From the NCBI RefSeq assembly GCF_016889805.1, contig NZ_CP069535.1:2976001-3040000 (forward strand): a DNA stretch of 64,000 nt. Reading direction: 5' to 3'. The DNA is from Rhodanobacter sp. FDAARGOS 1247. Its GTDB lineage: Bacteria > Pseudomonadota > Gammaproteobacteria > Xanthomonadales > Rhodanobacteraceae. A program made the translations under genes and the position numbers. Positions 1 through 64,000 of the stretch are shown here, piece after piece. The notes under the pieces were generated by a model. The model was not told where the DNA came from and did not search any database. It worked only from the letters and a program-made list of their open reading frames with translations. The first letter of the stretch is position 1; every line of letters starts with the position of its first letter.

Positions 1-1
1 C

Positions 2-1453
2 GCCACCACCGAGATCTTCCAGTCCGGCAACCTGGCCTGGAGCCTGTATCCGCTGCTGTCCGAGGGCGCCACCCACGCGATGGAAATGCACGGCGAGGAA
101 TGGCAGCGCGAGCGTTTCATGAAGCCGATCGTCGAAGGCCGCTGGACCGGCACCATGTGCCTCACCGAACCGCAGGCCGGCTCCGACCTCGGCCTGCTGA
201 AGACCCGCGCCGAACCGGCCGCGGCGGACGCGGACGGCCATGCCGTCTACAAGATCAGCGGCACCAAGATCTTCATCAGCGCCGGCGAACACGACCTCAC
301 CGAGAACATCGTGCACCTGGTGCTGGCGCGCCTGCCCGACGCGCCGGAAGGCAGCCGCGGCATCTCGATGTTCATCGTGCCGAAGTTCAAGCTCAACGCT
401 GACGGCACGCCGGGGATGCGCAACACCGTGGCCGCCGGCGCGATCGAGCACAAGATGGGTATCCACGCCTGCTCCACCTGCGTGATGAACTTCGACGGTG
501 CCGAGGGCTACCTGATCGGCAAGCCGCACAAGGGCCTGGCCGCGATGTTCACCATGATGAATGCGGCGCGCCTTTCGGTCGGTGTGCAGGGCCTGGCATT
601 GGCCGAGCGTGCGCTGCAGAACAGCCTCAACTACGCCCGCGAACGCCTGCAGTCGCGCTCGCTGTCGGGCGCGAAGTTCCCCGACAAGCCGGCCGACAAC
701 CTGCTGGTGCAGCCGGACGTGCGCCGCATGCTGCTGACCCAGCGCGCCTTCGTCGAAGGCTCGCGCGCGCTGGTGCTGTACACCGCGCTGCAGACCGACA
801 TCGAACATCGCGCCACCGACGAAGCGGCGCGGCAGAAGGCCGGCGAACTGGTCGCCTTCCTGATCCCGATCGCCAAGGGCATGACCACCGAGCTGGCGCA
901 GGAGTGCACCAAGGAAGCGCTGCAGATCTACGGCGGCCACGGCTACATCGCCGAGAACGGCATGGAACAGTTCGTCCGCGACGCCCGCATCATCACCCTG
1001 TACGAAGGCACCACCGGCATCCAGGCCGCCGACCTGCTGGGCCGCAAAATCCTCCAGTTGCAGGGCGTGGGTGCGAAGCATTTCCTGCAGGAGATCAGCG
1101 CGTTCTGCCAGCAGCACAGTGCCGATGCCGCGCTGCGCAACCTGATCGGGCCGCTGGCCGTCGCCACCAGGGAGTGGAGCGACCTCACCGTGAGCCTGGC
1201 CCAGCGGGTGGCGGCCAACCCGGAGGAACTCGGCGCCGCGGCGACCGACTACCTGTACTACTCCGGCTACGTCACCCTCGCCTACCTGTGGGCGCGCAGC
1301 GTGGTGGCCACCGAGGCCGGCAATCAATCCGCCGCGTTCAAGCAGGCCAAGCGCGACACCGCCGCGTTCTACTTCGCCCGCATCCTGCCGCGCACGCTGA
1401 TGCACAAGGCGGCGATCGAAGCCGGCGTGGACACGCTGCCCGCGATCGCCTGA
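2..1453 (+). CDS. Acyl-CoA dehydrogenase, C-terminal part (gene begins outside the window)
   Basis: FAD-dependent acyl-CoA dehydrogenase for alpha,beta-desaturation of an acyl-CoA. The reading frame is open from base 2 (FQSGNLAWSLYPLL), so the N-terminus lies upstream and about 483 residues are visible. Seen: the middle-domain motif MCLTEPQAGSDLG, the helical-domain segment EALQIYGGHGYIAENGMEQF, and YEGTTGIQAADLLGRK, which carries the likely catalytic glutamate. The extra C-terminal helical extension of about 130 residues is typical of the long FadE/DmdC-like subgroup. A strong terminator follows, so this is the last gene of its transcript. The exact substrate cannot be read from the sequence. 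Confidence 0.93.
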   Translation, partial: ATTEIFQSGNLAWSLYPLLSEGATHAMEMHGEEWQRERFMKPIVEGRWTGTMCLTEPQAGSDLGLLKTRAEPAAADADGHAVYKISGTKIFISAGEHDLTENIVHLVLARLPDAPEGSRGISMFIVPKFKLNADGTPGMRNTVAAGAIEHKMGIHACSTCVMNFDGAEGYLIGKPHKGLAAMFTMMNAARLSVGVQGLALAERALQNSLNYARERLQSRSLSGAKFPDKPADNLLVQPDVRRMLLTQRAFVEGSRALVLYTALQTDIEHRATDEAARQKAGELVAFLIPIAKGMTTELAQECTKEALQIYGGHGYIAENGMEQFVRDARIITLYEGTTGIQAADLLGRKILQLQGVGAKHFLQEISAFCQQHSADAALRNLIGPLAVATREWSDLTVSLAQRVAANPEELGAAATDYLYYSGYVTLAYLWARSVVATEAGNQSAAFKQAKRDTAAFYFARILPRTLMHKAAIEAGVDTLPAIA

Positions 1454-1479
1454 TCCATCGCAGGCAGTTCAACGACAAG

Positions 1480-1502
1480 GCCCGGGGCGATCCCGGGCTT
1501 TT
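1480..1502 (+). terminator. Rho-independent terminator after the acyl-CoA dehydrogenase
   Basis: A perfect 7-bp stem GCCCGGG / CCCGGGC with loop GCGAT is followed directly by four T residues, 27 bases after the stop codon. Confidence 0.8.
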
Positions 1503-1581
1503 GTCTGTCCGGGGCCGACTTCTCAGAAGTGACCGGATGTGCCCATCCGGGTCAGCTTCTGCTATGCAAGGCCAGCGGGGA

Positions 1582-1812
1582 TCAGACGCCGTCGCCCGCG
1601 ACGCCGTACATGCGCACGTACTGCCTGATCCAGTCCTCGTGGGCCTCGGCGGCCTGCAGCAACTCCAGCGCCAGCGCTGCCTGGGCCGCGGCGATGTGCG
1701 ACGGGCTGCGCGCAGGCCTCGGCGGCGCCTTGGCCACGTGCAATACCGGCACCTCGGCCGTGGCTGCGTCGCTGTCCAGCAGGTAGCTGATGTCGTAGGC
1801 ATGGTCGCTCAT
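1582..1812 (-). CDS. Small hypothetical protein, 76 residues
   Basis: Not recognised. It lies alone on the minus strand between the dehydrogenase terminator and the divergently transcribed hydrolase. The protein starts MSDHAYDISYLLDSD, has a proline/alanine-rich middle (APPRPARSP) and a helical C-terminal half with LALELLQAAEAHEDWIRQYV. No signal peptide or membrane segment is visible. The same frame stays open far upstream through the hydrolase gene, but that is only the GC-rich shadow; the ATG at 1812 is the sensible start. A non-coding shadow cannot be excluded. Confidence 0.45.
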   Translation of the reverse strand: MSDHAYDISYLLDSDAATAEVPVLHVAKAPPRPARSPSHIAAAQAALALELLQAAEAHEDWIRQYVRMYGVAGDGV

Positions 1813-1905
1813 GCCCGGACTGAAGCAACAGTCTTGCCAACTTTCCGGTCGCGATGTGGCGGCGGTGGGTTTACTCTGACGGACATTGACCCCTGGGGAT
1901 TCATC

Positions 1906-3867
1906 ATGACGTCGAATCGGTTCGCTGCGGGCATTCGGCCCGCCCTTTTTGCCATGCTGCTCACCGCGACTGGCCTGCTGCAGGCCACCGATACGGCGCA
2001 GGCGAAATACCCGAACTACCCCAGCGAGACCCCCGCGAAATTCGTGCCGGCCACCGCCAGCTTCGACTACGAGCGGCGCGACGTGATGGTGCCGATGCGC
2101 GACGGGGTCAAGCTGCACACCGTGATCCTGGTGCCCAAGGGTGCCCATCACGCCGGCATCCTGCTGACCCGCACCCCGTACGACGCGAACGCGCTGACCA
2201 ACCTCAGCATGAGCGGCCACCTCGGGCCGGCCCTGCAGGGCTACGACAACGTGGCCGACATCATCGTCGAGGACGGCTACATCCGCGTGGTGCAGGACGT
2301 GCGCGGCAAGTACGGCTCCGAAGGCGACTACGTGATGAACCGGCCGCTGCACGGCCCGCAGAATCCCACTCCGGTCGACGACGCCACCGACACGTACGAC
2401 ACCATCGACTGGCTGGTGAAGAACATCCCCGAGTCGAACGGCAAGGTCGGCACGCTGGGCATTTCCTACGACGGCTTCGAGCCCCTGATGGCGCTGTTCA
2501 ACCCGCACCCGGCGCTGAAGGTGTCGGTACCGATGAACCCGATGGTCGACGGCTGGATGGGCGACGACTGGTTCCACAACGGCGCGTTCCGCCAGCAGAA
2601 CCTGGCCTACATCTACGAGCAGGTCGGCAGCCGCGACAACTCGATCAAGTGGTGGACGAACTACCACGACGACTACGACCTGTTCATGCATTACGGCTCC
2701 GCCGGCGCGCTGGCCGATGCCTACGGCATGCGCCAGCTCGGTTTCTGGAACAAGCTGCTGGCGCACCCGGCCTACGACAGCTTCTGGAGCGACCAGGCGG
2801 TCGACAAGCTGCTCGCCGCGCAGCCGTTGAAGGTGCCGGTGATGCTGGTGCACAGCCTGTGGGACCAGGAAGACATCTACGGCGCACAAGCCGTGTACCG
2901 CGCGATCAAGCCGAAGGACGCCGGCGGCAACATGGTCAAGCTGGTGATGGGCCCGTGGAATCATGGGCAGGAAATCGGGGAAGGCAGCTCGCTGAGCGCG
3001 ATCCGCTTCGGCAGCGACACCGCGAAGTATTTCCGCGAGAAGATCCTGCGCCCGTACCTGGCGCAATACCTGAAGGACGGCGCGCCGAAGGCCGACACCG
3101 CCGCCGTCACCGCCTACCAGACCGGCAGCAACCAGTGGCAGCGACTGGATCGCTGGCCGCTGGCTTGCGCCGATGGCTGCCCCACGAAAAGCCGCCCGCT
3201 GTACCTGGAACCCGGCAGCAAGCTCGGCTTCAACGCACCCGCCGCGGGCGCCGCCTACGACGAATACGTATCCGATCCCGCGCACCCGGTGCCGTTCCGC
3301 GCCCGTCCGATCCAGCCGATCGGCTACGGCACCTTCACCTGGCCGCAGTGGCTGGTCGACGACCAGCGCGAGGCGTCCGGCCGCACGGACGTGCTCAGTT
3401 ACGTCAGCGACGTACTCACCGCGCCGCTGACCATCAGCGGCGCGCCCGAGGTGAACCTGGTCGCCTCGACCAGCGGCACCGACAGCGACTGGGTGGTCAA
3501 GCTGATTGACGTCTACCCCGACCAGGTGGCCTACGAACCGGAGATGGGCGGCTACCAGCTCGCCGTGGCGATGGACATCTTCCGCGGCCGCTACCGTGAG
3601 GGCTTCACCGAGGCGAAGCCGCTCGCCGCCAACCAGCCGCTGTCCTACCGCTTCGCCCTGCCTTCGGCCAACCACGTGTTCCTGCCCGGCCACCGCATCA
3701 TGGTGCAGGTGCAATCGAGCTGGTTCCCGCTGTACGACCGCAACCCGCAGACCTTCGTGCCGAACATCTTGCTGGCCAGGCCGGCGGATTACGTGAAGGC
3801 GACGCAGCGCGTGTACCACGCTCCGACGCAGGCGAGCTTCATCGCGCTGCCGGTGGTGGGCGGCTGA
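1906..3867 (+). CDS. CocE/NonD-family hydrolase (X-Pro dipeptidyl-peptidase S15-like), exported
   Basis: A 653-residue serine hydrolase of the CocE/alpha-amino-acid ester hydrolase family. The N-terminus is a signal peptide (AMLLTATGLLQATDTAQA), implying periplasmic or outer action. The catalytic triad is readable: the nucleophile elbow GISYDG with Ser187, Asp320 in SLWDQED and His353 in PWNHGQ. The C-terminal third is the beta jelly-roll seen in X-Pro peptidases and CocE (FRARPIQPIGYG through VFLPGHRIMVQVQSSWFP). The start at 1906 is supported by GGGGA eight bases upstream. The substrate, an acylated amino acid or ester, is unknown. It appears monocistronic. Confidence 0.92.
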   Translation: MTSNRFAAGIRPALFAMLLTATGLLQATDTAQAKYPNYPSETPAKFVPATASFDYERRDVMVPMRDGVKLHTVILVPKGAHHAGILLTRTPYDANALTNLSMSGHLGPALQGYDNVADIIVEDGYIRVVQDVRGKYGSEGDYVMNRPLHGPQNPTPVDDATDTYDTIDWLVKNIPESNGKVGTLGISYDGFEPLMALFNPHPALKVSVPMNPMVDGWMGDDWFHNGAFRQQNLAYIYEQVGSRDNSIKWWTNYHDDYDLFMHYGSAGALADAYGMRQLGFWNKLLAHPAYDSFWSDQAVDKLLAAQPLKVPVMLVHSLWDQEDIYGAQAVYRAIKPKDAGGNMVKLVMGPWNHGQEIGEGSSLSAIRFGSDTAKYFREKILRPYLAQYLKDGAPKADTAAVTAYQTGSNQWQRLDRWPLACADGCPTKSRPLYLEPGSKLGFNAPAAGAAYDEYVSDPAHPVPFRARPIQPIGYGTFTWPQWLVDDQREASGRTDVLSYVSDVLTAPLTISGAPEVNLVASTSGTDSDWVVKLIDVYPDQVAYEPEMGGYQLAVAMDIFRGRYREGFTEAKPLAANQPLSYRFALPSANHVFLPGHRIMVQVQSSWFPLYDRNPQTFVPNILLARPADYVKATQRVYHAPTQASFIALPVVGG

Positions 3868-4029
3868 CGCGCACAGACTGCGCATCGGACATTCAGGTTC
3901 GGCGCGCCGCAGTTCTCCCGGGGTCGGCGAGGAAGGCAGGCCCTACGGCTTTCTTTTTTCGCCAGTCCGGGTGGCTACGGTCGCTGCATGCCGTTCGCGC
4001 TGGCGAATCCTGCCCTGGCACGAGACGTG

Positions 4030-5034
4030 ATGAAGCAGAGAATCAGGATGATCGCGCGGATGCTGCTGTTCGGCCTGCTCGCCCTGGCCAGCCTGGGTTC
4101 GGGCGCGTGGGGCGCGCTGGCGCTGTGGTACCAGCTGCCGGGCGGCACCGTGGTGAAGATCCTCGGCAGCGTGACCTGGTCGCTGGTGGTGATCGTGCTG
4201 GCAGGTGTCGCGGTCAGCCGCCGCAGCTGGCTTCCGCCGGGAATCTACCTGGTGCTGTACGCGTTGCTGCTGCTCTGGTGGAGCGGCATTGCACCATCCA
4301 ATCTGCGCGACTGGGCCGACGACGTCTCGCGCCCGCTCACGGGCCGCATCGAGGGCAACCAGGTCGTGCTGGACAACGTGCGCGACTTCGCCTGGCGCGC
4401 CGACACCGACTACGACGCGCATTGGGAAACCCGTCGCTACGACCTCGACCACCTCGTCACCGCCGACGCCGTGCTGTCGTACTGGGGCAGCCAGGCGATC
4501 GCCCACGCAATGATCTCGTTCGGCTTCGACGACGGTCGCCACGTGGTGTTCTCGGTGGAGATCCGCCGCGAACGGGGCGAGCAGTATTCGGCGATCGGCG
4601 GCTTCTTCAAACAGTTCGAGACCACCCTGGTGGCGGCCGACGAACACGACATCATCCGTGTGCGCACCAACGTGCGCGGCGAAGACGACTACCTGTACCC
4701 GCTGCGCATGGGCAAGCCCGCGATGCGTGCGCTGTTCCTGTCCTACGTGCACGCCGCCAACCGGCTGGCGACGACGCCGGCGTTCTACAACACGCTCACC
4801 TCCAACTGCACCACGATCGTCTACCACATGGCCCGCCAGATCGAGCCGCGCCTGCCGTGGGATTTCCGCCTGCTGTTCACCGGCTACCTGCCGGAATACC
4901 TGCACGAGGTGGGCGCGGTGGATCGCAGCGTGACGGTGGACGTCCTGCGCGAACGCAGCCGGATCACCGACCGGGCGAGAGGCACGCGGGCGACGGACGA
5001 CTTCTCGCGGGCCATCCGCGAACGCGCGCCGTGA
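4030..5034 (+). CDS. DUF4105 (Lnb N-terminal periplasmic domain-like) membrane protein
   Basis: About 334 residues. Three hydrophobic segments occupy the first 100 residues (MLLFGLLALASLGSGAWGA; SLVVIVLAGVAV; IYLVLYALLLLWW). A DUF4105-type periplasmic region follows with the family hallmark TSNCTT near residue 258 and FSVEIRRERGEQYSAIGGFF. DUF4105 proteins are thought to be inner-membrane-anchored and papain-like, but their role is not established. An alternative ATG lies at 3988; 4030 is preferred because GAGACG precedes it and the hydrophobic segment then starts near the N-terminus. It converges on the RNB gene 18 bases downstream. Confidence 0.82.
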   Translation: MKQRIRMIARMLLFGLLALASLGSGAWGALALWYQLPGGTVVKILGSVTWSLVVIVLAGVAVSRRSWLPPGIYLVLYALLLLWWSGIAPSNLRDWADDVSRPLTGRIEGNQVVLDNVRDFAWRADTDYDAHWETRRYDLDHLVTADAVLSYWGSQAIAHAMISFGFDDGRHVVFSVEIRRERGEQYSAIGGFFKQFETTLVAADEHDIIRVRTNVRGEDDYLYPLRMGKPAMRALFLSYVHAANRLATTPAFYNTLTSNCTTIVYHMARQIEPRLPWDFRLLFTGYLPEYLHEVGAVDRSVTVDVLRERSRITDRARGTRATDDFSRAIRERAP

Positions 5035-5052
5035 TCGACTCGGGAGCCTTGC

Positions 5053-6492
5053 TCAGCTGCCCAGCGCGAAGCGCGTCACCCGCCGGACCGGGTCGGCCTC
5101 GACCAGGCTCACCCGGACGTCAGCTCCCAGCGGCAAGGCGGCGCTGCCGGACACACTGGCCTCGATCGCCGGCTCGCGCACGATCACCGTGCCCTTGCGC
5201 GGATCGTCGCGGGCCACTTCGACGATCGCCCCGGGGAACACTTCGCCCACCCGCGGCGCCAGCACCACGGCTTCGGCCAGGTTGAGCACGGCGCTTTCGT
5301 ACTGGCCGGCGCGATGGCCGGAGGTCTGCATCGTGGCCGGCAGATCTGGCAGCGCGGCCAGCGCCCATGCCGGTACCGGCTGCTTCGCGCACAGCGCTAC
5401 GCAGATCTCGCCGCTGTAGCGGTCGACCAGCCGCCGCAGCGGCGCGGTGGCGTGGGCATACTGCGCGGCCAGCGCCGAGTGCATCGACTGTCCGGGCAGG
5501 GTGCCGTTGAACGCGGCGTAGCCGGCGCCCCGCAGCACGCTGGTGCAGGCGGTGAGCATCGCCACGTGCACGTCGCTGGCAGGGTCCAGCGAGCGGATGA
5601 AACCGGGATAGTCCAGCGCGTCGGGCCAGTCGATGGCCAGTGCCCGCGCCGTGATGCGCAGCCGCGCGATCGCGTGCGGATCGGGCGGCGGCAACGTGCG
5701 CAGGATGCCCACCTTGGCCTGCACCATCAGGTAGGCCGCCGCCATGCCGGTCAGCAGCGAGATCTGCTCGTTCCAATCCTCCACCGCCAGGCGACCGCGG
5801 AAGGCCAGCTTCCACTGCCCGTCTTCCACGCTGACTTCCTGTTCCGGCAGCGGCAGGCTCACGCCGCCCCGCGATACCTCGCGCTGCCGACGCAGTTCGC
5901 CGATCTCGCGCAGCACCGCCCACATCGGGTCGGCCGCACCGGCGTCGATCTGTCGCTGCACGCCTTCGTAGTCGAGCCTGGCCCGACTGCGCACCTTCGC
6001 GCGACGCACGTCGACGGCGATGCCTTCGCCGGTGTGATCCAGCTCGATCGTCCACAACAGCGCGGGACGCAGCTGGTCCGGCAGCAGCGAGGCCGCATCC
6101 TCGGACAGCACCTTCGGGTGTAGCGGAATCTTGCTCTCCGCCCCGTACAGGGTCTCGCCGCGCCGATGCGCTTCCAGGTCGATCGGATCGCCCGCGCTGA
6201 CGAAGGCCGCGACATCGGCAATCGCATAGTGCACGCGGTAGCCGCCGTCGGTGCGCTCCACATGCATTGCCTGGTCCAGGTCCATCGCACCGGCGGGGTC
6301 GATGGTGACCAGGGCGATCTCGCTGCGATCGAGCTCGGGCCAGCGGGGGTTCGCCGCCGCCGCGCTGGCCGCCGCCTCGACCTCCGGCGGAAACGCCGAC
6401 GGCAGTTTCAGGTCGTCCCGGATGTCGCGCATGCCCTGGGCAAGAGCCGGATCAGCGGATGACCGGATGTGGATGCGGCGGGTGGTCGACAT
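5053..6492 (-). CDS. RNB-domain exoribonuclease (RNase II family, compact form)
   Basis: A 479-residue protein dominated by one RNB catalytic domain, which hydrolyses single-stranded RNA 3'-5'. The metal-binding aspartates are visible in IDPAGAMDLDQAMHV, followed by YAIADVAAFV, and the substrate-binding segment is YAHATAPLRRLVDRYSG. It is shorter than E. coli RNase II or RNase R (about 644-813 residues). It lacks obvious N-terminal cold-shock domains and keeps only a short beta-rich C-terminal extension. The ATG at 6492 is chosen because sequence further upstream has no family similarity. It is divergent from the acetyltransferase gene. Confidence 0.88.
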   Translation of the reverse strand: MSTTRRIHIRSSADPALAQGMRDIRDDLKLPSAFPPEVEAAASAAAANPRWPELDRSEIALVTIDPAGAMDLDQAMHVERTDGGYRVHYAIADVAAFVSAGDPIDLEAHRRGETLYGAESKIPLHPKVLSEDAASLLPDQLRPALLWTIELDHTGEGIAVDVRRAKVRSRARLDYEGVQRQIDAGAADPMWAVLREIGELRRQREVSRGGVSLPLPEQEVSVEDGQWKLAFRGRLAVEDWNEQISLLTGMAAAYLMVQAKVGILRTLPPPDPHAIARLRITARALAIDWPDALDYPGFIRSLDPASDVHVAMLTACTSVLRGAGYAAFNGTLPGQSMHSALAAQYAHATAPLRRLVDRYSGEICVALCAKQPVPAWALAALPDLPATMQTSGHRAGQYESAVLNLAEAVVLAPRVGEVFPGAIVEVARDDPRKGTVIVREPAIEASVSGSAALPLGADVRVSLVEADPVRRVTRFALGS

Positions 6493-6646
6493 GGATGACG
6501 CTCCTGCGTGGCGGTTTCGACATCGACGGATGAAGTCCGTGACGACGGGCATTCCCCGCAAGATATACCCATGCCCGGCGGGACTACCACGGCGACGATC
6601 CAGGGTGTAGAAACGGCAAGTCCCGTCCTGCCCGCGATCGACTCCC

Positions 6647-7123
6647 ATGAGCGACTCCACCCTGATGATCCGTCTGGCCGAAGAAGAGGACGATGACTTC
6701 ATCCTCGAACAGGTGCCGCGATTCACGGATTTCACGCTGCCGCCGTGGCGACGCCGCCACGAATGCATCGAGGGCATCCGCAATGACCTGCTGCGCCATC
6801 TGGAAGACCAGCCACCGAACAGCTACCTGTTCGTGGCCGAGGACACCGATGGCGAACGCGCCGGCTTCATCCACCTGCAGCGCACCACCGATTTCTTCAC
6901 CGGACGCAGCAACTGCCATGTCTCGGATATCGCGGTGGCGCCATCGCACGAGGGGCGCGGCGTGGGCAAGCTGTTGCTCGCGCATGCCGAGGCCTGGGCC
7001 AGCGAACACCAGTGCCAGCTGGTGACGCTGGCGGTGTTTCCGGGCAACGAACGCGCCCGCGCCCTGTACGAAGCGGCCGGCTACGCCACCGACCTGCTGC
7101 GGCTGGCCAAGCCGGTGCGCTGA
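6647..7123 (+). CDS. GNAT-family N-acetyltransferase
   Basis: A 158-residue single GNAT domain that transfers acetyl from acetyl-CoA to an unknown amine. The acetyl-CoA-binding motif A is visible as VSDIAVAPSHEGRGVGKLLLAHAEAWA (residues about 90-118). The motif B region LVTLAVFPGNERARALYEAAGYATD follows and is diagnostic. The unusual acidic N-terminus AEEEDDDF precedes the first beta strand. It is divergent from the RNB gene and ends at a bidirectional hairpin shared with sapC. Confidence 0.9.
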   Translation: MSDSTLMIRLAEEEDDDFILEQVPRFTDFTLPPWRRRHECIEGIRNDLLRHLEDQPPNSYLFVAEDTDGERAGFIHLQRTTDFFTGRSNCHVSDIAVAPSHEGRGVGKLLLAHAEAWASEHQCQLVTLAVFPGNERARALYEAAGYATDLLRLAKPVR

Positions 7124-7133
7124 GCACGCATGC

Positions 7134-7161
7134 GAAGAAGCCGCCCGCAGGCGGCTTCTTC
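7134..7161. terminator. Bidirectional terminator hairpin between the acetyltransferase and sapC genes
   Basis: A perfect 12-bp stem GAAGAAGCCGCC / GGCGGCTTCTTC with loop CGCA lies between two convergent genes. T-rich 3' arms (CTTCTTC) occur on both strands. Confidence 0.75.
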
Positions 7162-7188
7162 ATGATCCGGCGCTGATTGCAGCGATGA

Positions 7189-7971
7189 TCAGTTGGTGGT
7201 CTTGCCCGCGGCTTCCTCGGCCTGCTCGCGCACGTCGAGGCGATGGGCGAGGCGGTCGATGTTGGTCAGCGACAGCAGGTGGGCATAGGCCCAGCCGAGC
7301 ACGCCTTCGCGCAGGAATTCGTGGGTGGTCTTCTCGTCCAGCGCGCGCAGTTTTTCCTCGTTGACCACGAACAGGCCATTGAGGTTGATCGACTTGCCCT
7401 GGGCGCCGTCCTTGCCCTGCTTCTGCAGCTGCACGTTGCGCGGCTCCAGCAGCTCATGCTTGTTGAGCTGCTGCATGAACCAGCGCGTGCGCGCCACGTT
7501 CTGCTGGAAGTCTCCCAGGAAACCCACGGCATTGGTCAACAGTTCCGTATCGGTGCCGTCTTCCTTGAACAGACGTTCGCCTTCGGTGGTGTTGAAGCCT
7601 TCGTACTTCTCGTCGAGGAACACGGTGAAGTCATCGCCTTCCTGGCCGGCCGGCTTCTCGGCCAGCACGAACGGATAGCGACGCACGAATGCGGGGACGT
7701 AGGTGTCCGGCGCCCAATGACCTTCGGCGTCGACATAGAGGTTTTCGTTCTGGCGCAGGCCCAGCAGGGCGACCGGGCCGGCGTCGGCGACGCTGGAACC
7801 GGCAAACACGATCAGCATGTCGCGCGCGGCAAGGCCGAACTCCACGCCGGTCAGCGGCACCGAATGGGCATTCATGGCGAACTTGACGTTCGGCACGACC
7901 TTCATGCGCAGATCTTTGTGTTCATTGCGGTTCAGCGGAACCGGATTCTCGTAGAACAGAACTTCAGCCAC
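7189..7971 (-). CDS. SapC-family protein
   Basis: A 260-residue SapC-like protein, beginning with the family signature (V)AEVLFYENPVPLNRNEHKDL and containing FVRRYPFVLAEKPAG and the aromatic-rich middle (FVVNEEKLRALDE). The family is named after a Campylobacter S-layer-associated gene; its molecular function is unproven. A GTG start at 7971 is preferred over 8025 because AGAGG lies about 7 bases upstream and family similarity begins there. No signal peptide is visible. It stands alone, so context gives no pathway. Confidence 0.85.
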   Translation of the reverse strand: MAEVLFYENPVPLNRNEHKDLRMKVVPNVKFAMNAHSVPLTGVEFGLAARDMLIVFAGSSVADAGPVALLGLRQNENLYVDAEGHWAPDTYVPAFVRRYPFVLAEKPAGQEGDDFTVFLDEKYEGFNTTEGERLFKEDGTDTELLTNAVGFLGDFQQNVARTRWFMQQLNKHELLEPRNVQLQKQGKDGAQGKSINLNGLFVVNEEKLRALDEKTTHEFLREGVLGWAYAHLLSLTNIDRLAHRLDVREQAEEAAGKTTN

Positions 7972-8214
7972 GTTGTTCACCTCTGCCCATCGCCGTGCCG
8001 GGTCACCACCAAGCGCCCCTACCAAACCCGGCGTAGGGTCTGTGTTGACTGGCGATCATAACAGTGCTGCGGGCGTCCGGGCGACTGCCCCCGGGAAGGC
8101 GCTGGCGGAGGCCAAGCATGCGGATTGCAACGAAATTGTTCTATGCTGGCCGCAGACTGGCTGCACGCATTGCCTGAACGATCTTTCGACGCCCCTGGCT
8201 GAAGGATGATTTAC

Positions 8215-8820
8215 ATGCTGATGGAAGTGCCAAGTCGCGCCGATATCAACGCGACGCGCGTATTGTCGCTGGACGCCGCCGGCCGCATCCTCGACTGGAT
8301 CAGCTGGCAGGAGGCGGTTTGCCTGTATGTCCGCGATGCGGTGGCCTGGACGCTTGGCGACCCCTGCCTCACCGTCCACGGCGGCCACAATCGGCTGCTG
8401 GGGGCGCAAAGCCTGCTGCAACTCCATCCGATCATCGCCAGCACCGGCCGCTGCCGCGAGCACGCGATTGATCCAGCCCCGGCGCTGACCAACACCGCGC
8501 TGTTCGCCCGCGACCGGCACATCTGCCTGTACTGCGGCGAGCATTTCAGCCGCGCCGACCTCACCCGCGACCACGTCATGCCCATATCCAGGCAGGGCAA
8601 GGACGAGTGGGAGAACGTGGTCAGCGCCTGCCTGGCCTGCAACCTGAAGAAGAGCAACCGCACCCCGCAGCAGGCCAACATGCCGTTGCTGGCGGTACCG
8701 TACCGGCCGAGCTGGGTCGAACACCTGATCCTGTCCAATCGCAACATCCTGGCCGACCAGATGGAATTCCTGGTCAGCCGGCTGCCCCGTGACCGGCGTG
8801 CCATCGCGGAATACGCCTAG
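8215..8820 (+). CDS. HNH endonuclease family protein
   Basis: About 201 residues. The C-terminal half is a zinc-binding HNH domain: CLYCGEHF and CLACNLKKSN supply two CxxC pairs, and the metal/catalytic part is LTRDHVMPISRQGKDEWENV. The N-terminal half (SWQEAVCLYVRDAVAW) is the companion region common in McrA-like stand-alone HNH proteins. The ATG at 8215 is preferred to 8206 because GAAGGA sits at proper spacing before it. Its stop codon overlaps the stop of the convergent gene. Role (restriction, repair or homing) is unknown. Confidence 0.87.
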   Translation: MLMEVPSRADINATRVLSLDAAGRILDWISWQEAVCLYVRDAVAWTLGDPCLTVHGGHNRLLGAQSLLQLHPIIASTGRCREHAIDPAPALTNTALFARDRHICLYCGEHFSRADLTRDHVMPISRQGKDEWENVVSACLACNLKKSNRTPQQANMPLLAVPYRPSWVEHLILSNRNILADQMEFLVSRLPRDRRAIAEYA

Positions 8821-9341
8821 CCTTTCGCCGCGGCTTCACCCTTGGCCTCGCTCTCGCAGGCGCGCGTGGCGCGATTTTCCTTCAGCTCCCGATCGATCTC
8901 CCTGACCTCTTCGCAGGCCTCGCCGGCCTCCTCCCGCTTTTCAGCCTGCCGGTCGGCGCCTTCGCGACGGGCCTGCTGTTCGCGCTGGCTGGCCAGCTTG
9001 CGATAGTTCTCGCGAATGCGCTCCAGCGTTTCCTCGTCGACATCCTCAAGGTCGAGCAGGCTGTTGTGGGCCGCCGTGGCGCGGATCAGTTCATCCAGCT
9101 TGATCTGCAGCGCCGCGCTGTCGCGGTTCTGGCTGTTCTGGATCAGGAACACCATCAGGAAGGTGATGATCGTGGTGCCGGTGTTGATCACCAGCTGCCA
9201 GGTGTCGCCAAAATCGAACAAGGGCCCGCTGGCGGCCCAGATCACCACGATCAGCGCGGCGCACAGGAAGGTTGCCGGCCGACCGGAATGGCGGGCGGTG
9301 GCTTCCGCAAAACGACGAAAGGACTGCGAGAGACTGGCCAT
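8817..9341 (-). CDS. Low-affinity iron permease family protein (Fet4-like)
   Basis: A 174-residue protein with two close transmembrane segments in the N-terminal half (FLCAALIVVIWAASGPLF; TTIITFLMVFLIQN) and the family signature NSQNRDSAALQIKLDELI immediately after. This matches the bacterial low-affinity iron permease family. The C-terminal 80 residues are a charged, probably coiled-coil tail (REQQARREGADRQAEKREEA). Bacterial members are much shorter than yeast Fet4, and iron transport is not demonstrated for them. The start is taken at MASLSQSF; upstream codons have no similarity. Divergent from dxs. Confidence 0.85.
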   Translation of the reverse strand: MASLSQSFRRFAEATARHSGRPATFLCAALIVVIWAASGPLFDFGDTWQLVINTGTTIITFLMVFLIQNSQNRDSAALQIKLDELIRATAAHNSLLDLEDVDEETLERIRENYRKLASQREQQARREGADRQAEKREEAGEACEEVREIDRELKENRATRACESEAKGEAAAKG

Positions 9342-9481
9342 GGAGCGACTTTCCGAAGGGAACCTGACCCAGCATGCAACGCCCGCCGTATGCCGGATGT
9401 GCAGGTTTCGGACCGCTGCCGGGCTGCATTCTTCACGGCTTCGCCCTTGCCCCGCCCCGCCGCTGGGCCAACAATACGCAG

Positions 9482-11374
9482 ATGACCGACCTTTCCCGCT
9501 ATCCCCATCTGGCCGCGATCGAGGCACCAGCCGATCTGCGCCGCGTACCCGATGACGAGCTGCCCGCCGTCGCCGACGAGCTGCGACAGTTCCTGATCGA
9601 GTCGGTCGCCAGTTCCGGCGGCCACTTCGGCGCGGGCCTGGGCGTGGTCGAGCTCACCGTGGCCCTGCACCACGAATTCGATACCCCGAACGATCGCCTG
9701 GTATGGGACGTGGGTCATCAGTGCTACCCGCACAAGATCCTCACCGGCCGCCGCGACCGCATCACCACGATCAAGAAGAAGGACGGCCTGGCGCCGTTCC
9801 CGCGCCGCGAGGAAAGCGAGTACGACACCTTCGGCGTCGGCCATTCGTCGACCTCGATTTCCGCCGCGCTGGGCATGGCGATCGCCGCGCAGCGCAAGGG
9901 CGACCACCGCAAGGTGGTGGCGGTGATCGGCGACGGCGCGATGACCGCCGGCATGGCGTTCGAAGCGCTGAACCACGGCGGCGACGTGGAACCGGACATG
10001 CTGGTGGTGTTCAACGACAACGGCATGTCGATCAGCGAGAACGTCGGCGCGATGACCAAGATGATGGCCCGCGCGATGGCCAGCCGCCGCCTGAACCAGC
10101 TGCGCGAGCGGGCCAAGCGGGCGATCCCCAAGCAGTCATTCATGGGCCGCTTCTTCAAACGCTGGGAAGAACATGCCAAGGGTATGTTCGTGCCCTCCAC
10201 CTTGTTCGAGGAACTGGGCTTCCACTACACCGGCCCGATCGACGGCCACAACATGCCGCAGTTGCTGCAGGCGCTGCGCACGGTGAAGAACCTGCCCGGC
10301 CCGCAGCTGCTGCACGTGATCACCACCAAGGGCAAGGGCTACGCCCCGGCCGAAGAGGCGCAGATCGAATACCACGCGGTCGGTCCGTTCGACCCGCAGG
10401 CCGGCCTGGTGAAAAAGAACACGCCAGCCAAGCCCACCTATACCGACATCTTCGGCAACTGGCTGTGCGACCAGGCCGCGGCCGACCCGCGCCTGCTGGC
10501 GATCACCCCGGCGATGCGCGAAGGTTCCGGCCTGGTTCGGTTCTCGAAGGAGTACCCGGACCGCTACTTCGACGTGGCGATCGCCGAGCAGCACGCGGTG
10601 ACGCTGGCCGCCGGCATGGCCTGCGAAGGCGCCAAGCCCGTCGTGGCGATCTATTCCACCTTCCTGCAGCGCGCCTACGACCAGGCCATCCACGACGTGG
10701 CGCTGCAGAACCTCGACGTCACCTTCGCGATCGACCGCGCCGGCGTGGTCGGCCCGGACGGCGCGACGCATTCGGGCAGCTTCGATCTCTCTTTCCTGCG
10801 CTGCCTGCCCAACTTCGTGATCATGGCGCCCGCCGACGAAAACGAATGCCGCGCGATGCTTTCCACCGGCTTCCAGTACACCGGGCCCGCCGCGATCCGC
10901 TACCCGCGCGGCACCGGTCCCGGTGTCGCCATCAGCGAGCAGCTCGACACCTTGCCGATCGGCAAGGCCGACCTGCGTCGCCGCGGCCACGGCCTGGCCC
11001 TGCTCAGTTTCGGCGCGATGCTGCCCGCCGCCAGCACGATCGCCGCCGAGCTCGACGCGACCCTGGTCAACATGCGTTTCGTGAAGCCGCTGGACGAGGC
11101 GATGATCGTGGAGCTGGCGAAGACCCACGACGCCTTCGTCACCCTGGAAGACAACGCGGTCGCCGGCGGCGCCGGCTCGGCCGTGGCCGAATGCCTGGCC
11201 GCCCACGGCATCGCCCAGCCGATCCTGCATCTTGGCCTTCCAGACGTCTATCTGGAACACGGCAGCCGCGAGGAAGTGCTGACGATGGCCGGGCTGGACC
11301 TGCCCGGCATCCGCCACGCGATCCATGCGCGCTTCCCGACGCTGTGCGCGGGCAGCATGGCCAGCACCGGCTGA
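9482..11374 (+). CDS. dxs: 1-deoxy-D-xylulose-5-phosphate synthase
   Basis: A 630-residue thiamine-diphosphate enzyme condensing pyruvate and glyceraldehyde 3-phosphate, the first step of the MEP isoprenoid pathway in the cytosol. Seen: [18 protein letters not shown], the ThDP-binding motif [32 protein letters not shown], and the transketolase pyrimidine domain [15 protein letters not shown] with [17 protein letters not shown]. Length fits the family. The ATG at 9482 fits [10 protein letters not shown] and excludes an upstream in-frame extension without similarity. It appears monocistronic. Confidence 0.97.
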
Positions 11375-11510
11375 CACCGCCTCACACCGGTCGCCCAATG
11401 TGACGTGGCGCACATCGCTGGCCATCGCCGGCGATGCCTTACTGCCCGCGAGCCCCGCCACGATTACGCTGCGTTGAGCTTTGAAGAAAACCTCCAGGGA
11501 AGGAGTTGCG

Positions 11511-12878
11511 ATGCCGTTGGCCACGTCGATACAGGACTCATGGAACCAGCTCGAGCGCTGGGCAGGCCGCCAGATATCCGGCGCCCGCAATGAAGCCAGA
11601 CTGATCTCCGCGCGGGCCGATGCCCTCCAGCTTGCCATCACGCTTTCCGAAGGCCTGGCGGTCTATCGCATCCTTCGCGACTTCCAGCATCTCGACCTCG
11701 ACGCCGTCGTCAACGACATCGTCGCCGTGCTGCGCCAATGCCTGATCGTGATGCTGACCAGCACCGGCGGCGGCGCACTCATCGGCGGCGTCGCCGGCGG
11801 CGTGTTCGGCGTGGGCGTCGGCGCCGCCCCGGGAGTCGTCATCGGCGCGGCGGCCGGCGCGCAGATGGGCGAATGGATCCTCATCTTCATGGGGCTCAGG
11901 GCGCTCAGCGAATACATCGTGCGGGACATGCCCGACATCGCCCGCGCCTACTGGGACGGCATCCGCCTGGCCTGGTCCGCCGCCTCCCCGTCACCGCTGC
12001 CGCAGCAACCCATCCGCGTCGACCGCTTCGCGATCCAGCACGCCGCCGAAAAAATCGCCCGCGCCCACGTCGCCATGTTCGTCCTCCTGCTGATGGGCAT
12101 CCTCGCCTACCTGGCCAAGGGCCGCGGCGACATGGGCCAACTGGCCGAAGGCGTCCGCAGCAGCCGGATGGGACCGAAGTTCGCGGACTGGATGGTGAGG
12201 AATGAGGGGAGGCTGAAGGCAGAGCCGCGGCTGCGCGAAGGAATCTTGCAAACGACACGCGAAAGCTCCAACGACATTGCAGTCGCATCCAGACCGCGCA
12301 ATCCTCCCAGCCCCAAAAGAGCGCCAGAGCCAAGGAATGTCACGGAGAAGTCCGGAGGAAAACCAGCTCCCGACGGATTTCGCACATACAAAACGCATGG
12401 AATAAACGAAAACCCCATGCTCACACCCGAAGGGCGCAGCATGGTCGCTCAGTACGAAAAGCAGGGGTTCACCCGTGACGAAGCAATCCTGAAGACTAGG
12501 CAGCTTATGGAAAGCGGCTCAACACGACCATTGCCCAATCCCGTTGAAACAGGTGACAAATTCTACAAAGTGGTACCGAAGAATTCGATGCCAGGACCCA
12601 ACTCGGAATTTTGGATGAGCAAGAGGGAGATGGAATCCTTGCGCGGCTTGAACGCGGATCAAATCGGTGATTGTCTTGGACTTCCACTCGAAAGCCAGCA
12701 GGTCGGGGAATTTGATGTTGTACAGATAACAGCCATCCGGCCAAGCATGTCCTATACATCACGCATTGCCCCCACAACCCAAAATGGCTGGGCACAGAGT
12801 GGCGGCAAGGTACAAACGCTTCTTACCGATCGCAGCTCATTCAATGCACCAAGCCGTACCGGCATAAAGTTTCCCTAG
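11511..12878 (+). CDS. Probable polymorphic toxin (glycine-zipper N-terminal module plus variable C-terminal domain)
   Basis: A 455-residue protein with modular structure. The N-terminal part (residues about 1-230) is helical with a glycine-zipper membrane segment (GGVAGGVFGVGVGAAPG) and a further hydrophobic stretch MFVLLLMGILAYLAKG. From memory it resembles DUF6861-type N-termini of type VI effectors; this was not verified. A proline/charged linker (PRNPPSPKRAPEPR) leads to a C-terminal domain from about residue 290, with TGDKFYKVVP, EFWMSKREMESLRG and GWAQSGGKVQTLL. Base composition shifts from very GC-rich to near-balanced around 12,230, as expected if the C-terminal toxin was exchanged. 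The start is fixed by GAAGGAG upstream of 11511. No secretion genes lie nearby. Confidence 0.6.
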   Translation: MPLATSIQDSWNQLERWAGRQISGARNEARLISARADALQLAITLSEGLAVYRILRDFQHLDLDAVVNDIVAVLRQCLIVMLTSTGGGALIGGVAGGVFGVGVGAAPGVVIGAAAGAQMGEWILIFMGLRALSEYIVRDMPDIARAYWDGIRLAWSAASPSPLPQQPIRVDRFAIQHAAEKIARAHVAMFVLLLMGILAYLAKGRGDMGQLAEGVRSSRMGPKFADWMVRNEGRLKAEPRLREGILQTTRESSNDIAVASRPRNPPSPKRAPEPRNVTEKSGGKPAPDGFRTYKTHGINENPMLTPEGRSMVAQYEKQGFTRDEAILKTRQLMESGSTRPLPNPVETGDKFYKVVPKNSMPGPNSEFWMSKREMESLRGLNADQIGDCLGLPLESQQVGEFDVVQITAIRPSMSYTSRIAPTTQNGWAQSGGKVQTLLTDRSSFNAPSRTGIKFP

Positions 12879-12888
12879 GAATCACGCC

Positions 12889-13287
12889 ATGCATAGAAGA
12901 TTAGTCAAACTGGATGAAAAGAATGGCTGGAGCTTCAGCGAGGTCGACGAGGTGCGTTTGCTGCGTGAGGCAAGGCTGGTTCGTCAGATCATCAAGCAAG
13001 ATGTACCGCCGGACGATCCGTATGGAATTCACCGTGAGTTGCTCCCCCTGATTGAAAGCATCATTGCCGGCAAACAAGGCTTGCCGCTTGCCAGCCAGTT
13101 CGAACCTGGGGAGCTGCGTTGGGCAAGACACGAAGGTACGTTGCCCGGTAACTATCAGGAATTTTTGCGCGCCGAGGCGAGCTTCTGGGTCACTGCGACA
13201 GGATCTCATCGCGAAGAGCCCGTCGAGGAACGCATCGACGGTGAACGTTATGCGTGGATGGACTTCGAGGATGATCCGTCATGTTGA
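12889..13287 (+). CDS. Probable cognate immunity protein
   Basis: 132 residues, starting 10 bases after the toxin stop with AGGA before the ATG, hence co-transcribed. No recognised family. It is acidic and soluble, with no signal peptide: NGWSFSEVDEVRLLREARLV at the N-terminus and EEPVEERIDGERYAWMDFEDD at the C-terminus. The immunity role is inferred only from position, size, acidity and AT-richer composition matching the toxin C-terminal domain. If the toxin acts in the cytoplasm, a soluble immunity protein is consistent. Confidence 0.55.
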   Translation: MHRRLVKLDEKNGWSFSEVDEVRLLREARLVRQIIKQDVPPDDPYGIHRELLPLIESIIAGKQGLPLASQFEPGELRWARHEGTLPGNYQEFLRAEASFWVTATGSHREEPVEERIDGERYAWMDFEDDPSC

Positions 13288-13506
13288 GATGAGTCACCTC
13301 ACTGCCTTTGCCATGGAGGAACTCTCAGGACATGGCGCAGGCAACAGATCGAAACGGTTGAACCCTACGACTCGACCATCAATGCTCTGGCCCTCAAATT
13401 TCGTGTGCTCAACCTCAGGATTGATCAGGATGCGGAGTACGAGATGGTGCTTGCGAACGGTGCCTGCTCGCTGACCATCCGGACCGAGAGGCATGACCAT
13501 GCATGA
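13288..13506 (+). pseudogene. Start-less reading-frame remnant after the immunity gene
   Basis: Directly after the immunity stop, the same frame stays open for 72 codons to a TGA at 13504. It contains a protein-like stretch (ETVEPYDSTINALALKFRVL, then RIDQDAEYEMVLANG) but no start codon with a ribosome site. It could be the C-terminal remnant of a second immunity gene left by toxin-domain exchange. It could also be the natural C-terminus of the immunity protein, cut off by a point-mutated stop. From 13,507 to 13,719 I see no gene, RNA or repeat. Confidence 0.35.
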
Positions 13507-13719
13507 CCTCCTGCATGGAAGATCATGGAAAGTAGCCAACTTCGACTGAGTCCACACAAATGGACAACCGTCAACTTCACTCGCCCGCCTGGACTTGGGG
13601 ACGAGTGCTCGACCTGGCGTTCTGCGGCCGTGCAGATTGGCAGGAAGTGATCGGTTGATGGCGCACATGCCGGTTCGACGGATCACACACTGCAATCCTT
13701 TCCCGACGGTTGCAGTTCC

Positions 13720-14805
13720 ATGCCCCCTCTGCATGTTTTTCGCGCACTGCTCGTATCTGCGCTGCTCGTCCTTCCCTTGCACGCAACAGCGCACGCTACT
13801 GACGAACACTTCAGGCCCTACGTGCCGCAACACGGGCGCGCGCGTCCTGTCGTCGCCGTGGTGGGCCAAAATGCCGGCACCGAGCTGACCGACTTCGTGA
13901 TTCCCTATGCGGTGCTGCAACGGTCGGGTGCCGTCGATGCGTTTGCCGTAGCGACGTTGCCCGGTTCGATGACGATGCGCCCGGCACTGCGCCTGCAGCC
14001 GGAGCTGGACATCAAGGCGTTCGATAAGCGTTTCCCCAAGGGGGCCGACTATGTCGTCGTCCCGGCGGTGGTCAAGCGCGATGACGCCGATTTGCTGAGG
14101 TGGCTGCGCGCGCAGTATGCGAAGGGGGCAACCCTGGTAAGCATCTGCGATGGCGCGCTCGTGGTGGCCAACAGCGGCTTGCTCAAGGGTCACCGCGCGA
14201 CAGCGCATTGGGCGACCGAGGGGCTGCGGCGCAAGAGCTATCCGGACACGACCTGGGTGCCCAACACGCGCTATGTCGTGGACGGCCGGCTGGTGTCGAG
14301 CGCGGGCATCAGTGCTGCGATACCCACCTCGCTCGCCTTGCTCGAGTCGATCGCCGGTCGCGAACGGGCCGCGCAAGTCGGCGCGCAGTTCGGCGTGACG
14401 ACATGGACGGCGGCACACGACAGCGACGTGTTCCACCCGCATCCAGGCAATCTTGGCGCGCTGCTGCGCATCAATGTCACGAACCGATGGTTTCATCGCG
14501 TGACACGGCTAGGCATGGCGTTGCAGCCCGGTATTGACGATGTGACGCTGGCGCTGACCGCCGACGCTTACTCGCGCACTGGCCGCAGCATGGTCTATGG
14601 CGTGTCGCCCCTGCCGCAGATACGCAGCGCGTCTGGGCTGATGTGGCTTCCCGACAACTCCCAGCTCGCCAGCACGCAGGAGCCTATTGAGCCGATCACG
14701 GCCACGCGCGACGCGCCGGTGTTCGACGCCGTGCTGGCGTCGCTCGATCGTCGCTACGGCCGCTCCACGGCACGCGGTGTTGCGATCGACTTTGAGTATC
14801 CTTGA
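13720..14805 (+). CDS. DJ-1/PfpI-family (GATase1-like) exported protein
   Basis: 361 residues with an N-terminal signal peptide (FRALLVSALLVLPLHATAHA). It has a DJ-1/PfpI alpha/beta fold: VAVVGQNAGTELTDFVIPYA, ADYVVVPAVVKRDD and the nucleophile-elbow motif VSICDGALVVANSGLL with its cysteine, followed by ATAHWATEGLR and SSAGISAAIPTSLALLE. The same order of motifs occurs in the downstream regulator, so the two genes share a domain. Beyond residue 230 the C-terminal part is unassigned. Its stop overlaps an upstream TTG alternative start of the next gene, implying an operon. Confidence 0.8.
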   Translation: MPPLHVFRALLVSALLVLPLHATAHATDEHFRPYVPQHGRARPVVAVVGQNAGTELTDFVIPYAVLQRSGAVDAFAVATLPGSMTMRPALRLQPELDIKAFDKRFPKGADYVVVPAVVKRDDADLLRWLRAQYAKGATLVSICDGALVVANSGLLKGHRATAHWATEGLRRKSYPDTTWVPNTRYVVDGRLVSSAGISAAIPTSLALLESIAGRERAAQVGAQFGVTTWTAAHDSDVFHPHPGNLGALLRINVTNRWFHRVTRLGMALQPGIDDVTLALTADAYSRTGRSMVYGVSPLPQIRSASGLMWLPDNSQLASTQEPIEPITATRDAPVFDAVLASLDRRYGRSTARGVAIDFEYP

Positions 14806-14843
14806 GCGCCTACGGAGCCACGAGCTCTTCGACGAGGACCGCC

Positions 14844-15827
14844 ATGACGACGCGCCCGCCACGCGTGGTTGCCGTAACCGCGCATCACCACATGAACCTG
14901 CTCGACCTGAGCGGCCCCCTGCAGGCGCTCGCTACCGCCAACCGGCAGGTCGAACCCGGCCAGCGCTATGACGTGCATGTGGTCTCCGCGGACGGCGGCG
15001 CGATCACCACCGGATGCGGGTTGCAGGTGCATACCGATACTTTCGCGTCGCTGCGTGGCCAACGGATCGACACCTTGATCGTTCCGGGCGGCTGTGCCGG
15101 ATCGCGATTCGAGACACCTGCCGCACTGGCCCGGTGGATCGGCGAGACGGCATCGTCGGTGCGGCGAGTGGCGTCGGTCTGCACGGGCGCCTTCGTGCTG
15201 GCGCAAGCGGGCCTGCTGGCCGGCCGCCGTGCCGCGACGCATTGGCACTGGGTGGAACAATTGCGCGCCCGTCATCCCGACGTACTGGTCGACGCCGACA
15301 GAATCTTCATCAAGGACGGGCCGATCTGGACGTCGGCCGGCGTCAGCGCCGGCATCGACCTCACACTGGCCTTGATCGAGGAAGACCTCGGCCACCGCCT
15401 CGCCATCGAGACGGCGCGGGAGCTCGTCGTGTTCGTGAAACGCGCCGGTGGCCAGTCGCAATTCAGCGTACCGCTGACGGCTCAGGCGAGTGGCGACGCG
15501 CGCTTTACCGATCTTCATGCCTGGATGGCCGCGCATCTTCGCCATGACTTGCGCGTGGATGTGCTGGCCGAACGTGCAGGCATGAGTCCACGCACCTTCG
15601 CTCGTACGTATGCCTCCAACGTAGGCCGCACGCCGGCGAAGACCGTGGATGCGATGCGGCTGGAAGCCGCGTGTCGCGCCCTGGAAGAGACCGCGCTGCC
15701 GATCAAGACCGTCGCTGCCACCGCAGGCTATGCCGACGAACAGGCGCTGCGGCGCGCATTCCTGCGTCGGCTTGGCGTGTCGCCCGGCGACTACCGCGCG
15801 CGCTTCTCGCGCCACGCGCTGGAGTGA
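14844..15827 (+). CDS. GlxA-type transcriptional regulator (DJ-1/PfpI domain plus AraC helix-turn-helix)
   Basis: About 327 residues. The N-terminal DJ-1/PfpI domain (VVAVTAHHHMNLLDLSGPL; VASVCTGAFVLAQAGLLAG; TSAGVSAGIDLTLALIEEDL) is followed by an AraC-type DNA-binding domain near residues 220-320 (LRVDVLAERAGMSPRTFART and VAATAGYADEQALRRAFLRR). This is the FtrA/GlxA architecture. The start at 14844 has AGGA upstream; a TTG at 14802 would give 14 more residues. Pairing with the exported homologue suggests a small ligand-responsive operon; the ligand is unknown. Convergent with prmC, with no spacer. Confidence 0.9.
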   Translation: MTTRPPRVVAVTAHHHMNLLDLSGPLQALATANRQVEPGQRYDVHVVSADGGAITTGCGLQVHTDTFASLRGQRIDTLIVPGGCAGSRFETPAALARWIGETASSVRRVASVCTGAFVLAQAGLLAGRRAATHWHWVEQLRARHPDVLVDADRIFIKDGPIWTSAGVSAGIDLTLALIEEDLGHRLAIETARELVVFVKRAGGQSQFSVPLTAQASGDARFTDLHAWMAAHLRHDLRVDVLAERAGMSPRTFARTYASNVGRTPAKTVDAMRLEAACRALEETALPIKTVAATAGYADEQALRRAFLRRLGVSPGDYRARFSRHALE

Positions 15828-16649
15828 TCAGCACTGTCCGCCGCTGACCCGATCACGCGACTCCAGATCCTGCGCCGTGAACACGTCGGCATAGCCGGCC
15901 AGCTCCAGCAATCCGCGCACCGCTTCACCCTGGTTCCAGCCATGCTCGAACAGCAGCCATCCGCCGGGGCGCAGGTGGTGACGGGCGTCGACGAGGATGC
16001 GGCGGATGTCGTCCAGGCCGTCGTCGCCCGAGGCCAGTGCGCTGGCCGGTTCGTGGCGAAGGTCGCCTTGCGCCAGGTGCGGGTCGGCGGCTTCGATGTA
16101 CGGCGGGTTGGAGACGATCAGCTCGAACTGCTGGCCGGCCAGTGGTGCCAGCCAGTCGCCATGCACGAAGGTGACGTTGTCGAGGTGGTGGCGTTGCGCG
16201 TTGCGCCTTGCCACCGCCAGGGCGGTGGCGCTGGCGTCGGTGGCGATCACTCGTGCCTGCGGCCGTTCGCTGGCGATCGCCAGCGCGATCGCGCCGCTGC
16301 CGGTGCCCAGGTCGACCACCTCGACGGGCGCCCTGTCGGGCAGTCGCTGAAGGGCGAGCTCGACCAGCAATTCCGTCTCCGGGCGCGGGATCAGGGTCGC
16401 CGGGGTCACCTCCAGGTCCAGCGTCCAGAAGCCGCGGCGACCGGTGAGGTAGGCCACCGGTTCGCCGGCTTCGCGCCGCGCGACGAGTTGACGGAAAGCC
16501 GTCTGGACGTCCGTCGCCAGCTCGTCGTCGGCGTGGGTGAACAGCCAGCCGCGCTCCTGCTGCAGCACGTGCAGGAGCAGCAGTTCGGCGTCGGCGCGCT
16601 CGCCGAGCCGTGCGGTGGCGTCCATCAGCGCATGGCGTACATCAGGCAT
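15828..16649 (-). CDS. prmC: Peptide chain release factor N5-glutamine methyltransferase
   Basis: A 273-residue SAM-dependent methyltransferase that methylates the GGQ glutamine of RF1/RF2. Seen: the helical N-terminal domain with [23 protein letters not shown] motif [17 protein letters not shown], and the catalytic NPPY in [12 protein letters not shown]. Length is normal. prmC usually follows prfA, but here it is preceded by a large envelope-protein gene whose stop overlaps its start by 8 bases, suggesting translational coupling. The start ATG at 16649 is set by this overlap. Confidence 0.94.
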
Positions 16650-19600
16650 GCGGCGGCTCCGGATGCTTCGGCGGCAGCTGCGGCGGCGTCACGCCCGGCT
16701 TCGGCGGCGGCTTGCGCCAGTAGCCGCCGTGCGTCCATGACTTGAACGCCCACTGCAACCAGCCGATCAGCGCATTGGCCAGCCACAGCGCCCAGATGAG
16801 CATCGCCAGCTTGTAGAACCATAACGACACGCTGAGCACGCCACCGCCCGGCAGCACGCCGGCGCTCTGGTCGGCGAACCAGCGCAGGCTTGCGGCAGTC
16901 GAGCCGTTGCCGGCCACATGCATGTCGGGCAGGCCGAGCAGTCCCCTGGGCACCGCGGCGACCAACACCAGCAGGGCCAGCACGGTAAGCGCAGCCAGCC
17001 CGACCTGCAGCAGGTTGAAACGCGTGGTGTCCGCGTTCTCCGCCGGCGCGTGGCGTGCGCGCAAGCCCAGCAGGATCAGCCACAAGACCACCAGCGCGTA
17101 GGCGCTCCAGGCGAACGCGGAAAAGCCCAGCCCCAGCAGCAGCCAGTGGCGGAAGCGCAGCGGCGTCGGCGCGAAACGGGCCAGCAACCAGGCAGCCAGC
17201 AGCAGCACGACCAGCTGCGACCAATACAGCACGGCCGGTCCGGTGGTCGGCCCCCATGTCCACACCACCCAGCGATCCTGCGGCAGCTGCAGGTCGAGAT
17301 CGATATTGGCCACTGGTGCGTGCAGCGCGAACGTTGGCGTGCGCGTGCGCACGCCGACGCCATGCGGTTCGCGCAGGCGCAACGTGTAGACGTGTTCGCC
17401 AGGCAGCAGCGGCAGGCTGAGCTTGCCGTCGCGCACCGCCAGGTTGATGGCATCCTCGTCGCGGGTCGCTTCCAGCAGTTCGGCGCCGGCAGGCAGGTCG
17501 ATCACGTGCTCGCCGCCACGGGTGCTGCGCGCGCGCAGTTCCAGCGTGGTTTCGCTGACGCGTTCACCGGCCCGGCTGGTCACCTGCACGCCGTCGAATG
17601 CCAGGCTTTCGCCGGCGATCGCCGCCGGCTTGGCAAAGGTCAACTGCAACTTCTCGCCGGGCAGCGGCTGGAACTGCAGGCCCTCGTCACCGGCGCTGGT
17701 GGGTACGCCCTTCGCATCCACATGCCACATCGGCGCAGCAAGGATCTGCCATACCTCGGCACGCTCGCCCAGCGCCGGCGCTTCGAGCGTCAGCGTCGCG
17801 GCCTGGTCGAGCCGGCTGCTCCAGTGCACCTTCTGGCTGTTCGCGTTGAACGTGATGTTGATGCGGCCGTCCTTCACCAGCACGTCATCGCCCACCGGGT
17901 GCTCGCCCGGCAGCAACGGCAGCGTGACGCTGAAGCCGCCCTGCTGCGGGGCAACCCGCTCGACCACGTTCTCGACCGTCCAGTCGATGCCCAATTGCAG
18001 GCTGCGGGCCACCCGCACGTACGGCGGAAAACTCTGCGCGGGTGGCAAGTCCTTGCCGTCGCTGGCGGAGCGCAGGCGTTGCAAGGCGACGCTGTCGCCC
18101 AGCGCCCGGCCCTGGTCGACACCGGCCAGCGACCAGCCCTGCCCGTCGAACGCGATGTGTTGCGGACGCAGCGCGAAACGCAGGTTGGCGCTGTCGGTCG
18201 ACCCGATGCGGTAGCGCAGGCCGACCCGGTGCACGCCGCGATCCAGGCGCAGAAACAATTGATCGCCGATGCGCACGAGCGGCGCATCGGCATGGCCGTC
18301 CACGCTGACCTCGAGCAGTTGCAGACCGTCGTCGGCCTGCGGCAACGGAACGGCCACCGCCGCGCCGACGTGCGTCTCCAGCGCCACCGCCAGGGTGTCG
18401 CCGGCAGCCTGCAATTGCGCCTGGGCCACGGTGGCGCAGGCCGGCACGCACTTCGGCGCCTCGGTAAGCCTTCCGCGCAGCTGGTTCAGCAGTTGCTGGT
18501 CAGGCAGGCTCTGCGCATGCAGACCGACCGGCAGCAGCGCGATGCCCAGCAGCACGACGCCGGCCACGCCCACGCCGCGCCAGCGCTGGCGCAGCGGCAC
18601 CAGCAGCGGCGGGACCAGCCTGGCCAGCAGGACGGCCAGCAGGCCGACCATCGCCACCCGCAACAGGCGCACCAGCCAAGCCGGCGCAATGATCAGCCGG
18701 GTGCTCTGGCTCGTCGTCACCGGGCCGGACCAGCCGAGTTGGTAGTTGTTGCCCTGGTTCCACTGCGGCGTGCCGGCACCGGCCTGGACGATGCTGCGGC
18801 TGTCGATGTCGTTGCGCACCGTGGTGGACCCGCCACTCAGATTCTGCATCGATGAACCCGCTACGGTGACGGCACTCAGCGTTGCGCTTGAGTCGTCGCG
18901 CGACACCACACCTGGGGCCAACAGCGCAGTCGAACTCATCTCGCTAACCACTGGCGCTGATGCCGGCGGCGGTGGCAGTGGTGCCACCTGCTGTTTCATC
19001 TTCTGCTGCGCTCTCGCATAGACCTCTTCCCTCGCCGCCCGCTCGGCGTAACCCGCCGGGGCCATCCGGGCCTGGCTGCCTCCTTCCAGTTGCGGATGCA
19101 ATGCGTACTGCAACTGCGTCGCGGCGAACGGCAGCGTCCACAAAACCGCCAGCGCGAAGCCGGCCAGCGCGCCGAGTCGCGCCGTGGAGCGCAATCGCCC
19201 CTCGGGCAGCGCACGCAGCAACAAGGTCAGCGCCAGGGCGACAGCCAGCGTCCAGCGCGGCGCGCCGCCTTCATGCTGCGCCAGGGCCAGGAAAGCCGCG
19301 GCCAGCAGCGCCCACGGCCAGCCGAACAGGCGCCCGGCGAGCAGGGCGATCAGGGCAACCACGAACAGGTCAAGCAAGGTCCATTGCGCCACCCAGGAAT
19401 CGGGTGAACGGTCCACCCCCGGCGCACCGAGCAGACGGTAGCCGTACGGCAGATGCAAGGTGGCATCGATATCTTCCAGCGGCAGCTGCCAGCCGGAACT
19501 GGGAATCACCCCGCCGTGCGCGGGCAGGCGCAGGCCGGCGGCCAGATCAAGCTCCTGCTCGCGCAGCTCGACGCCGCTGCGACCGTGCTCGCCGGTGCTG

Positions 19601-20781
19601 ATCAGCAATGGTTCGCCGGCCTGGCTGGCACGCTGCAACTGCCAGGGCGCCGCCACGTCCAGCCGCTGGTGATGGCGCAGCTCGCCGGTCAGCCGGTCGG
19701 ACACGCCGAGGCCGCCACCGTCGAAGTCCAGCCACAATTCGCGCCGCAGATGCAGCTGGTCGCCCGTGCCGCCTTCATCACCACGCGTACCCTGTTCGAT
19801 CGCCAAGCCCGCGTCGTCGTCCAGCACGAACGCCGGCAGGTCGCGCCATTCCCCCGGCACGCCGGCCTGGGCCGCATCGGTGGCATGACCCTCGACCCGG
19901 GTACTGCGCAGGTCGGAATCGTCGGCATAGCTCCAGACTTCCTGCCGCGGCCACGGCGTCGGCGGCAACTTCACCGCCACCCTGGCCAGCGGAGCCACGC
20001 TGCGCGCGGCGAGCGTGATCGTCCACTGGCCTGGCCGCAGCTGCACGCGCAGTTGGCCGTCATTCTCCAGCCGGGCCGGCAAGTCGCCGGACAAGGCGGT
20101 GGCGACAAAACCCGGTGGCAGCACCGGGCCCAGCGACTGCTCGCGCGCACTGCCGGTGACATTGAGCTGCAATTGGGTTTGCAGCGTGGCCGGCAGTCCG
20201 TCTTCCAGGCGTCGATAGACGCGCAGCGACAGCGCATCGGCGGCACGCTGCGCGGCCGCGGCCTCGCCCAGGGTGAGCTGTTCGCCATTGCGCTCGATGC
20301 GGGCTACCGCCGCGCCATCGACGCTCAGCGCCACCAGCCCGATCGCCGCTGGCACGTGCAGCCGTGACGGGCGCGCCACCCACGGCAAGCTGCCGCGCAA
20401 CTGGTAATCGCCCGGCATCAGCCACAACATCGGCTGGCCGTCACGTTGCAGCACGGTGGCCGGCTGGTTGTTCGCGCTGACTTGTTGCGGCCAGTTCTTC
20501 GCATCGCCGGGCAGCGCCACCCAGCTCGGCGCATCCACGTGCACGTCCAGACTGAACCGCCCGCCGTCCTTGCCCGCATCCAGGCTCAGGCGACCCGGCC
20601 AGGCGCATTGACGGCCGCCGACACCCGGCATCTGGCTGGCCATGAACGGACAATCATGCTGCGGCACGTCGTGCAGCACCCAGCCTTGCCAATCGCGCAA
20701 CGGCGGCGGCACCTCCTGCGCCGGCAATGGCGCCGCCAGCAACAGCCACAGACCCAGCAGACCGAGTATTCGAGCAAGCAT
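16642..20781 (-). CDS. Large envelope membrane protein of unknown function, 1379 residues
   Basis: Not assigned to a characterised family. A signal peptide ([18 protein letters not shown]) precedes a beta-rich periplasmic region. A first hydrophobic cluster follows near residues 470-560 ([31 protein letters not shown]) and a second near 705-750. A second periplasmic region runs from about 755, and a third membrane cluster from about 1190 to a cytosolic proline-rich tail ([15 protein letters not shown]). The two periplasmic regions look like copies of one module: each opens with a cysteine pair and then a beta-rich segment. The start at 20781 has GGAGAAA upstream; longer readings are shadow sequence. 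Stop overlaps prmC. Confidence 0.82.
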
Positions 20782-20944
20782 GCATTTCTCCCCGTATGCC
20801 GAGTGGCCGGCACAGTGTAAGTGGAACACGGGACGACACATCCCGCCCATGGATCCAACGCAGCAGCCGGCACAATGGGGTTGTCGCCCGGGCCGGCGAC
20901 GCGACGCCGTATAGTGGAATGCGCCCTGCCCCGCTGCCGCCACG

Positions 20945-21967
20945 GTGAACCGCATGCCCCTGATCAATCGCCAACTGCGCCTGAAAACCCGTCCCGAAGG
21001 CCTGGTCTCGCGCGACGACTTCGACCTGGTCGAACAGGCCGTGCCCGACTTGCAGGGCGGCGAGGTGCTGGTGCGCGTGCTGTACCTCTCGATGGACCCG
21101 ACCAACCGCGTGTGGATGCGCGACATCCCGCAATACCTGCCGCCGGTGGCGATCGGCGAGGTGATGCGCGCGCTCGGCCTGGGTCGCGTGGTGCAATCGC
21201 GCTCCGCGCATTACGCCGAAGGCGACCTGGTGCAGGGCCTCACCGGCTGGCAGGACTATCTCCTGCTGCACGAAGACGCCAAAGGCTACGTGCGCCTGCC
21301 CGCCGATCCCGGCATCCCGCTGCCGACCCTGCTCGGCGCGGCCGGCATGAGCGGCGTCACCGCCTACTACGGCCTCACCGACATCGCCCCCGTGCAGGCC
21401 GGCGAAACCCTGGTCGTCTCCGCCGCCGCCGGCTCGGTCGGCTCCATCGCCGGCCAGATCGGCAGGATCATGGGCGCCCGCGTGGTCGGCATCGCCGGCG
21501 GCGCCGACAAATGCCGCCACCTCGTCGACCACCTGGGCTTCGATGCCGCCGTCGACTACAAGTCCGCCGACTTCAAGCAGCAACTCAAGGCCGCGACTCC
21601 CGACGGCGTCCACGTGAACTTCGAAAACGTGGGCGGCGAGGTGATGCGCGCGGTGCTGTCACGGATGGTGATCGGTGGCCGCGTGGCCCTGTGCGGCATG
21701 ATCTCGGGCTACAACAGCGCCGAGCGCCCCGGCGACGACTTCAGCCCCGTCATCATGAAGCGCCTCAGCATGCGCGGTTTCCTGGTGCTGGATTACGCCA
21801 GGACCAGGGAAGCGGTGGGTGCGATCACCGGGTGGATTCGCGAGGGGAAGTTGAAGACCGAAGAGACCGTGGCCGAAGGCCTGGAGAATGCACCCGTGGT
21901 GCTCAACCGGCTGTTCGACGGGAGCCATCGGGGGAAGCTGGTATTGCGGGTGGCTGCGCAGGCATGA
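20945..21967 (+). CDS. NADP-dependent oxidoreductase, MDR superfamily (CurA / leukotriene-B4 reductase-like)
   Basis: 340 residues of a zinc-free medium-chain reductase that reduces the double bond of enones using NADPH. Seen: the N-terminal LYLSMDPTNRVWMRD typical of the LTB4DH/CurA branch, AAGMSGVTAYYGL, and the dinucleotide-binding motif SAAAGSVGSIAGQIGRIMGA. Also present are VNFENVGGEVM and CGMISGYN. It starts with GTG at 20945 or ATG at 20954; no ribosome site decides. Divergent from the large membrane-protein gene. The physiological substrate is unknown. Confidence 0.92.
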   Translation: MNRMPLINRQLRLKTRPEGLVSRDDFDLVEQAVPDLQGGEVLVRVLYLSMDPTNRVWMRDIPQYLPPVAIGEVMRALGLGRVVQSRSAHYAEGDLVQGLTGWQDYLLLHEDAKGYVRLPADPGIPLPTLLGAAGMSGVTAYYGLTDIAPVQAGETLVVSAAAGSVGSIAGQIGRIMGARVVGIAGGADKCRHLVDHLGFDAAVDYKSADFKQQLKAATPDGVHVNFENVGGEVMRAVLSRMVIGGRVALCGMISGYNSAERPGDDFSPVIMKRLSMRGFLVLDYARTREAVGAITGWIREGKLKTEETVAEGLENAPVVLNRLFDGSHRGKLVLRVAAQA

Positions 21968-22146
21968 GGTGCGGCTGTTTCGATATCCATACCCGAAGCA
22001 GTCGCTCGAAAGTTCACACTGACCCGGGTTTTGCGGACATCCCTTCCAGGGACATCACCGATGCGATCCAGCCGTACCGTGACCGCCACCCAAGAACCCA
22101 CCTGGTCAAACACGTCGAACCACTCCCGTACGGGTGCGGCGGTCGG

Positions 22147-22740
22147 TCACGGATGCACCTTCTCATGACGCGCCAACATTTCCACGAACTGCGCAATCTT
22201 CCTTTCGCGCGTCGCGGCCATTTTGACAGTCTGGATCCGATACAGCACGGCATACCGGTTCCGGCCGTCGAGCGAGTCGAAGAACTCCCGGGCTCGCGGG
22301 TTGCCATCCAGGGCAGCCTGAAAGTCGTCCGGCACGGTCGCGGTGCTGGCCGAGTCATACGCGGCGCCCCAGCGCCCATCCTTCCTGGCGCGTTCGACTT
22401 CAAGCAAGCCGGCCGGCTCCATCTTTCCCGCTTCGATCAGGGCGAGAGCCTTCGCCTTGTTGATCTTCGACCAGGCACTCTTGCCGGACCGCGGGGTGAA
22501 CTTCTGGAGCCAGTACTGCTCGTCGTGGGCTTGCTTCTGGCCGTCTATCCAGCCAAAGCAGAGTGCCACCTCGATGGCTTCGTCATAGGACACAGACTGC
22601 ACGCCCGCCACCTTTTTCGCGAGCTGAAGCCACACGCCCGGGGATTTCCCATGGTTCGCCCCCAGCCACGAGGCCCAGTCACGCCGGGTCTTGAAGAGCC
22701 GGGTCGGAAGGGTCGCGGAGGAAGAAAGTCGGGAGCTCAT
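22147..22740 (-). CDS. YdeI/OmpD-associated (OmdA) family protein
   Basis: 197 residues matching the YdeI/OmdA family: [61 protein letters not shown] and the C-terminal [14 protein letters not shown]. Members are linked to bacteriocin or peptide tolerance in enterics, but the biochemical role is unknown. Its start codon abuts the deleted end of an IS remnant at 22,741, so the native promoter may have been replaced by IS sequence. The region 21,968-22,146 downstream holds nothing recognisable. Confidence 0.88.
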
Positions 22741-22967
22741 GGGCTGTCAATGACCACGTGGCGCGGCCGCCGGCCCACCGCTTCGCCGTCCTGCCGCAGG
22801 CCGGCATGGACACGCGGGCTGCCATACGTCTGCCGGCTTTCGTCGTGCACCCGACGGATGCGCTCAAGCAACCGCGCATCCTCCCGATTCCGCGTGCTGG
22901 TTGGCCGGTCGCGCCACGCGTAGTACCCGCTCGCACTGACGCCGTAGAGCCGGCACAGGAGCCTCAT
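22737..22967 (-). pseudogene. IS3-family OrfB remnant (copy A)
   Basis: Only the N-terminal part remains: [38 protein letters not shown] and [18 protein letters not shown]. Similarity to OrfB stops there and the reading ends in unrelated HVVIDSP. The entire DDE catalytic core is missing. Confidence 0.8.
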
Positions 22968-23372
22968 CGGGTGCTGCCCTTGCTGGCGGATGAAGGCGAA
23001 GATGTCGGCCTTGGACGGGAAGTGAACGCGATCGCTTTTTTTAAAAGGTCATGCTCGACCTTCAGCCGCTCGTAGGCCTTCTTCACCTGGCGCAGCTCCT
23101 TGAGCTCCGCCGCCACTTCTTTGTCCACGGCCACACCCTTCGTCATGATCAAACCCTCGCGCGCCTGTTTGCGCCAACGAGACAGCATGAACGGCTGGAT
23201 GTAAAGCGACGCGGCAACATCCCCCACCGCGACGCCCGGGAACTGGCTCAAACGGACGGCGGTTGCCTTGAACTGATCGGTGTAGCGATAGGTGGTTCGC
23301 GGACCTGACCTGGGCATGTCGTGGACTCCTGAAAAGTTAGTTCAGGGTGTCCACTAAAGCGTAGGAACTGTC
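22741..23372 (-). mobile_element. Truncated IS3-family insertion sequence (copy A)
   Basis: A left-over IS3-family element on the minus strand. orfA is intact, but orfB is cut after about 95 residues and the downstream inverted repeat is missing, replaced by the YdeI gene. The 5' end lies near 23,372, with GTGGACACCCTGAAC just inside, where the element joins the middle of an attC site. The A7 slippery run at about 23,034-23,040 is retained. The element cannot transpose by itself. Confidence 0.82.
22964..23317 (-). CDS. IS3-family transposase OrfA (copy A)
   Basis: 117 residues with the helix-turn-helix region [19 protein letters not shown] and [12 protein letters not shown], then a leucine-zipper-like segment [20 protein letters not shown]. 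The gene ends past an AAAAAAAG-type slippery run where -1 frameshifting would fuse it to OrfB. As a lone OrfA with a truncated partner it could at most act as an inhibitor. Confidence 0.82.
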
Positions 23373-23400
23373 CCGTCCGCCTTGAACGAACTGTTAGAGC
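23373..23400 (-). repeat. attC 1, truncated by IS copy A
   Basis: Only the half ending CTTGAACGAACTGTTAGAGC remains. The other half is replaced by the IS end at about 23,372. Confidence 0.82.
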
Positions 23401-23726
23401 CTGGCCGCACTGCTCCGATGAGCAAACGCTCGGACCACAGCTCGTTGAAGGAGCCACCTATTGACTGGTAAGACCAACCTGAGGCTGGCATACATACCTG
23501 AGAGCACGAAAACAATGATGACCACTCTTAAAAAAGGATTGAGCGCGTACGCATGCGTGACAGCCAGCGCAACGAGAGGAATGGCGACTGACAGGAACAG
23601 TGCCGAAACAACGGTAAGCAGCCTCTCCAGCCGGTATCTCCGGCTCGACGATGCTGACTTTAAAAGGGTATCCACGTCGTCACCCGTGTGTTGAGCTAGA
23701 AGCTCGTTGAGGTCATTGAGAGGCAT
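23394..23726 (-). CDS. Cassette 1: small membrane protein, 110 residues
   Basis: Not recognised. It is the distal cassette. The N-terminus is soluble and acidic (LNDLNELLAQHTGDDVDTLL), followed by two or three hydrophobic stretches (LLTVVSALFLSVAIPLVALA; VVIIVFVLSGMYASL). The stop TAA is supplied by the attC box. No promoter or convincing ribosome site of its own is visible, so expression would depend on read-through. Confidence 0.65.
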   Translation of the reverse strand: MPLNDLNELLAQHTGDDVDTLLKSASSSRRYRLERLLTVVSALFLSVAIPLVALAVTHAYALNPFLRVVIIVFVLSGMYASLRLVLPVNRWLLQRAVVRAFAHRSSAARL

Positions 23727-23737
23727 CGTTGCAAAGG

Positions 23738-23794
23738 CTCTAACGCTGGAGTTAAGCGGCGGCGCAGCCGTCCGCCTTGAACGAAATGTTAGGC
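23738..23794 (-). repeat. attC 2
   Basis: A 57-bp site with outer boxes CTCTAAC and GTTAGGC. The first box departs slightly from RYYYAAC and matches the GTTAGAGC box of the previous site. Confidence 0.9.
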
Positions 23795-24127
23795 CCTATT
23801 CTGATAGCTCCACCACAGCGCGCTCAAGACAAGCCCGACGAATAGCACCACATACAAATTCAGAAGAAGCCAAACGCGAGCGCCACCGCGCTGTAACTCC
23901 GGCTCGGGCAGCTGCAAATAACGTTTTGCCTTGAGGTAGTCCATGTACGACGGTCGAATGGGTCCATGGCGAGTAAATATGCCAGGTGATGGAAATGAGT
24001 CGACTAGCTCCGGGTGCTGAGTAACGAGCTGGCCAAAAAATTTCTTGGCGGCCGCCGAGACAGCAATACCCGCAGCAAGTGTGCCCAGAAGGCAGAGACC
24101 AGTGGCAATGGCGATGAATTGAGGCAT
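23789..24127 (-). CDS. Cassette 2: membrane protein, 112 residues
   Basis: Not recognised. A hydrophobic N-terminal segment (FIAIATGLCLLGTLAAGIAV) and a C-terminal one (LLLNLYVVLFVGLVLSALWW) flank a soluble middle with YMDYLKAKRYLQLPEPELQ, giving a hairpin topology. The terminal TAA lies in the attC box. Confidence 0.65.
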   Translation of the reverse strand: MPQFIAIATGLCLLGTLAAGIAVSAAAKKFFGQLVTQHPELVDSFPSPGIFTRHGPIRPSYMDYLKAKRYLQLPEPELQRGGARVWLLLNLYVVLFVGLVLSALWWSYQNRA

Positions 24128-24130
24128 GGG

Positions 24131-24190
24131 GCCTAACGCTGGAGTTAAGCGGCGCGCGGTACGCGCGTCCGCTTGGACGATTTGTTAGGC
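24131..24190 (-). repeat. attC 3 (variant centre)
   Basis: A 60-bp site GCCTAAC...GTTAGGC. The central arm differs from the family consensus (CGCGCGGTACGCGCG). Confidence 0.88.
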
Positions 24191-24648
24191 GACGTACCGC
24201 GAGGCTGGATGACCCAACCGCAGCCGCTGTAGCCGCCACCGTTTGCCGCTAAGCGTGCGGGCCGCACACTTAGGGTGATTCTCTCTTTTGCCTTGAGGCT
24301 TGCGTGAAAAGGCTGCGACCGGCACTTCTGTGTATTTGGGATGCTGGGAGCATCGCCGATTGGGCCGATAAATTGATTGGAACTGACTAGAATTGTATAC
24401 GTCCCCGGCGTAACGAAAACGCACGCGGCTTGGCCCCCGGAGAGGGTAACGCTGTAATTGGGGATGGAGCCGCCGAGCTTGGTGTAAACGCCGACTGTAC
24501 TGGGATGACCATTCATTGAGCCGTCGTCTTCGCGGCGCTCGAAGCACAACTGGGACGTTAAGCCTGGAAGGCTAATAAATGGCGTGGAAGTTGATTCGCG
24601 CGCTGGCAGTGAGGCTAGCGCCGCTGTGAAAATTAAGGTTGCGAGCAT
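24145..24648 (-). CDS. Cassette 3: exported protein, 167 residues, C-terminus encoded by attC
   Basis: Not recognised. The start has a signal-peptide-like stretch (MLATLIFTAALASLPA), then a beta-rich body with YSVTLSGGQAACVFVTPG and YTILVSSNQF. Unlike most cassettes the frame has no stop before attC; it reads through roughly 45 bases of the recombination site, adding the basic tail SPNKSSKRTRVPRAA. Confidence 0.6.
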   Translation of the reverse strand: MLATLIFTAALASLPARESTSTPFISLPGLTSQLCFERREDDGSMNGHPSTVGVYTKLGGSIPNYSVTLSGGQAACVFVTPGTYTILVSSNQFIGPIGDAPSIPNTQKCRSQPFHASLKAKERITLSVRPARLAANGGGYSGCGWVIQPRGTSPNKSSKRTRVPRAA

Positions 24649-24663
24649 CCTACGCTCCTCGAC

Positions 24664-24720
24664 GCCTAACGCTGGAGTTAAGCGGCGGCGCAGCCGTCCG
24701 CCTTGAACAAGATGTTAGAC
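24664..24720 (-). repeat. attC 4
   Basis: A 57-bp consensus-type site with outer boxes GCCTAAC and GTTAGAC. Confidence 0.92.
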
Positions 24721-25038
24721 ATGTTGCCCGAAAAGGACGCTGGCCAAAAATAAGAGTAAGACATGTAGCAGTGGGGCGAGAAACAAAGCTACCCCGGTGA
24801 GCCCAATGACCCACTCCGCACGACTTGGGATCACTGGGCCATCCCAGCTAAACCACTGGCCCGTACGCGCGCTACCTACGATGCCAGCCGCGAAGATGAG
24901 GCCCAGCCCGGCCATAAGTAACGATGCGCCAGGAACGAGATTGCTGCTTTGCTGACGAGCAAACGAGAACACCACGCCCGCCGTGAGGACCAGCAGCAGC
25001 CAAATAGAGAGCCATGGTCTAGGGACGTATCCGCGCAT
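24715..25038 (-). CDS. Cassette 4: membrane protein with three hydrophobic segments, 107 residues
   Basis: Not recognised. Segments IWLLLVLTAGVVFSFA, ASLLMAGLGLIFAAGIV and VIGLTGVALFLAPLLHVLLL are separated by a short loop with GQWFSWDGPVIPSRAEW. The stop lies in the attC box. Confidence 0.65.
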   Translation of the reverse strand: MRGYVPRPWLSIWLLLVLTAGVVFSFARQQSSNLVPGASLLMAGLGLIFAAGIVGSARTGQWFSWDGPVIPSRAEWVIGLTGVALFLAPLLHVLLLFLASVLFGQHV

Positions 25039-25043
25039 CTAGT

Positions 25044-25101
25044 GTCTAACGCTGGAATTGAGCGGCGGCAAAGCCGTCCGCCTCGAATGAGTGGTTAGCG
25101 C
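25044..25101 (-). repeat. attC 5
   Basis: A consensus-type site with boxes GTCTAAC and GTTAGCGC. The centre has GCGGCAAAGCCGTC. Confidence 0.9.
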
Positions 25102-25487
25102 TTGCTAGGTAGGACAGCGAACGCCGGTGCAAATGGGCCTGAGGGAAGAGTGTGGTACCACTCGCGAATCTTCTTGCCGCCGACAAATTCTGTGACCTCA
25201 AGTGCATAGCCGATGCCGCCCCGCTCGATGGCCACCACGAGTCTATTGCCTTGCACGCATGCGCCGAAGAACCGATTCCGGGGAGTGTCATCGCCGCTGA
25301 GCGCATCCGTAGATTGGAAGGCTTCACCGCGCTCCGCGATTGGGCCCATATCTTGGGCAAGCGTAGAGCGCGCAGACTCTGGAACTGAATGCCATGTTGG
25401 CAGAAGCCTGCAAGTTTCGCCGGCTCGCGCCGCAAATGGCGACGTAAGGAACATGAGGAAAGCAATCTTTAGTATGGAGGTCTTCAT
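25095..25487 (-). CDS. Cassette 5: exported protein, 130 residues
   Basis: Not recognised. A clear signal peptide (ILKIAFLMFLTSPFAARA) is followed by a mature domain with two cysteines (GETCRLLP; FFGACVQGNRLVVAIE) and a beta-rich end GYALEVTEFVGGKKIREWYH. A periplasmic location is likely. The stop lies in the attC box. Confidence 0.68.
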   Translation of the reverse strand: MKTSILKIAFLMFLTSPFAARAGETCRLLPTWHSVPESARSTLAQDMGPIAERGEAFQSTDALSGDDTPRNRFFGACVQGNRLVVAIERGGIGYALEVTEFVGGKKIREWYHTLPSGPFAPAFAVLPSKR

Positions 25488-25489
25488 GA

Positions 25490-25548
25490 GCGCTAACGCT
25501 GGAATTGAGCGGCGGCGGAGCCGTCCGCCTCGAATGAGTTGTTAGCGC
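25490..25548 (-). repeat. attC 6
   Basis: A consensus-type site with boxes GCGCTAAC and GTTAGCGC. Confidence 0.9.
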
Positions 25549-26312
25549 GCACCCAGCGACAGTGGAGAGCAATATTGCCTCGCCGACGAACAGTCAAAGA
25601 CGTCTGCCCCGCTAACATCGGACGACTGTTCCCACAAGAATCGAAACTCCTTCTGGTGTGCGTAGCGCTCTGACTTAATGAAGTGCTTTGCCGCATCAAC
25701 GATCTCTCCGGTTCGGTGCGAGATTTCATGGCGATTTACGGTGTCCCCAGGAAACCCCAAGACGGCCTTGTGCGGACGATACAAGCATCTGCCGAAGGTG
25801 TGTGAGGCGGCACCGATGGACTCAGCAACAGCATTGGCGAACCCCATGGGGTTATTGATCACAAAGCCAGAGTCGTAACCAAACCGCTCCATGGTTCTTC
25901 GGTCGAGGTCTCCCACCGAGACGCAGAACATGCGTTGGTTGTACCCGGACCCGTACTTGCCACCAATGACGCCAAAAGGCGTTTTCGCCAACAACGTGAC
26001 GATGCCTTCTTGGTTGTCGCCGATCTCAGGATGATCAAATGCGTTGTAGTAGGCATACGAGCCAAGCTGAAGTGCCCCGCTCTCAAAAAAGGCGTCGATG
26101 TGCTCCTTTTTGCCAAGCTTAATTAAAGGTTCTTGTGGAACGACACCAACTTTAAAGCGCTTTTCAGGTGTGGGCTTAACGAACTGCCACGGCTTAAGGG
26201 GCTGGTCAAATGGTGTGTCATGAACAAGCGCCCCGCATAGGCCTCGCAGCTCAAAATCAGAAAGTTTCCTCTCGATCCACATGTGCTTGTACATAAGAAA
26301 TGAACCCGACAT
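25542..26312 (-). CDS. Cassette 6: soluble protein, 256 residues, function unknown
   Basis: The longest cassette gene. I do not recognise it with certainty. The middle ALQLGSYAYYNAFDHPEIGD followed by NQEGIVTLLA and a late QKEFRFLWEQ echo the motif layout of some DUF2971-like proteins (small-residue/aromatic strand, D..EG, EFRF), but this is only a visual impression. There is no signal peptide. The stop lies in the attC box. Confidence 0.65.
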   Translation of the reverse strand: MSGSFLMYKHMWIERKLSDFELRGLCGALVHDTPFDQPLKPWQFVKPTPEKRFKVGVVPQEPLIKLGKKEHIDAFFESGALQLGSYAYYNAFDHPEIGDNQEGIVTLLAKTPFGVIGGKYGSGYNQRMFCVSVGDLDRRTMERFGYDSGFVINNPMGFANAVAESIGAASHTFGRCLYRPHKAVLGFPGDTVNRHEISHRTGEIVDAAKHFIKSERYAHQKEFRFLWEQSSDVSGADVFDCSSARQYCSPLSLGAR

Positions 26313-26342
26313 GTGGAGACTCGCAAGGTTGGTTGTTGTAGA

Positions 26343-26402
26343 CGCTAACGCCTGAATTAAGCCGAGCCGCGAAGCGGCTTCGGCTTGAATGAATTGTTAT
26401 GC
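26343..26402 (-). repeat. attC 7 (different attC type)
   Basis: A 60-bp site with boxes CGCTAAC and GTTATGC and a distinct stem (GAGCCGCGAAGCGGCTTC) that does not match the array consensus. Confidence 0.88.
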
Positions 26403-27038
26403 CCTAGCCCGTTGACCGGGCTCTGGCAGCGGGCGACGCTCGCGGTAGCAGGTGTTCAACTCCTCGAATGTTTCCCGAATCAGTTTGAAGGACGACTCAG
26501 GTATTTCCATCCGAACCATCGCGGTGTTGCCGAATAAAGTTGGATACTCAAAGACTACAAATCCACGCACCAGCTTCCAATCGTGTTGCCCGATAGAACC
26601 CGGCCACACTTCCCAGATCCCCATGGTCTTCGGTGGAAGGACTTTACTGTGCGGATTGTTGTCTTCTTCCAGGGCACCTTTAGATATGAACGTGCGCTTG
26701 AATTCCGGTCGGATGACCTCATTCGACAGCGGAGTCTGGAATAGTTTGTGCTTCTTGCTTGGACTAAGTTCCATGTGCCACTTTTCGGCCACCAGAACCA
26801 CAGACCAAACACGAATGTAAGCGCTCGTGTAGTTGTAGATCTGCAAGGTGAACTCGGCAGAAAGCGGAGCCAGCGAGTAGCCAACACCTACGCCGTTCGG
26901 GCTAATCGCGTCTTTCAGGCTCCGCTCGAGCTTCAGATTGCGTCCCCAACTGTAGGCCCAAGCAACGAGCGCGATCGCCGCCGCAGCGGAAAGCGCTGAC
27001 AAGACATCTGACACGTACGACGAAAAGTCCATAGGCAT
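26397..27038 (-). CDS. Cassette 7: N-terminally anchored protein, 213 residues
   Basis: Not recognised. One N-terminal transmembrane anchor (LSALSAAAAIALVAWAYSWG) precedes a soluble domain with FTLQIYNYTSAYIRVWSVVL and VRMEIPESSFKLIRETFEEL. The domain resembles the cytosolic beta-sandwich of other short anchored proteins but has no diagnostic motif. The stop lies in the attC box. Confidence 0.65.
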   Translation of the reverse strand: MPMDFSSYVSDVLSALSAAAAIALVAWAYSWGRNLKLERSLKDAISPNGVGVGYSLAPLSAEFTLQIYNYTSAYIRVWSVVLVAEKWHMELSPSKKHKLFQTPLSNEVIRPEFKRTFISKGALEEDNNPHSKVLPPKTMGIWEVWPGSIGQHDWKLVRGFVVFEYPTLFGNTAMVRMEIPESSFKLIRETFEELNTCYRERRPLPEPGQRARA

Positions 27039-27128
27039 AACGCCTAAGCTAAGCGGCCTGCGCGGCCGGGATGTGTGATCGAGCGAGCAGCTTACTCCGC
27101 GCAGGTCCGCTTGAGCGCATAGTTAGGT
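27035..27128 (-). repeat. attC 8 (long variant, 94 bp)
   Basis: Boxes GCATAAC and GTTAGGT, with an enlarged central arm and inner boxes CTAAGCGG / CCGCTTGAG. Clearly a different subtype from the consensus. Confidence 0.85.
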
Positions 27129-27500
27129 GCCAGCCGCCGGGATTTGAACGGACGGACAGACAGCCCCGATCTTTAGAACTAGCAAGCGATCTATTGCGGT
27201 GGCAAACAGCTTTGCCACAACGGTTGTGTCTTCAGCCATTGCGAGAGGTATGGAGATGACTTGGCCGTCTTCAGAGACGCGGGCCTGCGTTGTTGGTAGG
27301 TCCTTGATGTAGAAGAACTCAACCGTGTTTGGGTCCTTGTCTTCTTTGGACTCTAGCGTCGCTTCGGGATTGACGACGGGCTTGATTGACCTTAGCAAAG
27401 CAACTCTTTCGGCTTTGCAATCAATCTGCTGGCGAGCCTCATTGGCGACCGGATTCGGCGGAGAGGCTGTTGCTAAAGCCAGCAAAATGAGAAAGAGCAT
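27123..27500 (-). CDS. Cassette 8: probable exported protein, 125 residues
   Basis: Not recognised. A short hydrophobic N-terminus (MLFLILLALATASP) looks like a signal peptide. The mature part has ARQQIDCKAERVALLRSIKP and a beta-rich stretch VEFFYIKDLPTTQARVSEDG. The stop lies in the attC box. Confidence 0.62.
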   Translation of the reverse strand: MLFLILLALATASPPNPVANEARQQIDCKAERVALLRSIKPVVNPEATLESKEDKDPNTVEFFYIKDLPTTQARVSEDGQVISIPLAMAEDTTVVAKLFATAIDRLLVLKIGAVCPSVQIPAAGT

Positions 27501-27506
27501 GATGGC

Positions 27507-27563
27507 ACCTAACGCTGGAGTTAAGCGGCGGCGAAGCCGTCCGGCTTGAACGAGTTGTTAGGC
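27507..27563 (-). repeat. attC 9
   Basis: A consensus-type 57-bp site with boxes ACCTAAC and GTTAGGC. Confidence 0.92.
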
Positions 27564-27887
27564 GGACGGCTCGCCGAACTGCAAGAGTACATCTTGCCGC
27601 GCCGCCTCCAGAGCCAATTTGGCGACGAGCTGCTTAGCCTCGAAGGAAACGGCTTGGCTGCAGCTCACAAAAATGCTGTTTGGCCCAGACCCGAATTGCT
27701 TGGAAAAATTGTCGCTGGCCATCTCACGGAGATAGTTGCAGATTTTGAGGCCGAGGTTGTGAAGAGTCGCTTCCGATTTGTCGAGTGGACCAACACAGAC
27801 AACAACCGCATCAACACCACCATCTTTTCGCACCCCGAGGAGGTCAAATACGTCTGGGTTGCTGATTGGTGAGCCGAAATGTTCCAT
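27558..27887 (-). CDS. Cassette 9: soluble protein, 109 residues (possibly DUF6572-like)
   Basis: The start NPDVFDLLGVRKDGGVDAVV with a later VGPLDKSEATLHNLGLKICN recalls the short DUF6572-type proteins, from memory only. The second half contains NSIFVSCSQAVSFEAKQLVA. There is no signal peptide or membrane segment. A plus-strand frame also spans this cassette but opposes the array polarity and is treated as a shadow. The stop lies in the attC box. Confidence 0.62.
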   Translation of the reverse strand: MEHFGSPISNPDVFDLLGVRKDGGVDAVVVCVGPLDKSEATLHNLGLKICNYLREMASDNFSKQFGSGPNSIFVSCSQAVSFEAKQLVAKLALEAARQDVLLQFGEPSA

Positions 27888-27892
27888 TGGCA

Positions 27893-27949
27893 GCCTAACG
27901 CTGGAGTTAAGCGGCGGCGTAGCCGTCCGCCTTGAACGAATGGTTAGGC
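27893..27949 (-). repeat. attC 10
   Basis: A consensus-type 57-bp site with boxes GCCTAAC and GTTAGGC. It belongs to the cassette interrupted by IS copy B. Confidence 0.92.
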
Positions 27950-27983
27950 ACCAACGCCATCAGCTAAATGAGCCGGCTTTGGG

Positions 27984-27987
27984 CCAC
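27984..27987 (+). repeat. Target-site duplication CCAC, left copy of IS copy B
   Basis: CCAC directly precedes the left terminal repeat of the IS and recurs at 29,177-29,180. Confidence 0.82.
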
Positions 27988-28032
27988 CGACGTCCCCCCG
28001 CTTTGAGTAGCGGGACGGTTTAGAGTCCGGGT

Positions 28033-28851
28033 TCACTGTAACTGCTTCGCATAGGCGGCAGGTGTCAGCCCGCCCAGCACCTTCTTCGGTCGCTCCTCGT
28101 TGTACTCGCATCGCCAGCGTTCGATCTCGGCGCGTGCATGCAGCAGGCTGGGAAACCAGTGCTCGTTGAGACATTCGTCGCGCAACCGGCCGTTGAACGA
28201 TTCGATGTACGCATTCTGGTTTGGCTTGCCCGGTTCGATCAGGCGCAGCTGCACACCACGCTCGTGGGCCCAGGTCACCATCGCCTTGCCGCAGAACTCC
28301 TTGCCGTTGTCGCTGCGGATCACCTTGGGCAAGCCACGACTGAGCGCCAGGCGATCCATCACCCGCGTCACGCCCAGGCCGGAGATCGCCCGCTCGACCT
28401 CGATGACAACCGCCTCGTGGGTGGCGTCATCGACCATCGTCAGGCACTTGATGACGCGTCCCTCAGCGGTGCGATCAAACACGAAGTCCATAGACCAGAC
28501 CTCGTTGGCTGCCTTCGGCCGAGCCAACGGTTGCCGCTCGGCAACGGGCACCTTCTTCCGCTTGCGCCGCCGCACCTGCAGCTTCGCTTCCTGATACAGC
28601 CGTTCCACCCGCTTGTAGTTCACCAGCAGCCCCGCTTGCCGCAGCTTCAGATGGATCATCCCCACGCCATAGCGCTTGTACCGCTGCGCCAGGGCCACGA
28701 TCCGTTGCCGGAGGTCCCCGTTGCGATCCGGGCGTGTCGGATAGCGATACGCGCTGGCGCTCATGACGACGACCGCCAGCGCACGTCGCTCGCTCAATCC
28801 CTTCTCGGCCATCTGCCGCACCAGCTCGCGCCGAGCCGGTGCGCTCACCAC
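28033..28851 (-). CDS. IS3-family transposase OrfB (copy B)
   Basis: A 272-residue DDE integrase-core transposase. Catalytic residues are visible: Asp in [11 protein letters not shown], Asp in [12 protein letters not shown] and Glu in [15 protein letters not shown], with the usual spacing. The N-terminal HTH_21-like region contains [17 protein letters not shown]. It is produced by -1 frameshifting from OrfA, which it overlaps by 7 bases. The C-terminus [17 protein letters not shown] is complete. Confidence 0.93.
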
Positions 28852-29114
28852 TTTTTTCGCAGGGCGTCCTTGATGACCTCGTTCTCAAGCACCTGCTCGG
28901 CCAGCAGCTTCTTCAGCCGACCGTTCTCCGTCTCCAGCTCTTTCAGCCGTTTGGCGTCGGGCACACTCATCCCGCCGAACTTGCTGCGCCACAGGTAGTA
29001 CGAGGCCTCGCTGAAGCCGTGCTGCCGGCACAGCGCCTTCACCGGCAAGCCAGCCTCCGCCTCACGAAGGAAGCCGATGATCTGTTCTTCGGAAAAGCGT
29101 TTCTTCACGTCCAA
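28845..29114 (-). CDS. IS3-family transposase OrfA (copy B)
   Basis: 89 residues with the helix-turn-helix ([37 protein letters not shown]) and a C-terminal leucine zipper ([20 protein letters not shown]). This arrangement is typical of the IS407 group. The end overlaps OrfB at an AAAAAAG-containing stretch suited to frameshifting. Confidence 0.93.
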
Positions 29115-29176
29115 TCTCCTTCAGATGGGGGATTGGACTCCAAACCGAGGTGCTACTCAAAACTGGGGGGACGTCG

Positions 29177-29180
29177 CCAC
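29177..29180 (+). repeat. Target-site duplication CCAC, right copy of IS copy B
   Basis: Second copy of CCAC. In-frame rejoining of the cassette gene requires removal of exactly one copy. Confidence 0.82.
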
Positions 29181-29449
29181 GATAAAACGTGCTTGGAACA
29201 GGTTGAGCGCGCCAGCCAGTGAAGGCACCAAGCGTAACGTGCTGAAGCGTCGCCACGAAACCAAAAATTTCACCGGGTTCGTCGTCGCTCCATACGAAGA
29301 CGGGTGCTCCCTCTTTGGCAGGGATTGCTACGAGGGAGGCACGGTCGAGCACGTAGATACTCTCGTCGCCGTTCTCTGCCCAACCGCAAGCATTGAAGTC
29401 TCCCTCAATGAAAGGCATAGGTCGTGTTGGCAAGTGACCTTCCATTGGT

Positions 29450-29505
29450 GCCTAACGCCGGAATTAAGCGGCGGCGCAGCCGTCCGCTTGGATGAGTGGT
29501 TAGGT
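29450..29505 (-). repeat. attC 11
   Basis: A 56-bp consensus-type site with boxes GCCTAAC and GTTAGGT. Confidence 0.92.
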
Positions 29506-29841
29506 TGCAGCGCCTTGCGCTACAACCCTGACAGGAAGATCTCGGACGCTTTCTGGGACATCGGTTGTGCCAGCGTACTCAAGCATGAGTTCGTTGTCTT
29601 GCACGAATACGAGATAGCTACCCGCCACTTCGCCCACTTGGCCAAGAACCATCGGTTGGCTAAGAACCGCGCGTGCCTTGGGCAGCAAATGATGGCGAAC
29701 GGTTAGGAAGTACCCAACGCCAGAATGGTAGAAGCTGACCAACTCGGCGTCACGGCAGACGGCTGCCACCACAGCCTCGCCGAGCGTTGCATTGCCAAGA
29801 AGCCGAAGTACTTCAACTTCAAATGCACGGAAGTGGCTCAT
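29500..29841 (-). CDS. Cassette 11: soluble protein, 113 residues
   Basis: Not recognised. It starts MSHFRAFEVEVLRLLGNATL and contains a histidine-rich stretch GYFLTVRHHLLPKARAVLSQ and EVAGSYLVFVQDNELMLEYA. No export signal. The stop lies in the attC box. Confidence 0.65.
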   Translation of the reverse strand: MSHFRAFEVEVLRLLGNATLGEAVVAAVCRDAELVSFYHSGVGYFLTVRHHLLPKARAVLSQPMVLGQVGEVAGSYLVFVQDNELMLEYAGTTDVPESVRDLPVRVVAQGAAT

Positions 29842-29846
29842 CTGCG

Positions 29847-29903
29847 ACCTAACGCTGGAGTTAAGCGGCGGCGCAGCCGTCCGCCTTGAACGAACTGTTA
29901 GGC
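29847..29903 (-). repeat. attC 12
   Basis: A consensus 57-bp site with boxes ACCTAAC and GTTAGGC. Confidence 0.93.
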
Positions 29904-30182
29904 CACCGCAGCCAACAGTAGGCCGATGACAACTTGAACGCCAAGGATACTGGCGATGAATCGGCTACGCGGCAGCTCGGAATGGATCAAAAAGTGGACA
30001 TAAAGCTTACAGTACAGAAATGTGTATACCAGGCCGACAACGGTGGCGATGCCAAAGAACCAGATAGCTCCGCGGCTGGAAGTTACTAAGCAAACAAATA
30101 AGGTGAAAGCGTAGAGAGGCAAGCCGAAGAGGTGCATCCTTCGGGTACCAGCTTTGTCCATTCGGGTCAAAGTGATGAGCAT
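29898..30182 (-). CDS. Cassette 12: membrane protein, 94 residues
   Basis: Not recognised. Three hydrophobic stretches (FGLPLYAFTLFVCLVT; IWFFGIATVVGLVYTFLYC; FIASILGVQVVIGLLLAAVA). A downstream ATG at MHLFGLPLY would give a shorter product. The stop lies in the attC box. Confidence 0.62.
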   Translation of the reverse strand: MLITLTRMDKAGTRRMHLFGLPLYAFTLFVCLVTSSRGAIWFFGIATVVGLVYTFLYCKLYVHFLIHSELPRSRFIASILGVQVVIGLLLAAVA

Positions 30183-30197
30183 CGAATTCCAATTGAG

Positions 30198-30254
30198 GCC
30201 TAACGCTGGAGTTAAGCGGCGGCGCAGCCGTCCGCCTCGAACGAGTAGTTAGCC
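30198..30254 (-). repeat. attC 13
   Basis: A consensus 57-bp site with boxes GCCTAAC and GTTAGCC. Confidence 0.93.
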
Positions 30255-30611
30255 GCGCAGTGCCGAGGTTGCAAAATGGCCCGCTCCAGTAAGGAAAACT
30301 GAGGCTACACAGGCCAGAAGGAACATGCCTGAAGCAACAAAGCCACCTTTGATGCCACGAGACCTGAAGAAGTAATACGGCATCGCAAAAATGGCGAGAG
30401 CGACTACGCTGATGTTGAGCCAAACAGAGCGTCTGTAAGAACGCTGCTCTGAGTCGATACGGTACCAAACGAAGATAAGAAACACACCAGCCAGCATGCA
30501 AGGAATATCCGAAGGTGACTGAGCACCACTTGGCGCAAAGTATTGCCCCAAGGCACCACTAAGAAATGAGATGACAGCGAAAAGCATCAGGACGACAGTC
30601 TTTGGTTTCAT
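30249..30611 (-). CDS. Cassette 13: membrane protein, 120 residues
   Basis: Not recognised. The frame is open further upstream, but only through attC 14, so the start is the ATG at 30611 (MKPKTVVLMLFAVISFLSG). Four hydrophobic stretches are present, including CMLAGVFLIFVWYRID, WLNISVVALAIFAMPYYFF and GMFLLACVASVFLTGAGHF. The stop lies in the attC box. Confidence 0.65.
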   Translation of the reverse strand: MKPKTVVLMLFAVISFLSGALGQYFAPSGAQSPSDIPCMLAGVFLIFVWYRIDSEQRSYRRSVWLNISVVALAIFAMPYYFFRSRGIKGGFVASGMFLLACVASVFLTGAGHFATSALRG

Positions 30612-30614
30612 AGA

Positions 30615-30670
30615 GGCTAACGCTGGAGTTAAGCGGCGGCGAAGCCGTCCGCTTGGATGACGGGTTAGGT
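30615..30670 (-). repeat. attC 14
   Basis: A consensus-type site with boxes GGCTAAC and GTTAGGT. Confidence 0.92.
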
Positions 30671-30675
30671 TGCAG

Positions 30676-31011
30676 CTACGAAAGAGCTGCAACCAGCGCT
30701 GTTGCAGATTGCCTTGTAAGAGGGCGTGTAAGCAATGGGTTGGCAAGCTCGTGAAGCGCCAAACCGATTGCTGAGGAGGGATCGTACTCAATGTCGTCAC
30801 GGCACTCTATGCAGTTCGCCCAGTCATCGACCTGCGCCGAAGAAAGTTCACCAGCCATGAAATGCTTGAGTGTCGAAGAGATATGGACGGCCTCCAGCAC
30901 GACCAGTGGGCTGGGAGCGTCCCAGTCGTAAGCCGAGAGTTTGCGAGCGATGTCTGAGGTTGGCCGCGTAAACGAAAGAAGCGCTTTTAGAACAGATTCG
31001 CGACTATCCAT
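30676..31011 (-). CDS. Cassette 14: soluble protein, 111 residues
   Basis: Not recognised. Mostly helical: RESVLKALLSFTRPTSDIAR, then ELSSAQVDDWANCIECRDDI and IGLALHELANPLLTRPLT. The stop precedes the attC by five bases, one of the few cassettes with its own stop. Confidence 0.65.
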   Translation of the reverse strand: MDSRESVLKALLSFTRPTSDIARKLSAYDWDAPSPLVVLEAVHISSTLKHFMAGELSSAQVDDWANCIECRDDIEYDPSSAIGLALHELANPLLTRPLTRQSATALVAALS

Positions 31012-31018
31012 GTTTGCG

Positions 31019-31075
31019 ACCTAACGCTGGAGTTAAGCGGCGGCGAAACCGTCCGCCTTGAACGAGTGGTTAGGC
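31019..31075 (-). repeat. attC 15
   Basis: A consensus 57-bp site with boxes ACCTAAC and GTTAGGC. Confidence 0.93.
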
Positions 31076-31339
31076 CGCCCGACGACGCCCCATGAAGGCA
31101 GCATACCCTGCGTATGACCAACCAAACACTACAGCCGCTAGCCAGGTACACGCAATGCCGAAGCATTGCTCGGCGAAATGAATAAAGGGAAAGGAGTTCA
31201 AGGGATGCTGGCCTTGCAGAAGTGGCCATGCCTCGGCCTGCCAGAATGACAAGTACGCGTGTACGGCGAGCCACAGCGGAAGCAACCACCCCGCCGAAAG
31301 AAGAGCGACCAAGCACCCTCTTGCCTTGTGCTGAGTCAT
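31070..31339 (-). CDS. Cassette 15: membrane protein, 89 residues
   Basis: Not recognised. Two hydrophobic segments (LVALLSAGWLLPLWLAVHAY; FGIACTWLAAVVFGWSYAGY) are joined by an aromatic-rich loop WPLLQGQHPLNSFPFIHF. The stop lies in the attC box. Confidence 0.62.
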   Translation of the reverse strand: MTQHKARGCLVALLSAGWLLPLWLAVHAYLSFWQAEAWPLLQGQHPLNSFPFIHFAEQCFGIACTWLAAVVFGWSYAGYAAFMGRRRAA

Positions 31340-31343
31340 TGAG

Positions 31344-31400
31344 GCCTAACGCTGGAATTAAGCGGCGGCGAAGCCGTCCGCCTTGAACGAATTGTTAGGC
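31344..31400 (-). repeat. attC 16
   Basis: A consensus 57-bp site with boxes GCCTAAC and GTTAGGC. Confidence 0.93.
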
Positions 31401-31691
31401 CGATGCCAGGAGGCCTGCTGCCGACAGCTTAGCAAAGAGCTCTTGCCCAGGAGCCACACATTGCGCAGGAGAAAAAAGCTCCGGCTCGAAGGACGCAGAG
31501 AAGACCGATGCCAAGGCTGCCGCTGCTGTAGCGGCGTTTGAAATGCCAGGAATGCAAGAAACCATCTTGGCAATCTCCGCGTCGAACTCGTCGGGTGGTG
31601 CGCCTGAACCCGCAAGGCGATATGGGTCCCACGACCGCACAACCGATGCGACGATAAGAAGAGCCGCATCAAAGTCTTCGCGTGTTCGCAT
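31395..31691 (-). CDS. Cassette 16: soluble protein, 98 residues (DUF1871-like pattern)
   Basis: The segment VVRSWDPYRLAGSGAPPDEF followed by DAEIAKMVSCIPG matches the WDP...GxPxDEYDxEI pattern I associate with DUF1871-type proteins. This is from memory and unverified. The rest is helical (ATAAAALASVFSASFEPELF). The stop lies in the attC box. Confidence 0.62.
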   Translation of the reverse strand: MRTREDFDAALLIVASVVRSWDPYRLAGSGAPPDEFDAEIAKMVSCIPGISNAATAAAALASVFSASFEPELFSPAQCVAPGQELFAKLSAAGLLASA

Positions 31692-31696
31692 GAAAG

Positions 31697-31753
31697 GCCT
31701 AACGCTGGAGTTAAGCGGCGGCGAAGCCGTCCGCCTTGAACGAGATGTTAGGC
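31697..31753 (-). repeat. attC 17
   Basis: A consensus 57-bp site with boxes GCCTAAC and GTTAGGC. Confidence 0.93.
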
Positions 31754-31760
31754 CAGCCTC

Positions 31761-32117
31761 TCACCTGTCATATACAACTGAGACGCCAGCCACCGATCGC
31801 TCTTGCTTGAATACTTTGGCGTAACCGAGGCCTGTGATCAGCAACTTAGACTCCGACACCCAAAGAAATTTGAGAGGAACAGTACCGTCCAGGATGAGGG
31901 TGTTACCAGCCCCTGACGGCGCAGCACCTGCCGGTACTATAGATACTTGGGTATTGAAGCCCGTCGTTGCACCGCAGTTACGATTGAAGACGACGGCGCT
32001 GATTGCGTGAGACGGGGAAGAGGTAGTCGACACCACCTCATCGCCGCAGCCGAAGTCGCAGCCAGCGACAGCAGCGAGCGTGGCGATAACAACAAATAAT
32101 TGCAGAATCCGCTTCAT
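31761..32117 (-). CDS. Cassette 17: lipoprotein, 118 residues
   Basis: A signal peptide ending in the lipobox AVAGC, with the lipidated cysteine at residue 20, precedes CDFGCGDEVVSTTSSPSHAI and AVVFNRNCGATTGFNTQVSI. The extra cysteines in CDFGC and NCG may pair. The NCGATTGF motif recurs, in my recollection, in small lipoproteins of unknown function. It has its own stop before attC. Confidence 0.7.
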   Translation of the reverse strand: MKRILQLFVVIATLAAVAGCDFGCGDEVVSTTSSPSHAISAVVFNRNCGATTGFNTQVSIVPAGAAPSGAGNTLILDGTVPLKFLWVSESKLLITGLGYAKVFKQERSVAGVSVVYDR

Positions 32118-32120
32118 AAG

Positions 32121-32177
32121 GCCTAACGCTGGAGTTAAGCGGCGGCGTAGCCGTCCGCCTTGAACGAATTGTTAGCC
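32121..32177 (-). repeat. attC 18
   Basis: A consensus 57-bp site with boxes GCCTAAC and GTTAGCC. Confidence 0.93.
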
Positions 32178-32591
32178 ATTGCCTTGGCCAAGGCTACGAA
32201 GCCACGAATCGAAAAATGCCTGTTGCTCCATTGGGGAGACTGGCTCAATGTCCGGGCCAGTATCGAAGATGCAGACTAAATCCTGTTTGAGTGCTTGCTT
32301 GCCCGTGGTAAGCCGATATGCCTTTAAGCCGCCACCCATGCTTCGCGACATGGGTGATGGAAAAACGTTTTTTGGAGAAGCATAACAGAGAGCAATGGCA
32401 CCTTCGTTGCGCAGAGCTACGCGAATTTGTGCAAAGGCCGCAAAGATGTCGGAGGCCTCTCCAGAGAAGAGAGTGTTGCCGCATGAGAGAACTACGCGAT
32501 AGTCGTCGCCAGACTCAACGACTGTCACCTCACGCTGACTGATAACGCCGGCGACGTCTTGTACAGGAATTTGAAAACGCTCGATTTCCAT
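32172..32591 (-). CDS. Cassette 18: soluble protein, 139 residues
   Basis: Not recognised. EIERFQIPVQDVAGVISQRE is followed by DIFAAFAQIRVALRNEGAIA with LCYASPKNVFPSPMSRSMGG, and a C-terminal EQQAFFDSWLRSLGQGNG. It looks like a mixed alpha/beta cytosolic domain. The stop lies in the attC box. Confidence 0.65.
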   Translation of the reverse strand: MEIERFQIPVQDVAGVISQREVTVVESGDDYRVVLSCGNTLFSGEASDIFAAFAQIRVALRNEGAIALCYASPKNVFPSPMSRSMGGGLKAYRLTTGKQALKQDLVCIFDTGPDIEPVSPMEQQAFFDSWLRSLGQGNG

Positions 32592-32594
32592 GAT

Positions 32595-32706
32595 GGCTAA
32601 CGCCTAAGTTAAGCCGAATTGCAGCGCGTAGCTGACAACATGGCAAGCTTTATCGGCCATGTTGTTGGCGTAGCGATGCAATTTCGGCTTGAACGCATTG
32701 TTAGGC
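32595..32706 (-). repeat. attC 19 (long variant, 112 bp)
   Basis: Boxes GGCTAAC and GTTAGGC, inner arms AAGCCGAA / TTCGGCTT, and a second palindrome ACAACATGGC / GCCATGTTGT. VCR-like in length and unlike the array consensus. Confidence 0.87.
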
Positions 32707-32716
32707 CTCGCCGCCA

Positions 32717-33049
32717 TCAGTCCTCCCATCCGGATAACGGTGGCTGGCCGGTTGTGAGAGGCACGTTGTGTGGGACAGGCATATCAATTGCTTTCTTGGC
32801 TATGCCGAAACTCCATCTGACGCGCTTCTCGTAGCGTCCGCTAAAATCAGTGTCTACCAACGCCCAGTCACAGTCGTCACAATGGTCAGGTTGATGGATC
32901 TCCAAGTCCACGATGCCATCATCATTGCGATCGTAGTAGGTGACAATAGCCGTGTCGCTAGATGTCGAATCAGCGCGAGCTAGGTCGCGACCACTGGTTG
33001 AGCAAGCTGCCAGAAGGGCCAATAGGATAGTGATCGCAACGTGCTTCAT
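32717..33049 (-). CDS. Cassette 19: lipoprotein with an EF-hand-like loop, 110 residues
   Basis: A lipoprotein signal (AITILLALLAACS, cysteine at residue 16) is followed by YYDRNDDGIVDLEIH, a DxNDDGxxD calcium-loop pattern, and CDDCDWALVDTDFSGRYEKR with a CxxC. A surface or periplasmic calcium-binding role is possible but inferred. It has its own stop before attC. Confidence 0.68.
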   Translation of the reverse strand: MKHVAITILLALLAACSTSGRDLARADSTSSDTAIVTYYDRNDDGIVDLEIHQPDHCDDCDWALVDTDFSGRYEKRVRWSFGIAKKAIDMPVPHNVPLTTGQPPLSGWED

Positions 33050-33053
33050 AGAG

Positions 33054-33110
33054 GCCTAACGCTGGAGTTAAGCGGCGGCGGAGCCGTCCGCCTTGAACGA
33101 ACTGTTAGGC
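33054..33110 (-). repeat. attC 20
   Basis: A consensus 57-bp site with boxes GCCTAAC and GTTAGGC. Confidence 0.93.
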
Positions 33111-33112
33111 GC

Positions 33113-33412
33113 TCACCGTGCCCGTTTGATAAGAATAGCGTCTTTGACGCTCGACTCAACGCCAGACCACTGGGTACTTGGCGTAAGAACCAGAGAGCAG
33201 CCGTACTCATCTCGTGTAGCGTCAATGATTTGCTGGAACCACTGCAAGTAAGACCACTCCCTTGGTGTGGGAGAGTGGAGGAAACCACCTTGCTCGTCCC
33301 AATACACTTCCATTGCTGCGCGATAGATAAGTGGAAATTTCATGAGCGCCGGCGTCACACAAAGCCGGCCGGTGGCGTCAATTGAAACTTCGGCGATGTT
33401 GTCCGATTTCAT
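33113..33412 (-). CDS. Cassette 20: soluble protein, 99 residues
   Basis: Not recognised. The start is the ATG at 33412 (MKSDNIAEVSIDATGRLCVT), because upstream sequence is attC 21. An aromatic-rich middle (YRAAMEVYWDEQGGFLHSPT; REWSYLQWFQQIIDATRDEY) suggests a compact alpha/beta fold. It resembles small immunity-like or hypothetical proteins but has no diagnostic motif. Confidence 0.62.
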   Translation of the reverse strand: MKSDNIAEVSIDATGRLCVTPALMKFPLIYRAAMEVYWDEQGGFLHSPTPREWSYLQWFQQIIDATRDEYGCSLVLTPSTQWSGVESSVKDAILIKRAR

Positions 33413-33414
33413 AG

Positions 33415-33471
33415 GCCTAACGCTGGAGTTAAGCGGCGGCGAAGCCGTCCGCCTTGAACGGGTGGTTAGGT
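33415..33471 (-). repeat. attC 21
   Basis: A consensus 57-bp site with boxes GCCTAAC and GTTAGGT. Confidence 0.93.
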
Positions 33472-33753
33472 GCCACGAGCCGGCGCCTCCGTACCCCAAA
33501 CTACACCTTTTGTACTTACCGAGAGACCAGCGACCCGCCGTATCTCTTGCCATGGTTGCGTAAAGGTTTCGTACTCGATGATCTCGTAGTTGCGGCCACA
33601 AGTTTGCCAGCTCTTGCAGGGTGCTACGTTTGGCTCGCAATCCCACGGGATGGTTGCCAAGTGACGCAAAGCTTCCCACGCATTGCCTAAAGACGGATGC
33701 TCACTGACTTGCTCAGCGTGGCTCTCGTCCTCAATTACGAAACACTTTGGCAT
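33466..33753 (-). CDS. Cassette 21: soluble protein, 95 residues
   Basis: Not recognised. It contains CFVIEDESHAEQVSEHPSLG, NAWEALRHLATIPWDCEPNV and a cysteine trio in CEPNVAPCKSWQTCGRNYEI that may bind metal or form disulfides. The stop lies in the attC box. Confidence 0.63.
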   Translation of the reverse strand: MPKCFVIEDESHAEQVSEHPSLGNAWEALRHLATIPWDCEPNVAPCKSWQTCGRNYEIIEYETFTQPWQEIRRVAGLSVSTKGVVWGTEAPARGT

Positions 33754-33756
33754 GGC

Positions 33757-33813
33757 ACCTAACGCTGGAGTTAAGCGGCGGCGTAGCCGTCCGCCTTGAA
33801 CGAAATGTTAGGC
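33757..33813 (-). repeat. attC 22
   Basis: A consensus 57-bp site with boxes ACCTAAC and GTTAGGC. It belongs to the attI-proximal cassette. Confidence 0.93.
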
Positions 33814-34191
33814 CGTACGCCGGCGAGCGAGGAACGCGCCAATCCCACCGCCAACAAGCCCGTAAATGACGCCGAGGAATACAACGAATGCTGTAGTGAT
33901 GAGCCAAATTGATAGCGTGAGTGTGCCCTCCGGAAGGCGGCCCGGGCCAACGCCCCAAGAAATAGCCCAGCCAATCGTTGCATCGGTGACACCCATTACC
34001 GCACCAAGTAAAACTGCCGCCGAGAAACCGAGCTTCCGTGCGCCATAGAATGCGAGAGCAATGTAGAGAACAGCAGAGCCGACACTGGCATAGGCGTACG
34101 AGAAACCCAGCGCTAGAGATGCCGCGGATGCGATCGCATCAAACGCAATCACTGCCAGGACGGATAAACTGAAGAGCTTGATGGTTTGCAA
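33808..34191 (-). CDS. Cassette 22 (attI-proximal): four-segment membrane protein, 127 residues
   Basis: Not recognised. Four hydrophobic segments (LFSLSVLAVIAFDAIASAAS; SVGSAVLYIALAFYGA; AVLLGAVMGVTDATIGWAIS; SIWLITTAFVVFLGVIYGLV) and the C-terminus GGGIGAFLARRRTA. Being first after attI, it would be the last cassette captured and the best placed for an integron promoter, though none is convincing. The stop lies in the attC box. Confidence 0.66.
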   Translation of the reverse strand: MQTIKLFSLSVLAVIAFDAIASAASLALGFSYAYASVGSAVLYIALAFYGARKLGFSAAVLLGAVMGVTDATIGWAISWGVGPGRLPEGTLTLSIWLITTAFVVFLGVIYGLVGGGIGAFLARRRTA

Positions 34192-34204
34192 GTGACTCTC
34201 CCGT

Positions 34205-34260
34205 GCGGCCTAACGCTTAGTAGACCCCATATCGGGGCATATGCAATGGATGTTCAGCTT
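34205..34260 (-). other. attI-like recombination end of the integron
   Basis: The array ends with a single core box GCCTAAC (34,208-34,214) not followed by any attC arm. On the minus strand this reads ...CTACTAAGC then GTTAGGC, as expected of attI next to the first cassette. Just beyond is the palindromic stretch CCCCATATCGGGG. The rest of 34,261-34,439 shows no gene. Confidence 0.6.
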
Positions 34261-34439
34261 TCGAAGGGAACCCGTCAAGCGAGCAGATTGGCCGGTTTGG
34301 CAAGGGCTTGCGGGATGACGTGAGCGGCTCGGACGACTGGGGGTGACTTTGCATATCTCACAAATCGAGGTGCTATGTCTTATCTCCCACAATTGATGGT
34401 GATAACAGCTGCACGTTCGCAGTGTGCGCAAGCCGCCTT

Positions 34440-34548
34440 ATGAACGAGGTTCGGCGATCTTTCGCGCTCGAACGACACCGCTCAGGTGACTAGGCCATGC
34501 GCCACGTGGAAACGTCGGTTCATTTTGGTCCCAGGGAAAGATGGCCCG
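34440..34548 (+). pseudogene. Relic of an integron integrase gene (intI), N-terminal fragment
   Basis: 226 bases beyond the attI core and divergent from the cassettes, exactly where intI belongs. One frame opens at an ATG (MNEVRRSFALERHRSGD, stop). A second frame gives TWKRRFILVPGKDGP, which aligns with the IntI N-terminal pattern W(I)RRFILFHGKRHP at nine of fourteen positions. The spacing between the RH and W landmarks is 34 bases, against 39 expected. The rest of the gene, over 280 residues, is absent. This is a pattern-based call from memory of the family. Confidence 0.45.
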
Positions 34549-34636
34549 GCTGCCGCAGGCAGACGAATGCTCCTGCTTCAAAACTCGAAAATACGAGTCC
34601 CGATGAAGTCCGCCTTCACAACGCGAAACCTCATCC

Positions 34637-35395
34637 TCAATGACTCGCGCCAGCCGCCCTCTTGCCTGAAAACATGACGCAGACCCCCACGAAGACCAGC
34701 AGCACTGCCGACGCGGAATAACGACTCAAGGCGAGCCCGCCGGACGCCAGCGGCTTGTCCAGGAAGTCGCCAAGCACAGCCCCCAACGGCCGCGTCAGCA
34801 CGAAGGCTGTCCAGAACAGCAGCGTGGAGGAGACCCGGGTCCAGAAGTGCGCGCCGGCGACTACCACCAGCAAGCCGCCGAAGATGAGCGCCGCGCCCAG
34901 GTAACCCAGGCCGGCCGTGTCCGCCGTCCAGTCGCCGAGCGCGGTGCCCAGCGTCTGCGAGAACATGATGGTGGTCCAGTAGAACATCTCGGATCGGGGC
35001 GTGCTCACCGACTCGACCGACACCGTGCCCGTCGTGCGGTGCCACACCGCCAGCGAGGCGAGCAGCAGCACCAGCAGCAGCGTGCTGCCGCCCGCGTAGC
35101 CGATGCCCAGGGAGCGGGTCACGAAATCCGCCAGGGTGGTGCCCACCGTGGTGGTGGCGATGATCGCCGCCCAGTACACCCAGGGACGGAAGCGCGTGGC
35201 GGCGATCTGCACGCCCACCGCCGCGAAGAACACCGCGGCGAAGATGGCGGTCGCCACGAGGTAGCCCAGGTTCATCGACATCGACACCGCGTCGCCACCG
35301 GTTTCGCCCAGTGTGGTGACGGCGATCTTGATGATCCAGAACAGCAGGGTGACTTCCGGTACCTTGCTAGGTGTCTGGCCGTGGACAGCGTTCAT
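34637..35395 (-). CDS. COG4705-type multi-pass membrane protein with four repeats
   Basis: About 252 residues and roughly eight transmembrane segments arranged as four repeats, each carrying a conserved polar motif: TTLGETGGD, TTVGTTLAD, QTLGTALGD and RPLGAVLGD. This matches the uncharacterised COG4705 family of repeat membrane proteins. An ATG at 35410 would add MAGAP. It is divergent from the sigma-factor gene and immediately flanks the integron's integrase side, where the usual integrase gene is missing. Function unknown. Confidence 0.85.
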   Translation of the reverse strand: MNAVHGQTPSKVPEVTLLFWIIKIAVTTLGETGGDAVSMSMNLGYLVATAIFAAVFFAAVGVQIAATRFRPWVYWAAIIATTTVGTTLADFVTRSLGIGYAGGSTLLLVLLLASLAVWHRTTGTVSVESVSTPRSEMFYWTTIMFSQTLGTALGDWTADTAGLGYLGAALIFGGLLVVVAGAHFWTRVSSTLLFWTAFVLTRPLGAVLGDFLDKPLASGGLALSRYSASAVLLVFVGVCVMFSGKRAAGASH

Positions 35396-35516
35396 CGGGG
35401 CGCCTGCCATGGAAAGTGGTGAAGCCTATACCCATTTGTTTCTGGCGCCATTTCAATTTTGCCCGGCTGGCGCGTCTAAGCCTGCAATCGACAGCCGCGG
35501 CAAGCGCAAGCGCGCC

Positions 35517-36101
35517 ATGAGTACCCTGATGGACGGTCCGCACAGTTTCATGGAACACCTCTCGCGCCACGACGACCTGCAGTTCGACCCTGCGCCCAGC
35601 CATGGCGAGGTGGTGGCGGCGCTGTATCGCGAGCATCACGCTGCGCTGGTGGCCCTGCTGCAGTGCCGGCTGAATTCGCGCAGCGACGCGCAGGAGATCG
35701 CGCAGGAGGTCTACGTGAAGTTGCTGACCATGAAGGACCTGGGCCACCTGGAAACGCCGCGGGCGTTCCTGTTCCGCATGGCGATCAACCAGTCGGTGGA
35801 CTACCTGCGCAAGCGCGTGGTGCGCGTCAACCTGTCGCCCCCGCCCGCCAGCGAGGATCTGCACGCCGCGCCGCTGCCCGAGCAGCACCTGTGGGCCGGC
35901 CAGCAATGGAAGAAGGTGCAGGCCGCCCTGCGCGAGTTGCCGGCCAAGTGCAGCCAGGCGTTCGTGCTGCACGTGCTGGAAGGCCGCGAGTTTTCCGCGA
36001 TCGCCACCGAGATGAAGCTCAGCGAACGGATGGTTCGCTACCACGTCAGCCGGGCCATGGCGCACTGCCGTGAACGCTGTTTTGCAATGGAGACGCCGTA
36101 A
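35517..36101 (+). CDS. ECF sigma factor, FecI-like
   Basis: 194 residues. Region 2 (AALYREHHAALVALLQCRLN, DAQEIAQEVYVKLL, FRMAINQSVDYLRKR) recognises the -10 element and region 4 (LRELPAKCSQAFVLHVLEGR, SAIATEMKLSERMVRYHVSR) the -35. It is followed at once by an anti-sigma (FecR) gene with TAATG overlap and then a receptor gene, the classic cell-surface signalling layout. The start at 35517 fits the domain; upstream frame is non-homologous. Confidence 0.92.
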   Translation: MSTLMDGPHSFMEHLSRHDDLQFDPAPSHGEVVAALYREHHAALVALLQCRLNSRSDAQEIAQEVYVKLLTMKDLGHLETPRAFLFRMAINQSVDYLRKRVVRVNLSPPPASEDLHAAPLPEQHLWAGQQWKKVQAALRELPAKCSQAFVLHVLEGREFSAIATEMKLSERMVRYHVSRAMAHCRERCFAMETP

Positions 36102-37105
36102 TGGCCACCAATACCGGATTCGACGAGGAAACCACGCGCACGGCGGCGCTGTGGTGGACCCAGTTGCGCGATCCCGAACCGTCCCCGGACCTGCTTGAGC
36201 GCTGGGGTGCATGGATGGCGGCTGATCCCAGCAACGCCCAGACCTTCGCCCAGCTCAACGCGCTGGGCGAACTGGCTGCCGACGCCTCACCCAGCCAGCG
36301 CCAGCAGCTGATCGACGAGTTCGCGCCGCGCGCCACGAAGCGGCCGTATCGTCCGCTGGCGGCCGCCGCGGCGGTGGTCGGCATGGCGCTGCTGGGCGGC
36401 TGGTGGATGCTGCGCGGCGGGCCGGGTCACTCCCCGCTGCCGCAGCAATACGCCAGCGCGGTGGCCGAGGATCGGGCCATCCAGTTGCCCGATGGCACCG
36501 CCATCGAACTCGGTGCGGCCTCCAGCCTGACCACCCGCTATGCGCAGCACCGGCGTGACATCGACCTGCGCGCCGGCGAGGCGTTCTTCACCGTCACGCA
36601 TGACCGCGAGCGTCCGTTCGTGGTGACGGCTGGCCCCCTGCACATCGAGGATCTCGGCACCGCATTCAACGTGCGGCGTACCGGCCAGCGGGTCAGCGTG
36701 ACGGTGACCGAAGGACGGGTGCGGCTGTCACCGGCGAACGGCGCCGCGGACGATGCGGACCTGCCCTCCGGCCGGCTGGACCTGGTGGCGGGCCAGCGCG
36801 CCGAGTACGACCCGGTCAGTGGCGCGCTCAGCGTCAGCACGATCGCGCCGGAACACGCGGCGACGTGGCGCCAGCACCGGCTGGAGTTCGTCGACGAACC
36901 GCTGTCGGCCGTGCTGGCCGACATCAATCGCTACAGCCGCCAGCCGGTGCAGCTGGCCGATCCGCGCCTGGGCGAGCTGAAGTTCACCGGCACCGTCAAC
37001 ACGACTAACATTGGCCGTTGGGTCGATGCCTTGCCGCACGTTTTTCCCGTGCAGGTGAGCGCGTTTGCCGATCACGTGGTGCTTTCGGGCACCGGAAAGC
37101 CCTGA
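36101..37105 (+). CDS. FecR-family anti-sigma regulator
   Basis: 334 residues. The N-terminal cytoplasmic sigma-binding domain contains AALWWTQLRD and RWGAWMAADPSNAQTFAQL. One transmembrane segment follows (AAAAVVGMALLGGWWML), then the periplasmic FecR beta domain (IQLPDGTAIELGAASSLTTR; DLRAGEAFFTVTHDRERPFV; LGTAFNVR). The C-terminal domain (VLADINRYSRQPVQLADPRL) would contact the receptor's signalling domain. It relays ligand binding by the outer-membrane receptor to the upstream sigma factor. Confidence 0.93.
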   Translation: MATNTGFDEETTRTAALWWTQLRDPEPSPDLLERWGAWMAADPSNAQTFAQLNALGELAADASPSQRQQLIDEFAPRATKRPYRPLAAAAAVVGMALLGGWWMLRGGPGHSPLPQQYASAVAEDRAIQLPDGTAIELGAASSLTTRYAQHRRDIDLRAGEAFFTVTHDRERPFVVTAGPLHIEDLGTAFNVRRTGQRVSVTVTEGRVRLSPANGAADDADLPSGRLDLVAGQRAEYDPVSGALSVSTIAPEHAATWRQHRLEFVDEPLSAVLADINRYSRQPVQLADPRLGELKFTGTVNTTNIGRWVDALPHVFPVQVSAFADHVVLSGTGKP

Positions 37106-37216
37106 GCCGTGAGCGTGGGTGGTGGAAATGTTCGAGGCGAAGGCCCGGCCCGATTTCCACCGGCCACGCTCCTGACCATGGTTCGCACGCACGGTGGGCA
37201 GGATGGTGGAACGTAA

Positions 37217-39661
37217 ATGGCGTCGCGGCGACGGGCGCAGGTGTTGCAGATGACGTCCGCGAAGCGGATGCAGCGTGCGTTCGGCGTTGGCCTGGCATGG
37301 ATCGCTGCGACCGGTTTCGCCGGCGTTGCCGTCGCCTCGGGCGCACCGACACTGAAGGCCGAGCGCACCAGCTTCTCGATACCCTCGCAGCCGCTGGCCG
37401 ATGCACTGATGGCGCTGGGACGCCAGGCCGACGTGCAGATACTCGCCTCCAGCAAGGCGATCGCGGGGCGGCGCAGCACCGGCACCTCCGGCAGGTTGAA
37501 GGTGGAAGCCGCGCTGGACCACCTGCTGCAGGGCACCGGCCTGGACTACGAGGTGATCGGCAGCCGCACGGTGGTGGTGCACCAGCGCGAGTTCAGCCCG
37601 GCGACTTCCTACGCAAGCCCGCTGCGCGGCACCAAGCCGAATGTGCCGATCGTCTCGGTGCTGGATACCGTGCGGGTCTCCGGCCTGGTGCTGGGCGACT
37701 GGGGATTCCTGGCCGACAGCACGCGGGGCGCCACCCGCACGGACGCGGAGCTGGCCGACCTGCCGCAGTCGGTGAGCATCGTGACGCGCGACCTGATGGA
37801 TTCCCGCCAGGCGTTCGAGGTGGCCGACGTGGTGCGCCACGTGGCGGGCGTGGACTATGTGGATGGCTTCGGCGGCCCGCCGCTGTTCCGCATCCGCGGG
37901 TTCACCACCGGCAACGGCCTCACCGACGGCATGCCCAACGGCGTGGCGCGCATCGAGGATCTGCCGCCGCTGATCGGCATCGAGCGGGTCGAGGTGTTGA
38001 AGGGCCCGGAGACGATCCTCGGCGAGTCGTCGGTGGACAACAATTTCGGCGGCTCGGTGAACATCGTGATGAAGCGGCCGCAGGCCGAACCGGTACGCCA
38101 GCTGACGTTCTCCACCGGCCAGGGCGACGGCAGCCGCCTGGGCGTGGACCTGGCCGGTCCGCTCGACGAGCAGGGCCGGCTCACCTATCGCTGGGTTGCC
38201 GCCGGCAATCGCGCCGAGCGCACGGCGCAGGGTTATCGCGGCCAGCGCAGCGCCTACTTCGCGCCCTCCATCGGCTGGCAGGACGACACCACGCGGTGGC
38301 TGTTCGGCCTGGAATACGTCGACAACCGCGTGCCGGTTGCGGACCACACGGTGCTGCTCGGGCAGTCGCTGGCCAGCGCGTCGCCATTCGACCGCTTGCT
38401 GGGCAACCCCGACGACCACGCGCGATTCCGCACGCGGCGTGCGTTCTACATGGTCGAGCAGGCACTGGGCGACGACTGGAGCCTGCGCAGCCGTGGACAG
38501 TACGTGAGCCAGCGCAGCAGCGGCCAGGCCTGGGCGTTCTCCGACACCCAGCATTTCGGCCTGAGCGAGGCGCAGGCCAGCAGCTACCGCTATTCCGACG
38601 CGTTCTACACCTTGCAGAACGAACTGGCGGCAAGTTTCGAGCAGGGCCCGCTGGTGCACGACGTGCTGCTGGGCGTGGACTATGCCCGCACCCACACCGG
38701 CAACGGCAACCAGCCCAGCGCGCTGGTCACCGGCGCAGCGGTCAACGCCGACCTGCAGGCGGACGACTTCCTGCCGTTCGCGTCGGCGAAGAACACCGTC
38801 GTCGTCCAGACCCGTCCGCTGGGCGGATCGTGGTCGAGCCAGCTCGGGCTGTTCGCTCAGGACCAGGTGTCGATCGGCGAGTCATGGCATGTGCTGGCCA
38901 CGGTGCGTCACGCCACCTACGAGCTGACGGGTGCGGCGATGCCCGCGCTGCGCCAGTCGAGATGGATACCGAGATTGGGCGTGGTCTATCAGCCGAGCCC
39001 CGATGTGTCGCTTTACGCGTCCAGCAACACCGGTTTCCAGGCCGATGCCCTGCTGGGCGAGGACGGTCGCCCGCTGCCGCCGTCGGTGTCGCACCAGCTC
39101 GAGCTGGGCAGCAAGGTCGGCCTGTTCGATCAGCGCGCCAGGCTGACGCTGGCCTGGTACCGCATCCGGCTGGACCACAGCATCAGCCAGGTAGCGCCGG
39201 AATCGCCGCATTTCGCCGTGCCGGGTCCGGGCCAGACCAACACCGGCGTGGAGATCGAATTCGACGGCCAGGTCCTGCCGGGGCTGGATGTCTCGGCCAG
39301 CTATACCGGCGCGCGCATCCGCAACCACGACGGCAGTGCCCCGTACGGCGCGCCGCGGCACCAGTGGAACACCTGGGCCAGCTACCGCTTCCAGCGCCCT
39401 GCCCTGCAATCCTGGGGCGTGGCCGGCGGCGTGTTCGGGCGCAGCAGCACCAGTGGACGCACCGAGGACGGCGGCTATTTCCGCATGCCGAGCCAGCTCA
39501 GCGCGGAGGCGAACCTGAGCTGGTATGCCGATCCCTGGACGCTGACGCTGGGCGTGAAGAATCTTTTCGGAGGCACCTTGTACGCGATCAACGCCGAGTC
39601 GTCCTTCGTGCCGGTGCGTCAGGGCCGGCTGGTCCTGTTCAACGGGACCTTCCACTTCTAG
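37217..39661 (+). CDS. TonB-dependent siderophore receptor with N-terminal signalling (STN) domain
   Basis: 814 residues. A signal sequence (GLAWIAATGFAGVAVASG) is followed by an STN domain (FSIPSQPLADALMALGRQAD; TGLDYEVIGSRTVVV), a TonB-box-like LDTVRVSG, a plug (LADLPQSVSIVTRDLMDSRQ) and a 22-strand barrel. The barrel ends in aromatic FNGTFHF, as outer-membrane proteins require. With the sigma and FecR genes it forms a FecIRA-type switch: ligand binding should induce its own operon. The ligand, probably a ferric siderophore, cannot be told. No biosynthesis genes are nearby. Confidence 0.92.
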   Translation: MASRRRAQVLQMTSAKRMQRAFGVGLAWIAATGFAGVAVASGAPTLKAERTSFSIPSQPLADALMALGRQADVQILASSKAIAGRRSTGTSGRLKVEAALDHLLQGTGLDYEVIGSRTVVVHQREFSPATSYASPLRGTKPNVPIVSVLDTVRVSGLVLGDWGFLADSTRGATRTDAELADLPQSVSIVTRDLMDSRQAFEVADVVRHVAGVDYVDGFGGPPLFRIRGFTTGNGLTDGMPNGVARIEDLPPLIGIERVEVLKGPETILGESSVDNNFGGSVNIVMKRPQAEPVRQLTFSTGQGDGSRLGVDLAGPLDEQGRLTYRWVAAGNRAERTAQGYRGQRSAYFAPSIGWQDDTTRWLFGLEYVDNRVPVADHTVLLGQSLASASPFDRLLGNPDDHARFRTRRAFYMVEQALGDDWSLRSRGQYVSQRSSGQAWAFSDTQHFGLSEAQASSYRYSDAFYTLQNELAASFEQGPLVHDVLLGVDYARTHTGNGNQPSALVTGAAVNADLQADDFLPFASAKNTVVVQTRPLGGSWSSQLGLFAQDQVSIGESWHVLATVRHATYELTGAAMPALRQSRWIPRLGVVYQPSPDVSLYASSNTGFQADALLGEDGRPLPPSVSHQLELGSKVGLFDQRARLTLAWYRIRLDHSISQVAPESPHFAVPGPGQTNTGVEIEFDGQVLPGLDVSASYTGARIRNHDGSAPYGAPRHQWNTWASYRFQRPALQSWGVAGGVFGRSSTSGRTEDGGYFRMPSQLSAEANLSWYADPWTLTLGVKNLFGGTLYAINAESSFVPVRQGRLVLFNGTFHF

Positions 39662-39678
39662 ATTCCGCCGCGCGCGCG

Positions 39679-40728
39679 TCATGGACCGGCAGCCAGCAGG
39701 CCGGCGGAAGCGGCCGGGTGTTTCTCGCCGCCGCGAAATCGCTGGGCCGGCGTCGCCGCGCCTTCGCGCGGGTCCGCGGTTTCCGCGGCGGCAGGCTGCG
39801 CTCCGGTCGATCGCCGCAACGCGGCCGCGAAGGCGTCACCGGCTTCCCGCCGGAAGGCTTCGCTGCGCTGCTGCTTTTCGCGGCGGCTGCGCGGACCTTC
39901 GGCGCACGGCGCGGGAATCAGCGACAACGGCAGCGCATGACAGCCTGCGCCGGCGCTCACGCCGCCCTGTGCCTCCCAGAATGCATCGCCGCTGGCGGCA
40001 GCTTCCACGTCCGCACCGTCGGCATCCGCACCCGACTGGCCAACGCAGGCTGCCGCCGTGACGGCGCGAATCCGCTTCAACCCGTGCAGCGCCGCCAGCT
40101 CGCGCACCAGCGACATCAGCAGGTCCTTCGGATGCAAGCCGTGGCTGCCCCGGATGAATTCCCGCGTCGCCTCGAACGGCGCATGCGGGCCCGCGCCCCG
40201 CAACGCCCCGATGGTGACGCTGTCGCGCCGATCGAAGGTCAGGATGCATGAGGCCAGCACGTCCTTGTCGTCGCTGAGCAGCAACAGGCTCAGCTCGCCC
40301 GCGTCGGCGCGCGAAGGCTTGCGCAGGTGCAGGTGCACGTCGGCCGCATCCTCCAGCCGCAGCGTGGTCAGGCGCGCGCCACCACCCAGCACGATGCGTT
40401 CGGCCAGCCATGCGGGAAAGCGTCGCATCACGAAATCGTAGTGCGCATTGACGATGCGACGGCGCGCGGCGGCGTTGAAGTGCGTCGAGATGTAGGGCCG
40501 GTGCCAGCGCTCGAAAAGCCGCGGATCGGCCTGGGCCGCCCGCCACATCGCCTCGCGCGCATGCAGCGAACGCAGCCACTGCGTCTGGCGGATGCACAGC
40601 CGCAGCCAGCTGGTCATGTGCAGGGCCAGCTGCCAGCGTCCGTCACCGGAGGCCTGGCGCAGCGACCAGCGACTGCGCACGGCCTCCATCCACAAGCGGG
40701 TCGTCCTGCTGATTTGTTCGATGCGCAT
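39679..40728 (-). CDS. VirK/YbjX (DUF535) family protein
   Basis: 349 residues. The core from about residue 60 to 230 carries family features: HRPYISTHFNAAARRRIVNA, HYDFVMRRFPAWLAERIVLG, LLLLSDDKDVLASCILTFDR and FIRGSHGLHPKDLLMSLVRE. The C-terminal 120 residues are alanine-rich, low-complexity and unlike the family core. VirK/YbjX proteins are linked to envelope or antimicrobial-peptide resistance in enterics, with unknown biochemistry. Convergent with the receptor gene, 17 bases apart. Confidence 0.82.
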   Translation of the reverse strand: MRIEQISRTTRLWMEAVRSRWSLRQASGDGRWQLALHMTSWLRLCIRQTQWLRSLHAREAMWRAAQADPRLFERWHRPYISTHFNAAARRRIVNAHYDFVMRRFPAWLAERIVLGGGARLTTLRLEDAADVHLHLRKPSRADAGELSLLLLSDDKDVLASCILTFDRRDSVTIGALRGAGPHAPFEATREFIRGSHGLHPKDLLMSLVRELAALHGLKRIRAVTAAACVGQSGADADGADVEAAASGDAFWEAQGGVSAGAGCHALPLSLIPAPCAEGPRSRREKQQRSEAFRREAGDAFAAALRRSTGAQPAAAETADPREGAATPAQRFRGGEKHPAASAGLLAAGP

Positions 40729-40831
40729 CGGTCCGCCTCGTCATGCCGAGTTGACCTGTGAGACGCGCGAGCCACCGGTTTTTGAAATGCCGGCGATCAG
40801 CAGTCCGCTGCGCGGCGACCGGCGGACCCGA

Positions 40832-41857
40832 TCACTCCGAAATCGCCAGCACGCATTCGTCCGCGCCGTAGCTGCGGCAACACACCGGAAAGATCGACAG
40901 GCTCCCCGGCGCGATGACCGGTCCCAGCAAGCCTTCGAGGAATCCACTGAAGAAGCTGCAGCCGGAGTGGCCCTGCTCCGTGCACAGCGGGCTGTCGAGG
41001 ATGTGCAGCTGCGACCCCTGCTGATCCACTTCCACCAGCGCCCGCAAGGCCGGCGTGCCGATGCGCTCGAGTGCATCGGTCAGGCCCAGGCCACCATCCA
41101 TCGCGTATTCCCGCGCGAACACCCACGCACCGGCGCGCTGACCGGCCAGCGCCAGCGAGGATTCGCGCGCGCCGTCCGGCACCGCGCCGCTCAATACCAG
41201 CAGCCTGGGCATCAGTTTCGGATAGTCGTATTCGAGTGACTGCAGCGCCTTGTCGACCGCGCTCTCGTCCGCGTCCAGGGCCACCACGTCGACGAAGGGA
41301 TTCGCCTCCACCGATGCGACAGGCGGCGGCGCCGGCGCACGCGTGGTGGGCAGGATGAATTCGAAGTCCGGCTCCGCTGGCGCAGGCGGCGCCGCCGGAA
41401 TGGTCTGCACGGCTTCAGTCTTCGCGGGCCGGGCCAGGATCGGCGCCACCGCGAAGGGCTCGTCCGTCAGCACTTCTCTCGATGGCGATGCGGCAGGCGA
41501 AGCGACGGGCGCCGGTGCAGGCGCCGCCACCTTCGCGACAGGCGTGACCGGCTCGGGCGCCGGCGGCGGCAGATAGGTCGCCCGCTTCACCGTGGCGCCG
41601 AAATGCGGCTGCTCCTCGCCTTCCACGAACGGCGTGATCCGGAAGCTGACGAAGCGGTCATAACCTTCCAGCGCCGCTTCCAGTTCGCGCTTCTTGCGCG
41701 GCGAGCCGCGCACCACCATCGTCAACAGTGTCCCATGGGGGTCCTGCACCAGACGCTGGCGCTGCAAGGTGAAACCGCTGGCAAGAATGAAACGGCCAAC
41801 TTCGATGAGCAGACCTTCGCGACTTTGCGAAAGCCCCTGGATTTCCAGCTCGATCAT
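40832..41857 (-). CDS. Protein with ACT-like N-terminus and V4R-like C-terminus
   Basis: 341 residues with three parts. Residues 1-85 (MIELEIQGLSQSREGLLIEV; GTLLTMVVRGSPRKKRELEA) look like an ACT-type ligand-binding fold. A long proline/alanine linker follows (about 90-200). The C-terminal part ends GCSFFSGFLEGLLGPVIAPG and VCCRSYGADECVLAIS. This fits the V4R pattern of a hydrophobic helix then Cys...Gxx.C, suggesting small-molecule or metal sensing. There is no DNA-binding domain. The start at 41857 is preferred over a shadow extension. Confidence 0.6.
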   Translation of the reverse strand: MIELEIQGLSQSREGLLIEVGRFILASGFTLQRQRLVQDPHGTLLTMVVRGSPRKKRELEAALEGYDRFVSFRITPFVEGEEQPHFGATVKRATYLPPPAPEPVTPVAKVAAPAPAPVASPAASPSREVLTDEPFAVAPILARPAKTEAVQTIPAAPPAPAEPDFEFILPTTRAPAPPPVASVEANPFVDVVALDADESAVDKALQSLEYDYPKLMPRLLVLSGAVPDGARESSLALAGQRAGAWVFAREYAMDGGLGLTDALERIGTPALRALVEVDQQGSQLHILDSPLCTEQGHSGCSFFSGFLEGLLGPVIAPGSLSIFPVCCRSYGADECVLAISE

Positions 41858-42075
41858 CAAGCCCCCTGTAGGCGATGCCGATGGAGATGTGGGTTGAAGG
41901 ACGGCGCCGGTCCCGAACAGGGCCCGGGCGCACATCGGTGCAACGGGGCAATTTTATCGCGGTCCCGCCGCCCGGGGTGTGAACGGATACGGCGGATGGA
42001 ACATGTGTTGCGGGCACGCGTGGCGTGTGGCGGTGCAAGCACGTATCGTCGCCGCTTCCCCAGCAAAGGTTTGCC

Positions 42076-42558
42076 ATGGCCACGCCGAAACCGTTCCACC
42101 ATGCTGCCTTTCTGCGCGACCTGGAGCAATTCGTCGCCGGTGGAAGCTGCCCTGCCTCCTGTTCGCCCGAACTTGCCGCGATCCTGCGGACCCCGGGCGT
42201 CGATGCCCGGCCCTCACCGGCGGCCAGCCAGCTGGTTCGCCTGCTGCATGCACGCAAGGCCGTGCTGAAGGCAGCGTTCGACACCGGGCAGGTCGCCGAC
42301 GAATTGCGTCGCCACCAGAAGTTCGCCAGGCCCGGACAGCCGTCGCCGCATATCGTGCAATTGCGCCAGCAACAAGCCGCCGCACGACAGGCTTCCAGCC
42401 AGTCGCGACAACTGCTGATCCAGTCCGCCGCCGCCTTCGTGCGCGAGGCCGGCATCGTGCCGCCCGCGCGACTGGCCCTCGAGGTGTTCATCGACGGCTG
42501 GATGGAAGCCGGCTTGCCGAAAGAGCCGGGCACGCCAGAGGCGGGCACGCCCGGATAA
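42076..42558 (+). CDS. Hypothetical helical protein, 160 residues
   Basis: Not recognised. A soluble protein with predicted helices (HHAAFLRDLEQFVAGGSCPA; SQLVRLLHARKAVLKAAFDT; VQLRQQQAAARQASSQSRQL) and a glutamine-rich centre. The only cysteines are two close together in SCPASC. Divergent from the V4R-like gene across a 218-base gap in which I see no other feature. Convergent with pepN, sharing the hairpin between them. Confidence 0.7.
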   Translation: MATPKPFHHAAFLRDLEQFVAGGSCPASCSPELAAILRTPGVDARPSPAASQLVRLLHARKAVLKAAFDTGQVADELRRHQKFARPGQPSPHIVQLRQQQAAARQASSQSRQLLIQSAAAFVREAGIVPPARLALEVFIDGWMEAGLPKEPGTPEAGTPG

Positions 42559-42593
42559 AAAAGCGCCGCCGGCACGATGCCGTGCCGGCGGCG
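42555..42593 (-). terminator. Terminator downstream of pepN
   Basis: A perfect 13-bp stem CGCCGCCGGCACG / CGTGCCGGCGGCG with loop ATGC. On the minus strand it is followed, after one C, by six T, so it ends pepN. It can also block read-through from the opposite gene. Confidence 0.87.
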
Positions 42594-42609
42594 GATACCT
42601 CGTTGCCGC

Positions 42610-45291
42610 TTAGCGCAGGATGCTGGCCGGGTCCTGCTTCGCCGTCAGCGCACTGCACAGCTGGATCGATTCGCCGGTCTGGGCCAGGCCACGACCGATG
42701 CCGGCAGCGTCCTTCTCGCGGGTCTTGAAGAACGCCTGCAGGCGATCGTACTCGGCGGTGGAGCAGCCACCACCGGCGGCCAGCGACGGCAGGCGACCGC
42801 CGGAGAAGCTGCCGGTGCGATCGAGGATCTGCTGGTAGTGAGCGGTGAACCAGTTCCACATCGCGTCACGCTGGGCCTGCGTATCGCGGCCACCGCGCAG
42901 CAGCATGGCCATCTCGCCGACCTTGACCGGCTTGGTCAGCGCGAAGTTGCGCACCTGCTCGGCCAGTGCCGGATCTTCCACGCTGGCCAGGCCACCGAGA
43001 ATGCCGTTGCGCAAGGCCGGGTCGCTGGTCTTCGGCAACTCGGCGATCAGCGCATCAACCGCGCTCTTGCCGTGTTCCTGCACCGCCACGCCCAGCGCAT
43101 CGCCGAGCAGGTCGGGATCGGCCGCGGCCAGGTTCAGGTGGCCATCCGCCGTCGGCTTCAACGCCGCATCACCCTGCTTGAGCAGGGCCGCACGCACTTC
43201 GGGCAACTTGAAATCGAACGCCAGCGAACTGGCCAGGCTGCTGCGCATCAGCGAATCGTCTTCCGGCTCGCCCGCCTTGCGCTGATAGCCGAGCTGCTCC
43301 AGTCGCGGCAGGTAGGCGGCCTTTGCCCATGCGGCCAGACGGGCGCGCTGGGCATCGGTGGTGGCGATGCGATGGTAGAGACCGCTGGCCGTGCCCAGTG
43401 GCACGGTGGCCACTTCGCGGATCTTCGAGCCGGTCAGCGGCTGCATGGCCGCCAGCACCTGGCCGGCATCCAGATCGCCACGGCGGAAGCTGGCGTTGAT
43501 CGCATCGGCGTAGGCCAGCTGCTCGGCGTCACTGAGCGTGCCGACCTGCTTGATCAGGCGGTCGAGCCCGTCCTTGTCGAGGCTGAAGCGGTAGTAGCCG
43601 CTGGCGTTCGCGTTCGGCATCACCCAGGTCGACTTGCTGGCGCCGGGCAGCTCCATCGAGCCGGTGGCCTGGTCGAGCATGTCGCAGGCGACCTTGCTGC
43701 CATCGACGGTGCCGTAGCGCACGCACACCGGCACGCCCCAGATGCGCTTGGCGTCGCCGCTGCTGCCCAGCGGCAGGTAGCGGCTCTGGTTCAGCTGCAG
43801 CACGGTCTTGCCATCCTTCTGTTCCAGCTTGGTGGCCACGTAGGGCACGCCGGACTGGTCGAGGAAGCTCTTGAACGCATGCTTGAACGCGTCGCCCTTG
43901 TCGGCCGCGGTGGCGATCGCCGAGACCAGGTCGTCGGCGGTGGCGTTGCCGAATTTCTGGCTCTGGATGTACGCCCGCATGCCCTTCTGGTAGGTCTTCT
44001 CGCCCACGTAGTTCTCGAACATGGCGATGACGCTGGCACCCTTCTGGTAGGTGATGCCGTCGAACGCGGTCATGATGTCGCCGTTGCCGGAGATCGGCTG
44101 ACGGATGCTGCGCGCGCTGACCAGGCTGTCGTTGCTCATCGCGCCCTGCGCGCCGCGCACGCGGTCGAGGTCGGCGCGGTATTCCGGATGCACCTGCATG
44201 GTGACTTTCTGCTGCATCCAGGTCGCGAACGCCTCGTTGAGCCAGATGTCGTTCCACCACGCGGTGGTCACCGTGTCGCCGGTCCACTGGTGCGCCAGCT
44301 CATGCGCGTTGACGTTGAACGAGCCCTGCACGTTGCGGGCCGGGGAATCCTTGTCCAGCAGCAGCAGCCAGTCGCGGAACGTCACCAGGCCCGGGTTCTC
44401 CATCGCGCCGGCTTCGAAATCCGGCGCCGCCAGCAGGTCGAGCTTGCCGAACGGATAGCCGAAGCCGTAGTAGTTCTCCAGCGCATGGATGATGCTCGGC
44501 GTTTCGCCCAGCACGTGTTCCATGCGATGGCCTTCACCCTTGGCGGCGATGCCGCGCAGCTTCAGCGGTTCGCTGCGGTAGGCGTCGGGCGAGATGTCCG
44601 GGCCGTCCACGATGTCCCACGGGCCGACCGCGAACGCGACCAGGTAGGTCGGCAGCGGCTGGGTCTGGGCGAAGGTCACGGTCTTCCAGCCCTTGCCGGC
44701 CGGCTGCTCCTTCACCTGCTTGGTATTGGCCACCACGTTCTCGTGGTCAGGCACGGTGATGCTGATGTCGAACGGGGTCTTGAAGCCGGGTTCATCGAAA
44801 CCGGGGAAGGCGAAACGCGCGCTGATCGGCTCCATCTGCGTCATCGCATACGGCTGGCCCTTGGCGGTGACCTTGTACAGGCCCTGCAGTTGCTGGTTGA
44901 GCGGCGCGCTGTACTCGAACTTCACGGTGAGGTCCTGCGGCTTCAGCGTGCTGCCGAAATCCACCCGCACCACGCCCGCCTTCGGGTCGACGTTGACGTA
45001 CTTGCCCGCGTGCGTCTTGCCGGCGGCGTCGGTGATCGTCACCTTCGACACCTTCAGTTCGGCGCCATCCAGCCACAGGTGGTCGGAGGCCTGGTTCAGC
45101 TTGACCTTGATCGTGGTGGTGCCGGAAAAGTCCTGCTGCGCCGGATCGACCTTGAACGCCAGCTGGTACGACTGCGGCACCGCCCAGCCCGGCAGGCGAC
45201 CCTGCGGCGCCTGGTCGGCGGTGGCGGCAAACGCGGCGCCACAACAAGTGGCGAGCGCGGTAAGCAGGAGCGGGCGGACGAGACGGCGCAT
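42610..45291 (-). CDS. M1-family zinc aminopeptidase, exported
   Basis: 893 residues. A signal peptide (LLLTALATCCGAAFA) implies a periplasmic enzyme. Family motifs: the exopeptidase sequence GAMEN (in DFEAGAMENPGLVTF, about residue 297) and the zinc site NAHELAHQWTGD with the distal glutamate in WLNEAFATWMQ. An ERAP1-like C-terminal helical domain fills the last 330 residues. It removes N-terminal residues from peptides. Length fits the eukaryote-like M1 group rather than E. coli PepN (870, cytosolic). Confidence 0.94.
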   Translation of the reverse strand: MRRLVRPLLLTALATCCGAAFAATADQAPQGRLPGWAVPQSYQLAFKVDPAQQDFSGTTTIKVKLNQASDHLWLDGAELKVSKVTITDAAGKTHAGKYVNVDPKAGVVRVDFGSTLKPQDLTVKFEYSAPLNQQLQGLYKVTAKGQPYAMTQMEPISARFAFPGFDEPGFKTPFDISITVPDHENVVANTKQVKEQPAGKGWKTVTFAQTQPLPTYLVAFAVGPWDIVDGPDISPDAYRSEPLKLRGIAAKGEGHRMEHVLGETPSIIHALENYYGFGYPFGKLDLLAAPDFEAGAMENPGLVTFRDWLLLLDKDSPARNVQGSFNVNAHELAHQWTGDTVTTAWWNDIWLNEAFATWMQQKVTMQVHPEYRADLDRVRGAQGAMSNDSLVSARSIRQPISGNGDIMTAFDGITYQKGASVIAMFENYVGEKTYQKGMRAYIQSQKFGNATADDLVSAIATAADKGDAFKHAFKSFLDQSGVPYVATKLEQKDGKTVLQLNQSRYLPLGSSGDAKRIWGVPVCVRYGTVDGSKVACDMLDQATGSMELPGASKSTWVMPNANASGYYRFSLDKDGLDRLIKQVGTLSDAEQLAYADAINASFRRGDLDAGQVLAAMQPLTGSKIREVATVPLGTASGLYHRIATTDAQRARLAAWAKAAYLPRLEQLGYQRKAGEPEDDSLMRSSLASSLAFDFKLPEVRAALLKQGDAALKPTADGHLNLAAADPDLLGDALGVAVQEHGKSAVDALIAELPKTSDPALRNGILGGLASVEDPALAEQVRNFALTKPVKVGEMAMLLRGGRDTQAQRDAMWNWFTAHYQQILDRTGSFSGGRLPSLAAGGGCSTAEYDRLQAFFKTREKDAAGIGRGLAQTGESIQLCSALTAKQDPASILR

Positions 45292-45391
45292 GGTGGTTTC
45301 CCTGGGTTGTGGAGAATCCCCAAGCTAGAGCCGCCATGACCTTCGACCCAGTGCCAGAAGGCATGGCCGGGCATCAGCCTGGCACGGGCCC

Positions 45392-45427
45392 AAAAAAAAC
45401 CGGCGATGAAGCGGACTTCATGGCCGG
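45392..45427 (-). terminator. Orphan minus-strand rho-independent terminator in the oxyR-pepN gap
   Basis: On the minus strand, CCGGCCATGAAG / CTTCATCGCCGG pairs over 12 positions with one C/C mismatch and loop TCCG, followed by eight T. No known gene reads into it from the right on this strand. Confidence 0.75.
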
Positions 45428-45498
45428 CCGGGGAAGCCCGCGCGCCTGCGGGGGAGAGGGAGGGGACTCCGACGCGCGGGTTGTCACGAGATCAATGG
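45392..45498 (-). ncRNA. Candidate OxyR-controlled small RNA, divergent from oxyR
   Basis: The minus strand between the oxyR operator and the orphan terminator holds a stem CCCGCGCG / CGCGCGGG (45,437-45,480) whose 28-base loop is C-rich (CCCCTCCCTCTCCCCC), then the terminator hairpin. A weak promoter (TTGGAG, 18 bases, TACGCT) lies next to the OxyR site and would give a start near 45,498 and an RNA of about 107 bases. E. coli OxyS has the same divergent arrangement and size. Homology to OxyS is not claimed. Confidence 0.4.
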
Positions 45499-45532
45499 CA
45501 GACAGCGTACCGAGCCTTCTTGCATTGCTCCA

Positions 45533-45569
45533 ATTGATTGTTACCATCTCGCCCATAGATTCTGGCTAT
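45533..45569. promoter_or_regulatory. Tandem OxyR-type operator upstream of oxyR
   Basis: ATAG-N7-CTAT at 45,555-45,569 is a perfect half site. Exactly 7 bases away, ATTG-N7-CCAT at 45,533-45,547 is a degenerate second one, giving the known OxyR tetranucleotide spacing. It lies 19 bases before the oxyR start and overlaps its likely promoter, as expected for autoregulation. Confidence 0.55.
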
Positions 45570-45588
45570 TGTCGTACCGGGATGAGCG

Positions 45589-46536
45589 ATGAATCTGCGC
45601 GACCTTCAATACCTGGTGGCCCTGGCCGAGCACCGTCATTTCGGGCGTGCCGCGAATGCCTGTTTCGTCAGCCAGCCCACCCTGTCCACCCAGATCAGGA
45701 AACTGGAGGACGAGCTGGGCGTGCCGCTGGTCGAGCGCACGCCGCGCAAGGTGTTGCTGACCGAGGTCGGCCGCGACATCGCGATGCGCGCGCGCAACGT
45801 GCTCAACGAGATCGAGCAGATCCGCGGCGTGGCCCGGCGCACGCTGGACCCGGAATCCGGCACGGTGCGGCTGGGCATCTTCCCCACGCTGGGGCCGTAC
45901 CTGCTGCCGCATGTGCTGCCGCTGGTGCGCAAGGCCTTCCCGCGACTGGAACTGCTGCTGGTCGAGGAGAAGACCGAGACCGTGCTGCGCCTGCTGCACG
46001 AGGGCAAGCTCGACGCCGGCATCCTCGCCCTGCCGCTGCACGAGGACAGCCTGCACCAGGAATTCCTGTTCGAGGAACCGTTCCTGCTGGCGGTGTCCGA
46101 AGCGCATCCGCTGGCGCACAAGCAGGGCCAGCTGAAGCTGGCCGACCTCACCCACCAGAACCTGCTGCTGCTGGAGGACGGCCACTGCCTGCGCGACCAG
46201 GCGCTGGAGGTCTGCCACATGGCCGGCGCGGGTGAACATTCCGGCTTCCGCGCCACCAGCCTGGAAACCCTGCGCCAGATGGTGGCGGCCAACGTGGGCA
46301 TCACCCTGCTGCCGGTGACCGCGGTGAAGCCGCCGGTGGCGCCGCTGGATAACCTGCACCTGATCGAGTTCCGGGGAACGCCGCCGAGCCGGCGCATCGC
46401 GATGGTCTGGCGCAAGAGCTCGGCGATGGACGCCTTCCTGAAGCGTCTCGCCGACGTGCTGCGCGAGCTGCCCGCCGACCTGCTGGACGCGCACACCGCG
46501 GCGACGCCGCCGGCGGCCAGGGTCTCCGCCGGCTGA
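45589..46536 (+). CDS. oxyR: Hydrogen-peroxide-sensing LysR-type regulator OxyR
   Basis: 315 residues. A LysR helix-turn-helix at residues 1-60 (MNLRDLQYLVALAEHRHFGR; ACFVSQPTLSTQIRKLEDEL) is followed by a sensor domain. Cys200 and Cys209 (GHCLRDQALEVC) correspond to the disulfide-forming pair Cys199/Cys208 of E. coli OxyR, and LAVSEAHPLA and ANVGITLLP also match. Oxidation by peroxide switches DNA binding and induces antioxidant genes. Its own upstream region carries a tandem OxyR-type site. No katG/ahpC lies in the window. Confidence 0.95.
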   Translation: MNLRDLQYLVALAEHRHFGRAANACFVSQPTLSTQIRKLEDELGVPLVERTPRKVLLTEVGRDIAMRARNVLNEIEQIRGVARRTLDPESGTVRLGIFPTLGPYLLPHVLPLVRKAFPRLELLLVEEKTETVLRLLHEGKLDAGILALPLHEDSLHQEFLFEEPFLLAVSEAHPLAHKQGQLKLADLTHQNLLLLEDGHCLRDQALEVCHMAGAGEHSGFRATSLETLRQMVAANVGITLLPVTAVKPPVAPLDNLHLIEFRGTPPSRRIAMVWRKSSAMDAFLKRLADVLRELPADLLDAHTAATPPAARVSAG

Positions 46537-46608
46537 CGCCGAACGGCCGGACGCAAGCCGGCATCCATCATCCACGCAAGCAGCCAGCCGACCACGGACC
46601 CCCTGACG

Positions 46609-47205
46609 ATGCGCAAACTGCTGATCGCCGCCGCGGTGCTGCTGGCCCTGGTGTTCGTGCTGGCGCACCGGCAGCATGCCGCGGTGGAAACCGGGCCGGG
46701 TGTGCTGGCCTCCGAGGCGCCGCAGCAGGTCGATCTGGACCACGGCGCACTGCTGCAACGCGACGGCGTCAGCCTGCAGACACGCGCCCACTTCGACATC
46801 ACCGCGCGGGTGCTGTCGCGCAAGGACTATTCAGGCTCCCGCGATGGCGACCTGGTGCCGCTGGACCTGGCGCTGGGCTGGGGCCGCATGTCCGACAGCA
46901 CCGTGCTGGCCGGCATCGACATCAGTCAGTCCGGGCGCTTCTACTACTGGCACGTGAAGGACTTCCCGATACCGCGCCGCGAGATCGAAACCTCCAGCGC
47001 CAACATGCACATGATCCCGGCCGACGAGGACGTGAAGCACCAGCTGGAGCTGATCCGGCCGGGCCAGGTGGTGCACATCGAAGGCTTCCTGGTCGATGCC
47101 AGCCGAGCGGACGGCTGGCACTGGAACACCTCGATGACCCGCGACGACACCGGTGGCGGCGCCTGCGAATTGATCTACGTCGAAAGCGTCACCGTCACTC
47201 AGTAG
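46609..47205 (+). CDS. Conserved hypothetical protein with N-terminal anchor, 198 residues
   Basis: An N-terminal hydrophobic segment (LLIAAAVLLALVFVLAHR) acts as anchor or signal, followed by a soluble periplasmic domain with DLALGWGRMSDSTVLAGIDI, RFYYWHVKDFPIPRREIETS, NMHMIPADEDVKHQLELIRP and GQVVHIEGFLVDASRADGWH. I recall similar proteins in several proteobacteria without assigned function. The W, H and GxxxHIxG-like residues suggest an OB- or SH3-like beta fold. It overlaps the convergent apt gene by 7 bases. Confidence 0.75.
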   Translation: MRKLLIAAAVLLALVFVLAHRQHAAVETGPGVLASEAPQQVDLDHGALLQRDGVSLQTRAHFDITARVLSRKDYSGSRDGDLVPLDLALGWGRMSDSTVLAGIDISQSGRFYYWHVKDFPIPRREIETSSANMHMIPADEDVKHQLELIRPGQVVHIEGFLVDASRADGWHWNTSMTRDDTGGGACELIYVESVTVTQ

Positions 47206-47717
47206 TGCAGCAGGCCGTGCAGCGGCTCGCCACCGGGCCAGCGCTCGCGCCCGCGCAGCGCGTCCAGTTCGATCACCACGCTGGCGCCGACCAGCTCGGC
47301 GCCCAGTTGTGCGACCAGCGCCCGCGCCGCAGCCAGCGTGCCGCCGGTGGCCAGCACGTCGTCGACCAGCAGCACGCGCTCGCCCGGGCGGATCGCGTTG
47401 CGCTGGACTTCCAGCCGATCCGTGCCGTACTCCAGCTGGTAGTCCACCGCGATCACCGGCGGCGGCAGCTTGCCGGGCTTGCGCAAGGGCACGAAGCCCG
47501 CGCCCATTTTTTGCGCCAGCGCCGCGCCGAAGATGAAGCCGCGCGCCTCGATCCCGCACACCGCCTGCACGCCACGGCCCAGCCACGGTTCGGCCAGCGC
47601 ATCGATGCAGCGGACGAAGCCCGCGGCGTCGGCCAGCAGCGGCGTCACGTCGCGGAACACCACACCGGCGCGCGGAAAGTCGGGCACGGCGCGGATCAGC
47701 GCGGCGAGTTCATGCAT
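47199..47717 (-). CDS. apt: Adenine phosphoribosyltransferase
   Basis: 172 residues. It converts adenine plus PRPP to AMP (purine salvage, cytosol). The PRPP-binding loop is VLLVDDVLATGGTLAAA. Upstream are the family features FRDVTPLLAD, GIEARGFIFGAALAQKMGAG and FVPLRKPGKLPPPVI. The start at 47717 is favoured by GAGGAAAC just before it; 47738 is an alternative. It lies 36 bases downstream of a DUF2007 gene on the same strand. Confidence 0.96.
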   Translation of the reverse strand: MHELAALIRAVPDFPRAGVVFRDVTPLLADAAGFVRCIDALAEPWLGRGVQAVCGIEARGFIFGAALAQKMGAGFVPLRKPGKLPPPVIAVDYQLEYGTDRLEVQRNAIRPGERVLLVDDVLATGGTLAAARALVAQLGAELVGASVVIELDALRGRERWPGGEPLHGLLHY

Positions 47718-47753
47718 GTCGTTTCCTCGGGAATTCACGCCGTGAAGCGCCGC

Positions 47754-48029
47754 TCAGCACGGCAGGGGCAGCGGCTCGCCGGGCAGTTCGTCGTCGCGCA
47801 TCGCTTCGCGCGCTTCGCTCAGCTGCATCTCGACCCCGGCCACGATGGCCTGGCCGTCGGCCAGCGCGGCCTCGGGCACCATCACCGCGATGTAATCCAT
47901 CGCCGGCAACTGGCCCACCGCGCCGGTCAGGTACTCGCCGGCGATGAACGCGGGGATGCCGCCGGCTTCCAGCGCATCCTTGACCAGATGGGCATCGAAC
48001 AGGTTCTCGGCGCGATAGACGATGTGCAT
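47754..48029 (-). CDS. DUF2007-family protein (putative signal-transducing protein)
   Basis: 91 residues. The start MHIVYRAENLFDAHLVKDAL followed by EAGGIPAFIAGEYLTGAVGQ is the DUF2007 signature (aromatic-A-N..EA..V...L...GI.A...G), an alpha/beta ferredoxin-like fold. The C-terminal PEAALADGQAIVAGVEMQL completes it. Function is unknown; related PII-like folds suggest ligand binding. The frame continues open upstream through glnS, but that is shadow. Probably co-transcribed with apt. Confidence 0.85.
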   Translation of the reverse strand: MHIVYRAENLFDAHLVKDALEAGGIPAFIAGEYLTGAVGQLPAMDYIAVMVPEAALADGQAIVAGVEMQLSEAREAMRDDELPGEPLPLPC

Positions 48030-48140
48030 GGGCTGCACGCTAACCCGCACGGCAGCGCGGGGCAAGCCGGCCGCCCTGCCCCGATCACGGTGACAGGGTA
48101 AACTTGCACGTTTCCACCACCGTCCGTGAGCCACAGCCCG

Positions 48141-49901
<1,761 letters not shown>

Positions 49902-49913
49902 ACGGAGAACCGC

Positions 49914-50474
49914 ATGTTGCCCCTGCAAATCCATCTGACCCTGCCGCCGTGGATCGGCGACGTGGTGGATACCAACAGGCGTTACCAGAGTGACGAGGAA
50001 CGCGTCGGCCTGGCGATCGAGTTGTCGAGACAGAACGTCGAGCGCGGCGGCGGCGGTCCGTTCGGCGCGGCCGTGTTCAACAACCACAGCGGCCGGCTGG
50101 TCGCCGTGGGCGTGAACCGCGTGGTGCCGCAGAGCTGCTCGGTGGCGCACGCGGAAATGATGGTGATCATGATCGCCCAGCAGCGGCTGAGCCGGCACCG
50201 GCTGAACGAGGACGGCGGCCACTACGTGCTGGCCACCAGCTCGCAGCCGTGCTGCCAGTGCTACGGCGCCAGCGTCTGGGCCGGCATCGACGAACTGCTG
50301 ATCGGAGCGCGCGCCGAAGACGTGGAAGAGCTGACCGACTTCGACGAAGGCCCGCTGCCGACCGACTGGATCGGCGAACTCGAGCGCCGCAACATCTCGG
50401 TTCGCCGCGACATCCTGCGTGACCAGGCCCGTGCGGTACTGGCCACTTACGGCGCCAGCGGCACGCCGTATTGA
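49914..50474 (+). CDS. Cytidine/deoxycytidylate-type deaminase family protein
   Basis: 186 residues. The zinc-binding deaminase core is clear: HAEMMVIMIAQQ supplies His and the catalytic Glu, and TSSQPCCQCYGASVWAG supplies the two zinc cysteines (PCxxC). Before it is GPFGAAVFNNHSGRLVAVGV. It resembles tRNA- or guanine-type deaminases more than cytidine deaminase, but the substrate is undetermined. It follows glnS by 12 bases with GGAGAA before the ATG and overlaps the next gene, so glnS-deaminase-VTT are likely one transcript. Confidence 0.9.
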   Translation: MLPLQIHLTLPPWIGDVVDTNRRYQSDEERVGLAIELSRQNVERGGGGPFGAAVFNNHSGRLVAVGVNRVVPQSCSVAHAEMMVIMIAQQRLSRHRLNEDGGHYVLATSSQPCCQCYGASVWAGIDELLIGARAEDVEELTDFDEGPLPTDWIGELERRNISVRRDILRDQARAVLATYGASGTPY

Positions 50475-51187
50475 GCCGCTGGCGCGCCACGCTGCCGCTG
50501 GTGCTGCTGGTGCTTGCCGGCGTCGTGCTGTTCGCCTCCGGCTCGCTGGACCAGTTGACCCCGCACCGGCTGCTGGCCAACCAGGCCAGCCTGCATGCGC
50601 AGATCGATGACCACCCGTGGTTGAGCCGACTGGCCTTCACCGGACTGCTGACGCTGACCGTGGCCACCGGCATCCCCGGCACCATCGTGGTGATCCTGGC
50701 CGGCGGCTTCGCCTTCGGGGTGGTCGACGCCACGCTGTATTCGTCGCTGGGGCTGACCCTGGGATCGCTGATCCTGTTCCTGGCCAGCCGCTACGCCTTC
50801 GGTCCGGGCAGCCGCCAGCCGCCGGCCATCGTGGCGCGACTGCACCATGGCTTCGAGCGGCACCCGGTCAGCTACACCCTGTTCCTGCGCTTCATTCCGG
50901 TCGTGCCATTCGGCGCGGTCACGGTGGCGCTGGCCTGGCTGCGCTGCCCGCTGTGGCTGTTCCTGGGTGCCAGCTGGCTGGGCGGCACGGTCGCGCTGAT
51001 CTTCGAAACCTCGATCGGCGCGGGGCTTGGCGACGCGATGAGCCAGAGCGACAGCCTCGGCCTGGGCCTGTTCCTGCACCGCGAGGTGCTGTTGCCGCTG
51101 GGCGCGATCGCCCTGCTCGCCCTGCTGCCCCTGCTGATCGAACGCATGACCCGGCGCCGGCGCCAGCGCCGATTCCCGCTGGACTGA
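50471..51187 (+). CDS. VTT-domain (TVP38/TMEM64/DedA-like) membrane protein
   Basis: About 238 residues. Starts with TTG overlapping the deaminase stop (TTGA), implying translational coupling. Five to six hydrophobic segments include LPLVLLVLAGVVLFASGSL, AGGFAFGVVDATLYSSLGLT and IALLALLPLLI. The VTT signature is visible as LFLRFIPVVPFGAVTVALAW, with GTIVVILAGGFAFG before it. VTT/DedA proteins act in membrane-lipid (undecaprenyl- or phospholipid) handling; the precise role here is unknown. Confidence 0.87.
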   Translation: MSRWRATLPLVLLVLAGVVLFASGSLDQLTPHRLLANQASLHAQIDDHPWLSRLAFTGLLTLTVATGIPGTIVVILAGGFAFGVVDATLYSSLGLTLGSLILFLASRYAFGPGSRQPPAIVARLHHGFERHPVSYTLFLRFIPVVPFGAVTVALAWLRCPLWLFLGASWLGGTVALIFETSIGAGLGDAMSQSDSLGLGLFLHREVLLPLGAIALLALLPLLIERMTRRRRQRRFPLD

Positions 51188-51310
51188 AACGGATCGCGGC
51201 AGCTGCCAAGCCGACCCGTTTCGCGCTAGTGTGACGCCGGACAACCGGCAGCACTTCGGGCCCGGCATCAATGCCCACCGGTCCGCGACGCGCGATGGGG
51301 GACGGGACGG

Positions 51311-53215
51311 ATGGACATGGCGGCTGACTCCTGGCCCAAACGACTGTGGCAACGCCGGTCGTTGATGCAGCGCATGGCCTTCGTGGCCCTGATGCCCGCC
51401 CTGATCACCGCCGCCCTGCTGGCGGCCTTCATGGCCCAGCGCCAACTGGTCAACCTGCGCGAGATGGCCCGGAGCAATGCCGACGCCATCGCCACCCAGG
51501 CCGCCTCGATCAGCCTGCAGCCGCTGCGCAACATGCAGTTGCGCGAGCTGAACCGCATCGCCGACTCGGTGGGCGACCTGCCGCATGTCATCCGGGTGCA
51601 GATACGAAGCGGTGCCGGCCAGATCCTTGCCGACCACAACGAGCTCGACGGCAACCGCGAGCCGGCGGAAGTCCTCACCGTGGTGCGCGAGATGATCGAC
51701 CGCGACCAGCCCGGCGGCGTGGCCGAAGGTTCGGTGCGGGTGGACGTCAGCCTGCACCAGGCCATCGCCATGCAGCGTGCCAGCCTGCGTCACGCGCTGA
51801 TCGCCCTGCTGGTCAGCCTGCTGCTCGCCGGGGTGCTCGCGTGGCAGGCGGCGCGCTGGATCAGTGCGCCATTGCGTCACCTTGCCGGCGCCGTGCATCA
51901 GCTGGGGCTCGGCGACCGGCCGGTCGAGGTGCCGGTGACCGACCGCACGGAAATCGGCGAACTGCAACAGGGCTTCAATCATGCCGCCGCTACGCTGCAT
52001 GACATCCAGAGCGGCATGCGCCAGCAGATCGAACAGGCGACGCGGGAACTGGCGCACAAGAACGCCGCGCTCGAAGCCGCCAGCCTGGCACGGTCGCGTT
52101 TCCTGGCCGCGGCCTCGCATGACCTGCGCCAGCCGCTCTACGCGCTGACACTGTTCTCCTCCGCGCTCAGCGTCGACGAGGACCGGCCGGAACAACTGGA
52201 CCGCATCGCCCATATCCAGGAATGCGTGCAGTCGCTCGACCACCTGTTCAACGAATTGCTCGACCTGTCGCGACTGGAGACCGGCGCGGTGCAGGTCGAG
52301 ATCAGCGAGTTCCCGCTGGCCCAGGTGTTTGCCGAAGTCGCCCGGAACTTCGACATGGTCGCCGAGCAGCGCGAGCTGCAGTTGCTCATCCATCCGACCC
52401 GGCTGTGGGTCCGCAGCGACCGCACGATGCTGAGCCGCATCCTCAACAACCTGGTCAGCAATGCGCTGCGCTTCACCCATCATGGCGGGGCGCTGATCGG
52501 TGCCCGCCGATGCGGTGACGGGCTGGTCCGCATCGAGGTCTGGGACACCGGCAGCGGCATCGCGCCGGAACACCTGCCCAACGTGTTCGACGAGTTCTAC
52601 CGCATCGACGATCGCGCCGACGCCGGACTGGACGATGGCTCGCAATCGGGCCTCGGACTGGGACTGGCCACGGTGCAGCGGCTGGCGGTGCGGCTCGACA
52701 CCGAAGTGCGGGTGCAGTCCCGGCTCGGTCGCGGCAGCGTGTTCCATTTCCGCCTGCCGACCGCCCACGCCAGCCCCGGGGAATCGATGGCGCCCCACGA
52801 GATGCCGGTCGACCTGAGCGGCAAGCGGGTGCTGGTGGTGGACGACGACCCGGCCATTCTCTCCGGGGTGCGTTTCCTGCTGCGCAGCTGGGGCTGCGAG
52901 GTGGAGGTGGCCGAGGATCGCCTGCAGGCGATGGAGGCCGTCGAGAACTGGCCCGGCCCGCCGGACATCGTGATCAGCGACCTGCAGCTGCGCGGCGGCA
53001 CCCGCGGCATGGACCTGTTCGCCGCGCTCGACCAGCACTACCAGCGCGACGGCGACACGCCGTTCGCACGACTGCTGGTCACCGGCGAGACCCGCGTCGA
53101 CCACCTGCGCGAGATCATCGCGGCGAACATTCCGCTGCTGTACAAGCCGGTCTCGCCACCCCAGTTGCGCAGCGCGATGATGTCGGCGTGGACCAGCACC
53201 CGCGCCGGCCGGTGA
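51311..53215 (+). CDS. Hybrid sensor histidine kinase / response regulator
   Basis: 634 residues. TM1 (VALMPALITAALLAAFMAQR), a periplasmic sensor of about 120 residues, TM2 (LIALLVSLLLAGVLAWQAAR) and a HAMP linker lead to HisKA with His270 (AAASHDLRQPLYAL). The HATPase domain shows N box NNLVSNALRF, G1 VWDTGSGIAP and G2 SGLGLGLATVQ. The C-terminal receiver has Asp557 in DIVISDLQL and the conserved Lys in LLYKPVSPPQL. There is no DNA-binding output, so a separate regulator must act downstream. The periplasmic ligand is unknown. Confidence 0.94.
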   Translation: MDMAADSWPKRLWQRRSLMQRMAFVALMPALITAALLAAFMAQRQLVNLREMARSNADAIATQAASISLQPLRNMQLRELNRIADSVGDLPHVIRVQIRSGAGQILADHNELDGNREPAEVLTVVREMIDRDQPGGVAEGSVRVDVSLHQAIAMQRASLRHALIALLVSLLLAGVLAWQAARWISAPLRHLAGAVHQLGLGDRPVEVPVTDRTEIGELQQGFNHAAATLHDIQSGMRQQIEQATRELAHKNAALEAASLARSRFLAAASHDLRQPLYALTLFSSALSVDEDRPEQLDRIAHIQECVQSLDHLFNELLDLSRLETGAVQVEISEFPLAQVFAEVARNFDMVAEQRELQLLIHPTRLWVRSDRTMLSRILNNLVSNALRFTHHGGALIGARRCGDGLVRIEVWDTGSGIAPEHLPNVFDEFYRIDDRADAGLDDGSQSGLGLGLATVQRLAVRLDTEVRVQSRLGRGSVFHFRLPTAHASPGESMAPHEMPVDLSGKRVLVVDDDPAILSGVRFLLRSWGCEVEVAEDRLQAMEAVENWPGPPDIVISDLQLRGGTRGMDLFAALDQHYQRDGDTPFARLLVTGETRVDHLREIIAANIPLLYKPVSPPQLRSAMMSAWTSTRAGR

Positions 53216-53232
53216 TCACGATGTCGACGCGC

Positions 53233-53260
53233 AAAAAAAGAGCGCCCCGCAGGGCGCCCT
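53233..53260 (-). terminator. Terminator after tRNA-Lys
   Basis: On the minus strand, a GC-rich hairpin from AGGGCGCCC / GGGGCGCTCT is followed by seven T, just downstream of the tRNA CCA end. Confidence 0.8.
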
Positions 53261-53266
53261 GAAAAC

Positions 53267-53342
53267 TGGTGGGTCGTCCGGGATTCGAACCCGGGACCAA
53301 TGGATTAAAAGTCCAGTGCTCTACCAACTGAGCTAACGACCC
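53267..53342 (-). tRNA. tRNA-Lys (anticodon UUU)
   Basis: 76 bases with encoded CCA. Acceptor GGGTCGT / ACGACCC, D arm TAGCTCAGTTGGTAGAGCA, anticodon loop ACTTTTAAT giving UUU, and T arm GGTTCGAATCC. Standard cloverleaf. No att repeat or integrase is seen beside it. Confidence 0.97.
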
Positions 53343-53414
53343 ATCGTTGAAAACTCAAGCGATCAATTTTACGGGCTGCGTGGCAAGGGCACAAGCAAGC
53401 GCCCCGCGGCCGGA

Positions 53415-54101
53415 TCACGCATAACGCGTGGGATCGGCCAGCCCGGCCTCGCGAAAGCCCTGGGCGCGCAGGCGGCAGGCGTCGCAGTGTCCGCAGGCGC
53501 GACCTTCGTCGTCGGCCTGGTAGCAGCTGACCGTGGCGGAAAAGTCCACGCCCAGGCGCTGCCCTTCGCGGGCGATGTCGGCCTTGCTCATGCGCATCAG
53601 CGGCGCGTGGACACGGATACCGGCGCCCTCGACGCCGGCCTTGGTCGCCAGATTGGCCAGCTGTTCGAACGCCTCGATGAAGGCCGGCCGGCAATCGGGG
53701 TAACCCGAATAGTCGACCGCGTTGACGCCGCACCAGATGTCGCTGGAGCCCAGCACCTCGGCCCAGCCCAGCGCGATCGACAGCATGATGGTGTTGCGCG
53801 CCGGCACGTAGGTGACCGGGATGGCGCTGGCGTCCGCGGCATCCAGCGGCACGTCGATGTCGGCGGTCAGCGCCGAGCCGCCGATGCTGCGCAGGTCGAT
53901 GCCCACCGTCTTGTGCTCGACCGCACCCAGCATGCTGGACACGCGGTCGGACGCCGCCAGTTCCGAATGATGGCGCTGGCCATAGGAGACGCTCAGCGCG
54001 TGCACCTGATAGCCCTGTTCACGAGCCATGGCGATGACGACGGCCGAATCCATGCCGCCGGAAACGAGTACGACGGCCTTGCGGGGGGAATTTTCAGACA
54101 T
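53415..54101 (-). CDS. queC: 7-cyano-7-deazaguanine synthase
   Basis: 228 residues. An ATP-dependent enzyme making preQ0 from 7-carboxy-7-deazaguanine in queuosine biosynthesis. P-loop [18 protein letters not shown], then [32 protein letters not shown] and the zinc site [20 protein letters not shown] with four cysteines. A start at 54110 (MQTMSEN) is equally possible. Downstream of queE on the same strand, so the pathway pair is together. Confidence 0.96.
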
Positions 54102-54238
54102 GGTTTGCATCCACGGGGTACGACCGGTCACCGGCCGGAAAGCGCCACCGGCAACACAGGCCGGCGCGCGATGTTCGTTGCGGGGTCCGGCCACCGATGG
54201 CCGTTCCCGCTTCCCGCGCCCCGGGCGGGCGCATGAAA

Positions 54239-54931
54239 CTATCTCCCGGCGGCGTCATTCCACAGCAGCTTGTGCAGCTGCAGCTGGAAGCGCACCGGCA
54301 GCCTGTCGGCGATGATCCACTCGGCCAGTTCGCGCGGCTCGACCTTGCCCCAGACCGGCGAGAACAGCACCATGCAGCGATCGGCCAGGCTGTGCTCGGC
54401 CAGCATGGCGCATGACCACTCATAGTCTTCGCGACTGGCGATGACGATCTTGATCTGGTCGTGCGGCAGCAGATGATCGAGGTTCGACCACAGGTTGCGC
54501 GCGCTTTCGCCCGAGCCGGGCGCCTTCAGGTCCATCACCTTGCGCACGCGGGGGTCGACGGCGGAGACGTCCAGCGCGCCCGAGGTCTCCAGCGACACCT
54601 CGTAACCGGCATCGCACAGGCGCTGCAGCAGGATCAGGCAGCGTTTCTGCGCCAGCGGCTCGCCGCCGGTGACACAGACGTGCCGCGCGCCATGCGAGGC
54701 GACTTCGGCCAGGATCTCGTCGATCCCGTGCCAGTCGCCGCCATGGAACGAATATTCGGTATCGCACCAGACGCAACGCAGCGGGCAACCGGTGAGGCGC
54801 ACGAACACGGTGCGCCAGCCGATCGCGTCGGCTTCGCCCTGGATCGAGTGGAAGATTTCGGTGATGCGCAGCCGCTCCGGGACGGCCACGGCAGGCGTCG
54901 CCGACGCCTGCTGCGCGTCATGACCGCTCAT
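54239..54931 (-). CDS. queE: 7-carboxy-7-deazaguanine synthase (radical SAM)
   Basis: 230 residues. The radical-SAM enzyme that makes 7-carboxy-7-deazaguanine from 6-carboxytetrahydropterin for queuosine. The [4Fe-4S] motif CxxxCxxC is seen in [16 protein letters not shown]. The N-terminal [20 protein letters not shown] and the motif [10 protein letters not shown] are diagnostic, with [10 protein letters not shown] after. It starts 11 bases after cpoB's stop, so it may be read from the tol-pal transcript. Confidence 0.96.
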
Positions 54932-54942
54932 CGCCGCGGGAC

Positions 54943-55806
54943 TCAGTTGCCCGACTGCAGTTGCAGACGCTGCAGACGTTCCTTCGCCAGGCTGGCCGCC
55001 TTGGAACCCGGGTACTTCGTGGTGACCTGGGTCAGCGTGGCCCTGGCCTCGTCGCTCTTCTTCAGCTCGAGCTGGCTGTAACCCACCTTGAGCAGGGCGT
55101 CGGGCGCCTTGTCACTCTGCGGGAACTGGCTCAGCAGCTGCTGGAAAGACTCCAGCGCCACCGGATAGTTGGTGGTGGCGTAGTACGACTCGCCCAGCCA
55201 GTACCAGGCGTTGGGAACCAGCGGATGATTCGGGAACTGCTGGATGAAGCTGCGGAACTCGCGCGAGGCTTCCACGTAATTGCCGCCGCGGATCGCCTTG
55301 AACGCCACGTCGTAAGCCGCCTGCGCCGCCGCCGGATCGCCTGCGGCGACAGCCGCGCTGGCTGCGGACGCCGGAGCGTTGCCGGCGGCCGCTGCTGCCG
55401 GCGCATTCGCGCTGGCACCTGCGGCGGGGCTGCCCGCGGCCGCTGCCGCCGGGTTGCCGGCGCCGGGCGCCGCGCCCGCGCCACCCGACTCCAGACGCCC
55501 GAGCCGGGCATCGAGATCGGTGTACTGGGCCTTGTTCTTGTCGTCGAGCGTCTGCAGCTGGTGCTGCAGTTCCTCGACCTGACCCTGCAGTTGCTGCACC
55601 TGGGCCTGCAACTGCTGCATCTGGTTGACCATGCCCGTACCGGACTGGTCCTTGTTCTGTGCCTGCTGTTCCAGCCGCGCGACACGATCGGCGAGGCTCA
55701 ACCGGGAATCCTGCGCGAAAGCCGGGAACGCGAACAGCACGGCGGACGCGATGGCGCCCGCCGTGCTGATCCTGGCTGCAAAGCTGTTAGCCAGTCGCTT
55801 CATCAT
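54943..55806 (-). CDS. cpoB: Tol-Pal system protein CpoB (YbgF)
   Basis: 287 residues. A signal peptide (AIASAVLFAFPAFA) is followed by an N-terminal trimerising coiled coil (RVARLEQQAQNKDQ; QLQAQVQQLQGQVEELQHQL), a long alanine-rich linker, and a C-terminal TPR region (AYDVAFKAIRGGNYVEASRE; VPNAWYWLGESYYATTNYPV; DALLKVGYSQLELKKSDEAR). It coordinates peptidoglycan synthesis with outer-membrane constriction through TolA in the periplasm. The start codon overlaps the pal stop by one base (TAATG). Confidence 0.94.
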   Translation of the reverse strand: MMKRLANSFAARISTAGAIASAVLFAFPAFAQDSRLSLADRVARLEQQAQNKDQSGTGMVNQMQQLQAQVQQLQGQVEELQHQLQTLDDKNKAQYTDLDARLGRLESGGAGAAPGAGNPAAAAAGSPAAGASANAPAAAAAGNAPASAASAAVAAGDPAAAQAAYDVAFKAIRGGNYVEASREFRSFIQQFPNHPLVPNAWYWLGESYYATTNYPVALESFQQLLSQFPQSDKAPDALLKVGYSQLELKKSDEARATLTQVTTKYPGSKAASLAKERLQRLQLQSGN

Positions 55807-56312
55807 TACTGCGCCGTGTAGACGATCTCGACACGACGATTCTTGCTCCAGCAATCCTCGTTGTGCTCACGGCAAACCGGCTTTTCCTTGCCATAGCTGA
55901 TCACTTCCAGCTGGCTGGCCTGGCCGCCATTGGCCTGCAGCGCGTCGGAAACGGCATTGCCACGACGCTCGCCGAGGCCGAGGTTGTACTCGCGGGTGCC
56001 GCGCTCGTCGGTGTTGCCTTCCAGACGGATGTGCGACATCGGGCGATCCTGCAGGTACTTGGCGTGGCACGCCATGATCTGCTGGAACTCCGGCTTGATC
56101 TCGGTCTTGTCGAAGTCGAAGTACACGACGCGCTGACGCAGGCAGGCATCGGTATCGAGATCGGCGGGGGTGTACTTGCCGTCAGAGACGGGTGCCTGCA
56201 CGGGAGCAGCCTGCTCCGGAGCCGGCTGCGGTTTGACTTCCTGCTTCTTGGAGCAAGCGGCCGCGCCTACGCAGAGCAGGGCAACCAGGGCGACGCGAAC
56301 GGTCTTATTCAT
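55806..56312 (-). CDS. pal: Peptidoglycan-associated lipoprotein Pal
   Basis: 168 residues. A lipoprotein signal with lipobox GAAAC (Cys20) is followed by a proline/alanine/glutamine linker and an OmpA-C peptidoglycan-binding domain: VYFDFDKTEIKPEFQ, RLEGNTDERGTREYNLGLGE and SYGKEKPVCREHNEDCWSKN with RRVEIVY. It anchors the outer membrane to peptidoglycan and binds TolB. Separated from tolB by 250 bases, more than elsewhere in this operon. Confidence 0.96.
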   Translation of the reverse strand: MNKTVRVALVALLCVGAAACSKKQEVKPQPAPEQAAPVQAPVSDGKYTPADLDTDACLRQRVVYFDFDKTEIKPEFQQIMACHAKYLQDRPMSHIRLEGNTDERGTREYNLGLGERRGNAVSDALQANGGQASQLEVISYGKEKPVCREHNEDCWSKNRRVEIVYTAQ

Positions 56313-56526
56313 GGTGACGTTCCTTACGGGTTGAGTTCCGACAAACAATGACGATGGGAATTGCGGGACAGCTGACGCCGGTTGACCGGCTGTTATTTTG
56401 ACACTTGAAAGATCGAAGGTGCGTGAGCCTGCACCATCCACCTGACTGGCTCTCGACGCGACAAGCGCCGTCACCGGAAACCGAAACGCGCCTTGCCGGC
56501 GCTGTTCGGGCCCAATCCCTGGGCAT

Positions 56527-56556
56527 CATGCTGCCGCACTTTCGCGCAGCAGCATG
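56527..56556 (-). other. Hairpin just downstream of tolB
   Basis: CATGCTGC / GCAGCATG (8 bp) with an inner CGC / GCG extension lies within ten bases of the tolB stop. It has no T tract, so it may protect or process the mRNA rather than terminate. The rest of the tolB-pal gap holds nothing recognisable. Confidence 0.45.
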
Positions 56557-56562
56557 AAAATA

Positions 56563-57894
56563 TCATCGTTGCCGGTATGGCCCCCAGGCCGGTTCGCGCA
56601 CGTCGCCATCGGAAAGTACGAGGCGCTGGCGAACCTGACCGTCAGCCGATACGGCGTACAGCACGCCGCGACGTCCTTCGGTAGCGGCATAGAGCAGCAT
56701 GCTGGCATTCGGAGCAAAACTCGGGGACTCGTCAATCGGGCCCGGCGAGAGGAATCGCACCTGGTCACCCAGGCTGCGATCCATGATGGCAATACGATAC
56801 ACGTTCCCATTGCCCTGCACCATCGCGATCTGCTTGCCGTCGTAGCTCACCGAAGCGTTCGCGTTGTTCTGGCCCTGGAAACTGATCCGCTGCGGCGATC
56901 CGCCGCTGGCCGGGACCTGGTAGATCTGCGGCCGGCCGGAACGGTCGGAGGTGAAATAGATGCTCTGGCCGTCCGCCGACCAGACTGGCTCGGTGTCGAT
57001 TGACAGGCTGTTGGTCAGGCGGGTTTCATGGCGGCTGCCCAGGTCCAGCACGAACAGTTCGAGGTTGCCCACGTAGGACAGGGCCACCGCCAGCTTGCTG
57101 CCGTCCGGCGACCACGCCGGCGCACCATTGATGCCGCGGGGGTGCGACTCCACCAGCTGGCGCGAACCGGTGGTGATGTCCTGCACGTAGATGTTCGAGT
57201 TGCCGCTCTCGAACGACACATAGGCCAGCTTCTTGCCGTCCGGCGACCAGGCCGGCGACAGCAGCGACTCACGCGAACGGGCCACCACCTGCGGGTTGTA
57301 GCCGTCCGAATCGGCCACCAGCAGCGAATACGTCGTGTTGTTGCCCAGGCCGACGGCGGTGATATAGGCGATGCGGGTCCAGAAGGCGCCACGCACGCCG
57401 GTGATCTTCTCGTAGATCACGTCGGCGATCTGGTGCGCCACGCTGCGCAGGTCACCGGCAGGCGCCGGCGGCATCTGCTGGTGCAGCAGGCTCTGCTGCT
57501 TGTTGACGTCCCACAGCTCGTATTCGACCTGGACCATGCCGTTGCCGGCGTCCCTGATGCTGCCGACCACGATGTAGTCCTGCTTGAGCAGGCGCCAGGT
57601 CGGGAACTTGATGTCGGCTCCCTTCGACGGGAACTCCACGATGTCGCTCTTGGCCAGCGAACGGAACTTGCCCGAGCGGTTGAAATCGTTGCGCATCACG
57701 TCGGCGACATCGGTCGACAGCGGGGCGCCGCCGGCCTGGGCAAACGGCACCACCACGATCGGCGTGGCGGTCTTGACGCCACCGACGATGTCCACATTCA
57801 GCGACTGGGCCGCGGCAGGACCGGCGAACAAGGCCACGGCGGCCAGCAGGATGATGGCGAAGCTTGAGCTGAATTTGCGCATGGGCTTGATCAT
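56563..57894 (-). CDS. tolB: Tol-Pal system beta-propeller protein TolB
   Basis: 443 residues. A signal peptide (FAIILLAAVALFAGPAAAQ), an N-terminal domain (ATPIVVVPFAQAGG; MRNDFNRSGKFRSL) and a six-bladed propeller with repeated WSPDG motifs (SPAWSPDGKKLAYVS; GAPAWSPDGSKLAVAL; PVWSADGQSIYFTSDRSG). A periplasmic partner of Pal. The start overlaps the tolA stop by four bases. Confidence 0.97.
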   Translation of the reverse strand: MIKPMRKFSSSFAIILLAAVALFAGPAAAQSLNVDIVGGVKTATPIVVVPFAQAGGAPLSTDVADVMRNDFNRSGKFRSLAKSDIVEFPSKGADIKFPTWRLLKQDYIVVGSIRDAGNGMVQVEYELWDVNKQQSLLHQQMPPAPAGDLRSVAHQIADVIYEKITGVRGAFWTRIAYITAVGLGNNTTYSLLVADSDGYNPQVVARSRESLLSPAWSPDGKKLAYVSFESGNSNIYVQDITTGSRQLVESHPRGINGAPAWSPDGSKLAVALSYVGNLELFVLDLGSRHETRLTNSLSIDTEPVWSADGQSIYFTSDRSGRPQIYQVPASGGSPQRISFQGQNNANASVSYDGKQIAMVQGNGNVYRIAIMDRSLGDQVRFLSPGPIDESPSFAPNASMLLYAATEGRRGVLYAVSADGQVRQRLVLSDGDVREPAWGPYRQR

Positions 57895-58821
57895 TGCGGC
57901 CTGAATGTGAAGGTAAGGTTGCGTTGGAACACGCTTTCAAAACCCTTGTACGGCAGGGTCTTGGTGCGCAACACCGCGTTTTCGACCGAGCGGCGACCTG
58001 CCTCGTCGTACGGACAGCTGGAATCGACGGTGGCACTCATCACGTCGCCACCGGGCGATTGCACGATATGAACCTGACAGGGGAGCGCCGCTATGTTATC
58101 CGGCCTTAACCAATTGGGCGTGACCGCATTCTGAATGGCCGCGGCGTATTCGTCGGCCAGGTTGCTGTTCGGGCTGTTGTTGCCGGACTGGCGCTGGTCG
58201 GCGGCCGGCAGGTCGGGCTGACCGTCATCCTGGGCGTTCTTGAGGTCCTCCAGCTGCTGCTTCGCCTGCCTTGCCTTGTTGTCCAGCTGCCTGGTCTGGG
58301 CCGAGGCCGCATCCATCTTGGCGAACAGCGCGTCGAGCTTCTTCTTCTCCTCGGCCTTCTTCTTCGCCGCCTCGGCATCCAGCTCGGACTGGCGCTGGCG
58401 TTCCTTTTCTTCCTGCAACTGCCTGGCGTCTTCGGCCTGCTTGGCGGCGTCCTCGACCACGCGTTCCTGGTCCTTGACGTCGACATGCTTGGGCGGCGGC
58501 GGCAGCTGGCTTACCGGCGGGGTCACCGGCGGTGGCGGGGTCGGCGGCGGGATGGTCGGCGGCGGCGGGGTGGAATCGGGCACGGGCCTGGCCTTGACCG
58601 CCTTCGGTGGCGGGCTGCCGGTGCGCCCGATCAGGGTCGCCTCGATGATCGGCCCCTGCAGCTCCAGCGGCTTGGCGCAGGCAATCGGGTTCATCCACGC
58701 CGGCAGATGCAGCGCGTTGAAGAAATTCTCGTAACTCGAACACGGCAAAACCGCGAGGAACAGAAACCCCACGATGCCGATGTGCAGGATGGCGGAGACT
58801 ACGACCGCCTTCGGCGTCGCC

Positions 58822-58835
<14 letters not shown>
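57891..58835 (-). CDS. tolA: Cell envelope integrity protein TolA
   Basis: 314 residues. One N-terminal transmembrane segment (VVSAILHIGIVGFLFLAVL) with a short proline-rich linker, a helical coiled-coil domain (VVEDAAKQAEDARQLQEEKE; LDAEAAKKKAEEKKKLDALF) and a C-terminal domain (YAAAIQNAVTPNWLRP; CQVHIVQSPGGDVMSATVDS) that reaches Pal. It links inner and outer membranes using proton motive force from TolQR. It overlaps tolR by 14 bases and tolB by 4. Confidence 0.95.
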
Positions 58836-59274
<439 letters not shown>

Positions 59275-59287
59275 GAGTGCTCTCCGC

Positions 59288-59974
59288 TCAGGCGACGTCG
59301 TCGGTCTGGATCTGCCGCTGCAGCACGGAGGAGAACTCCTCCTGGAACACGTCGTAGCGCGAGGCGATGCGCTCGACCTTGGTGGCATAGCGGTTGTACG
59401 CCCACTGCGCCGGGATCGCGGCGAACAGGCCCATGGCGGTGGCGATCAGCGCCTCGGAGATGTGCGGGGCGACCACCGCGATGGTGACGTCCTTCATCTC
59501 GCCCAAGCCCTGGAACGCACCCATGATGCCCCACACCGTGCCGAACAGGCCCACGTACGGGCTGATCGAGCCGACGTTGGCGAGGAATTCCAGGTTGCGC
59601 TCGAGCAGGCCGATCTCGCGCGTGCCGGCGACCTGCATGGCACGCTCGGAACCCTCGATCACGCTGCGGGTGTCATGCGTCTTGCGCTGACGCTGGCGGG
59701 CGAACTCGCGGAAGCCGGACTCGAAGATGTTCTCGATCCCGCCGGTGCCGCCCTGGCGGCTGCTGACCTCGCGGAACAGCTGAGCCAGGTCGCCGCCGGA
59801 CCAGAAGCGCTCCTCGAACTCCTCGGCGTTCTCCATCGCCGCCTTGGTCTGCGAATACTTGCGCACGATGATGACCCAGGACAGGAACGAGAACACCAGC
59901 AATACCAGCAGCACCAGTTTCACCGGCAGGCTCGAATCCGCGATCAGCGTGAAAATGTTCAGTCCACCGTTCAT
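59288..59974 (-). CDS. tolQ: Tol-Pal proton channel subunit TolQ
   Basis: 228 residues. A MotA/TolQ/ExbB-type membrane protein with three transmembrane helices: LVLLVLLVFSFLSWVIIVRK, SISPYVGLFGTVWGIMGAFQ and AVVAPHISEALIATAMGLFA. The conserved GLFGTVWG and EALIATAMGLFAAIPA are seen. The start at 59974 is the only ATG near the family N-terminus. 38 bases separate it from ybgC. Confidence 0.96.
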   Translation of the reverse strand: MNGGLNIFTLIADSSLPVKLVLLVLLVFSFLSWVIIVRKYSQTKAAMENAEEFEERFWSGGDLAQLFREVSSRQGGTGGIENIFESGFREFARQRQRKTHDTRSVIEGSERAMQVAGTREIGLLERNLEFLANVGSISPYVGLFGTVWGIMGAFQGLGEMKDVTIAVVAPHISEALIATAMGLFAAIPAQWAYNRYATKVERIASRYDVFQEEFSSVLQRQIQTDDVA

Positions 59975-60012
59975 TGCTTGCAGGTACTCCGCCGGTTCGG
60001 CTTGGTTGTTCT

Positions 60013-60420
60013 TTAAGGAATCAGGTCGGCCGGAATCGGTGCCGGCCGCATGCGCTGGAGATCGACGCAGGCCACCCGCACGCTGGCGCGGATCAGGCAA
60101 CTGCCGTCCGCCTTCATGATCGTCTGGGTGAACAGGATACTGGCAGCGCGCCGTTCTTTGACGTCGACCGTTACCGTCAGTTCATCATCCAGCAGGGCTG
60201 GCTTGAGAAAGTCGATGTGCATGTCGCGCACCATGAAGGCCAGCCCGGTGGCCTGCTTGTACGCCAACTGGTCCACGCCCAGCGCGCGCATCCACTCGCT
60301 GCGGGCGCGCTCCATGAAACGCAGGTAGCCGGCGTGATAGACCACGCCGCCGGCGTCGGTGTCTTCCCAGTAGACCCTGACCTTCCAGCTGAAAGGCAGT
60401 TGCGCGGCCGGCTCAGACAT
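60013..60420 (-). CDS. ybgC: Tol-Pal-associated acyl-CoA thioesterase YbgC
   Basis: 135 residues. A hot-dog-fold 4-hydroxybenzoyl-CoA-thioesterase-like protein. The catalytic motif [20 protein letters not shown] with its aspartate, then [13 protein letters not shown] and [20 protein letters not shown], are diagnostic. It may act on phospholipid-linked acyl-CoA or ACP. First gene of the tol-pal cluster, overlapping ruvB by 8 bases, so the two may be coupled. Confidence 0.94.
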
Positions 60421-61462
60421 CGCCAGCCCCCGCATCGAACAGGTCGGCCGCCTGCGCCTGGCGCGGCGGCGGGGTCAGCCCCAGGTGACGCCAGCCCTTC
60501 GCGCTGACCATGCGGCCGCGGGCGCTGCGCACCAGGTAACCCTGTTGGATCAGGTATGGCTCGACCACGTCTTCCAGCGTGCCGCGGTCCTCGCTCAGCG
60601 CGGCGGCCAGGGACTCCACGCCGACCGGACCGCCGTCGAAATTTTCGATGATCAGGCCGAGCAGGCGCCGGTCCAGTTCGTCGAACCCCTGCGGGTCGAT
60701 CTTCAGCATGTCCAGCGCCGCCTGTGCCGCCGCCAGGGTGATCTCGCCGCCGGCGCGCACCTCGGCGTAATCGCGCACCCGGCGCAGCAGGCGATTGGCG
60801 ATGCGCGGCGTGCCGCGCGAGCGGCGGGCGATTTCCTGCGCCCCTTCCGGCGCGCAGCTGATGCCGAGGATCTTCGCCGCCCGGCGCACGATCGCGGTGA
60901 GCTCGTCGGTGGTGTAGAACTCCAGCCGCTGCACGATGCCGAAACGGTCGCGCAAGGGCGCGGTGAGCATGCCGGCGCGGGTGGTGGCGCCGATCAGGGT
61001 GAATGGCGGCAGGTCCAGCTTGATCGAGCGGGCGGCCGGGCCTTCACCGATCATGATGTCGATCTGGAAGTCTTCCATCGCCGGATAGAGCACTTCCTCG
61101 ACCACCGGCGACAGGCGGTGGATCTCGTCGACGAACAGCACGTCGTTCGCCTCCAGGTTGGTCAGCAGCGCGGCGAGGTCGCCGGCGCGTTCCAGCACCG
61201 GGCCGGAGGTGGAGCGCACGTTGACACCCAGCTCGTTGGCGATCACGTGGCTCAGCGTGGTCTTGCCCAGGCCGGGCGGGCCGAAGATCAGCACGTGGTC
61301 CAGCGCCCCGCCCCGCTTCCTGGCCGCCTCGATGTAGATCGACAGCTGTTCGCGCACCGCCTGCTGGCCGAGGTATTCGGTCAGCCGCTTCGGCCGGATG
61401 GTGGCTTCCAGCGCCTCGTCGTCGAGCTGGGCGGCGGCGGTGATGATGCGGGCTTCGGTCAT
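60413..61462 (-). CDS. ruvB: Holliday junction helicase subunit RuvB
   Basis: 349 residues. The AAA+ motor for branch migration with RuvA. Walker [20 protein letters not shown], Walker [13 protein letters not shown], sensor region [20 protein letters not shown] and a C-terminal winged helix ([38 protein letters not shown]). Normal length. Separated from ruvA by kup and a hairpin cluster. Confidence 0.97.
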
Positions 61463-61523
61463 GCCGCCATTATGGCAGGCGGATGAAACGGAGCGGGAAT
61501 CACCGGCAAAGGCAGCCCTTCAT

Positions 61524-61677
61524 GCCGGGAACGTGCTTTCCCGCACTTTCCCGGCTCGCCTGATCGGGCGATGCCCGATCAGGCTCCAAATGCCGATCGC
61601 AAAAACGATCGGCATTCGTGCGGCCCATCCGTGGGCCGCGGTGGAGATCCGATCCGCTATGCGGATCAGATCTCCAC
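61524..61677. repeat. Cluster of five consecutive hairpins between kup and ruvB
   Basis: Five back-to-back inverted repeats. H0 61,524-61,555 is GCCGGGAA / TTCCCGGC with an inner GTGC / GCAC. H1 61,558-61,584 is GCCTGATCGGGC / GCCCGATCAGGC, 12 bp, loop 3. H2 61,589-61,616 is AATGCCGATCG / CGATCGGCATT, 11 bp. H3 61,620-61,639 is GCGGCCCA / TGGGCCGC. H4 61,641-61,677 is GTGGAGATC and GATCCGC paired with GCGGATC and GATCTCCAC, with one mismatch. H4 includes the kup stop codon. The stems differ in sequence, so this is not a copied repeat, and no poly-T tract is present. Confidence 0.9.
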
Positions 61678-63597
61678 CTGCGCCCCCAGCTCGATCAGCC
61701 GGTTGCCGGGGATCTGGAAGAACGCGGTGGCGGGCAGCGCGTTGCGCGACATGAAGGCGAACAGCTTGTCGCGCCACAGCGCCATGCCGGGACGACGCTC
61801 GTCCGCCACGATGCTCTCGCGGGACAGGAAGAAGGTGGTGTCCATCATGTCGAAGGCGAGGCCTTCGCGCGAACATTGCGACAGTGCCTGCGGAATGTTC
61901 GGGTCCTCGGCGAAGCCGAAGCGCAGTTCCAGCGCGTAGAAATCGTCGCTTCCGGACGACAGCGCGGTGAGCTGGATGCGCTCGTCGGCCTCGGCCACCG
62001 GCGTCTCCAGGATGCCGACGGTGAGCAGCACGTTGCGCTCGTGCAGCACCTTGTTGTGCTTCAGGTTGTGCAGCAGGGCATGCGGCACGGCGCTGAGGTT
62101 GGCGGTGAGGAACACCGCCGTGCCGGGCACGCGCAGCGGCGGGTGCGCGGCCATGTTCTCGATGAACGGCGCCAGCGCCAGGCCGCCCTGCTTGATCTCG
62201 CGCACCACCAGCTCGCGACCGCGGCGCCAGGTGGTCATCACCGCGAACATCAGCAGGCCCAGCACCAGCGGGAACCAGCCGCCCTGCAGGATCTTCAGCG
62301 TATTGGCGCCGAAGTAGCTGAGGTCGATAGCCAGCAGGATCAGGCCCAGGCCGATCACCAGCAGCCGGCTCCACTGCCACATGCGGCGGGCCACGATCAT
62401 CACCAGGACCGTGTCGATCGCCATCGTGCCGGTCACCGCGATGCCATAGGCGCCGGCCAGCGCATTGGACGAGCCGAAGCCGACCACGGTGGCGATCACC
62501 GCCACCATCAGGGCGCGGTTGATCCACGGCAGGAAGACCTGCCCGATCGCCTCGCGCGAGGTGTGCACCACCTGCATGCGAGGCAGGAAGCCCAGCTGGA
62601 TCGCCTGCCGGCACACGGTGAAAGCGCCGGAGATCACCGCCTGCGAAGCGATCACCGCCGCCACCGTGGCCAGCGCGATCATCGGATACAGCGCCCACTC
62701 CGGCACCGAGTGGTAGAACGGATTGGCGATGGTCTCCGGATGCACCAGCAGCAGGCCGCCCTGGCCGTAGTAGTTCAGCAGCAGCGCCGGCATCACGAAG
62801 AAGAACCACGCGGCACGAATCGGCACCCGGCCGAAATGGCCCATGTCGGTATACAGCGCCTCGGCGCCGGTCACGCACAGCACCACCGAACCCAGCGCCA
62901 GGATCGAGGTCTTGCCATGGGTCATGAAGAACTGCACCGCATGCCATGGATTCAGCGCATGCAGCACTTCCGGTGCCTGAATGATGTTCCACACGCCGAT
63001 CACCCCCAGCGCCAGGAACCACACCACCATCACCGGCCCGAAGATCGCGCCGACCTTGGCCGTGCCATGCCGCTGCAGCCAGAACAGGCCCAGCAGCACC
63101 GCCACCGTCACCGGCACCACGTAGTGCGACAGCGACGGCGCGGCCACCTGCAGGCCCTCGATCGCGGACAACACGGTAATGGATGGCGTGATCACGCCAT
63201 CGCCGAAGAACAGCGCCGCCCCCAGCAGGGCCATCAGCATCACCGCCCGACGCGTGGCCACGGACTTGCCGCTGGCTCGCTGCGCCAGCGTCATCAGCGC
63301 CATGATGCCGCCCTCGCCCTTGTTGTCCGCGCGCATGACCAGGCTGACGTACTTCACCGCCACCACCATGATCAGCGACCAGGTCACCAGCGACAGGATG
63401 CCCAGCACCGTGCTCGGCCGCGGATGCAGGCCGTGCTCGGGCAGGAAGGTCTCGTGCATGGTGTACAGCGGGCTGGTGCCGATGTCGCCGAACACCACGC
63501 CGATCGCGCCGAGGATCAGCGTCGACTTGGCGCCACGCACGTGGGCGGTGTCACCGTGAGCCGATGGCTGGGCCGGGTTGTCTGCTTGCGTATTCAT
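61666..63597 (-). CDS. kup: Low-affinity potassium transporter Kup
   Basis: 643 residues. An inner-membrane K+/H+ symporter with about twelve transmembrane segments. Family motifs: IGVVFGDIGTSPLYTMHETF near the N-terminus, ADNKGEGGIMALMTLA, FGDGVITPSITVLSAIEGL and VTGAEALYTDMGHFGR. The C-terminal cytosolic domain ends in IPGNRLIELGAQVEI. Length fits the family. It sits between ruvA and ruvB; the last codons lie inside a hairpin of the downstream cluster. Confidence 0.96.
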   Translation of the reverse strand: MNTQADNPAQPSAHGDTAHVRGAKSTLILGAIGVVFGDIGTSPLYTMHETFLPEHGLHPRPSTVLGILSLVTWSLIMVVAVKYVSLVMRADNKGEGGIMALMTLAQRASGKSVATRRAVMLMALLGAALFFGDGVITPSITVLSAIEGLQVAAPSLSHYVVPVTVAVLLGLFWLQRHGTAKVGAIFGPVMVVWFLALGVIGVWNIIQAPEVLHALNPWHAVQFFMTHGKTSILALGSVVLCVTGAEALYTDMGHFGRVPIRAAWFFFVMPALLLNYYGQGGLLLVHPETIANPFYHSVPEWALYPMIALATVAAVIASQAVISGAFTVCRQAIQLGFLPRMQVVHTSREAIGQVFLPWINRALMVAVIATVVGFGSSNALAGAYGIAVTGTMAIDTVLVMIVARRMWQWSRLLVIGLGLILLAIDLSYFGANTLKILQGGWFPLVLGLLMFAVMTTWRRGRELVVREIKQGGLALAPFIENMAAHPPLRVPGTAVFLTANLSAVPHALLHNLKHNKVLHERNVLLTVGILETPVAEADERIQLTALSSGSDDFYALELRFGFAEDPNIPQALSQCSREGLAFDMMDTTFFLSRESIVADERRPGMALWRDKLFAFMSRNALPATAFFQIPGNRLIELGAQVEI

Positions 63598-63612
63598 TGA
63601 AGTCCTGGCGAA

Positions 63613-64000
63613 CTAGCTGCCCAGAGCGGCGCGCAGCGCCTTGCGGATGATGGCTTCGGCCGTATCGCCTTCCGCGGCCACTTTCTGCACCAGGCGGCTG
63701 ACCTCGGCAGGCTTGTAGCCCAGCTGCTGCAGCGCCACGGTCGCTTCGCCGGCCGCATCGAGCGGTGCGCTGGCGCGCTGCGGCGACACGCCGGGAACGC
63801 CGGCCACGCCATCGAGCCGGTCGCGCAGTTCCACCACGATGCGCTCGGCGGTCTTCTTGCCGATGCCGGGGATCTTGGTCAGCGCCGCCACGTCACCGGC
63901 CTGCACCAGCCGCGCGAAGTGGTCGGTGGACACGCCGGACAACACGGACAAGGCGATCTTCGCGCCGATGCCGCTGACCTTGAGCAGGTTGCGGAACAGC
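63613..64000 (-). CDS. ruvA: Holliday junction protein RuvA (C-terminal part; gene continues past the window)
   Basis: About 128 residues are visible. They cover the helix-hairpin-helix domain II ([20 protein letters not shown] and [20 protein letters not shown]) and domain III, which contacts RuvB ([32 protein letters not shown]). The N-terminal OB domain lies beyond base 64,000. It tetramerises on Holliday junctions. Confidence 0.95.

Follow-up and report, generated by a model that had tools for sequence, protein, structure and literature searches.

The gap between oxyR and a pepN-like gene of Rhodanobacter sp. FDAARGOS 1247 is likely to carry a gene for a peroxide-responsive, OxyR-controlled small RNA (sRNA) of about 106 nt, predicted to derive from an oxyR–ahpC–(hairpin, terminator)–ahpD locus and to bear a C-rich loop that most likely represses mRNAs with G-rich ribosome-binding sites. 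Comparison of sequences from related genomes shows the anatomy, conservation and covariation of the element, its common ancestry with sequences at both ends of ahpC, namely the promoter and the ahpC–ahpD gap, and the joint retention of promoter and RNA. From the same sequences, we infer that the element is transcribed, that OxyR controls it and that it acts by base pairing.

Anatomy and conservation of the element

The window, i.e. the whole stretch of 64,000 nucleotides analysed, contains the element on its minus strand, between the divergent oxyR gene and pepN (Table 1). A preliminary description of this gap had named a minus-strand terminator with a 12-position stem and eight T, into which no gene reads. 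Both statements hold: 11 of the 12 positions pair, with one C–C mismatch (arms 45427–45416 and 45411–45400, T-run 45399–45392), and the flanking genes start at 45589 (oxyR, plus strand) and 45291 (pepN, minus strand). The second stem that it had proposed is also present, and its eight claimed pairs grow to ten, including one G–U (arms 45480–45471 and 45446–45437), but its loop measures 24 nt and not the claimed 28. In the minimum free energy fold, four further inner pairs form within this stem-loop, which reduces the loop to the 10 nt UCCCCUCCCU. The 107-nt RNA from 45498 to 45392 folds at −43 kcal/mol, compared with −32.5 ± 3.3 kcal/mol in shuffled sequences (z −3.2), and one shuffle in 200 reaches an equally good fold.

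Table 1. Predicted features of the oxyR–pepN gap and related loci (positions in the window unless a contig is given).
Feature	Position	Strand	Details and basis
Tandem OxyR-type operator made up of four half-sites separated by 7 nt each	45533..45569	+	ATAG-N7-CTAT-N7-ATGG-N7-CAAT; common to oxyR and the divergent minus-strand promoter
Predicted promoter of the RNA	45504..45532	-	-35 TGGAGC at 45532-45527, 17 nt, -10 TACGCT at 45509-45504
Predicted small RNA, about 106 nt	45392..45497	-	Start predicted from the position of the -10, end from that of the T-run
Stem-loop 1, 10-bp stem with 24-nt C-rich loop (45470-45447), likely pairing site	45437..45480	-	Covariation and C-rich hairpin counts
Intrinsic terminator, 12-position stem, TCCG loop, T8	45392..45427	-	Sequence, fold, changes on both sides of pairs
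oxyR, 315 aa, divergent	45589..46536	+	NCBIfam PRK11151.1 OxyR equivalog, 330.6 bits, cut-off 329
pepN-like aminopeptidase, next gene	42610..45291	-	Best NCBIfam match pepN TIGR02412, 277 bits, below cut-off of 591
ahpC–ahpF locus of the window genome (L031, L207)	G000:C1:2053132-2054224		

The tandem operator noted in the preliminary description differs at 2 of 16 specified bases from ATAG-N7-CTAT-N7-ATAG-N7-CTAT, which we take to be the consensus of an OxyR-type site, and no other site in the window comes within three mismatches of that consensus; 0.01 matches would be expected by chance. The promoter beside it is weak, as had been described: TGGAGC and TACGCT, 17 nt apart, each share three of six bases with the consensus hexamers. 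This weakness counts against an sRNA gene, as does a consensus scan of positions 44800–46200, which returned neither promoters nor terminators, presumably because the hexamers are poor and the terminator stem contains a mismatch.

Across 21 gaps of relatives that lack ahpC at this locus, mean identity is highest in the hairpin (0.88), followed by the operator and promoter (0.82), the spacer and terminator (0.79) and the pepN 5′ region (0.78); it is lower in the leader (0.61) and just past the terminator (0.57). Within the −10 element of these gaps, the first T (1.00), the A (0.95) and the final T (1.00) are nearly fixed, and the bases between them range from 0.62 to 0.71.

Both helices covary across relatives, as the preliminary description had proposed to check. 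Alignment A1 comprises 27 of 30 loci, leaving out L004, which is nearly equal to L003, and L029 and L030, which the search pattern missed (nhmmer found the former and not the latter). Its 27 rows contain 11 pairs with changes on both sides, amounting to 35 double-changed cells compared with 11.8 in shuffles, none of 500 of which scored as high. The same holds within the 19 ahpC-less rows alone (alignment A2), with nine pairs and 26 double-changed cells compared with 9.8 in shuffles (0/500 as high). Two of these nine pairs lie in the C-rich hairpin, six of whose ten pairs are invariant in the 19 species, and seven are among the terminator's 12. The number of further pair types in the 19 rows showed no excess over shuffles (307/500).

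Conservation of both stems and the terminator in relatives, on which the preliminary description had made its proposal depend, was found with covariance model R1, which matched in at least 36 of 45 Rhodanobacter genomes. These comprise 12 of the 15 genomes that have ahpC at the locus and 24 of the 30 that lack it. Because R1 had been trained on relatives and the window, these match by construction, and the counts obtained with R1 are lower bounds, as large searches filter more strictly. Among 200 genomes of the order it matched at least 19, comprising eight of the same genus, nine others of the family and two of other families, the last two being weak (E 2.3e-5 and 7.3e-4). The matches adjoin OxyR in 35 of 36 genus genomes (in G043 at oxyR locus L056); the exception is G011, a draft genome that gave no OxyR match and in which the position of the element relative to oxyR could therefore not be established. 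The single strong match per genome in the genus speaks against a repeat element; one genome, G032, has a second match at E 0.0055.

Two further observations concern the surroundings of pepN. The block TGCCTTCTGGCACTG upstream of it (45363–45349) shows 0.90–1.00 identity per base across the 21 ahpC-less gaps and, by eye, has near-copies in many loci of the family; it may be a promoter or operator. Just 3′ of the pepN stop, at 42516–42597 on the minus strand, lies a weak covariance-model match (E 0.029) that is probably due to chance.

Relation to the ahpC transcription unit

A sequence search of 100 related genomes matched the stretch in 40, of which 36 are among the 45 congeneric genomes and four among the 55 from outside the genus, with the operator part alone matching in some. 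In part of these genomes the match is split, with about 600–700 bases between operator and hairpin. This insert is ahpC, and the terminator is followed by ahpD and then pepN. The relatives' AhpD scores above the NCBIfam AhpD cut-off (195.2 compared with 191.95), and their AhpC-like protein reaches 152 bits against TIGR03137, below the cut-off of 272; by its sequence it is an AhpC-type peroxiredoxin, not the form defined by that family. The window genome gave no match to a relative's AhpD in a search run without a positive control, and it contains no close AhpC, the best match being 40% identical and belonging to a separate ahpC that precedes ahpF elsewhere (Table 1).

For the comparison of loci, 179 were reduced to 122 distinct ones, 121 of which enter the OxyR tree. 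They comprise 47 loci with ahpC (44 of them with ahpD), 51 without ahpC but with pepN downstream (within about 460 nt in 50 cases, at 2.6 kb in L148) and, outside these 51, 24 without ahpC in which pepN was not found. Loci from the rest of the family were hand-picked and cover 45 of the 155 OxyR-bearing genomes outside the genus and 22 of 25 genera; the named loci comprise the best 80 of 217.

The two ends of the element correspond to the two ends of the ahpC unit. The operator, the −35 and −10 hexamers and their 17-nt spacing are the same before the relatives' ahpC as before the stand-alone element, and TAnnnT at a spacer of 16–18 nt occurs in 46 of 47 ahpC-containing loci. Likewise, the hairpin and terminator of the ahpC–ahpD gaps are those of the stand-alone element, as seen in both A1 and R1. 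A C-rich hairpin was detected in 30 of 44 ahpC–ahpD gaps (none on the opposite strand; 2.5 expected in shuffles), including those of Luteibacter and Dokdonella, where alignment by eye had failed, and in 29 of 51 ahpC-less pepN loci (one on the opposite strand; 4.6 in shuffles). The detector, which requires a stem of at least seven pairs and a loop with CUCCC or similar, was written after examples had been seen, so that the contrast with the controls outweighs the raw counts. Terminators were called in 24 of the 44 ahpC–ahpD gaps.

The resemblance extends about 11 nt 5′ of the hairpin, where the leader of the stand-alone form is similar to the ahpC 3′ UTR. The comparison drew on 17 of 21 ahpC-less gaps and on 10 of the 11 ahpC-containing loci selected for it (L059 did not fit the pattern). 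Identity over 18 nt is 0.44 in register and 0.18–0.32 at other shifts; per position it is 0.39–0.80 at −1 to −9, 0.36–0.42 at −10 and −11, and mostly at background beyond. A gapped comparison of the leader gave no clear excess, with 19% of random ahpC 20-mers reaching the observed mean.

The element thus reads, from its sequence, as an internal deletion of an ahpC transcription unit that left promoter and 3′ UTR, and it would have arisen when loss of ahpC and ahpD joined the two. The opposite course, in which ahpC and ahpD were inserted around an older RNA, is disfavoured: the order ahpC–hairpin–ahpD recurs in genera as distant as Luteibacter, Dokdonella, Pinirhizobacter, Dyella and Rhodanobacter, which makes loss the simpler reading on an unrooted tree. 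The parallel with oxyR/oxyS that the preliminary description had drawn from the layout persists, with the element taking the form of a lost ahpC's 3′ UTR joined to that gene's OxyR-type promoter. Separately, a contig filed under Candidatus Eremiobacteraeota (L154) carries a Dyella-like oxyR–ahpC locus, probably through a binning error.

Retention and probable repeated origin after ahpC loss

In ahpC-less pepN loci, promoter and RNA are, judged by sequence motifs, retained or lost together. The promoter (TAnnnT, 16–18 nt) is present in 28 of 29 such loci with the hairpin and in 1 of 22 without it, and the 19-base upstream block separates the two classes (Mann–Whitney test, 2.4e-9, kinship uncorrected). 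The lone promoter-bearing locus without a detected hairpin, L051, holds an element that is degraded but still matched by R1 (E 1.4e-5). Phylogenetically independent contrasts are few, with three pairs on starred branches, on average 2.6 of them concordant (sign test, 0.25). Loci without the hairpin, L054 and L065 among them, retain by eye an ATAG-N7-CTAT half beside oxyR, and autoregulation of oxyR therefore does not explain why the promoter is retained only together with the RNA. Among the 24 loci in which pepN was not found, the hairpin was detected in seven (two on the opposite strand; 1.7 in shuffles) and the promoter in two of these seven and 1 of the 17 others; given the two of seven, several of these hairpins are probably due to chance.

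On the OxyR trees, which are unrooted single-gene trees with many open forks, the state of the element changes at least six times among the 51 loci, and the presence of ahpC changes at least 13 times across 97 loci, a figure that rises to 19 across 121 when unresolved loci are counted as lacking it. Strains C01 and B04 lack ahpC, yet have the longer stem of the ahpC-containing strains C03, S184 and C05, with which they group at weak support (86/56). The stand-alone form also occurs in Dyella subtropica, D. marensis, the D. ginsengisoli group and three further genomes. At least two independent losses of ahpC with retention of the element are likely from these sequence comparisons, though not proven. 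In the D. ginsengisoli group (L061, L083, L103 and L104), the ahpC-less locus shows, by eye, two C-rich hairpins before the terminator.

A change of peroxidase system would account for the dispensability of ahpC and ahpD in genomes that kept the RNA. Among the 45 Rhodanobacter genomes, 15 have the locus-type ahpC (ahpCD type), 27 have AhpF, none has both and three have neither, an exclusion that is marked when kinship is left uncorrected (Fisher test, 2.4e-9); on the tree, a test for replacement of ahpCD by ahpCF drew on only two independent pairs on starred branches, too few for significance (p 0.5). The exclusion suggests that the ahpCF operon took the place of ahpCD. By eye, an OxyR-like site lies upstream of the ahpCF operon, and the ahpC–ahpF gap (L031; L214–L218) of the window genome and 5 of 20 relatives contains a long hairpin with a C-rich loop of its own, of the CCCTCCCC type, the other 15 relatives having different hairpins there.

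Predicted function and relation to known RNAs

In the proposed mechanism, oxidised OxyR bound to the shared operator would activate the divergent promoter, and transcription would proceed for about 106 nt through the C-rich stem-loop and stop at the intrinsic terminator with its T8. The loop, which contains the anti-Shine–Dalgarno-like CCUCCC, would most likely pair with G-rich ribosome-binding sites and so repress translation under peroxide. The bases of UCCCCUCCCU are mostly unpaired in the predicted ensemble of the window RNA (at least 0.6 per base), some being lower in L003. The target pattern AGAGGGAGG-N2-12-ATG gave five matches in eight genomes compared with three for the reversed control; all five lie before different reading frames, none of which recurs.

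Other readings account for part of these data. The element could be a relict, a promoter and old terminator that linger after ahpCD loss, perhaps insulating pepN, with an RNA that has no function in trans. The terminator does derive from the ahpC 3′ end, and the C-rich hairpin went undetected in 22 of 51 ahpC-less loci and is thus dispensable in some lineages. Yet a pure insulator would require neither the hairpin nor a −10 element, and we consider a relict unlikely in view of the hairpin's identity across the 21 gaps (0.88, against 0.57 just past the terminator), the compensatory changes in ahpC-less species (two of the nine double-changed pairs in the hairpin and seven in the terminator) and the joint presence of promoter and hairpin in 28 of 29 loci and absence of both in 21 of 22, which relict status would not maintain. 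Less probable still is a purely cis-acting element of the ahpC mRNA that tunes ahpC relative to ahpD or stabilises the ahpC 3′ end, the stand-alone form being a by-product. Such a role would suit its position between the two genes and the terminators detected in 24 of 44 such gaps, but the element persists with its promoter where both genes are absent. The C-rich loop also occurs without a detected terminator in L076, L163, L165, L166, L175 and L180 (Luteibacter or grouped with it) and in L073 and L153 (Dokdonella or grouped with it), and hence seems not to serve termination alone; in L105, of the Luteibacter group, a terminator was detected. A cis role and an sRNA role may coexist.

We give very little weight to a leader attenuator of pepN, in which a transcript from the oxyR side would be conditionally terminated before that gene. 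The element does lie on the same strand, and some 100 nt separate its terminator from the start of pepN, but ahpD separates the two in ahpC-containing genomes and pepN has a conserved upstream block of its own. An OxyR-controlled sRNA of ahpC origin is our preferred reading.

The closest known parallel is OxyS of E. coli and other Enterobacterales, which we take to be Rfam family RF00035. OxyS is about 100–110 nt long and ends in a terminator hairpin. Krieger et al. are said to have argued in 2022 that it evolved from a peroxidase mRNA, replacing the ancestral peroxidase in Enterobacterales while staying in the OxyR regulon. Two articles cite Krieger et al., one of them where it names OxyS beside oxyR (PMC11975290). 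As judged from sequence features, the element resembles OxyS in being divergent from oxyR, with an OxyR tetramer-type site at its promoter, in its predicted length and terminator hairpin, and in its probable descent from a peroxidase (ahpC) mRNA, as indicated by the promoter and 3′ element shared with relatives. It differs in giving no covariance match to OxyS, in a body that stems from the 3′ UTR of an ahpC preceding ahpD, in the retention of ahpC by relatives and in its C-rich loop. A cmscan search against 4227 Rfam families found nothing at the element at gathering score, and one tRNA only in the whole window; relaxing the threshold to E ≤10 over 331 bases gave seven matches, all at E 0.5 or worse and none to OxyS, and 20 related loci gave no matches. 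Given the missing sequence match to OxyS and the ahpC-containing forms of the element within Rhodanobacteraceae, the most fitting view is that an RNA arose from a peroxidase mRNA separately in this family, in the same manner as OxyS.

Two further types of RNA are comparable. According to the excerpt available, sX13 of Xanthomonas, which always lies downstream of polA and has three stem-loops, uses C-rich apical loops to repress mRNAs that bear G-rich motifs close to their start codons (PMC3771888). The loop of the element is likewise C-rich and conserved and perhaps acts, by analogy, like those of sX13. As far as that excerpt allows comparison, the element differs in lying in the oxyR–pepN gap and not at polA, in having one C-rich loop plus a terminator and in matching no Rfam family. 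In ahpC-containing relatives, its position and shape would fit the sRNAs derived from 3′ UTRs in bacteria, as far as these are described in the excerpt of PMC7398697; the window's element differs from them in having no parent gene and being a predicted stand-alone transcription unit. Among the matches listed in a search of open-licence literature, none reported an OxyR-controlled sRNA in this order or an sRNA from ahpC.

Taken together, these comparisons lead us to favour, by a narrow margin of confidence, the view that an OxyS-like RNA arose for a second time, in an event separate from that in E. coli, through loss of ahpCD with retention of the ahpC promoter and an already functional 3′-UTR RNA. 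This would have occurred more than once in Rhodanobacteraceae, the candidate lineages being the main Rhodanobacter clade, C01/B04, Dyella subtropica/marensis and the Dyella ginsengisoli group, and it would represent a general route from 3′-UTR RNA to stand-alone stress sRNA. The origin of new bacterial sRNAs is an open question. Here, the states before, after and with loss of the element coexist in one genus and its family, and the proposed steps, in which the 3′-UTR element came first, gene loss second and the promoter was inherited, would be directly testable in soil bacteria, several of which are cultured.
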